DNA of 37,555 nt, from NCBI GenBank assembly GCA_007116145.1, contig SKJB01000014.1, positions 1 through 37,555 of the forward strand, read 5' to 3'. Made by a program: the position numbers and the translations under genes. Position 1 is the first letter of the stretch; the number at the start of each line of letters is the position of its first letter. This DNA comes from Limnochordia bacterium. GTDB taxonomy: Bacteria; Bacillota; Limnochordia; Darwinibacteriales; DTU012. The notes under the pieces were generated by a model. That model was given only the letters and a program-made list of their open reading frames with translations. It was not told the DNA's origin and did no database searches. Below, piece by piece: positions 1 to 37,555 of the stretch.

Positions 1-164
1 AAATGATCATGGCATACCCGCCTGGGATTCCCGTCGTCTGTATGGGCGAGAAAATTACACAGGAAGTTATCGCTTATATCCAGCTTTTAAAAGCAGAGGA
101 CTGTGAATTACAGGGTACTGCCGATCCTTACGTTAACTATATTCGTGTATTAGGAATGGAGTAA
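1..164 (+). CDS. Orn/Lys/Arg decarboxylase family protein, C-terminal fragment (5' truncated by window)
   Basis: Frame 3 reads MIMAYPPGIPVVCMGEKITQEVIAYIQLLKAEDCELQGTADPYVNYIRVLGME*. AYPPGIPVxxxGE and QGxxDPxxNYIRVL are typical of the PLP-dependent decarboxylase C-terminus. Confidence 0.8.
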   Translation, partial: MIMAYPPGIPVVCMGEKITQEVIAYIQLLKAEDCELQGTADPYVNYIRVLGME

Positions 165-174
165 ACCTCATAGA

Positions 175-216
175 TAAAAAACCAGACTTGCCGCATGTGC
201 GAGCCTGGTTTTTTAT
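175..216 (+). terminator. Rho-independent terminator after the decarboxylase gene
   Basis: AAAACCAGaCT...AGcCTGGTTTTTT stem-loop with a T tract, just after the stop codon. Confidence 0.75.
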
Positions 217-293
217 ATCCCAAAAACAGTGTATGAAATGCCTATTAGAAACTAATACTAAACAGAATCGAAAAGAAGGCTGGGGGAATTACT

Positions 294-689
294 ATGAAGA
301 CCCAGAACAAGTTGATCATGATTAGCTGTGCAGGAATGTTGCTCTGCACTACTCTGCTGTTTTATGTTCTGCAGACTACTACGACTTATTACTATACAAT
401 TGATGAAGTCATGGCTGGAGGCATCAAAAGACAACAGGAGATGCGCGTCAAAGGCCATCTAGATCCAACCAGCATTGCATTTGATCCTATGGGGCCAACC
501 TTGACGTTTACGCTAACCGATGGTGCCAACCAACTTACGGCGATATATGATCGCCCTGCCCCAGAGCATTTCATGCATGCAGATGAAGTTATTATTGAAG
601 GCATATTGTTACCAGCAGGCTACTTTGAAGTACGTAAACTCATGCTACAATGTGCCTCTCGATATGAATCACAGGAAGGCGGTACATGA
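294..689 (+). CDS. ccmE: Cytochrome c-type biogenesis protein CcmE (heme chaperone), CXXXY variant
   Basis: Single N-terminal TM, YYTIDEVMAG, RVKGHL, DEVIIEGILLPAGYFEV, then LMLQCASRYES. OB-fold CcmE layout with C-A-S-R-Y at the heme-binding position. Confidence 0.85.
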   Translation: MKTQNKLIMISCAGMLLCTTLLFYVLQTTTTYYYTIDEVMAGGIKRQQEMRVKGHLDPTSIAFDPMGPTLTFTLTDGANQLTAIYDRPAPEHFMHADEVIIEGILLPAGYFEVRKLMLQCASRYESQEGGT

Positions 690-2497
690 CTATGACGTGG
701 CTTGGAACAGTATCTCTTTGGATTAGCTTCCTATCGGCACTGTATGCAATACTTGGTGCTGCATATTGTCACAGAGCAAAAAACGATTGGTTACTACAAA
801 GCGCAAAAATGGCCTCCCTTGGTTCAGCTCTGCTGGTGCTATTGGCATCAGGAATTCTTTGGCACGCACTTTTGAGTGGGAACTTTTGGTTATCCTATGT
901 TGTTGATTATACACAAAGAGATCTTGCTTGGTACTATAAACTAACTGCCTTTTGGGCTGGACAAGCTGGAAGTCTGCTATTTTGGCTCCTCATTCTTTCG
1001 CTCATTAGTTTACGCGTCAGTTTTGGTTTACATCAGGTGCTCAATAGTATTCGTGCTTGTTTTCTCTTCCTGCTTATCTGGATTATCCCACCCTTTTCAC
1101 AGCTAAGTGTACCACTTCCAGACGGGTTTGGTTTACATTCAATGTTGCAAAATATCGGTATGATTATCCACCCTCCCCTCATTCTTCTTGGCTATGCCTT
1201 GTTTAGTGTCCCTTTTGCGCTCGCTATTGTAAGTATGACTCAGACTGTTAATATTGGGTGGGAACACTTAGCTAGACCATGGCTCTTAGGGGCATGGCTG
1301 GCTTTAACCGCTGGAATCATAACGGGTGGGCAGTGGGCGTATACCGAATTAGGCTGGGGCGGTTACTGGGCATGGGATCCAGTAGAAAACGCCTCGTTAC
1401 TCCCTTGGTTAACCGCAACGGCCCTTTTGCATACATGTGTTATTGAGCGGCACGGCAGTGGAATGAAAGGCTGGAATTATCTACTCGTTTGCACTACCTT
1501 CCTACTCACCGTTTTTAGCACTTTTATCACTCGGAGCGGCATTGTTGACTCGGTCCACGCTTTTGGCCAAAGTCCTATAGGGCCGTACTTGCTCGCAATG
1601 ATCTTGCTATTTATGGGATATTCCATCTATTTAGGCATCCATAGACAGAAGGTGTTCACCATCGATGGAACCAATGTCACGACGACTAGAGCAGCTTTCT
1701 TAAAGACGTCTGCCCTAGTGCTGTGTGCTATTAGTCTCGTTGTATTTTTTGGTACCATAATGCCTGTTTTGTTTCAAGTCGTCACTGGGCGGACAATTTC
1801 TATTCAAGAATCTTTTTATAACACCGCTACCATTCCATTGTGGTTCGTACTCCTCGCTAGCATGTCTCTATTCCCACTGGTATCGAAACTAAGTGGGCGA
1901 TCCACACTCGTTGCTATTGTCGGAGTGGTTATTGCACTCAGACTAGCAGGTGTCGAACACTACATTGCACTGCTAGCATTTAGCCTGGTAACCCTAGGTG
2001 TTTTTGGCATTATTATCGACTATCGCGTCGGCACTCGAAACCGGAATCGTTGTGGAGCACACCTCGTCCACCTAGGCATAATCCTAATTGCCCTCGGTAT
2101 TACTGGATCCGTATACAACCAAGAAGCATTGGTTTTTGTCCAACCCGGCGATTTTATCGAAATTGAGCAGTATCAGTTCGAGTTTACCGGACTTAATCCT
2201 TATCGGAGCGGGATGCATACTCATGTAGGGACTTCTCTCCATGTTTTACAGGGTAATTCGTCCCTCGGGCGCATATCAGCCGAAAAGATATTCCATCCAA
2301 ACTATCCTCAACCGACTTCAAGAATTGGAATTCTTAGCCGCTTACGAGCCGATATCCATTTAACCTTAACTGGTTGGGAACAGGACATCACCTACTTACA
2401 AATCAATGTCAAACCTCTCGTTGCCTGGATCTGGCTGGGATCCTACATACTGTATCTCGGAATCATTATCCTACTTTGGAAACCCTCGCTCTTATAG
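686..2497 (+). CDS. ccmF: Cytochrome c maturation heme lyase CcmF/NrfE family
   Basis: Polytopic 603 aa protein with the WWD-domain motif WGGYWAWDPVENASLLPWL. ATGA overlap with ccmE. Confidence 0.9.
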   Translation: MTMTWLGTVSLWISFLSALYAILGAAYCHRAKNDWLLQSAKMASLGSALLVLLASGILWHALLSGNFWLSYVVDYTQRDLAWYYKLTAFWAGQAGSLLFWLLILSLISLRVSFGLHQVLNSIRACFLFLLIWIIPPFSQLSVPLPDGFGLHSMLQNIGMIIHPPLILLGYALFSVPFALAIVSMTQTVNIGWEHLARPWLLGAWLALTAGIITGGQWAYTELGWGGYWAWDPVENASLLPWLTATALLHTCVIERHGSGMKGWNYLLVCTTFLLTVFSTFITRSGIVDSVHAFGQSPIGPYLLAMILLFMGYSIYLGIHRQKVFTIDGTNVTTTRAAFLKTSALVLCAISLVVFFGTIMPVLFQVVTGRTISIQESFYNTATIPLWFVLLASMSLFPLVSKLSGRSTLVAIVGVVIALRLAGVEHYIALLAFSLVTLGVFGIIIDYRVGTRNRNRCGAHLVHLGIILIALGITGSVYNQEALVFVQPGDFIEIEQYQFEFTGLNPYRSGMHTHVGTSLHVLQGNSSLGRISAEKIFHPNYPQPTSRIGILSRLRADIHLTLTGWEQDITYLQINVKPLVAWIWLGSYILYLGIIILLWKPSLL

Positions 2498-3403
2498 CAA
2501 TAGCACAAGCAAAGGAATGGTCACTAGGGATGCAATCGTCGATATCGCGACCAAACGGGAAGCTAATAAAGAATCACCTTTAAATGTTTCGGCAAAGATA
2601 GCGGTATTCGCTGCAGCAGGCATACCAACTAAAATGACACTTATTGCTAGGAGAATATCGGGAACACCGATTAACCGCAATATTCCTAATGTGATTAGCG
2701 GCAATAGGAGTAAGCGGATAGCTGTCCCGTAATACACCGAGCTTCCAGAAAATATACCTTTTAGATTAGCATCTGCTAGTAATGCTCCCACAATTAACAT
2801 GGAGATGGGTATTGTCATCGAACCAACCATCTCCATCGTGCGAATAATAGGGATGGGTAGGCGAATAGAAAAAATAAATAGGATCAGGCCAATAAAAACA
2901 GAGACTATCCCAGGATTTAGTACAGCTTTCTGGAATGTCTTGGCGTCTTTTGCTCCGTTAAAAAGCATAACCCCATACGTCCAAAGAAATACGTTAAAGG
3001 AAATTACATAGATAGAACCATAAAAAATACCAATCCGCCCATATAAGCTTTCCAACACGGGAAAACCCATAAATGCACAGTTTGAAAAAACAGTGATAAA
3101 ACGCAGAATACTACGGACATCAACCGGATACCTATAATATATGACTAACCCAAGAACCGCTGACACACTATGGATACCTAGAGAAATAAGAAAAAGGATC
3201 CCCGCGTTCTGTAACATCGCATACGAAAACTCAAAATGAAACGATGCAATAATCATTAAAGGCATCGTAATGTTTAGTAATAAATGCGAAAGTTGTTTGG
3301 TCAAATCCTCGCTCATAAAACCCCGTTTACGAGCATATACCCCGATGATCATAATTAAAAATAGAACCATTACCTCATTAACGACTACATTAGTATTTAT
3401 CAC
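2492..3403 (-). CDS. AEC (auxin efflux carrier) family transporter
   Basis: 303 aa, about 10 TM; MINTNVVVNEVMVLFLIMIIGVYARKRGFMSEDLTKQLSHLLLNITMPLMII is typical of the AEC/malate permease family. Confidence 0.85.
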   Translation of the reverse strand: MINTNVVVNEVMVLFLIMIIGVYARKRGFMSEDLTKQLSHLLLNITMPLMIIASFHFEFSYAMLQNAGILFLISLGIHSVSAVLGLVIYYRYPVDVRSILRFITVFSNCAFMGFPVLESLYGRIGIFYGSIYVISFNVFLWTYGVMLFNGAKDAKTFQKAVLNPGIVSVFIGLILFIFSIRLPIPIIRTMEMVGSMTIPISMLIVGALLADANLKGIFSGSSVYYGTAIRLLLLPLITLGILRLIGVPDILLAISVILVGMPAAANTAIFAETFKGDSLLASRLVAISTIASLVTIPLLVLLL

Positions 3404-3546
3404 CTGCTCAACACCTTCTCCATAGACTTCATCGTTCCATTATAGCAAAAATCCTACCACTATTCTACACAAACCCCTATTCATTCTAAAATTGCTCAAA
3501 ATCCGTCAGTTTTTTGCCTAAAAACAAGCAGGAATATATAGCGTAG

Positions 3547-5271
3547 ATGCGGAACATGTCTAGAATGATTAGAGATAACAAAAAGGGGCATAGTTTTGTG
3601 AAAACTACACGACAGAATTCTTTCTTTGAGCACCGTTATAAATCGTTTTGTCAACATAGTCCAGATGGGATATTTTCATTAAGCTTAGAGGGTGTATTTA
3701 CGGATGTAAACCCCGCACTTGTGGCTCTTTGTGGCCACTCAAAGAGCCAGATGATTGAGCGTTCCTATACAGACTACATTCCTACCGAGAGATTGAATGA
3801 AAATATTGCACTTATTCAATTAACGAAAAAAGGGTCAGTCCAACACATACAGACAGAATTTCTTCACGTTGACGGGCACTTTATCCAAATAGATTTAACC
3901 ACTATCCCCATTATTGTTGATCAGGAGGTTCTTGGTATTCAAGGAATTATCAAGGATGTCTCAAACGAGAGTGCTAGACAAAACCAGATTGAGGAAATGA
4001 CGTACTATGATCCATTAACGAAGCTACCCAATCGTAACTTGTTCAACATCCGATTAAAAGAGTTGTTAGAGCAGACAGATGACAACCATTGCCAATTAGC
4101 GCTACTATTTATCGATCTGGATCGATTCAAATTAGTCAATGACACCCTTGGACATAGTGCAGGTGATCAACTGCTGAAGGTCGTGGCTCATCGTCTCAAA
4201 GAAAACCTTAATGAAGAGGCTTTTGTTGCAAGATTAGGCGGTGACGAGTTTGTGCTTGTTTTAGGAGAGACCGATCAGCCAGAGGCGGCAATCATCGCGC
4301 AAACGATAATCAAAGCGATTGCCAAACCTATTCGGATCAATGAACAAAATTTCCTGATTACACCGAGTATTGGTATCAGTTTACACCCTCATGACGGAAA
4401 TGATCCCTCGATGCTCGTTAGAAGTGCAGACATTGCGATGTATCAAGCGAAAGAAAAGGGGCGCAACTGCTACCAATTCTATCTGCAGAGTATGGGTGAG
4501 CAAACCAAGCGTAAATTAGAGATGGAAAGGGCACTACGCGAGTCTCTCATCAATAATGATTTTATTCTACACTACCAGCCACAAGTTGATCTTGAACTCG
4601 ACCGCATCACTGGTCTTGAAGCCTTAGTGCGATGGGAACACCCTCTTTTAGGACTGATACCGCCCCTTGAATTTATCCCTTTAGCTGAAGAAACGGGGCT
4701 AATTGTCCCATTAGGCGAATGGATTTTACGTGCTGCCTGCCAGCAATTCCATCTTTGGTTAGAGCGAGGATGTTCGCTAACTCGTTTATCCGTAAATATC
4801 TCAGTAATTCAATTTGATCAAGATAATTTCTGCCAACGAGTCATTGAGATCCTTGAAGAGACTGAACTCGATCCAGAATACTTGGAATTAGAGATCACCG
4901 AGAGTCAAATGTTGAATTTCGACAGCGTAATTGATAAAATAAAAAACTTGCGCTCAAAGGGAGTTAAAATCGCGATTGATGATTTTGGTACAGGCTACTC
5001 ACCACTGAGTCATTTACGCCAAATTGGGATTGACACACTCAAGATTGACAAAGGATTTATCACAAATATCTGTAATAACCCCAGAGACAAAGTCATTGTG
5101 CAATCGATAGTTTATATGGCACAAATGATGAAGCTAAATTTGATAGCCGAAGGAGTAGAAACAGCCGAACAATTAAAGCTCCTAGTTGGCGAAAATCTCA
5201 AAGAGGTGCAGGGTTTCTACTTCAGCCGTCCTCTACCCTTTCTTGAACTCGAATCATTATTGTTTAAATAG
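3547..5271 (+). CDS. PAS-GGDEF-EAL cyclic-di-GMP turnover protein
   Basis: PAS region at N-term, then YYDPLTKLPNR...RLGGDEF, then EALVRWEHP...IAIDDFGTGYSPL. Both signature motifs are intact. Confidence 0.95.
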   Translation: MRNMSRMIRDNKKGHSFVKTTRQNSFFEHRYKSFCQHSPDGIFSLSLEGVFTDVNPALVALCGHSKSQMIERSYTDYIPTERLNENIALIQLTKKGSVQHIQTEFLHVDGHFIQIDLTTIPIIVDQEVLGIQGIIKDVSNESARQNQIEEMTYYDPLTKLPNRNLFNIRLKELLEQTDDNHCQLALLFIDLDRFKLVNDTLGHSAGDQLLKVVAHRLKENLNEEAFVARLGGDEFVLVLGETDQPEAAIIAQTIIKAIAKPIRINEQNFLITPSIGISLHPHDGNDPSMLVRSADIAMYQAKEKGRNCYQFYLQSMGEQTKRKLEMERALRESLINNDFILHYQPQVDLELDRITGLEALVRWEHPLLGLIPPLEFIPLAEETGLIVPLGEWILRAACQQFHLWLERGCSLTRLSVNISVIQFDQDNFCQRVIEILEETELDPEYLELEITESQMLNFDSVIDKIKNLRSKGVKIAIDDFGTGYSPLSHLRQIGIDTLKIDKGFITNICNNPRDKVIVQSIVYMAQMMKLNLIAEGVETAEQLKLLVGENLKEVQGFYFSRPLPFLELESLLFK

Positions 5272-5285
5272 TATTTTACTTAGGT

Positions 5286-5331
5286 AGCCACAATAAAACT
5301 CCGCGAAGTTAAACTTTGCGGAGTTTTATTC
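5286..5331. terminator. Bidirectional intrinsic terminator between convergent genes
   Basis: AATAAAACTCCGC gAAGttaaaCTTt GCGGAGTTTTATT near-perfect inverted repeat with A/T flanks. Confidence 0.85.
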
Positions 5332-5345
5332 TCATTGCGTATCGT

Positions 5346-7181
5346 TTAACTGACAGAAGGTTTCTTGTAGCGAAACTGTTTTTCACATAAACTCTCGTAC
5401 AAACCACCATGGGATACCAACTGTTCATGGGTCCCTGATTCCATGATCTCTCCATCTTCTAGCACTAATATCTGATCGGCAGCCATAATAGTCGACAAGC
5501 GATGGGCAATTACTATACTTGTACGCCCTTCGAGTAACGGTTCGATCGCATCTTGAATGAGAACTTCAGACATGGAGTCTAGTGATGATGTGGCCTCATC
5601 AAAGATTAAAATCCTTGGATCCTTTAACACTGCTCGGGCGATGGATAACCGTTGTTTTTCGCCACCGGATAACCTCATCCCCCGTTCACCCACAATCGTA
5701 TCGTATCCTTCGGGTAGATCCGTAATAAAACTATGGATATTTGCTATTTCACAAGCTTTTACAAGCTCCTCATCGGTAGCCTCGGCTTTACTATAACGCA
5801 AATTCTCTTTAACGGAAGCATTAAACACATACGTATCTTGCGTCACAATACCGATTTGCGAGCGTAGCGATTCTAATGTGATATCGGCAATACTAATCCC
5901 ATCTATTTTTATGTCACCGCCATTTGGCTGATACAATCTTGATATTAGATATGTGATGGTGGTCTTACCAGATCCACTCAAGCCCACCAAGGCTGTTACT
6001 TGACCTGGTTCAATGGTAAAGTTAATGTTTTTAAGCGTCGTTTGGTCCTCGGTATAGGAGAAGTGGACATTCTCAAACTCAATTTTACCTTGAATCGTTG
6101 GAATAGCGATAGCCTTCGGCTGATCCTTAATTTCATGCTCCATGTCTAGGTACTCAAAAATCCGTTCAAACAGAGCCATGGATCGAGCGATTTCAATGTG
6201 GATACCAGACAAATGGGCAACTGGACCATAGAGTCGGTTAAGCAGTGTAGCAAATGCTACAATATCTCCAATGGTAACTTCCCCCTGGATAAATAAATAC
6301 CCGCCGTAGAAGAAAATTAGATTCGGTCCCAGCTGAGAAAAGGAACTAATAACCATGCGAAACCAGCGACCGACAATCGATTCACGAATCTGTAAACCAA
6401 TAATATCACGGTTAATCCCTTGAAACCGCTTATACTCATACTTTTCACGCGTACAGATTTTGATGAGCATCGCACCACTAATGTTTAATGTCTCGTGCAC
6501 AATAGTATTGAGTTCGGCCAATTTCTCTTGTGTTTTCGTGGCTAACCTCCATCGGGTCTGACCCACTCTTTTTGTTGGATAAATAAACAAGGGAGGTATA
6601 ATTAATGCAAGAATTGCCAGTTTCCAGTTCATTAATACTAACGTAGTCGCGGTTAAAACTAGCGTGGCTGTATGTTGGAGAATTTGAATGACGGTTCCCG
6701 AAAAGACTCGTTCAATTCCACTTACATCGTTATTTAACCGAGAAATAATATCTCCTGTCTTTGTTATCGAAAAAAAGCGCAAAGACATATACTGTAGATG
6801 ATTGTACATTTTATTCTTAATATCAAAAATAATATGCTTCGACACCCAGATATTTAAGTAATTCTCACCCACACTGATTAACCCGCCGAGCACTGTTGCA
6901 CCAAAAGAAATAACTGTTAAGTATGCAAGTAACGACATATTCATTTCTGGCAATGCCTTATCAATAATATTCCTTGTTAAGAGTGGTCCCACTAATCCTA
7001 AAGATGAAATAACAAAAATCGCTAATATCATTAAAATTAGTCGTGGCCAGTAGGGCAAATAGTACCGCCCTATCCTAAAAAGTAGCTCCTTAGTAATCTT
7101 AACTTTTGGGACATCTTCTTCACTATTGCGCATAAGACGACCCATTCCCATTCCCATTCCCGAACCGGAACCCATACCCAT
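5346..7181 (-). CDS. ABC exporter, fused permease-ATPase (MsbA/LmrA type)
   Basis: TM domain followed by Walker A GLSGSGKTT, LSGGEKQR signature, Walker B ILIFDEATSSLD and the H-loop. Confidence 0.95.
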   Translation of the reverse strand: MGMGSGSGMGMGMGRLMRNSEEDVPKVKITKELLFRIGRYYLPYWPRLILMILAIFVISSLGLVGPLLTRNIIDKALPEMNMSLLAYLTVISFGATVLGGLISVGENYLNIWVSKHIIFDIKNKMYNHLQYMSLRFFSITKTGDIISRLNNDVSGIERVFSGTVIQILQHTATLVLTATTLVLMNWKLAILALIIPPLFIYPTKRVGQTRWRLATKTQEKLAELNTIVHETLNISGAMLIKICTREKYEYKRFQGINRDIIGLQIRESIVGRWFRMVISSFSQLGPNLIFFYGGYLFIQGEVTIGDIVAFATLLNRLYGPVAHLSGIHIEIARSMALFERIFEYLDMEHEIKDQPKAIAIPTIQGKIEFENVHFSYTEDQTTLKNINFTIEPGQVTALVGLSGSGKTTITYLISRLYQPNGGDIKIDGISIADITLESLRSQIGIVTQDTYVFNASVKENLRYSKAEATDEELVKACEIANIHSFITDLPEGYDTIVGERGMRLSGGEKQRLSIARAVLKDPRILIFDEATSSLDSMSEVLIQDAIEPLLEGRTSIVIAHRLSTIMAADQILVLEDGEIMESGTHEQLVSHGGLYESLCEKQFRYKKPSVS

Positions 7182-7487
7182 TGTCTACCCACTCCATTCC
7201 CTATAATTCTTCGTGCCACGAGAATTTGATATCTACATGTAATATTCTTGACGGATCACCCTAATCCCTCTTAAATAATCAAAAGATCCAAAAATAACCA
7301 CTGTAGACTTAGGCAGCGCCTGGGCAAAATAGCACTAATGCTTAATTCGAGAGTGTGAAATAGCGTATGAAACGTAATACTTCACGTTATAGCAGAGGAC
7401 TTTTACAATAACTGCGAGAAGAATACATCAACAGTGCTTTTGGAGCAGCTCTTTGTTACTCTGCTTCATTCCAGAAGGGAGAAGAAC

Positions 7488-8975
7488 ATGGCGAATAATC
7501 GCAATGCAGGCGTATTAGTACATCTTACTTCACTACCTGGCAAACATGGTATTGGTGACTTAGGAGAGGGAGCTTACCGGTTTATCGATTTTTTGGTCGC
7601 TAGCGGACAGAGACTCTGGCAAGTTCTACCGACAGGACCCACCGATCCCTGTAACTCACCCTACGCATCGTATTCTGCTTTTGGTGGAAACCCACTACTT
7701 ATTAATATCGATTACCTAAAGCAAATCAATCTCTTAGATGCTAAGGAGCTGTCGAGCCTGGTAATACCAGAATACCCTAATGTCAATTACCCATTTGTAA
7801 ACGAAGTTAAGCACAACTTACTACAAATTGCTTTTCAACGATACCGTTCTACCGAACCGACAGAACTAACTCAAAAATTACTGGAGTTCCAACATAGGCA
7901 GCAACACTGGCTCTCCGACTATAGTTTGTTTATGGCCTTAAAAGACCATTTTCAAGGCGTTTCGTGGACTAAATGGCCCGAACCTATTCGCAGACGCCAG
8001 CCTGAAGCCATAACTGCTTGGCAGAAGTCGCTTGCTGCAGAAATCCAGTACCAAGAATTTCTGCAATATCTGTTTTTTACCCAGTGGGATATGTTAAAAA
8101 CGTATGCAAACGATCAAGGCATCAAAATGATCGGAGATCTACCAATCTTTGTCGCTCACGACAGTGCTGATGTCTGGACATATTCCGAGCTGTTTGATCT
8201 AGATAATCAAGGGATACCAACTGCTGTAGCTGGAGTCCCACCGGACTATTTTAGTGCAACTGGGCAGCACTGGGGTAACCCGCTATATAATTGGAGTAAA
8301 CACAAAGAACAAGACTATAGCTGGTGGATCTCTCGCATAGAAACACTACTTAGCATTGTTGATCTGATTCGGGTTGATCATTTTCGAGGCTTTGAAGCGT
8401 ACTGGAGCATTCCCTTCGGAGAAAAAACAGCGGTAAATGGCAATTGGAAAAAAGGACCTGGAGCTTGCTTTTTTCAAGCCATAGAACAGAAAATAGGATA
8501 CTTACCCATCATTTGTGAGGATCTCGGCTTCATTACCAAGGAAGTGGAAGAATTACGCGATCAATTTAAGCTACCAGGGATGCGAGTTTTACAATTTGCA
8601 TTTGACGAATTACGGGCCAATGTACACACACCCCACAATCATGTACAAAACAGTGTCGTCTATACAGGTACACATGACAACGACACCACACTTGGATGGT
8701 TTCAAAAAGCGACAAAAGAGACCCAGACGTATGCATTACGCTATCTCGGAACCAACAGCGGTAATATTGCGTGGGACTTCATACGGGCAGCCTACGCTTC
8801 TCCTGCAAATACAGCCATCATTCCCTTGCAAGATATCTTATCCCTAGATACCAAGAGCCGAATGAATACACCCGGCACAGCCGAACATAACTGGGAATGG
8901 CGTTTTCACCCTAGTCACCTAACCGACGAAGTGACCCAGCGCTTAGCTGCCATGACAACACTGTACGAACGATAA
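7488..8975 (+). CDS. malQ: 4-alpha-glucanotransferase (amylomaltase, GH77)
   Basis: HLTSLPGKHGIGDLG, LWQVLPTGPTDPCNSPYASYSAFGGNPLLI, RVDHFRGFEAYW, ICEDLG, TGTHDNDTT. Start moved from 7434 to ATG 7488, which has an upstream purine-rich SD (agaagggagaag). Confidence 0.95.
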   Translation: MANNRNAGVLVHLTSLPGKHGIGDLGEGAYRFIDFLVASGQRLWQVLPTGPTDPCNSPYASYSAFGGNPLLINIDYLKQINLLDAKELSSLVIPEYPNVNYPFVNEVKHNLLQIAFQRYRSTEPTELTQKLLEFQHRQQHWLSDYSLFMALKDHFQGVSWTKWPEPIRRRQPEAITAWQKSLAAEIQYQEFLQYLFFTQWDMLKTYANDQGIKMIGDLPIFVAHDSADVWTYSELFDLDNQGIPTAVAGVPPDYFSATGQHWGNPLYNWSKHKEQDYSWWISRIETLLSIVDLIRVDHFRGFEAYWSIPFGEKTAVNGNWKKGPGACFFQAIEQKIGYLPIICEDLGFITKEVEELRDQFKLPGMRVLQFAFDELRANVHTPHNHVQNSVVYTGTHDNDTTLGWFQKATKETQTYALRYLGTNSGNIAWDFIRAAYASPANTAIIPLQDILSLDTKSRMNTPGTAEHNWEWRFHPSHLTDEVTQRLAAMTTLYER

Positions 8976-9016
8976 TAAAGTAGGGACAGAGGAGTTATCT
9001 CCCCATCCCTACTTTA
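8976..9016 (+). terminator. Intrinsic terminator after malQ
   Basis: AAAGTAGGGA...TCCCTACTTTA inverted repeat immediately after the stop codon. Confidence 0.65.
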
Positions 9017-9108
9017 AACCAATTATTCCACTAATCGACACTGCTGCTGTGATACGAGCTGCTGCTGAAACGAGTATCAACTGGGCTCATCTTAACGCTG
9101 TGTTTGCG

Positions 9109-9651
9109 CTATCCTTCAATCCCTTGCCTCCCCTTGATACCTCGATCATAAGGGTGCTTAATCGCTGCGATTTCGCTAATTAGATCTGCAATCGCTAAGA
9201 GTTCTACAGGCATGTCTCTACCTGTTAATACGACTTCTACCTGTGGATGTCGCTTGGCAATGACCTGGACGATGTCGTCTACTGCAAGAAAACCATTGTT
9301 TACAGCATGACTGATTTCATCGAGTACAATGACGTCGTAATCACCCTGACAGAGTTCATGCGCCACAAAATCTAGCCCTGCTTTTGCACAATTTAATTCT
9401 GCAGCTGTTGGTTTTGTCCCAAAAATAAAATCACCAGTGCCAAATTGCTTAATAACAAACTTACTACCAAAGGTACGAATCGCAGCTAACTCACCCGTCG
9501 TACCGCGCCCCTTCATAAACTGGACGACCATGGCTTGTAGCCCCGTCCCTACCGCGCGTAAGCAGAGACCGAGTGAAGCCGTTGTCTTACCTTTGCCATT
9601 ACCGGTATACACTTGTACCAACCCTTTTGTCAACTTCTGACTCGTATCCAA
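9109..9651 (-). CDS. cobO: Cob(I)yrinic acid a,c-diamide adenosyltransferase (CobO/BtuR)
   Basis: GLVQVYTGNGKGKTTASLGLCLRAVGTG P-loop, VVQFMKG, DVIVLDEI, VLTGRDMP. TTG start preceded by AGGAGGG. Confidence 0.93.
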   Translation of the reverse strand: MDTSQKLTKGLVQVYTGNGKGKTTASLGLCLRAVGTGLQAMVVQFMKGRGTTGELAAIRTFGSKFVIKQFGTGDFIFGTKPTAAELNCAKAGLDFVAHELCQGDYDVIVLDEISHAVNNGFLAVDDIVQVIAKRHPQVEVVLTGRDMPVELLAIADLISEIAAIKHPYDRGIKGRQGIEG

Positions 9652-9671
9652 AATATCCCTCCTAATCTAGC

Positions 9672-9782
9672 AAAAAAACTGCCCCTGGTCCTAAATCTCC
9701 GGTCACAGCTGGGACCACAGTAACGGATTTTCACCGTTTTCCCGATTAATCACCAATTTGTATCGTTAGGAGACCACACCTT
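9672..9782 (-). ncRNA. Cobalamin riboswitch in the cobO leader
   Basis: Minus strand reads GGTGTGGTCTCCTAA...TTAATCGGGAAaaCGGTGAAAATCCGttACTGTGGTCCCAGCTGTGACCGGAGATTTAGGACC. Core GGGAA-GGTGAAAATCC and a B12-box-like segment are present, and GGTCtCCTAA can pair with TTTAGGACC. Confidence 0.85.
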
Positions 9783-9788
9783 ATAGCG

Positions 9789-11738
9789 CTATATCTTAAA
9801 TGAGTCAACTAATTCTTGTAACTGGCTAGCAATACTTGCCACATTTTCAATGGATGCCCCAATTTGCTCAACAGAAGCAGATTGCTCTTCGCTTGTGGCG
9901 GCAATTTCCTGACTACCAGATGCCAACTCTTCACTAGCCGAGGCAATACTACTTATTCCTTCTGTCAACTGAGTGATGATTGCCTGGATCTCCTCAAACA
10001 TTTTTCCGCTAGTTTTTGCTGTGGATGTACCATCAATCACTTTTTTAGAGCTCTGTTGCGATTGGGTAACAGTATCCTGAACAACCTTACGCATTTCTGC
10101 TATTACTTCTGTAATTTCTCCAGCTGCCTTTCCTGACTGCTCCGCTAATTTTCGTACTTCCTCTGCCACAACCGCAAAGCCACGTCCGTGTTCACCCGCT
10201 CGTGCGGCTTCAATAGCGGCGTTGAGTGCTAGCAAATTGGTTTGATCGGCAATGCTTGTAATGATATCTACAATGGAGCGAATTCTCTCAGACTGATTAT
10301 CTAAACCGTTGATCTCTCGACTAAGCTGCGTAACGGTGGCGTCAATATCTTGCATAACAACAACCGTTTGTTCTATTTGCTTCGCACCTTGGTTCGTCTT
10401 ATCCATGGTATTGCGTGCAAGGTCAGCCATATTCTGGCTGTTAGTACTCGTCATTTGGATAGTCGAGGCAAATTGGTTCGCTGTACTTGCCACTTCTTCG
10501 ACCGAAGCCGCTGTTTCTTCGATAGCGGCAGAAACCTGAGCCGAGCTTGATGAAGTCTGTGCTGCTGCATCTGCAATCTTTCCCACCATTCCTCTTAGGT
10601 CCGATAGCATGCTGTTAAATGCGGTTCCCATAACCCCAATCTCATCGCCTGTTGTTACCCTAGCATCCGAGGTAAAATCTCCTGTAGCTGCTGTCTGTAT
10701 CGCTTTTACTAGTGAAGTTGCAGGATTCGAGATGGATCTTGCAATGACCAAAGAGAGGACTACCCCAAAAACTACAACCAATAAAACAACTAGCATTAAA
10801 GCGTTTCGTAAGCGGGTCACCTCTGCAAACGCTTCGTCCACATCCATTTCAACTACCAAGGCAGCCAGACCGTCGCCGAAGGAAACTACAGCTATATCAC
10901 CTAGCACCTGGTTGCCTAGATAATCTTCATACTGCCCGTGTGCCACAAAGTCCAGATTGTTTGCTCGAATACCACTCGCTGCCCAGTCGGCAGCTTGTGT
11001 GTCAATTCTTGCTGTCATGACAGCCCCTTGGCTGTACTCACCAAGTAGCGTATTTGTAAGTAAAAGCCCTGTTTCATCTATAAGGTAGGAGTCTCCAGTC
11101 ACACCTAGATGATCTAAACCTTGATGAAGTATGCTTTCGATATCATTGACCGACGTGACAAGAACAAAAACGCCCACTATGTCACCATGAGTTCCTTGAC
11201 TAAATATTGGTTGCCCAAGAGCCATGGTATAGTCGTTTACTAGATCGGAATAGAACAGATCAGACCACGTGGTTTTTCTCGACAGCGCCCCACGAAAGTA
11301 GTCTCTATCGAAGATATCCGCACCAATCATTGAAGCGTCACTAGCATATACGATTTCCCCTGCTGGACTAGCTAGATAAACCAAAGGATATCCATATAGC
11401 TCCACTAATGTTTGACCAAGCACATCGACTACTGTATCCCGTCGTTCCAGCCAAATATGATTAGTAGTATCCCCGTATTCATCGTCAAGAACATTCATAC
11501 TCTGATAAATATCCCTAGTTCTGGCAACTACCTGGGCATCGCCGGTTCGCGCATTAAAAAAATTCGATAATTCTCCACCTGCCAATTCGATAAACATGCC
11601 CTGTTGACCATATACTTGCTCTGTGATTATATTGCTAGCGGTGTAGTAGCTATATACACCAAGACCAATAACAGGTATAAATGATACAACGAGAAACATT
11701 ACTACTAATTTAGTCATAACTCTCATATTTTTGAACAC
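9789..11738 (-). CDS. Methyl-accepting chemotaxis protein with extracytoplasmic (Cache-like) sensor and HAMP
   Basis: Two TMs flanking a periplasmic domain, HAMP, and the MCP hairpin motif [40 protein letters not shown]. Confidence 0.93.
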
Positions 11739-11817
11739 AGTACAGAACCCCTTTTCTATGTAATTAGTCTTGCGACTTCTGTGACCATAATCTTAGTACC
11801 GACATTTTCCCTTATAC

Positions 11818-12531
11818 TTAACAGGGTCCTGTGCGACGGTAAATCGTCAACAAAGCGAAAAAAGCGATAATCACGCTTGCTAACAGGTATGTCATGTGAA
11901 AAGCGACATCACCCAAGGCTGCCCCCGGAATGAATGCTACATTTACCATCGCTAGAAAATAGTACGTAGGTAGGGCCTTTGCTATTATCTCCATCCACCC
12001 CCCCGATAGATCCCCCAATAAGGGAACTAACATAAATAGAATATATACAGGAGTTCCAATGGCCCCAGTTCCTAGTTGTGTTGAAACCAACATCCCAATG
12101 ATCATCCCGATAAAAATGCAGAAAATTGAGGTCAGTGCGGTGCCAATGAGTATAATCGAAAGGCTAGCGATCTTTACATTTGCTAACACCACAAGCAATA
12201 CCATAGTGAAAAAAATGGAAGCAAATGTCACAAGCCCCTTACCAACAAAAATATCTCCAGACGATGCAGGTGAAAGCATTAAAACCTCGAGTGTCTTTTT
12301 TTCCTTCTCTTCGGCGATCATCATTGAGGGGACATAGATGCCCACCATCGCGACAAGAAAGAGGAGTCCGAATGCTAGCCCAAAGCCTAACGGCAACTCA
12401 GGGATAACAATTTGGTATAGCAGTGTGAGAAATACGGGAAGCACATAGATAAGTAACACATTAAAATTACTGCGAATATCGAGTAATTCTTTAACTGCAA
12501 TTGCTAAGATGTTTCGCCACGATAAATTCAA
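11818..12531 (-). CDS. ABC-2 type transporter permease
   Basis: 237 aa, about 6 TM; MIAEEKEKKTLEVLMLSPASSGDIFVGKGL motif typical of ABC-2 permeases. Confidence 0.85.
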   Translation of the reverse strand: MNLSWRNILAIAVKELLDIRSNFNVLLIYVLPVFLTLLYQIVIPELPLGFGLAFGLLFLVAMVGIYVPSMMIAEEKEKKTLEVLMLSPASSGDIFVGKGLVTFASIFFTMVLLVVLANVKIASLSIILIGTALTSIFCIFIGMIIGMLVSTQLGTGAIGTPVYILFMLVPLLGDLSGGWMEIIAKALPTYYFLAMVNVAFIPGAALGDVAFHMTYLLASVIIAFFALLTIYRRTGPC

Positions 12532-13388
12532 TCGAACTCACCCCCTGTCACCTTAACAAAAACATCAGCAAGAGAAGGTTCTAACGAGTGGATTGAACGA
12601 ACGATATCCTGGCGCATCCAGTCAGCTAATTGTCTACCGCCCTCTTCACCATTTAGCGAGATAATCTTTTCGCTCACGGATTCCCCTGCTTTAATAAGGA
12701 CCCGAACCTGATTTGCTCGATATTTTAGTTTTAGCGCAGTAGGTTCACCAATCTGTTCGAGGCATCCTTTGTGTAAAAAGGCAACCCGTTGGCAGAGCTT
12801 TTCTACTTCCTCCATATTATGAGAAGTAAGCACAATGGTCATGCCTTGTTTATTTAGATCAGCTAGGAGTGTATGTATGATCTGCGCGGAGTTCGGATCT
12901 AGACCCGCTGTTGGCTCATCGAGAAATAACAACTGCGGTTTGTGTAATAACGCTCTAATCAATAATACTCGCTGTTTCATTCCTTTAGAGAGGGTTTTAA
13001 CGGCTACGTGTTTCGCTTCCACCATCCCAACGTGCTTAAGATAGTCGTCGATCATTGCCACACTGCAACGATACAAACGACAAAACAATTGAAGATTCTG
13101 GTAAACGGTTAAGCGTTCATAGAGATTCGTTGCTTCTGGAACAAAACCAACCAAGGGAAGTATCTGATCCTTGTGCTGCAATATATCCCCACCCAAGACT
13201 TTTACTCTTCCTTGGGATGGGTGTAACTGCCCTGTCAGCACCTTAATAGTGGTGGTTTTTCCCGCCCCATTCGGGCCTAATAAGCCGAAAATCTCCCCAG
13301 GATTAATAGCGAAGCTAAGATTATCAATTGCAGGTCGCGAACCATAATTCTTTGCTAGATTCGTCACCTCTATAATTGGTCTTTGCAC
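12528..13388 (-). CDS. ABC transporter ATP-binding protein, partner of the 11818-12531 permease
   Basis: GLLGPNGAGKTTTIKVLTG Walker A, LSKGMKQRV signature, LLFLDEPTAGLDP Walker B. 4-nt overlap with the permease gene. Confidence 0.95.
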   Translation of the reverse strand: MQRPIIEVTNLAKNYGSRPAIDNLSFAINPGEIFGLLGPNGAGKTTTIKVLTGQLHPSQGRVKVLGGDILQHKDQILPLVGFVPEATNLYERLTVYQNLQLFCRLYRCSVAMIDDYLKHVGMVEAKHVAVKTLSKGMKQRVLLIRALLHKPQLLFLDEPTAGLDPNSAQIIHTLLADLNKQGMTIVLTSHNMEEVEKLCQRVAFLHKGCLEQIGEPTALKLKYRANQVRVLIKAGESVSEKIISLNGEEGGRQLADWMRQDIVRSIHSLEPSLADVFVKVTGGEFD

Positions 13389-13505
13389 AAAGCGTTCCTC
13401 TCCTTTACCTCTACCACTCTCCTATCAATTACTATTTCGCTGTCCCTTTTCCTTCTACCTGCTTTATCCGTTAGTGCATGAAAAAAATCCTGCACTTTTT
13501 TTAGG

Positions 13506-14465
13506 CTAGAATTCAAATTTCACTGGTCGTAAAAAGAAATCTAATAACACCTGGTTAGGGTCCCTCGTTTCATAGATCGTGTGATAGATCGCGGTGCAGA
13601 TCGGCAGCTCCAATTCATAGCGCTTCGCTAGTGCATGTAGGGCTTTTGCTGTATAGACTCCCTCGGCTAGTTTCGTAAAGCACTCTCCTTTGACAAAACC
13701 TTCGCCAAAGGCACGATTGTGGCTATATGGTGAAAATAAGGTGGCGGAATAATCACCAAGATGGCTTAAACCATAAACCGTTAGTTCATTACCTCCCATA
13801 CTCCGAACCAACCGGGCAATTTCTCGAGCCCCTCTGGCCATCAAAGCACCTTTTAAACTACTATACTGCAAGCCGTCTAGTATCCCAGCAGCAATTCCAA
13901 TTACGTTTTTGGCTGCAGCGCCAATCTCATTACCAATAATGTCTTGACCGTAGTACAAGCGAATCAACTCGCTTCCTAAGGCCTCAACTAACATTTTGGT
14001 ACAACTAATATTTTCTGAACCTATGACCATACAATTTGGAATCCCCGCCATATAGTCTTGAACATGACCTGGACCGACCCAAATAGCTACATCAAGAGGG
14101 GACTGAACCTCCTCTTTGACAACTTGTGAGAGTCGTTTGCCACTATCAATTTCAATCCCTTTCATACATAAGACAAGAATCTTCCTTGTAATACGCAGAG
14201 TTGCTAATTGTCGGGCCAAACTCCGCAACTGCTGGGATGGAATTGCTATAAGAATAATTTCCCCGTGCGCCACTGCTGTCGCTAACGAATCCGTTAACAA
14301 AATTTCCTCCGGAAGTTGCAGATAGTCATTAACCCTGTTATTTTGTAGTTCTTGAAAATCCACTGAACCACATCGCCCCCAAAGACTCACTTTGTGTCCA
14401 ATAGACCATGCATACCTAGCTAAAAACGCACCCCATCTTCCAGCTCCCAACACGGATATTCTCAT
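13506..14465 (-). CDS. gpsA: NAD(P)-dependent glycerol-3-phosphate dehydrogenase
   Basis: N-terminal MRISVLGAGRWGAFLA, VGPGHVQDY, GNEIGAAAKNVIGIAAGILDGL, GLSHLGDYSATLFSPYSHNRAFG. Confidence 0.88.
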   Translation of the reverse strand: MRISVLGAGRWGAFLARYAWSIGHKVSLWGRCGSVDFQELQNNRVNDYLQLPEEILLTDSLATAVAHGEIILIAIPSQQLRSLARQLATLRITRKILVLCMKGIEIDSGKRLSQVVKEEVQSPLDVAIWVGPGHVQDYMAGIPNCMVIGSENISCTKMLVEALGSELIRLYYGQDIIGNEIGAAAKNVIGIAAGILDGLQYSSLKGALMARGAREIARLVRSMGGNELTVYGLSHLGDYSATLFSPYSHNRAFGEGFVKGECFTKLAEGVYTAKALHALAKRYELELPICTAIYHTIYETRDPNQVLLDFFLRPVKFEF

Positions 14466-14523
14466 TTTGACCCCTCCGAAGTAACATAACTCTCTCTACT
14501 AGCATGGAAAGAATGGCAAACGT

Positions 14524-16308
14524 TTATACCTTCACAATTAGCGATCCACCTAAGATATCAATGATTTTAACGCGGATATCTCCGCAGGCAGTAGGCACCG
14601 GATAGACACCAGCCACAACTTGATTCCAACAAGACGAACTATCGAATGTAGTGGGTGCAAAAACTGTGCCATTATAATCCCAATCAATCATGACACTGAT
14701 CACGTATTGCTTCCAGGTGATGTTTTTTTGCTTGTGTGGGAACAGTGTCACTAACTCTGGGAAGCTGATCTCCTCAATGGTAAGCATGCCATTTTCAACT
14801 CGGATTTTGCTATCGTGATGCTGAAGCTCACCATGAGCTAGCATTTCTAGCCCATCATAAATACAAACCTCAACGGGATACGTAACCCCTTGCTTTATAA
14901 AGGAGACGATATCGAGCTCGTACCCCATACACACCAACAAAAGTTTTGCTACTGACCCTTTTTCATAATTAAGATAGCTCACTAAATCAGCTAGATCAGC
15001 CTGTGTGGTACTGCGATTCATAGCCATAATTTTCACCCAATAATCCCTATGCTGCCCGTCAAAAAAACCCCCTGATCGTGATTTTAGACCTAAACTACGC
15101 ATTAGCTTCATCTTAGCCTCGATCGGATTACGAAAGAGACCCGAGTTATTTACAGTATACACAGACAGATCCAGCACACTTTGATCCTGCGATTGATCTA
15201 GAATCCGTTGCACTGCGGTATCTATGGCCGTTAGGTTAATATCCGATCCAATAAAACGCCGTCCTAACTTGCGTGCAACAGCCAACGTTGTACCTGAACC
15301 CATAAAGCAGTCGAACACAATATCCCCAGGATCGGATGCACTACGAATGATCCTTTCCAGCAGCGCTTCAGGTTTTTGTGTTGGATAATTGACTCGTTCG
15401 TGCGCTGTTGCATTTAAAGGCGAAATATCTGTCCAGAGATTTCCGATTTTTCGTCCTTTGTATTGATCCGCATAGTTTTTATAGCGAGGTCTTCCAGACT
15501 TAGTCCAGTAGATTAGGTGAGGATTTTCTTCTAGCCGTTGATCAAACGTTTCTTGCGTCCAAATCCAACCGATATTCGACACTATGCTCTGTCCTTGGAT
15601 TACTCTAGTTTCTCCTGCCGAGTGTGCATTCGCTGATTTCTCTAGTTTTTCGTGATTAAACCGCCGTTTGGTTTCTTTTTCTATGTAGGGAAACTTGCTA
15701 GTAAGTTCCGCATCGGATAACCGTTGGTACTGAGCACGGAGTTGGGCGATACTACTATTCCCGTAGACTAAGATTGTATCAGTCATAACCTCGTACATAC
15801 TCTCTGAGAGATTATGCCCCTTACTTCGTTGCCAAATAATTTCGCAAAGAAAGTTTTTCTGTGTAAAAACTTCCTCTAGAATACAACGAAGATGATGATT
15901 TCGATGCCAGTCACAGTGCAGAAAAATACAGCCATCGCTAACCAAAAGCTTACGCATGAGCAAAAGTCGCTCATACATATATTGTAGATACATATCATCA
16001 GACCAAACATCCCCATACTGCTTATCCACAACAACCTTTGTCAATTGTGCAGTCCCTCGTAATGCAACTACTCGTTTATAGCATACATTCGAGTTGAAGG
16101 GTGGATCAAGATAGATGAGTTTTATCTGCCCCATATAGTCTCGAGCCAAATACTGCAATACATGTAGATTATCTCCCCAATACAGATTCACTCCTTGACT
16201 TGCATCACCCTTACCATATCGCTCCAATAAGCGTACATCAAATGCACTAATCGGGGGGGAACATCGTTTCCCATACCAGTTAAGACGTGGCCTACCACGA
16301 ATCATCAT
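14524..16308 (-). CDS. Site-specific DNA methyltransferase, beta-class N6-adenine/N4-cytosine type
   Basis: LIYLDPPFNSN (motif IV) precedes DCFMGSGTTLAVARKLGRRFIGSDIN (motif I), which is beta-class order. No restriction gene is adjacent. Confidence 0.93.
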   Translation of the reverse strand: MMIRGRPRLNWYGKRCSPPISAFDVRLLERYGKGDASQGVNLYWGDNLHVLQYLARDYMGQIKLIYLDPPFNSNVCYKRVVALRGTAQLTKVVVDKQYGDVWSDDMYLQYMYERLLLMRKLLVSDGCIFLHCDWHRNHHLRCILEEVFTQKNFLCEIIWQRSKGHNLSESMYEVMTDTILVYGNSSIAQLRAQYQRLSDAELTSKFPYIEKETKRRFNHEKLEKSANAHSAGETRVIQGQSIVSNIGWIWTQETFDQRLEENPHLIYWTKSGRPRYKNYADQYKGRKIGNLWTDISPLNATAHERVNYPTQKPEALLERIIRSASDPGDIVFDCFMGSGTTLAVARKLGRRFIGSDINLTAIDTAVQRILDQSQDQSVLDLSVYTVNNSGLFRNPIEAKMKLMRSLGLKSRSGGFFDGQHRDYWVKIMAMNRSTTQADLADLVSYLNYEKGSVAKLLLVCMGYELDIVSFIKQGVTYPVEVCIYDGLEMLAHGELQHHDSKIRVENGMLTIEEISFPELVTLFPHKQKNITWKQYVISVMIDWDYNGTVFAPTTFDSSSCWNQVVAGVYPVPTACGDIRVKIIDILGGSLIVKV

Positions 16309-16359
16309 TCTCCCTCCTATCTTTATAATCGTATGGCTAACCTACCTAAGTAATGCTAA

Positions 16360-16402
16360 AATAGTCTTGTTATCATGAACGATCCATGGTAACAAGACTA
16401 TT
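16360..16402 (-). terminator. Long hairpin between orf134 and the methyltransferase gene, probable terminator
   Basis: 18-nt arms AATAGTCTTGTTAtCATG / CATGgTAACAAGACTATT with one mismatch; minus-strand exit reads ATTTTAGC. Confidence 0.6.
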
Positions 16403-16451
16403 ATGTCTTATGCATCATATAACCTATCCTCCAGCGGTAAAAGCGATTTAC

Positions 16452-16856
16452 TTAAGACACTAAACGCTCAATTAGCTGCAAATTTCGTCGTAGCCAACGG
16501 AGAAACTCTACACTCTCATCCTTACTAATACTTACCTGCCAACGACCTTGTTTCACGACCAAATACGGTACTCTTTCACTAATATAAGGGCTCCAACCGA
16601 ACAGAAGCTCACCTCGATCTGACAACACTAACCCTACCAAAAGATCCTCATGCAATTCATCAAAACTTGTAATCAGGGTTTCTGTAATCCCTTCAATAAT
16701 TTGCATCCCTTCGTTCCCCCAAAACTGAATCTTAGCCGCACACTCCGTTTGATTTGACTGCAATATTATAAGGGGGTTACCATCGTCTTTTTCGCCCATG
16801 AACAACTGATACCACTCATCATTTTTCGTCCACTCACTGATTAAACTCTTTTTCAT
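16452..16856 (-). CDS. Conserved hypothetical protein, 134 aa
   Basis: Clean ORF with coding-like composition; no family recognised. Confidence 0.6.
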   Translation of the reverse strand: MKKSLISEWTKNDEWYQLFMGEKDDGNPLIILQSNQTECAAKIQFWGNEGMQIIEGITETLITSFDELHEDLLVGLVLSDRGELLFGWSPYISERVPYLVVKQGRWQVSISKDESVEFLRWLRRNLQLIERLVS

Positions 16857-17055
16857 GGTAATTACTCCCTTCTAGAAACAACCAGGACAGCGAATTCCGG
16901 AACAATACCACTAATCACCTCCACATTCAACATAGTATAAATAAATGAATACTTTTTTAAAATGTACCATAATAATCAGGAGATGTCAATTCAAATGGCC
17001 TTCGTTCAATATTGGTTTATATTGGAACTAACAACTGAGGAGATCTTGCAGATAG

Positions 17056-17086
17056 AGAAAAGCACTCAGAGCAATGAGTGCTTTTC
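17056..17086 (-). terminator. Intrinsic terminator after the PAS gene
   Basis: AGAAAAGCACTC agagcaat GAGTGCTTTTCT, directly after the stop at 17089. Confidence 0.8.
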
Positions 17087-17088
17087 TC

Positions 17089-18684
17089 CTAAGCGATTGG
17101 CTTAAAGCAAGTAATGACCCCGATCTCACGTACATCCTTGTTCAAAATAGCCTTACTTTTCATCTCCAGTGCTACGGCCGCCTCTCGATTAACTACCCGA
17201 ATCTCTGTCGTAAAACGATTATCTGTGAGTTGCTCACTTAGAGTAGACTGTATTTGTTCCATAAATTTTCTATCTCGAATTAGATGATGTATTGGCCGAT
17301 CAAGTACCTGACTAAGGCGAACACCAAGAATATCCTCTGCTGCTTTATTCATGAGAACAACTCGATTATACATGTCAGTGATGATAATTCCGTCCTCTAA
17401 GAACTCTAGAATAGCACTAACTCGATCTCGATCAATTTCCATATCTCGCAATGTGTGCTCGAGTTCAAAGCTTCGATCATCAGCACTTATTGATGCTTCG
17501 CGAAACGCTGATGCGATCTCATCGTATTGCTTCTGGAGACGTCTCTTCTCCGACTGTAATTGCTCAACGCTTGCACTGGTCTCCTCGCTATTCTGGATGA
17601 ATTGCTTATTCTGGCGCTCCATTTCCTTAAGCTGCTCTTTCAGTTCACTACTATTTGTTATTTTAAGCTTGAGTTCGGTTTGTAATTCCTGCTCACGCTC
17701 GATCATCGGTGTCAGATTCACGAGTTGAATCAAAACGTGCACACCTTCTGGCGTTGGTAGAGGACTTAAAATCACCAACACCGTACTACCTGATTGTGGT
17801 CCACCATTTAGTACCATAGAGCGTTGAGAAACACTCCCTTGTGTGGCTAGTTTTACTCCCTCGATGAAATCCTCCAAGTCTGCAGGACTCAGTATCGTAG
17901 CTAAGTAGTCCCTGTCTATAACGTCGTGGGGTGTTATGCCTAGCCACGCATGGAGAGATTTATTCAATTCTTTGATGCTATCTAAACCAACAATAGCCAT
18001 AGGAATATTCGCGCTACTCACTGCCTGCAAGATCCGCGAGTAGTTCTCCTTATAAATCTGTTTAGACCGCACGAAACCAGTCACAGGTTGCAGTACTAAG
18101 ATCGTCTTTATCATATTCTCCGCAGTTTTTTCGATGGTTGAATTCACAAGTACATATATCTCTCCTCCCAACCGTTTTGTGCGCATGCGCACTATTATCG
18201 GCTCCTTAATGGGGTTATTCATAACTGTTGAGAGAGATGAACCTTCCTTAGGAAAGAACAATACATCAAGGGCTACACGCTTTAGCATTTCATCTAGCTT
18301 AAAACCTGTTAGTAACACCGCAGATTTATTCATGCTCTCTATGCGTCCTTGATCATCTAAAACCAGCACTGCAAAACCCGCTGTATCAAGAGCATATTGC
18401 CTCTCTTCGCTTTTATGCTCAAGCTCTTGCAGCTGCTGACTGACAAGCGTGATCCTTCGTTGACCATAAATGCTTAGACCAAGTATGGCTACTACCATAA
18501 TGATTCGCACTGTCAGATCCCCAGGTTCTGGTTGAAACATGCGGCTAATAAAACTAACCTCGGATACCAATATCGTACTGTGAACTGTAGCTGAGAGCCA
18601 ATACAACAAACTAATCACGACTCCGATTTTTACTAATGAGTGGCCGTTTCTAACAGTTACGGATAAATTGTTTGCGTATTTCAC
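17089..18684 (-). CDS. Membrane protein with multiple PAS domains and a coiled coil, no recognisable output domain
   Basis: Two N-terminal hydrophobic segments, PAS-like blocks (FAVLVLDDQGRIESMNKSAVLLTGFKLDEML; DGIIITDMYNRVVLMNKAAEDILGVRLSQVL), and a long Glu/Lys/Gln coiled coil. GTG start with GGAGG. Confidence 0.75.
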   Translation of the reverse strand: MKYANNLSVTVRNGHSLVKIGVVISLLYWLSATVHSTILVSEVSFISRMFQPEPGDLTVRIIMVVAILGLSIYGQRRITLVSQQLQELEHKSEERQYALDTAGFAVLVLDDQGRIESMNKSAVLLTGFKLDEMLKRVALDVLFFPKEGSSLSTVMNNPIKEPIIVRMRTKRLGGEIYVLVNSTIEKTAENMIKTILVLQPVTGFVRSKQIYKENYSRILQAVSSANIPMAIVGLDSIKELNKSLHAWLGITPHDVIDRDYLATILSPADLEDFIEGVKLATQGSVSQRSMVLNGGPQSGSTVLVILSPLPTPEGVHVLIQLVNLTPMIEREQELQTELKLKITNSSELKEQLKEMERQNKQFIQNSEETSASVEQLQSEKRRLQKQYDEIASAFREASISADDRSFELEHTLRDMEIDRDRVSAILEFLEDGIIITDMYNRVVLMNKAAEDILGVRLSQVLDRPIHHLIRDRKFMEQIQSTLSEQLTDNRFTTEIRVVNREAAVALEMKSKAILNKDVREIGVITCFKPIA

Positions 18685-18773
18685 AACAACATCCTCCTTT
18701 TGTTATCCAGTCACAAATCTCACATCTAGTAAAGTGCTGTTCAAGGTCTTTGGCTACGATCCGATACCAACTT

Positions 18774-19400
18774 TTATCGATGCTCTGGTATTATGATGCT
18801 TGTTCCCACCCTAAGAAGAAGTGGATCTTGAATATTATTTAGCTCTAGGATTGCGTGGATGAACGCAGCACTAGGTGGATTCTGAAAACGTCTAGCAATG
18901 GACCAAACAGAGTCGCCTCGTTGCACAATTTGGGTAGCTTGTCCATGCTTCATAACAATCTGTGGATATGGTGACGCAGCAAGACGTTGACTGTCCTGTG
19001 CTTGGCTTCGTGCTACAAGTTGCTCTAAATCCTCAAAAAAAGGCTCCACTTTTCCAAAAAGTTTATCATATGCTACACCCGTGGTCTTAAACTCACTGAG
19101 AGACAGCTCTAAACTAGCAATATGTTGATAGATAAGACTCTCTAAACTCTGAAAATGTTCATCAATACCAAGTTCTAATTCTGTTATGCGCTGGTCTACA
19201 CTATTAACTTGCTCAGCGAGAGTCACCACAGATTGAACTTGACTACCATCAATTGCTCTGTTTTGCAAATGCCATACTAAATAGCTGTTAATACCGATAC
19301 AGACAATTGCTAAAAGCACTGAAATAGATATAGCAGTCATTGTTAGCTTAGCCTGCTGATCGTGTTTCTTTTGCGCACTTCCCTCAGTTGTGTTGTTCAA
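18774..19400 (-). CDS. LysM domain-containing membrane-anchored protein
   Basis: One TM, helical linker, and C-terminal IVQRGDSVWSIARRFQ...AILELNNIQDPLLLRVGTSIIIP, which is LysM-like. Confidence 0.8.
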   Translation of the reverse strand: MNNTTEGSAQKKHDQQAKLTMTAISISVLLAIVCIGINSYLVWHLQNRAIDGSQVQSVVTLAEQVNSVDQRITELELGIDEHFQSLESLIYQHIASLELSLSEFKTTGVAYDKLFGKVEPFFEDLEQLVARSQAQDSQRLAASPYPQIVMKHGQATQIVQRGDSVWSIARRFQNPPSAAFIHAILELNNIQDPLLLRVGTSIIIPEHR

Positions 19401-19661
19401 AATATCATCTCCTCACTGTACTACCATTCTATACGAAACATTCATGTACTCAATATATTCCACATCCATAATGTTCTTCCTTGTTTTTCCTTAATAATAA
19501 TTCGCTTGTGGTATCACTAGAAACTTGTGGGACAATAAGCGCTGGGCAATATGGTGTAAGCGAGAATTATTCTTCTTTCAGTTAGAAAAATAAAGGAAGA
19601 ACTAAGTTCCTGATGAACATTATAATTGTAACTATTGTTGAATACAGAGGAGGAATCTTAT

Positions 19662-20312
19662 ATGCATCCACTGGCTAAGGAGTTTCTTGTTCCCTTTACC
19701 CAGGACAATAAAGCTGTGTGTGTACGCCTTGTACTAGATAGACTAGAAAAAGCAGAACTAGAGATCCATACGCTCTATGAGCAAGTTTTAGCGCCTGTTT
19801 TAAACTCTATAGCCCCCTCGGACCAAGAACAAACTTCATCAATTTGGCAGGAGCATGTACGGACTGGAATCATCGAAACAATTATTGCTTGTTGCTATCC
19901 ATACATCTTAAAAAAATCTCCCAAAGTAGAAATTGCTCCGACTGTCCTAGTATTTTGCCCAGCCGAAGAGTATCATCAAGTCGGAGCGCGCATGGCCTGC
20001 GATTTTTTTACGCTCTGTGGGTATCATGCGGTTTTTATTGGTGCTAACACACCGGCAACGGAATTTTTGCCCGCCATAAAGAGCTTGACGCCGCAATATA
20101 TTGTGATCAGTATTAGCAATTACTATAACCTCGTCGCAGCAAAGCGCGCAATTGACCAGATTCGTACTGTAGCAGGCGACACAATTACCATAATTGTGGG
20201 TGGTCATGCGGTGAGTCGTAATGGAGATATCAGGAAAAATCTAGGAGCAGACTTAATCCTTCAAACCTACGCTGATGTCCATGCCCTAGCGAAAGGAGAC
20301 GGATTACTGTGA
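19662..20312 (+). CDS. Cobalamin (B12)-binding domain protein
   Basis: Helical cap followed by VLVFCPAEEYHQVGARMACDFFTLCGYHAVFIGANTPATEFLPAIKSLTPQYIVISISN...IIVGGHA (ExHxxG B12-binding fold). Start moved to ATG 19662, preceded by GAGGAGG. Confidence 0.85.
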   Translation: MHPLAKEFLVPFTQDNKAVCVRLVLDRLEKAELEIHTLYEQVLAPVLNSIAPSDQEQTSSIWQEHVRTGIIETIIACCYPYILKKSPKVEIAPTVLVFCPAEEYHQVGARMACDFFTLCGYHAVFIGANTPATEFLPAIKSLTPQYIVISISNYYNLVAAKRAIDQIRTVAGDTITIIVGGHAVSRNGDIRKNLGADLILQTYADVHALAKGDGLL

Positions 20313-21457
20313 GACTAGCTCTAGCCATTGCTTCACGATTTTTACTCTCCAGTAAATCACAGAGCGTACTTATTGCACTAGGGATTGGCGTCGGCATTGG
20401 CGTTCAAGTGTTTATCGGTTCGCTAATAACTGGATTACAAGTTTCCCTCATTGACACAACCATCGGAAACAGTGCACACATTACCATTACCTCACGAAAT
20501 GCAGATCGCACCATCGATGATTGGCAGGAACTCTATGCTCGCGTATCACAAAACCCGAAGTACGCAGCGACAAGCGCTACGTTGACACGCCCAGGCTTTA
20601 CGGTGACGAATAATCAATTTGAAACCATTCTCATACGTGGGTTTCAACTACCGCAAGCAGATGGTATTTATAACCTTTCACAAGCACTTATAGCTGGCGA
20701 ATTTCGATCTGGTGAGGTTGTTATTGGCCGAGAATTAGCAACTGAATTAAACATTGAACCTGGCGATGAGATTACAATACTAACTGGTGCCGGCCAACGC
20801 TCACAAGCAGTAGTCAGTGGTCTAATTGATCTTAAGGTAGCAGCAATCAATCGTTCATGGGTACTCATGGATTTAAGTACAGCCCAAGAGCTATTAAAGA
20901 TAGAAAACCTTGTTACAGCGATAGAAATACAACTGCCGGATGTATTCACAGCGAGAGAAGAAGCAGAACGACTGAAAACAGAGCTTGACGAGTACCTTAG
21001 AGTCGAAAATTGGAAAGATCAAAATGAACAACTATTAACTGGACTCCAAGGTCAAAGCACAAGTAGTCTAATGATCCAAATTTTTGTGATCATAGCCATC
21101 TCCCTCGGTATTACCAGTGTGTTAGCGATTACTGTGATGCAAAAATCGCGGCAAATCGGAATTCTAAAAGCCATGGGCATAAAAGACCGCCAAGCTTCTT
21201 TGATCTTCCTTTTTCAAGGACTAATGCTTGGTATCCTCGGGGGAATTCTGGGGATTGCTATCGGATTAGGGCTAGCCTTTAGTTTCACCAAATTTGCCGT
21301 AAACCCTGATGGGAGCCCACTTGTGCCATTAGTAATCGTCCCCACTTTTCTCATTGGATCGGGACTTGTAGCGATTGCTGCTTCCATTCTTGCCTCATTA
21401 GCTCCAGCTAGACGTTCGCAGAAACTAGATCCGATGGAGGTGATTCGGAATGGTTAA
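20309..21457 (+). CDS. FtsX/MacB-type ABC transporter permease
   Basis: Four TMs with a large extracytoplasmic loop; VMQKSRQIGILKAMGIKDRQASLIFLFQGLMLGILGGILG typical of FtsX-like permeases. GTGA overlap with the upstream gene. Confidence 0.92.
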   Translation: MRLALAIASRFLLSSKSQSVLIALGIGVGIGVQVFIGSLITGLQVSLIDTTIGNSAHITITSRNADRTIDDWQELYARVSQNPKYAATSATLTRPGFTVTNNQFETILIRGFQLPQADGIYNLSQALIAGEFRSGEVVIGRELATELNIEPGDEITILTGAGQRSQAVVSGLIDLKVAAINRSWVLMDLSTAQELLKIENLVTAIEIQLPDVFTAREEAERLKTELDEYLRVENWKDQNEQLLTGLQGQSTSSLMIQIFVIIAISLGITSVLAITVMQKSRQIGILKAMGIKDRQASLIFLFQGLMLGILGGILGIAIGLGLAFSFTKFAVNPDGSPLVPLVIVPTFLIGSGLVAIAASILASLAPARRSQKLDPMEVIRNG

Positions 21458-22136
21458 CGCCTTAGAATTAAAGCATGTAGACAAAGTCTATGACGGACCT
21501 GTGCCCACGCAAGTGCTTTTTGATATCAATCTTGCTTTTGCAGAAAACTCATTTAATGCAATTATTGGCAGTTCTGGTAGTGGAAAAAGTACACTGCTTA
21601 ACATCATGGGTACACTTGATCGAGCAACCAAAGGTGAGGTCTGGGTGAATTCTCAATCGACTGCTAAACTTAGTCGTGATGGTCTAGCCGAGTTACGCAA
21701 TCAAACCATTGGCTTTGTGTTTCAATTTCACTTTCTGCTGCCTGAGTTTACAGCCCTTGAAAATGTTCTATTGCCCCACCGGATCGGGACGAGCATAATA
21801 TCCAAGGAGATTGTAGATCGGGCACACGATATTATGGAACTCATGGGCTTAAGTAAAGTAAAAAACAACCCGTCAGCACGCATGTCAGGTGGTCAGCAGC
21901 AACGAACTGCGATTGCCCGTGCACTGATTAACCAACCGAGTATTATACTCGCTGATGAGCCCACAGGAAATCTGGATTCCGAAACAACAGAGACAACCTA
22001 TGAATTACTACGCAAAATCCACCAGGAGCTAAACACCACGTTCATTATTATCACTCATGATCGCCGAGTGGCTGAAAAAGCTGATCGAATCGTGGAAATA
22101 CGTGATGGGAAAATAGCACTGGATATGTATCGCTAA
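21450..22136 (+). CDS. LolD/MacB-type ABC transporter ATP-binding protein
   Basis: IIGSSGSGKSTLLNIMGTLDRATKGEV, MSGGQQQRTAIARALINQPSIILADEPTGNLDS. Confidence 0.95.
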   Translation: MVNALELKHVDKVYDGPVPTQVLFDINLAFAENSFNAIIGSSGSGKSTLLNIMGTLDRATKGEVWVNSQSTAKLSRDGLAELRNQTIGFVFQFHFLLPEFTALENVLLPHRIGTSIISKEIVDRAHDIMELMGLSKVKNNPSARMSGGQQQRTAIARALINQPSIILADEPTGNLDSETTETTYELLRKIHQELNTTFIIITHDRRVAEKADRIVEIRDGKIALDMYR

Positions 22137-22149
22137 AATCAACTAACGC

Positions 22150-22197
22150 ACAAAGAAGCACCTCCCGCGGACAATTTGGGGAGATGCTTCTTTTTTA
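22150..22197. terminator. Intrinsic terminator between convergent genes
   Basis: AAGAAGCAcCTCC...GGAGaTGCTTCTTTTTTA stem with a T tract on the plus strand. Confidence 0.8.
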
Positions 22198-22458
22198 TCA
22201 GTTCATACACATTTCATTATACGACATTGTTGTCATCAGATTTAGCTCGTTAACTTTCTGTTGCAATTTCTGCACCTTATGATTGAGTTCCGAACGTTCA
22301 GACCGAGTACTTCGTGGATCTGCAGCCTTTTCTGCTAACTCTCGCATTTCCTCTAAGTGCGCAGCAATCTGCTCGAGAGCACGTAAACGATAGCTAATCC
22401 ATTTTAAGATCTGTTGTAGTTCCTCACTACTCGCACTTCGGATAGCAGGCTCTTTCAT
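22198..22458 (-). CDS. Small helical protein, 86 aa, downstream of flagellin
   Basis: Charged, heptad-rich sequence; SD-like aggagag upstream of the ATG. Confidence 0.55.
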   Translation of the reverse strand: MKEPAIRSASSEELQQILKWISYRLRALEQIAAHLEEMRELAEKAADPRSTRSERSELNHKVQKLQQKVNELNLMTTMSYNEMCMN

Positions 22459-22475
22459 CCCTCATCTCTCCTTTG

Positions 22476-22904
22476 CTAGTTTGAAACTAAGTGCAGATGC
22501 CGTTTTTCTGAGCGAAATATCGCGAAATCGTCTACTTGGCTTGAAACCAAAGAGAGATAACCTGAGAGTGTTCTGCACAACTCTGATTGCCACACACGAT
22601 ACAGCGGTATAACCAGTTTGGAAATAAGCTCCGTATATTGCTGTTCATACTGCTGTTCGTAGGCCTGAACCATGAGTGAGATTCCATCTCGTAAAAGGTC
22701 TGTAAAGAGCACAACGTTATTCTTATAGCATCCATGATCCCACAACGTTTTCTCAATGGATGCAAAAGCCTCTAAAACATCGAGAAATACTGGAATTCCT
22801 TGTTCATAACAACATGCTTCATTACGCTGTTGCACGTACTCTAAACCAGCAAATCCTGTTTCCGCTAGCTCGACAATGCGCGTAGCAATATCTGCATTCA
22901 TCAT
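22476..22904 (-). CDS. Helical hypothetical protein, 142 aa, downstream of flagellin
   Basis: 17-nt gap to the 86-aa ORF and close to the flagellin stop; predominantly helical composition. No family recognised. Confidence 0.6.
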   Translation of the reverse strand: MMNADIATRIVELAETGFAGLEYVQQRNEACCYEQGIPVFLDVLEAFASIEKTLWDHGCYKNNVVLFTDLLRDGISLMVQAYEQQYEQQYTELISKLVIPLYRVWQSELCRTLSGYLSLVSSQVDDFAIFRSEKRHLHLVSN

Positions 22905-22941
22905 TGATTATCACCTAACCCTCCTAGTTTTAAGTTAACGA

Positions 22942-24993
22942 TTATCCTAATAACTGTAAAACTGTTTGAGGAGCCATATTTGCCTGTGCTAGCATCGCAG
23001 TGGCAGCTTGTTGTAAGATATTATTCTTGGTGAACTCCATCATTTCTTCTGCCATATCTAAGTCGCGAATTCGTGATTCAGCGGCTTGTAGATTCTCCGA
23101 CGAGGCTCCGAGATTTGCAATACTGTGCTCTAAGCGATTTTGGTACGCTCCAAGTTTACTGCGCTCGTTTGACACTTTTTCAATCGCACCATCAATTACT
23201 CGCAAGGCTGCAGTAGCTTTTTCATGACTAGTCACATCTAGAGCATACTCTGTTGACGTTGCCGACATGCCATCATTAACATTAACAACCTCAACATAAT
23301 AAGCCTTTAAACCATCGCCAATATCAACCGATTCGCCACTCTTAGAACTCGTCATACCTAGGGCAAGGGCACGGGTATCGCCGATCTCAACAATGATATC
23401 TTGCGCGCTATTCGCTCCGATTTGAAAACGAGCCTGAAAACCAGACGCTGTTTGATCACTTGTTGTCACAACAGGAGCTGTCGGAGATTCGTGTCCACCT
23501 TCCTGAATAAAATTAATTACAGTACCCGCTGAGCCCGAAACGTCATATTTAACGTTAAGACTAGTATTTAACTCAATGGCTGTTTTTAAATTTGCTACTT
23601 GTTCCGCAACGTCAGCTCCAACTAGTATTGCCGTACCATTCGCAAGACCCCCGTGATTATTATCATCGGTTATAACAATATCGACTCCGTCTATGGTGTA
23701 CCTACCACCTATGTCGACCTGGCTGGTGATGGTGAGATCATATACTCCAGATCTAGGTAAAGCGGCAACGGTTCCACGCACTGGAGCCACACCTTGTTCT
23801 TGACCTGCTAGCTCTGTCAACACAATGCGTGTTCCTAGCGAAGTAGCCTTATAGATGGATCCTAGATCAGTACTATCATTAATTATCGAAGCAATGCTGG
23901 TTGCCTGCTCTTCGATGGTTTTCCAGCCATTGATCTCATCACCGATTGCAAACGCACTACCACCAACCATACCGCCACCTAGATTAGCTACATCAGCAGC
24001 TGTTAGAGTATAAACAGATCCACCCACATTAATCACAAAATCATCTCCCGCATTAGCAAAAGCAGTGGTTAAATCAAATTGGTAGACTCCTTGAACGGCA
24101 GCGTCTTCACCACCAGCGAGAGGACCGATTTCTACATTGTTAAGGGATTTTAAATCTAAAGTTAGTCCACCACCTGCCTCCGAGAGACTGAACTTAGTTG
24201 GTAGCGAACCTTGTGAGTCAATAGCACTTTGGATATCTGCTAGCGTCACTGTCGCTGTATCAAGGTTAGCAGCATCGTGTACAATTGCAATTTCGATCTC
24301 ATTAGCATTTGTCGAAACACTAACAGTGTTGGTATCCATTCCGGGAGCACCTGCTGCAGTAACATTAAACTTAATTGTCTTCCCATCTAAATCCTGCCCA
24401 ACATCATTTGCAAGCGCAGTGATTACAATGTCTGTGATATCATCATTTGCAGTATAGGTATTCTGACCCGTAGATTTAGCGACAACACTATCAGTCACGG
24501 TCTTCATCGTCGAAACAGCACCCCGTAAGGACCCCGTTGTACTAGTACCTAAATCGCCATCAATGGTTCGTGCTCCACCACCGTTTAAAATCTTCTGCGT
24601 ATTAAACTCAGTCGCATTACCAATACGGTTCATCTCTGAAGATAGCTGGTTAATCTCTCGCTGAATTTGCTCACGATCGATGCCAACATTCGTATCATTC
24701 GCTGCTTGCACCGTTAGCTCTCGTACTCGTTGGAGCATAGAATGGGATTCGCCTAAAGCTCCTTCAGCGGTTTGTATCAGGGAAATTCCATCTTGAGCAT
24801 TGCGCATAGCTTGGCGTAGACCTCGTACTTGATTACGCATTTTTTCACTGATTGCAAGGCCTGCCGCATCATCTCCCGCTCGATTAATCCGTAATCCACT
24901 AGAAAGCTTTTCCATGGAGCGCGCTCCACCAGCGTTGTTTGCCGTTAATTGGCGATGTGCATTTAGAGCCATAATGTTATTATTGATTTTCAT
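22942..24993 (-). CDS. fliC/hag: Flagellin (about 683 aa, large variable central region)
   Basis: N-term [16 protein letters not shown]...[31 protein letters not shown] and C-term [50 protein letters not shown]. Start moved to ATG 24993, preceded by AAGGAGGA. Confidence 0.95.
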
Positions 24994-25002
24994 TTCAGCA
25001 CT

Positions 25003-25054
25003 TCCTCCTTGATTTCGAATTACCATTAGCAGAAGTCCATTTCTACTCAATGGT
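25003..25054 (-). promoter_or_regulatory. Hairpin with GGA in its loop plus GGA-containing SD (possible CsrA site)
   Basis: Minus strand: ACCATT-g-AGTAGAA-[ATGGAC]-TTCTGCT-AATGGT, then AAGGAGGA as SD 14 nt later. Confidence 0.5.
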
Positions 25055-25064
25055 TCCTGTATTC

Positions 25065-25130
25065 GCTGTGTCCGTCATTCAACAGCTTGAGCCTCTGTTT
25101 ACCAGTCCGGCTCACGGGTTAGATACACCT
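25065..25130 (-). ncRNA. Flagellin-leader RNA motif, copy A
   Basis: AGGTGTATCTAACCCGTGAGCCGGACTGGTAAACAGAGGCTCAAGCTGTTGAATGACGGACACAGC. Two hairpins: GAGCC-gga-CTG/CAG-a-GGCTC and GCTGT/ACAGC. Confidence 0.6.
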
Positions 25131-25189
25131 AGATCGTCCAACCCCCCCTTCCAATCAAGTGTCAAAACTACCTCTCCATGAAATACTTA

Positions 25190-25223
25190 CAAAAAAGACG
25201 ACTCCCAATCATGTGGGGGTCGC
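25190..25223 (-). terminator. Intrinsic terminator inside the flagellin leader
   Basis: Minus strand: GCGACCCCCACATGATTGGGAGTCGTCTTTTTTG; stem CGACxCCCA/TGGGxGTCG followed by a T tract. Confidence 0.7.
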
Positions 25224-25286
25224 TTACAAACAGTGCGGCTTGTTTCCCCAACAGTTAGGTATATTAGCAACACCTACTCTCTCTCC

Positions 25287-25320
25287 GTTAGGATCAATAA
25301 ATAACCTTCTTCCGATCCTA
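25287..25320 (-). other. Stem-loop in the flagellin leader
   Basis: Minus strand: TTAGGATC ...18 nt... GATCCTAA, 8-bp perfect arms. Confidence 0.6.
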
Positions 25321-25382
25321 AAATAGAACGTGTCGATGTTGTCTAATGTTCTGTTTATCTGCACAGTGGCAGAATATTTTGG

Positions 25383-25459
25383 GGTACTGTATCAATCATT
25401 CAACAGTATTAAGCCTCTGTAAACCAGTCCAGCCCGTATCCCCACGGATTTTAGTACCT
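25383..25459 (-). ncRNA. Flagellin-leader RNA motif, copy B
   Basis: AGGTACTAAAATCCGTGGGGATACGGGCTGGACTGGTTTACAGAGGCTTAATACTGTTGAATGATTGATACAGTACC. Same hairpins as copy A with G-U and A-U/G-C changes. Confidence 0.6.
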
Positions 25460-25482
25460 ATACGTGTTTCTTCTCTTTTATT

Positions 25483-25509
25483 ATATCGGTACATTCATGG
25501 AGATCTTAA
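25483..25509 (-). promoter_or_regulatory. Sigma28/SigD-type flagellar promoter
   Basis: Minus strand: TTAA - GATCTCCATGAATGT (15 nt) - ACCGATAT, close to the TAAA-N15-GCCGATAT consensus. Confidence 0.75.
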
Positions 25510-25645
25510 ATGCTTTTTTGAAAAAAATTTTGAGCTGCTAATATCCTAATCGACCAGCTGCAATTGTTGTTACAAAGTAAATATATATAATTATTAGATA
25601 ATTGTTCCCATCTGGACCCAGCTAGGCCAGATTGTATCTTCTTCT

Positions 25646-26884
25646 CTAATTCTTAATTAAAATAGACATGTGGGCCATCGTATCAAAGCTATTCTGCGCT
25701 AAAAGACTATATACTTTCCGCAAATAGGCACTATTATGCTCAACGGTTTTAGCAAATGATTGAATCAGTTTTAGTACCTGCTCATCGGTTAATCCCTTGT
25801 GGTAACGAGCCATCCCGATTAGATGCAACTTAATCATTGAGAAGTGAATCACAAGCATCATATACTCACCAAACACTCCCCGTTCTCCTAAGGGAAACAT
25901 ATTTCTAAACACGTAATTAACAAGATAGTTTTCCAGAATATGTGCATTCTCATCTATATAAGGCTGATAATACTTTTGATACGCATCATTATAACATTCC
26001 ATTACCGCAGTGTACGTAGCCCCTTGCTTATACTCAATACCCTGCAATGTCTGATTGAGGCATTGGAGATACCGCTGGTTATTAACGCCTTGGGTTAAAC
26101 GTTCATCGACTAGCTCTTTTAAGACTCGCATTTGAATAGTGGTTTGATCAGGGATTTCACTCATTAACTGCTTTAGGGATCCATCGGTCAAAAACGTCAT
26201 GTAATTTTGAGTGACTGATTCTAGTTGTTCAAACTGTTTACTTTCAACTATTTCTTGCACCTTACCCATAAATAGCCCTAATACGATAAGACGTTGCCAG
26301 AGGGGATACGTTCGCTCTTGAAGAATCTGTATGGTAAAAATCCGGAGTTCCCAAAAATACCGTTCAGCTTTTTTGGAAACTTTAATGCTATCTGTTTCAA
26401 TCACTTTTGCAATTACCTTGCGATTATCTATCTGTTCAAGCACTTGATCAAATTCCATCACTTCCTTTGGTAATAAAGCCAAGCGAGCCGCTTCAGGACA
26501 GGACATTGTGGCTGAACGTTCCATTACTCTGTTTACCTGGTTTGTGGTACGTGGATAGGTGGCGCACGTTAGTGATAAATAGTTCTCACCCAAATTTTTA
26601 TGAATAGTACATAGCATATCTGCAGTTAGAAACGGACACCGACTATCTGCTAGCATTTTAATCTTAGCAAAATTCGTTGCACTAGGGTTGGAACGATTCC
26701 GAGTCACTTGTTTACTCAATATCGGTTGCAAATCAGAGTGCGTAACCTTCCTATATTTCTTATACGTCTCTTCATCCACATTGACTCGCCACCCTACGCA
26801 GCAGCTATCTTCACACGCAGAGCCGATACATTGAAAGTGATGCATATATTGTGGAATTAGTAATGCCTTTTCCTTTTCAGCCAT
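25646..26884 (-). CDS. fliB: FliB family flagellin lysine-N-methylase
   Basis: LIPQYMHHFQCIGSACEDSCCVGWRVNVD, CPFLTADMLCTIHKNLGENYLSLTCATYPR, ATMSCPEAARLAL: the FliB cysteine pattern. Confidence 0.9.
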   Translation of the reverse strand: MAEKEKALLIPQYMHHFQCIGSACEDSCCVGWRVNVDEETYKKYRKVTHSDLQPILSKQVTRNRSNPSATNFAKIKMLADSRCPFLTADMLCTIHKNLGENYLSLTCATYPRTTNQVNRVMERSATMSCPEAARLALLPKEVMEFDQVLEQIDNRKVIAKVIETDSIKVSKKAERYFWELRIFTIQILQERTYPLWQRLIVLGLFMGKVQEIVESKQFEQLESVTQNYMTFLTDGSLKQLMSEIPDQTTIQMRVLKELVDERLTQGVNNQRYLQCLNQTLQGIEYKQGATYTAVMECYNDAYQKYYQPYIDENAHILENYLVNYVFRNMFPLGERGVFGEYMMLVIHFSMIKLHLIGMARYHKGLTDEQVLKLIQSFAKTVEHNSAYLRKVYSLLAQNSFDTMAHMSILIKN

Positions 26885-26973
26885 TTGTATCCGTCCTTTC
26901 TCTATGCATAGCGTTTACTATCACTTCGCCATGGAGTCCGCTGTACCCTTTTTTTCTGCGTTTCTTCGCTATT

Positions 26974-27012
26974 AGAAAGGAGAATCTCGCTTGTCGTAGA
27001 CTCTCCTTTTGT
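26974..27012. terminator. Intrinsic terminator after the PstS-like gene
   Basis: AAAGGAGAaTCT...AGAcTCTCCTTTT inverted repeat. Confidence 0.65.
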
Positions 27013-27030
27013 GTATGCAATTACTGATAC

Positions 27031-27864
27031 CTACGGTAAAACCGATACAAACCCTTCCCGCCTTACAATGGATTGGCCATACTCCGATAGCAGAAAATCC
27101 ATCATCATTGTAATCGGTTCCGTCTCCTCAAGATATACCATATTTAACTCGCGAATAATCGGATAGCTCCGATCAACAATTGCTTCCCGCGTAGGCGGCA
27201 CTCCATCAAGCACTAAAATTTTAATGGGTAAACCCAACTCTTGGAGGGTTAAAGCAGACCCATACGAAACATAACCAATAGCACCAGGAATTCCAGCAAC
27301 TAGAGTCAATCCTTCGAGATTAGAACCAATAATGTGGACATCCGTTGCAATGAAAGGACCTTTTGCATCCACTCGTTGCGGACTTACCAATCCACTATAG
27401 CTCTCTAAAAGATCGAGAGTACTACGACCGACTTCCTTGGAGATTACGGTTATCGGGAGATCAATGCCCCCTAAGTGACTCCAATTTCTTACTTCTCCAG
27501 AAAAAACCTGAATTAGTTCACTCTTTGTCAATTCAGTGACAAGATTCTTCTCATCAACGATGATAACCAATGCATCAAGACCAATAAGTGTTTGGTTAAG
27601 ACTTTGCCCTTCCACTTGGCTTAAAGATCGCGATACGGATCCCACCTGGGAGCTTCCTCGCAAAACATTCTGGACTCCCGCGCCGCTACCTCCACCGCTA
27701 ATATCCAGAGCAATCCCAGTCTGTTGGTAAAACTGAGCTTGTGCTTCCATCAATATGGGCTGTATGGTACTAGCCCCCGAAATATGGAGCGGATTAGCCA
27801 TAGCGAATACGGCTTGACTACAGAGTAACAGTACTGTCAATACGATAACTAGGGTTGGTTTCAC
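27031..27864 (-). CDS. PstS-like phosphate/oxyanion-binding periplasmic protein
   Basis: Signal peptide, LHISGASTIQPILMEAQAQFYQQTGIALDISGGGSGAGVQNVLRGSSQVGSVSR: PBP-like fold of PstS type. Confidence 0.88.
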   Translation of the reverse strand: MKPTLVIVLTVLLLCSQAVFAMANPLHISGASTIQPILMEAQAQFYQQTGIALDISGGGSGAGVQNVLRGSSQVGSVSRSLSQVEGQSLNQTLIGLDALVIIVDEKNLVTELTKSELIQVFSGEVRNWSHLGGIDLPITVISKEVGRSTLDLLESYSGLVSPQRVDAKGPFIATDVHIIGSNLEGLTLVAGIPGAIGYVSYGSALTLQELGLPIKILVLDGVPPTREAIVDRSYPIIRELNMVYLEETEPITMMMDFLLSEYGQSIVRREGFVSVLP

Positions 27865-27880
27865 AACTCATCTCTCCTTA

Positions 27881-29407
27881 TTACGAGCCGACACTAAATG
27901 TTTCAATCTGTTGCAATAATGTATCGGACGCCATACTTAGATCCTCAGCTAAATTTGCTACTTCCTGCATGGTGGCAGCTTGCTCTTGAACAGAAGCCGC
28001 TATGTCTTGGCTTCCTAAGTCAATCTGTTTTGCTGCATGTAGAACAGATTGATTTTTCGCAGAAATTACTTCTACATTTTGGATAATCTGCCTCATCGCA
28101 TCACCTGTATCTTGCGTGGACTTAAAGCTAGTTTCGGTTTCTTGTACCCCTTCATTCATGTTCTTAACTGCATGACCAACTTGGGCTTGGGTATCAGCAA
28201 TGAGTACAGATATCTGATCAGCTGCACCTGCCGATTGCTCGGCGAGCTTACGCACTTCTTCTGCCACAACTGAAAACCCTCGCCCTTCATCACCCGCTCG
28301 TGCTGCTTCTATTGCAGCGTTGAGTGCTAATAAGTTCGTTTGATCGGCGATAGTTCGGATCACTTCTACAATTCTACCAATCTTATCTGATGAACTATTG
28401 AGAGTGTCAATGGTTTCTTTTAACGCAACCATCATATCTCGAGTTTTCTGCATCTGAAGAAGCGTTTCCTCAAGTTTTGTCCACCCATTATGAGCATGAG
28501 TTGCTGCTTCCTGACCGTATTCTGCCATGTTTTCAGCATTCCCGCGTAAGCTTTCAGCATTAGAAGCGAACTCTGTGGCAGACGCGGCAACCTCTTCCAT
28601 AGCCGCACTCATTTCTTCTGACGAGGCCGATAAAGCTTGGCTATTAGAAGCTACTTTGACTCCAGTTTCTTTCGAAATAGTAACCAATCCAGCAATCATC
28701 TCTTTTAAATTCAGGTGCATGGTGTTTAGGGATTTCACGAGAGTTCCAACTTCATCCTCAGCCCGATGCTCAAGAGGTAGAAGCTCAAGGTTTCCTTTGG
28801 CAATTTCCGCAGCAAATACAATTGGGGCCCTCAACGGTCGCAATACCGTACAAGGAAGTAACCAGAATGTCACAAATAAAATGCTAAGGATTAAAAGAAT
28901 TGCAACAAGGATAATGGAGTTACTTAGCTGCGCCACTAACCTATCATATAACTGTGTTAATTGATTATCTAGATGGGCTAAGCTTGTAAGAATCTCTTGG
29001 CGAAGTAACTCAATTTCAGCGAGGCGAGCCGTTCCTTCAGAGGTTCTGTTCTCCAGAAAAATCGAACTGATTCCCACCATCTCGACAAAATATCTCTCAT
29101 ATTCATCAGATAAATTCCGCGCTATCTCTGGGTACGACAACTGTAGTTGGCCAATTAAAGCATAGGTTTCTTGAGAGAGTGAGGCCACTTGAATAAATCG
29201 TAAATCGTCATTCGTTAAAATTCCACTTTGAACATAATTGCTAATCTGTAGTACATTACGCTCGATCCTATCTAACGTATTGCGATTTTCCACCACATAA
29301 ACCAACTGATTGTTAATAAAACTGTAACTATAGGCAAAAACGCCTAAAACCATAAGTCCAATCAGAACATAGGGTAATGACAGCTTTGCTTTCAGGCCAA
29401 TCCGCAT
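27881..29407 (-). CDS. Methyl-accepting chemotaxis protein
   Basis: Two TMs, helical periplasmic region, HAMP, and [40 protein letters not shown]. Confidence 0.93.
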
Positions 29408-29437
29408 AAAAACTCACTCCTATAACAAAATAATTGT

Positions 29438-29462
29438 TTGATAATCAGTATTACATTATCAA
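29438..29462. promoter_or_regulatory. Inverted repeat upstream of the MCP gene, possible operator
   Basis: TTGATAAT-cagtattac-ATTATCAA, 8-bp perfect arms about 30 nt upstream of the MCP start. Confidence 0.4.
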
Positions 29463-29638
29463 TACTACCACACAATAAATCAACTTGCCACCCAAAATGG
29501 TACATGGGAATAGGCACACCATCGTGCTGGAAAAATCATGGGGGTGGTTTACTAACCTCCAAATAAATTGGAGGAATTTTCAACATTGGAAGCGAATTAG
29601 AATTAGGATAAATACTTACTCCAACAGGAGGTGTCCAC

Positions 29639-30211
29639 ATGTATTTTTTTCTGCTCGCAAGTTTGTTAATACTCTTACGTTTTGGTTTTCCGTTGCTGAA
29701 AATTCGACTTTGTGATTCCTACATACAAGATTGTTATAGTACTCTCGATCGTGATAAATATCGAATTTTGACAAACTACTCCATACTGCTACCTGACCAT
29801 CCAAAAAAGCTAGTACACGTTGATTTAGTACTTTCATTGTATGGAATTTTCATCATTAAACGCAGCCCCCTAAAGTCTACGAGAGTACTCTACGGAGATG
29901 AACAAGGGGAACAATGGTCTACAGGCAAAACCCTACCCAACCCTATTCTTCAGCTAAAGCCTGGCGTTAAACACATTAAAGCTGTTATCGGTGATTTACT
30001 GCCAGATACAGCAATACCCTATTACCCTATCGTCCTACTCTACCCAAAATTAAAAGGGATTCAGTTAATGCGTCCAAAGGATAGTAAAATACAAATCCTC
30101 TATCCCAAAACACTAGTAGCGACCATCACAGCGTATCAATCCCAGAATGAATTGCTAACTGAAGAAGAATTAGCGATGCTAGTCAAAACGCTCCAAGCAT
30201 CAGCTCACTGA
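29639..30211 (+). CDS. Membrane-anchored NERD-domain protein
   Basis: N-terminal TM; KLVHVDLVLSLYGIFIIKRSPLKSTRVLYGDEQGEQWSTG...NPILQLKPGVKHIKAVI fits the NERD pattern. SD AGGAGG. Confidence 0.65.
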   Translation: MYFFLLASLLILLRFGFPLLKIRLCDSYIQDCYSTLDRDKYRILTNYSILLPDHPKKLVHVDLVLSLYGIFIIKRSPLKSTRVLYGDEQGEQWSTGKTLPNPILQLKPGVKHIKAVIGDLLPDTAIPYYPIVLLYPKLKGIQLMRPKDSKIQILYPKTLVATITAYQSQNELLTEEELAMLVKTLQASAH

Positions 30212-30231
30212 GTGTTACACACTCAATACTG

Positions 30232-30702
30232 CTAGAAATTGAGATATGGGTACCACTCTTCGGGTCGACGACTTAATTCCATTAACTTCCATAAAATCGA
30301 GTGATGCATTTCTTCCTCTGCTACTAAGCGGAGAAAAAGCTCTCGCTCTTTTTTATCTACCGCCTTTTCTGCTAATTCTTTGTACAAAGCGATACTGTTT
30401 TTTTCAAAACCGACCGCTTCTTGATAAACATCTGCAAGCCCCTTATCTCTACGGAAATCGTCACCCTCGGTTGGCTCCTTGGCAAATATTGTTTTGATCT
30501 CCTGCAACGATTCCGATCCCACATATTGATACTTCCCTGTAGCTTTTATGGTAGAGAGTGTTTCGAAATGGCCTTTTTCATCAACTGCGAGTGTTGTGAA
30601 GACTTGTTTAATCTGCTGATTACTTGTGGCAGCAGCTTGTTTCCGGTAGTACTCCTCGCCGTCTTTTTCCATCTGTAAGGCAAAATCCAACGGATTCTTC
30701 AT
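30232..30702 (-). CDS. Ferritin-like / rubrerythrin-type diiron protein, 156 aa
   Basis: FALQMEKDGEEYYRKQA...DEKGHFETL...AVGFEKNSIALYKELAEKA...AEEEMHHSILWKL: two E(x)nExxH helices. Confidence 0.88.
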   Translation of the reverse strand: MKNPLDFALQMEKDGEEYYRKQAAATSNQQIKQVFTTLAVDEKGHFETLSTIKATGKYQYVGSESLQEIKTIFAKEPTEGDDFRRDKGLADVYQEAVGFEKNSIALYKELAEKAVDKKERELFLRLVAEEEMHHSILWKLMELSRRPEEWYPYLNF

Positions 30703-31163
30703 CTTCTGTCGGCCTCCTCCTCAAGTAACTCCGCTATTGCTCTTGGATCAATGCGATAGCGAGCTCCGATTCCTTCATAAAACCCGTGCTCTTCAATCAT
30801 ATGCAGATTAAGGTCAGACCAATACAATGTCTTTGTTGGACTACTAACTTGAGTAAGAACCTTACGCGCTTGGTAATTATCACCAAAAGGACACGGAATA
30901 CTTCCTTTAAATTCTTCAACGGTTACCTGATAAAGCCTGTTAACCGTAACAGGTACTCCTAACGCTTTTAACCCAGCTGCAGTAAAAGAACGCATCTTTG
31001 TGGCTAAGGCTCTATGATCTGTACCCAAGTCATGCACAGCAATTTGATCGGCCTGTAAAACATCTGCTAGCGATCGAGTATCGGAGCCCAAGAAACCATA
31101 TGTGGCTAACACTCCTTGGTGCATGTTATTCTCTATCATCTGTAACCTAGGATCCTGTCTCAC
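30699..31163 (-). CDS. Conserved hypothetical protein, 154 aa, in the nqr operon
   Basis: 4-nt overlap with the ferritin-like gene and 30 nt from nqrF; contains IPCPFGDNYQARK and LHMIEEHGFYEG. No family recognised. Confidence 0.65.
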   Translation of the reverse strand: MRQDPRLQMIENNMHQGVLATYGFLGSDTRSLADVLQADQIAVHDLGTDHRALATKMRSFTAAGLKALGVPVTVNRLYQVTVEEFKGSIPCPFGDNYQARKVLTQVSSPTKTLYWSDLNLHMIEEHGFYEGIGARYRIDPRAIAELLEEEADRR

Positions 31164-31193
31164 ATGATCAACCTCCAGCTAATAGTGATGTTC

Positions 31194-32297
31194 TTAGAAC
31201 TCATCGTAATAGATATCAGCTTGCGAAAGACCAGCCTTTTCTAATACACGAATACAAGCATCAATCATTCCTGGGCTTCCGCATAAATAAGCCTGCATAT
31301 CGGCTGTATCCGTAATATAACGTCCCACAACCTCCGTAATCAGACCTATTTCACCCTCCCACTCATCGCTTATATCAGGCTGTGACAAAGCGGGGACATA
31401 CTGAAAATTATCATGCTCTGCATCTAACTTTGTAAATAGATCGACATAGTATAAATCCTGCTTTGTCACTGCGCCAAAGAAGAAAATCAGCTTCTTATCC
31501 AACTTCTGTCTTAAAATATCAAATACCATCGACTTTATGGGAGCCAATCCTGAACCACCGGCAATGAACACCAATGTATCGCCTCCCTCATGAAGATAGA
31601 ACTCTCCAAATGGCCCTCGCAGACTTAACTCATCGCCTTCTTGCAGATACTCGTGCATAAAAGTCGTACATACTCCACCAGGTACTAAACGGACAATAAT
31701 CTCTAGTTCCTGATTGTTCGTAGGAAGAGAAGAGATGGAATAAGCTCGCATCACACTCTCTTTGATATTCGCATAGGGTTTGGTTACAACCTGAATGTAT
31801 TGCCCTGCCTTAAACGCAACACTAGCGGGATTTACTAACGCAAACTGAAATTCCTTAATATCGCGCGTCATCCGCGTTATCCGCACAATCTTAGCTTTAT
31901 ATTCACGAACGTTAAACAACTCTTCAGGGATGTAGAGTTTTAAACTACTCTTAACCTTAACCTGGCAAGACAAACGTACATTAGCGTCTATCTCCTCCTT
32001 TGTTAAATACGGTTCTTCTGTTGGTAAAACGGCTCCCACTTCACTACCAAGACGCACTTTACAAAGCCCACAAGTCGCTTTTCCCCCACATGCTGATGGA
32101 ATATAGATCCTACTAGATGCAAGCGTCGAGAGCAAGTTCGATCCTCCTGTTACCATAAAGGTTTTATCCCCATCATTGATGTCGATTTCACACTCACCAT
32201 AATTATTGAGGACTTTATCTGCAAGAACCACAAGTGTAGCTAAAATGGTCGATATTAGTGATACACTAAAAACAGTAAGTACAATGGACATCGCCAT
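31194..32297 (-). CDS. nqrF: Na+-translocating NADH:quinone reductase subunit F
   Basis: N-terminal TM, 2Fe-2S motif CGGKATCGLCKVR, FAD motif RAYSISS, FIAGGSGLAPIKSM, YLCGSPGMIDACI. Confidence 0.93.
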   Translation of the reverse strand: MAMSIVLTVFSVSLISTILATLVVLADKVLNNYGECEIDINDGDKTFMVTGGSNLLSTLASSRIYIPSACGGKATCGLCKVRLGSEVGAVLPTEEPYLTKEEIDANVRLSCQVKVKSSLKLYIPEELFNVREYKAKIVRITRMTRDIKEFQFALVNPASVAFKAGQYIQVVTKPYANIKESVMRAYSISSLPTNNQELEIIVRLVPGGVCTTFMHEYLQEGDELSLRGPFGEFYLHEGGDTLVFIAGGSGLAPIKSMVFDILRQKLDKKLIFFFGAVTKQDLYYVDLFTKLDAEHDNFQYVPALSQPDISDEWEGEIGLITEVVGRYITDTADMQAYLCGSPGMIDACIRVLEKAGLSQADIYYDEF

Positions 32298-32312
32298 ACC
32301 CCCGACTTAGAG

Positions 32313-32912
32313 TTATTGGATGATAAAGATACCCGAAAAACCGATAAAGGCCAGGGCAATGATTCCAGTAATAATAAACGTAATCGCTGGACCCTCGAGT
32401 CCTAACGGGAGCTTATTCTTAGCAATCTTTTCTCGGATTGCAGCCAACGCGGAAATTGCTAACCACCAACCAAGCCCACTACCTAACCCAAAAAACAAGG
32501 ATTGAACTAACGAATAATCACGAATTATCATAAATAAGCTAATTCCAAGAATGGAACAATTAACGGTGATGAGAGGCAGAAAAATGCCGAGCTTCATATA
32601 GAGGTCCGGCAAATACCTGTCCATAGCCATTTCAATAATTTGCACCGTCGCAGCAATTACCACAATAAAAATAATATAACGCAGATAGTCTAACCCTAAA
32701 GGTACCACTATGAAACGGTAGACAAGCCAATTGATAACTGTTGTCACGATCATCACCAAAGAAACTGCCTTACCTAGACCCGATGCAGTCTTATACTCAC
32801 TAGATACAGAGATAAATGAGCACATGCCTAAGAAATTCGCCAATACCATGTTACTTGTAAAAATAGCTGCAAACAACAGTATGATCGGACTAATTGCTGG
32901 ACCACCATCCAT
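32313..32912 (-). CDS. nqrE: Nqr subunit E / RnfA family
   Basis: FTSNMVLANFLGMCSFISVS, NCSILGISLFM: typical NqrE/RnfA. Confidence 0.93.
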   Translation of the reverse strand: MDGGPAISPIILLFAAIFTSNMVLANFLGMCSFISVSSEYKTASGLGKAVSLVMIVTTVINWLVYRFIVVPLGLDYLRYIIFIVVIAATVQIIEMAMDRYLPDLYMKLGIFLPLITVNCSILGISLFMIIRDYSLVQSLFFGLGSGLGWWLAISALAAIREKIAKNKLPLGLEGPAITFIITGIIALAFIGFSGIFIIQ

Positions 32913-32933
32913 GGATCCACCTCCTAATTTCGC

Positions 32934-33611
32934 TTATTGAGCAGTTGCACTCGTAGCTGAAGCTTGCTTAACTTCACTTGGTCTTAGTGCAGGTGGTGCA
33001 GATTGTGCCTTCTTATCGCGAGTCATTGTCATGCTCGCTGCAGCCCAAATCATAACGCCAATTATGAAGAAAGCAGCAGGGGGCATAACCATTATTGTCC
33101 AGGTTTCCAAACCGATAAAATTCACATTTCTGCCAAAAAGTGTACCAAACCCTAATAACTCCCGTACAAAAGCGATGACCATGAGCACAATCGTATAACC
33201 CAACCCAGCAAACAACCCATCGAGTAGAGAGATAAACGGGGTATTCTTCTGCGCAAATGCTTCCGCTCTCCCCATAATGATACAGTTCGTAATAATCAAA
33301 CCCACATACGGACCCAATGCTCTACTTAATTCTGGATAGTTCGCTTGGATAAATATATCAACTACAATTACATACGATGCAATAATAAAGGTCTGAACAA
33401 TCATTCGTACCCGATGCGGTATATAGTTACGCAAGAGCGAGATGGTTAAACTCGAGCAGGAAATAACAAACATCAGACCCAGCCCCATGACTAATGTATT
33501 AGCCATTAAATTTGTCACTGCTAAAATCGAGCATATCCCTAGAATCTGACGGGTAACCTGATTTTCTTTCCATAGGTTGTTGCGAAATGATTGTTTAATC
33601 GCGTCTCTCAT
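32934..33611 (-). CDS. nqrD: Nqr subunit D / RnfE family
   Basis: LGICSILAVTNLMANTLVMGLG, ITNCIIMGRAEAFAQKNTPFISLLDGLFAGLGY. Confidence 0.93.
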   Translation of the reverse strand: MRDAIKQSFRNNLWKENQVTRQILGICSILAVTNLMANTLVMGLGLMFVISCSSLTISLLRNYIPHRVRMIVQTFIIASYVIVVDIFIQANYPELSRALGPYVGLIITNCIIMGRAEAFAQKNTPFISLLDGLFAGLGYTIVLMVIAFVRELLGFGTLFGRNVNFIGLETWTIMVMPPAAFFIIGVMIWAAASMTMTRDKKAQSAPPALRPSEVKQASATSATAQ

Positions 33612-34185
33612 GGTGGACCTCCAACTTTGGCAGCACCTTGTTCATTGTATCATTTACAATGCGTAATACAGCATTTGAGGTACTTGTGGCGCCAGTAATT
33701 GCATTTAAGTCTTCCGTATGAACAATGGGCAAGTTCCCGAGGGGCACTCCCCGAAATTGTTCCTTGTAGATGCGTTCGTCGATTCTGCCGCCAAGACCTG
33801 GCGTTTCATTGTGTTTCGTGAACTCAATCCCAAGTAGCGTCTGAGAATCAGCTGAAACGCCAACATAACCTTCCATCATTCCCCACAATCCTGAGCCCTG
33901 TAACGGAAGAGCGTAACTGTGAATCACTAAGTTTTCATCTCTTCTCGCATAAACATCGATTCCCGCGAGCTGGAATTGCTGAATCGATTCTGCAAACATG
34001 GACACAACCTCTGACTTTGTCGTTGGATGCATGTCAAGCACATATAAAATAGCGCCCTTAAAAGCAATCTCTTCATTCTGATTGATTCGTGGCATATAAA
34101 CTGCATTCGTTACAGCTAATATCGTTGTAAGAATAACACTACTAACAAAGGTAAAGCCGATTGTGTAGAAGTACCCCTCTCTCAT
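33595..34185 (-). CDS. nqrC: Nqr subunit C / RnfG family flavoprotein
   Basis: ETPGLGGRI and flavinylation motif NAITGATSTSNAV; N-terminal TM. Confidence 0.92.
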   Translation of the reverse strand: MREGYFYTIGFTFVSSVILTTILAVTNAVYMPRINQNEEIAFKGAILYVLDMHPTTKSEVVSMFAESIQQFQLAGIDVYARRDENLVIHSYALPLQGSGLWGMMEGYVGVSADSQTLLGIEFTKHNETPGLGGRIDERIYKEQFRGVPLGNLPIVHTEDLNAITGATSTSNAVLRIVNDTMNKVLPKLEVHHERRD

Positions 34186-35138
34186 GCAGCCTTCACCTTC
34201 CTTGCTCGTTGAATTTCTTGAACCTTCATATCCATTAACGGCACAAAGGTATTAGCAATTAATATGGCAAACATGATGCCTTCGGTAAAGACAGAAAAAA
34301 CCCGAATCACCACAGTTAAGAAGCCAATAAGCAGTCCATACAATATTTTCGTTGTTTCATTTTTAGGTGCCGTAATCGGATCTGTTGCCATATAGACCAC
34401 CCCGAACAAGAATCCACCACTAAGGAGTGCAAACAAAGGACTACCAGCCATGCCTAACCGAAAAACAACCATGCTACAAACGAAAAAACTCACGCTACAA
34501 GCACCCATTATTCTCCAAGATGCCGTTTTCGTATAGATGAGATAAACGGCTGCTAACAAAATCAAAACCGCGCTTGTTTCACCGATGGAACCAGGTATTG
34601 TGCCAAGCACTAAATGCAGATAGTCTGTTACTTCCCCGAATTGATTATAGCGTATTAACGGACTCGCTGATGTTAATGCATCTAACCCTTGACTATAACG
34701 GGAAAACCCACCAGGAAAACCTGGAAAAGGTTGGCTCCAAGCCATTGTCATATACTTCGGAAACGAAATATAGATAAAACAGCGTCCAACCAGTGCTGGA
34801 TTAAAGACATTTTTACCAAAACCCCCAAAAACACCCTTGGCAAAGAAAACGCCAAAAATGATACCTAAACTACCGACCCAAAAGGGTGTGGCTGGAGGCA
34901 AGGTAAGTACAAAAAGGCAACAAGATACTAAGACAGCTTCCGAAACCTTGGGCACCTTTGCATCTCCAAACAATCTGAGCATGAGATATTCTGTAGCAAT
35001 ACCTACAGCTGTCACCACACCAAGCATTACAAGCACTCTCCACCCAAATAAGTAAATAGCTAATACCACCAAGGGAACAAGGCTCCATAACACTTTCCGC
35101 ATCATTTTTTGTTTTAAAAAAAGTAGTGGCAAATGCAA
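34182..35138 (-). CDS. nqrB: Nqr subunit B / RnfD family
   Basis: Polytopic 318 aa, KNVFNPALVGRCFIYISFP, DALTSASPL at the flavinylation position, MATDPITAPKN. TTG start with GGAGAGG. Confidence 0.88.
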   Translation of the reverse strand: MHLPLLFLKQKMMRKVLWSLVPLVVLAIYLFGWRVLVMLGVVTAVGIATEYLMLRLFGDAKVPKVSEAVLVSCCLFVLTLPPATPFWVGSLGIIFGVFFAKGVFGGFGKNVFNPALVGRCFIYISFPKYMTMAWSQPFPGFPGGFSRYSQGLDALTSASPLIRYNQFGEVTDYLHLVLGTIPGSIGETSAVLILLAAVYLIYTKTASWRIMGACSVSFFVCSMVVFRLGMAGSPLFALLSGGFLFGVVYMATDPITAPKNETTKILYGLLIGFLTVVIRVFSVFTEGIMFAILIANTFVPLMDMKVQEIQRARKVKAA

Positions 35139-35173
35139 GCAATCCTCTCCTTCATTGCATACTTTTTTACTAT

Positions 35174-35210
35174 GTGAAAAACAAGCAGACTAAAGAGCCT
35201 GCTTGCAAAG
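35174..35210 (-). terminator. Intrinsic terminator between rubrerythrin and nqrB
   Basis: Minus strand: GCAAGCAGgctctttagtCTGCTTGTTTTTC. Confidence 0.75.
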
Positions 35211-35213
35211 GGT

Positions 35214-35807
35214 TTAGTATGTTTCTCTAAATACTTCAAAATGAGCTTTAGGATGGATACATGCTGGGCACGTTTCAGGAGCGCCTAATCCTTCATGGAT
35301 ATACCCGCAATTGCCACACTTCCACAACACAGATTCATCTTTACGGAAAACAGTATCTCCTTGAATGTTTGCCGCTAGTTTATTAAATCGGCTTTCATGC
35401 TTCTGCTCTGCATCGGCAATCATTTTAAACGCTGCTGACACTTCTAAAAATCCTTCGTCCGCTGCAGTTTTCGCAAACGATGGATACAGATCCGTCCACT
35501 CCTCATTCTCACCACTAGCCGCTGCTTGTAGGTTTTTAAGGGTCGAGTCCATGGCCACAGGAAAACTTGCACTAATCTCAAGCTCCGTTGGCAATTCGTC
35601 CTTTAGACCCTCTAATAAAAATTTATAGAAGCGTTTGGCATGTTCCTTTTCGTTATCGGCGGTCTCGATAAAGATGTTTTTCATTTGCTTATAGCCTTCT
35701 TTATCAGCTATGGACGCGTAATACGTGTAACGATTACGAGCCTGAGACTCTCCGGCAAATGCTTTTAATAAGTTCTCTGCTGTTTTTGTTCCCTTTAAAC
35801 TTTGCAC
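35214..35807 (-). CDS. rbr: Rubrerythrin
   Basis: SLKGTKTAENLLKAFAGESQARNRYTYYA diiron domain and C-terminal rubredoxin WKCGNCGYIHEGLGAPETCPACIHPKAHFE. GTG start at 35807 with GAGGAGG 8 nt upstream is preferred to 35846. Confidence 0.93.
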   Translation of the reverse strand: MQSLKGTKTAENLLKAFAGESQARNRYTYYASIADKEGYKQMKNIFIETADNEKEHAKRFYKFLLEGLKDELPTELEISASFPVAMDSTLKNLQAAASGENEEWTDLYPSFAKTAADEGFLEVSAAFKMIADAEQKHESRFNKLAANIQGDTVFRKDESVLWKCGNCGYIHEGLGAPETCPACIHPKAHFEVFRETY

Positions 35808-35856
35808 TACATATACCTCCTCATTTTGATAAACAGTATTGCCCAACTGTAAGCGC

Positions 35857-35871
35857 TCTTAATAGTTATAA
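35857..35871. promoter_or_regulatory. PerR-box-like sequence upstream of rubrerythrin
   Basis: TCTTAATAGTTATAA matches 11 of 14 specified positions of TTATAATNATTATAA. Confidence 0.4.
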
Positions 35872-36001
35872 CAACTACGATTTATATAGTATAGTTTCTT
35901 GATAACCCATTGAATTCCTGCCTGTTCTCGATTTTTTTTGCAGTGTGGAATCGCTCTAAACTTTGCGAGTCAAGCTTTTTCGGAAACTCACTAATTAATC
36001 A

Positions 36002-36030
36002 TTGACAACAAAAACTCCAGCCAGTATAAT
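36002..36030 (+). promoter_or_regulatory. Consensus housekeeping-sigma promoter for the NapH-like gene
   Basis: TTGACA (36002-36007), 17-nt spacer, TATAAT (36025-36030). Confidence 0.85.
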
Positions 36031-36045
36031 ACCCCTAAGGGGTAT
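36029..36045. promoter_or_regulatory. CsoR/CstR (DUF156) family-like operator
   Basis: ATACCCCT-A-AGGGGTAT, 8-bp perfect arms overlapping the -10 and the expected start site. Confidence 0.6.
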
Positions 36046-36067
36046 AAATATTGAAGGGGGTGTTTAT

Positions 36068-36829
36068 GTGCAGGGTGAATTTCAGAAAACAAATCGAATT
36101 TTTACAAAACTGAAGAAATGGACATGGCCCTTAATACCAATTATCGCTTTTGGTGGGTTGTTAATCCCAAAAATTGGATTACTGTTACTTCCAATTATGT
36201 TAACCTTGCTTATTATGGGATTTCTCAAAGGGAAATACTGGTGTGGGAATCTTTGCCCTCACGCTGGCCTATTTGACTATTTATTGTTACCATTAGCTCC
36301 GATGAAAGCTTTCCCCCGTTTTATGACAAATAAGCTGTTCCGGACATCTTTTTTCCTATTTTATATGAGCATGTTCATCTACCGTCTTATAACAGTTGCT
36401 CCAGCCTGGGGCACGCTGGATTACTGGGACAAACTCGGGTTTTTAATGGCTATCAATTATCTTGTACCCACACTAATTGGAACAACACTAGCGCTAACGA
36501 TTAATCCCCGATCATGGTGCACGTTTTGCCCTATGGGCATGATGCAGGAATTAGCATACGAACTGCGAAAACGAATTGGTGTTCGTTCAAGACAAGACAG
36601 AGTAATTACTATGAAAAACACTGCAGCGTGCAAAAAGTGTAACCGCTGTAATACCACTTGCCCCATACAATTATCCCCATATAAAAATCTCAATTCACAC
36701 CACCAATTCGTTGACAATTCATGCTTGAAATGCTCTGTATGTGTAGAAAAATGTCCATTAGGGTTATTATCGTTAGAGAACGTTAATAATGAACCAGACA
36801 AATCCAATCACCCTACCTGTAGCTTTTAA
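36068..36829 (+). CDS. NapH-like polytopic 4Fe-4S membrane protein
   Basis: WCGNLCPHAG, WCTFCPMG, CKKCNRCNTTCP and CLKCSVCVEKCP with about 4 TM. Start moved to in-frame GTG 36068 with GGGGG SD, because the supplied start is the -35 box. Confidence 0.85.
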   Translation: MQGEFQKTNRIFTKLKKWTWPLIPIIAFGGLLIPKIGLLLLPIMLTLLIMGFLKGKYWCGNLCPHAGLFDYLLLPLAPMKAFPRFMTNKLFRTSFFLFYMSMFIYRLITVAPAWGTLDYWDKLGFLMAINYLVPTLIGTTLALTINPRSWCTFCPMGMMQELAYELRKRIGVRSRQDRVITMKNTAACKKCNRCNTTCPIQLSPYKNLNSHHQFVDNSCLKCSVCVEKCPLGLLSLENVNNEPDKSNHPTCSF

Positions 36830-36852
36830 TCAAGAAGATCGACGCTGTCTGT

Positions 36853-36906
36853 GACAAGCTTAGGAGCAAGTACTCAGAAAAGAGTCCGTACTCCTGAGCT
36901 TTTTTC
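36853..36906 (+). terminator. Intrinsic terminator after the NapH-like gene
   Basis: AGCTtAGGAG...CTCCTgAGCTTTTTT stem with a T tract. Confidence 0.7.
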
Positions 36907-36907
36907 A

Positions 36908-37552
36908 TCATCTACTATCGTCGCCTCTCTTTCTTTGCACGTTAAGCAAGCGAGCGACTAATTCTTTCGTAGCCTCCCCCTCTATGCTTCGTTCGATCAG
37001 AACAGAAATCTTAGCGTCTTCCTGCCAATACATAGTATTTAGCCCAGCATGCGGCGATATTTGTGCCCCTTCCAGGGAGAGACCGGCAAATGCTCCTTTA
37101 CTTAAGGAGTAACTATAAATAGAAGCTTCGAGCTTTAAGTCTGTACTTAATTCAACTCGGCGACCGATCGGACCAATGGCCAACGATGCGTCTCCTCCAA
37201 GCTTAAAATTACCTTCAAGAAAACTATCAAGACCTCGTTCATTGGCAATCACTAATACTAAGGATGTCGATTGAAATCCGATTTGCCAACCATAGGATAG
37301 ACCTTTCATCTCAAAAAAAACAGGACCGTACCATTGTCCTTCGCTATCGCGACGTAATAATAGACCCTTACCATATTGGCCACCAAGACCAAGTCCAGCT
37401 TTAATCATATTTGGAAAGATGGCGATTGCTTTGGCTCGTTCTAATACCAGAGCCATTTGCTCGACATCAGGTTGCTGCTGCATTTCTTCCAACACCTGGG
37501 TTGACGTCTTTATTAACTCAAACGCTTCATTATCCGCCTCTGCATAGACCAT
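36908..37552 (-). CDS. SYLF / Ysc84 family lipid-binding domain protein, probably truncated at its N-terminus by the window edge
   Basis: AIAIFPNMIKAGLGLGGQYGKGLLLRR, GPVFFEMKGLSYGWQIGFQSTSLVLVI, SYSLSKGAFAGLSLEGAQI. MVYAEADNEA resembles a signal peptide end. Confidence 0.85.
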   Translation of the reverse strand: MVYAEADNEAFELIKTSTQVLEEMQQQPDVEQMALVLERAKAIAIFPNMIKAGLGLGGQYGKGLLLRRDSEGQWYGPVFFEMKGLSYGWQIGFQSTSLVLVIANERGLDSFLEGNFKLGGDASLAIGPIGRRVELSTDLKLEASIYSYSLSKGAFAGLSLEGAQISPHAGLNTMYWQEDAKISVLIERSIEGEATKELVARLLNVQRKRGDDSR

Positions 37553-37555
37553 TTC

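Follow-up and report, generated by a model that had tools for sequence, protein, structure and literature searches.

Two copies of a conserved RNA element precede the flagellin gene of a Limnochordia bacterium, and this element is, judging from its covarying structure on the sense strand and its conserved gene linkage, a structured cis-regulatory RNA, which is widespread before hook and rod genes in several phyla and probably controls the amount of protein made from them. We consider it fairly likely that the whole is explained by a family of cis-acting RNAs that are bound by a trans-acting factor, act on the translation of the flagellar axial gene set and were recruited to flagellin in this genome. 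In this view, a trans-acting factor specific to the flagellum, a protein being likelier than a metabolite, would bind the core and thereby set translation initiation at the axial gene, which is mainly flgE (hook) or flgG (distal rod). The window, i.e., the whole stretch of 37,555 nucleotides that was analysed, contains the following features around the flagellin leader:

25483-25508, minus strand: sigma-28 (sigma-D)-like promoter, TAAG (25508-25505), 15 nt, CCGATAT (25489-25483)
25380-25444, minus strand: copy B as a whole, closed by P1 at 25444-25440/25384-25380 (UGGGG/CCCCA), from alignment with relatives
25435-25385, minus strand: core of copy B, covariance model match (54.7 bits)
25434-25431/25415-25412, minus strand: P2 of copy B, with GGA/A internal loop and inner CUG/CAG
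25408-25403/25390-25385, minus strand: P3 of copy B, with the 12-nt loop UGAAUGAUUGAU
25288-25321, minus strand: 8-bp stem-loop TTAGGATC/GATCCTAA between the copies, from sequence and fold
25246-25251, minus strand: TTGGGG run, with complementarity to both CCCCAA (the 3' arm of P1 in copy B) and the 5' arm of the terminator
25191-25223, minus strand: intrinsic terminator, stem GCGACcCCCA/TGGGaGTCGT, then TCTTTTTT
25058-25127, minus strand: copy A as a whole, P2 GAGCC/GGCUC, P3 GCUGU/ACAGC, loop UGAAUGACGGAC
25113-25064, minus strand: core of copy A, covariance model match (50.1 bits)
25127-25123/25062-25058, minus strand: possible P1 of copy A, UGUAU/AUACA
25004-25010, minus strand: Shine-Dalgarno sequence AAGGAGG of the flagellin gene, from sequence
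22942-24993, minus strand: flagellin gene (open reading frame), 683 aa from the ATG at 24993-24991

A sequence-only reading of this DNA had proposed a duplicated two-hairpin motif in the flagellin leader, and both copies were indeed found on the minus strand, about where it had placed them. A covariance model that was trained with both copies included scored them at 54.7 and 50.1 bits, with the next best place in the window at 10 bits. Sequence comparison shows that GGACTGGTNNACAGAGGCT and CTGTTGAATGA are common to copies A and B, and the changes described between the copies, to G-U pairs in hairpin 1 and from G-C to A-U in hairpin 2, were confirmed. Since the G-U pairs are kept on the sense strand and the other changes are compensatory, the RNA is sense to the flagellin gene, as had been argued, and a DNA-level element is unlikely. 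The closing pairs of the same reading (GTGT/ACAC; GGTACT/AGTACC) did not hold up, as they are not conserved and relatives support another pairing, the homologous closing stem being TGGGG/CCCCA in copy B and a weaker TGTAT/ATACA in copy A. No comparative support was found for the 8-bp stem-loop at 25288-25321, which is drawn from sequence and fold. The promoter was called by reading the sequence against the known sigma-D consensus; transcription is expected to start near 25476, upstream of copies A and B, and because the sigma-28-like promoter lies just upstream of copy B, both copies should be within the leader. The encoded protein matches the NCBIfam flagellin Hag with an E-value of 5.9e-99, at a score under the curated cut-off.

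The core comprises about 50 nt and two hairpins, P2 and P3, to which a third stem, P1, is added in many lineages, closing the element. P2, with the consensus GGCN-GGA-CYN ... NRG-A-RGCC, is built from GGCNGGAC ... GARGCC with a GGA/A internal loop, while P3 is a stem of 5-6 bp with a 12-nt loop N-GA-N-YGAY-N-GA-N that could form tandem sheared G-A pairs. By column counts, the GGAC internal loop, the GCC and the loop GAs (NGA-NYGAY-NGAN) are near invariant. An alignment of 101 sequences shows double compensatory changes in 11 of the 13 base pairs, including all six of P3, and 97.7% of its cells pair; shuffled alignments reach 77.8%, and slid ones about 51% at most. Among the class matches of a first covariance model, too, covariation was far above shuffles.

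The GGA that is invariant in P2 and the presence of csrA genes in 71 of 80 motif-bearing genomes would suit a site for CsrA, which together with FliW controls flagellin in Bacillus, and the likeness to CsrA/FliW flagellin leaders extends to post-transcriptional control of an axial gene near the Shine-Dalgarno site. Unlike those leaders, however, the present motif has no conserved GGA hairpin loops: its invariant GGA is an internal loop between paired bases, and the GA doublets of the loop are NGA with a freely variable N (column counts). Moreover, CsrA is missing from two near-complete genomes with a strong motif (G073, G446), which together with the count of 71 in 80 rejects it as an obligatory partner and makes a CsrA site as such very improbable. 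FlbD/SwrD, encoded beside flgE, was likewise rejected as an obligatory partner, being present in only 57 of the 80 carriers, and FlgV was rejected as the binder as it is reported not to bind RNA (PMC11607428).

With a first covariance model (A3, R1) used to search the class of the window's genome, 46 of 73 genomes matched, before flgG or flgE. A core model built from 51 class sequences (R2) matched 239 of the 399 genomes sampled from the phylum, and 82 of its matches, from many families, lie before flgG or flgE with few exceptions. The most diverse model (R3, 101 sequences) raised this to 265 of 399, and when its matches were compared by eye with the carriers of FlgE/F/G genes, these were 265 of the 334 genomes with such genes and none of the 65 without. 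About a fifth of the FlgE/F/G-bearing genomes are therefore unmatched, some owing to divergent copies; those missed by R2 directly before flgE are in G138, G245, G373, G415, G123 and G077. Two matches, a false positive (L089) and one with an unclear gene (L061), were excluded, as were from later models two class members with misaligned P3 (L073, L085). In these two, P2 and P3 are separated by an additional hairpin, whose loop in L073 repeats GA-YGAY-GA, and the flgE leaders of G077 and G123 (L303, L305) keep P2 with a different P3 loop that has no NGA repeats, possibly as degenerate or variant elements.

Beyond this phylum, R3 matched genomes in Bdellovibrionota (43 of 192 from that phylum) and in the phylum of Geobacter (12 of 297), and in most of the readable contexts flgE is directly downstream. 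A scan of named genomes, with a search pattern that did not include P3 pairing, gave among the matches listed Bacillus, Halobacillus, Brevibacillus, Paenibacillus, Clostridium, Lactobacillus sp., Syntrophomonas and Halanaerobium and, outside Bacillota and again among those listed, Bdellovibrionales, Oligoflexia, Bacteriovoracaceae, a Geobacter MAG, Hydrogenedentota, Latescibacteria and Poribacteria. The copies in Bdellovibrionota, Geobacter-type genomes, Hydrogenedentota, Latescibacteria and Poribacteria are nearly all directly before flgE or flgG. The motif was not found in the flg operon of E. coli.

The products encoded downstream are FlgE, FlgG or flagellin family proteins (NCBIfam). The linkage to flagellin that had been anticipated is real for the window's copies, but the family as a whole belongs mainly to flgE and flgG, flagellin being a local exception. 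For flgE (116 loci), the median distance is 2 nt from the upstream stop codon to P2 and 33 nt from the end of P3 to the start codon; for flgG (75 loci), the two medians are 19 nt and 50 nt. This usual site inside an operon and beside the ribosome site argues for control at the level of translation, which we consider the most likely mode for the axial gene. The strict place right after the upstream stop codon, and the fact that only secreted axial proteins are served, would also be compatible with an element for RNA processing, stability or mRNA targeting near the export machinery that leaves ribosome access unregulated; the sequence-specific internal and terminal loops, however, suggest binding over plain cleavage, and we regard this alternative as unlikely. 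Some copies are 100-300 nt from their gene, and such long flgG/flgE leaders (L104, L105, L118, L098, L100, L103, L111, L138), which contain further structure, may harbour terminators or other switches.

Scanning the window and 15 related loci against Rfam 15 at gathering cut-offs returned no matches, and at E<=10 only irrelevant chance matches were found around the motif, among them a sub-threshold Guanidine-III match in one locus (9.9 bits against a cut-off of 36) upstream of the core. Known flagellar motifs were included in these scans and no known class was matched, so that the candidate cis-regulatory RNA of the sequence-only reading is borne out by the Rfam scans, the strong covariation and the gene linkage. 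Its statement that the motif does not match c-di-GMP-I, c-di-GMP-II, glycine or guanidine riboswitches agrees with the covariance model scans. The c-di-GMP-I/II (GEMM) riboswitches are also linked to flagellar genes, and c-di-GMP-I is a hairpin junction, but the present element has other conserved bases and does not precede enzymes or effectors. Ribosomal-protein leaders are intercistronic leader RNAs bound by regulatory proteins, and the element resembles them in being small, structured, tied to one gene family and placed within an operon, after a stop codon and ahead of the next Shine-Dalgarno sequence; it differs in serving flagellar axial genes and in matching no Rfam family. Termite-flg (RF01729) and flg-Rhizobiales (RF01736) are, similarly, named RNA motifs tied to flagellar genes, given for the termite hind gut and Rhizobiales only (PMC2864571), but neither covariance model matched even at E<=10. 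Searches of the open-access PMC literature found no report of an RNA motif upstream of flgE or flgG.

Within the class of the window's genome, P1 occurs in covarying types (CGGGG/CCCCG, AAGGGG/CCCCTT, GGTTGGG/CCCAACC, CCCCGG/CCGGGG), and its pairing exceeds swapped-partner controls with a z of 7.0 in this class and 5.7 in the phylum sample. The flgG leaders of this class offer the P1 3' arm an alternative partner in the Shine-Dalgarno region, although a C-rich arm would to some extent pair trivially with any purine-rich Shine-Dalgarno sequence. The predicted mean accessibility of the Shine-Dalgarno sequence is 0.50 with P1 and 0.23 without, with P1 giving the higher value at 37 of the 41 class loci, these being predictions to which C-rich P1 arms contribute and in which related species are not independent. 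In this class, formation of P1 would leave the Shine-Dalgarno sequence free (the presumed ON state) and its loss would allow the 3' arm to pair with that sequence. P1 support was not found in the Bacillus-type set (z 0.9 against swapped-partner controls), and therefore P1/Shine-Dalgarno switching cannot be the mechanism of the whole family.

This competition in the window's class, the compact and highly conserved loops and the terminator adjoining copy B would also suit a small-molecule riboswitch, in which the hairpins would dock as an aptamer, e.g., for a nucleotide second messenger, and P1 is the switch. But the examined loci carry almost only axial structural genes rather than enzymes or transporters, P1 is unsupported in the Bacillus-type set and no Rfam riboswitch matched, and a riboswitch thus appears rather unlikely to us. 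Because the linked genes are structural only, we favour a protein as the binder of the core. It is tempting to speculate that this is an RNA sensor of ancient origin, common to Bacillota, Bdellovibrionota and further phyla, which senses the status of flagellar assembly or export and adjusts the production of hook and distal rod, with its tandem re-use at flagellin acting on both transcription and translation; the signal would come via a protein of the export or rod-hook machinery or via a signalling ligand. We put this broader reading forward tentatively, as a possibility to which we give somewhat less than even weight.

As to how flagellin acquired its copies, the 2.76-Mb genome has only three occurrences of GGACTGGTNNACAGAGGCT with up to two mismatches, well outside what chance would give, and the third lies between flgF and flgG; a fourth copy of the element is found before flgE (C123). 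Six further family genomes contain the exact pattern, in each case before flgG. In the phylum sample, the five other members of the family have only one or two matches each. Copies A and B are closer to the flgG copy of the same genome than to its flgE copy, and because of this resemblance and the one or two matches in family relatives, the flagellin-leader copies were likely recruited from a flgG-type copy. Two flgG-type copies would thereby have come to serve a sigma-28 flagellin leader, B before the terminator and A near the start codon.

The terminator that had been noticed between the copies is real (25223-25191), the fold of the 3' part containing it having -10.8 kcal/mol. The TTGGGG run that had been suggested as an anti-terminator is present one base away from its reported place (actually 25251-25246). 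Folding of 25478-25183 gave -80.0 kcal/mol for P1 with the terminator, -81.1 kcal/mol for CCCCAA/UUGGGG with the terminator and -73.1 kcal/mol for the anti-terminator, i.e., P1 and its alternative are near-equal in energy and the terminator is favoured with either. The anti-terminator pairing, at about 7-8 kcal/mol above the terminator fold, would require co-transcriptional help or a bound factor. As the main mechanism it is weak on these energies, and since most family members are intra-operon, near the Shine-Dalgarno site, translational control is the more general mode. The order of sigma-28-like promoter, copy B and strong terminator, the latter preferred with or without P1, could alternatively yield a short RNA that acts as a decoy, titrating the factor from copy A, flgG and flgE, but this layout was seen in one genome only and we find the idea doubtful, indeed quite improbable.

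The flagellar hierarchy is mostly attributed to promoters, sigma-28/FlgM and CsrA/FliW. That about four fifths of the sampled FlgE/F/G-bearing Bacillota, as well as members of other phyla, carry an RNA that has no Rfam entry points to a missing layer of control over the amount and order of hook and rod subunit synthesis, and the conserved loops offer a clear target in the search for the binder.

A few loci deviate from the general picture. At L147 (G106:C5:28293-31343), the motif (1501-1551, minus strand) follows flgF, but in the expected place of flgG the next gene resembles a LytR-CpsA-Psr type protein; gene replacement or rearrangement appears to have orphaned this copy. An FlgE-like protein of an Oscillospiraceae genome (L208:5904-7265) has an aberrant N-terminus with the motif still upstream. 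The window's flagellin is itself long, at 683 aa, and has an extensive variable region at its centre, and upstream of its leader lies a gene (25646-26884, minus strand) that we take to encode a flagellin lysine-N-methylase (FliB-like).
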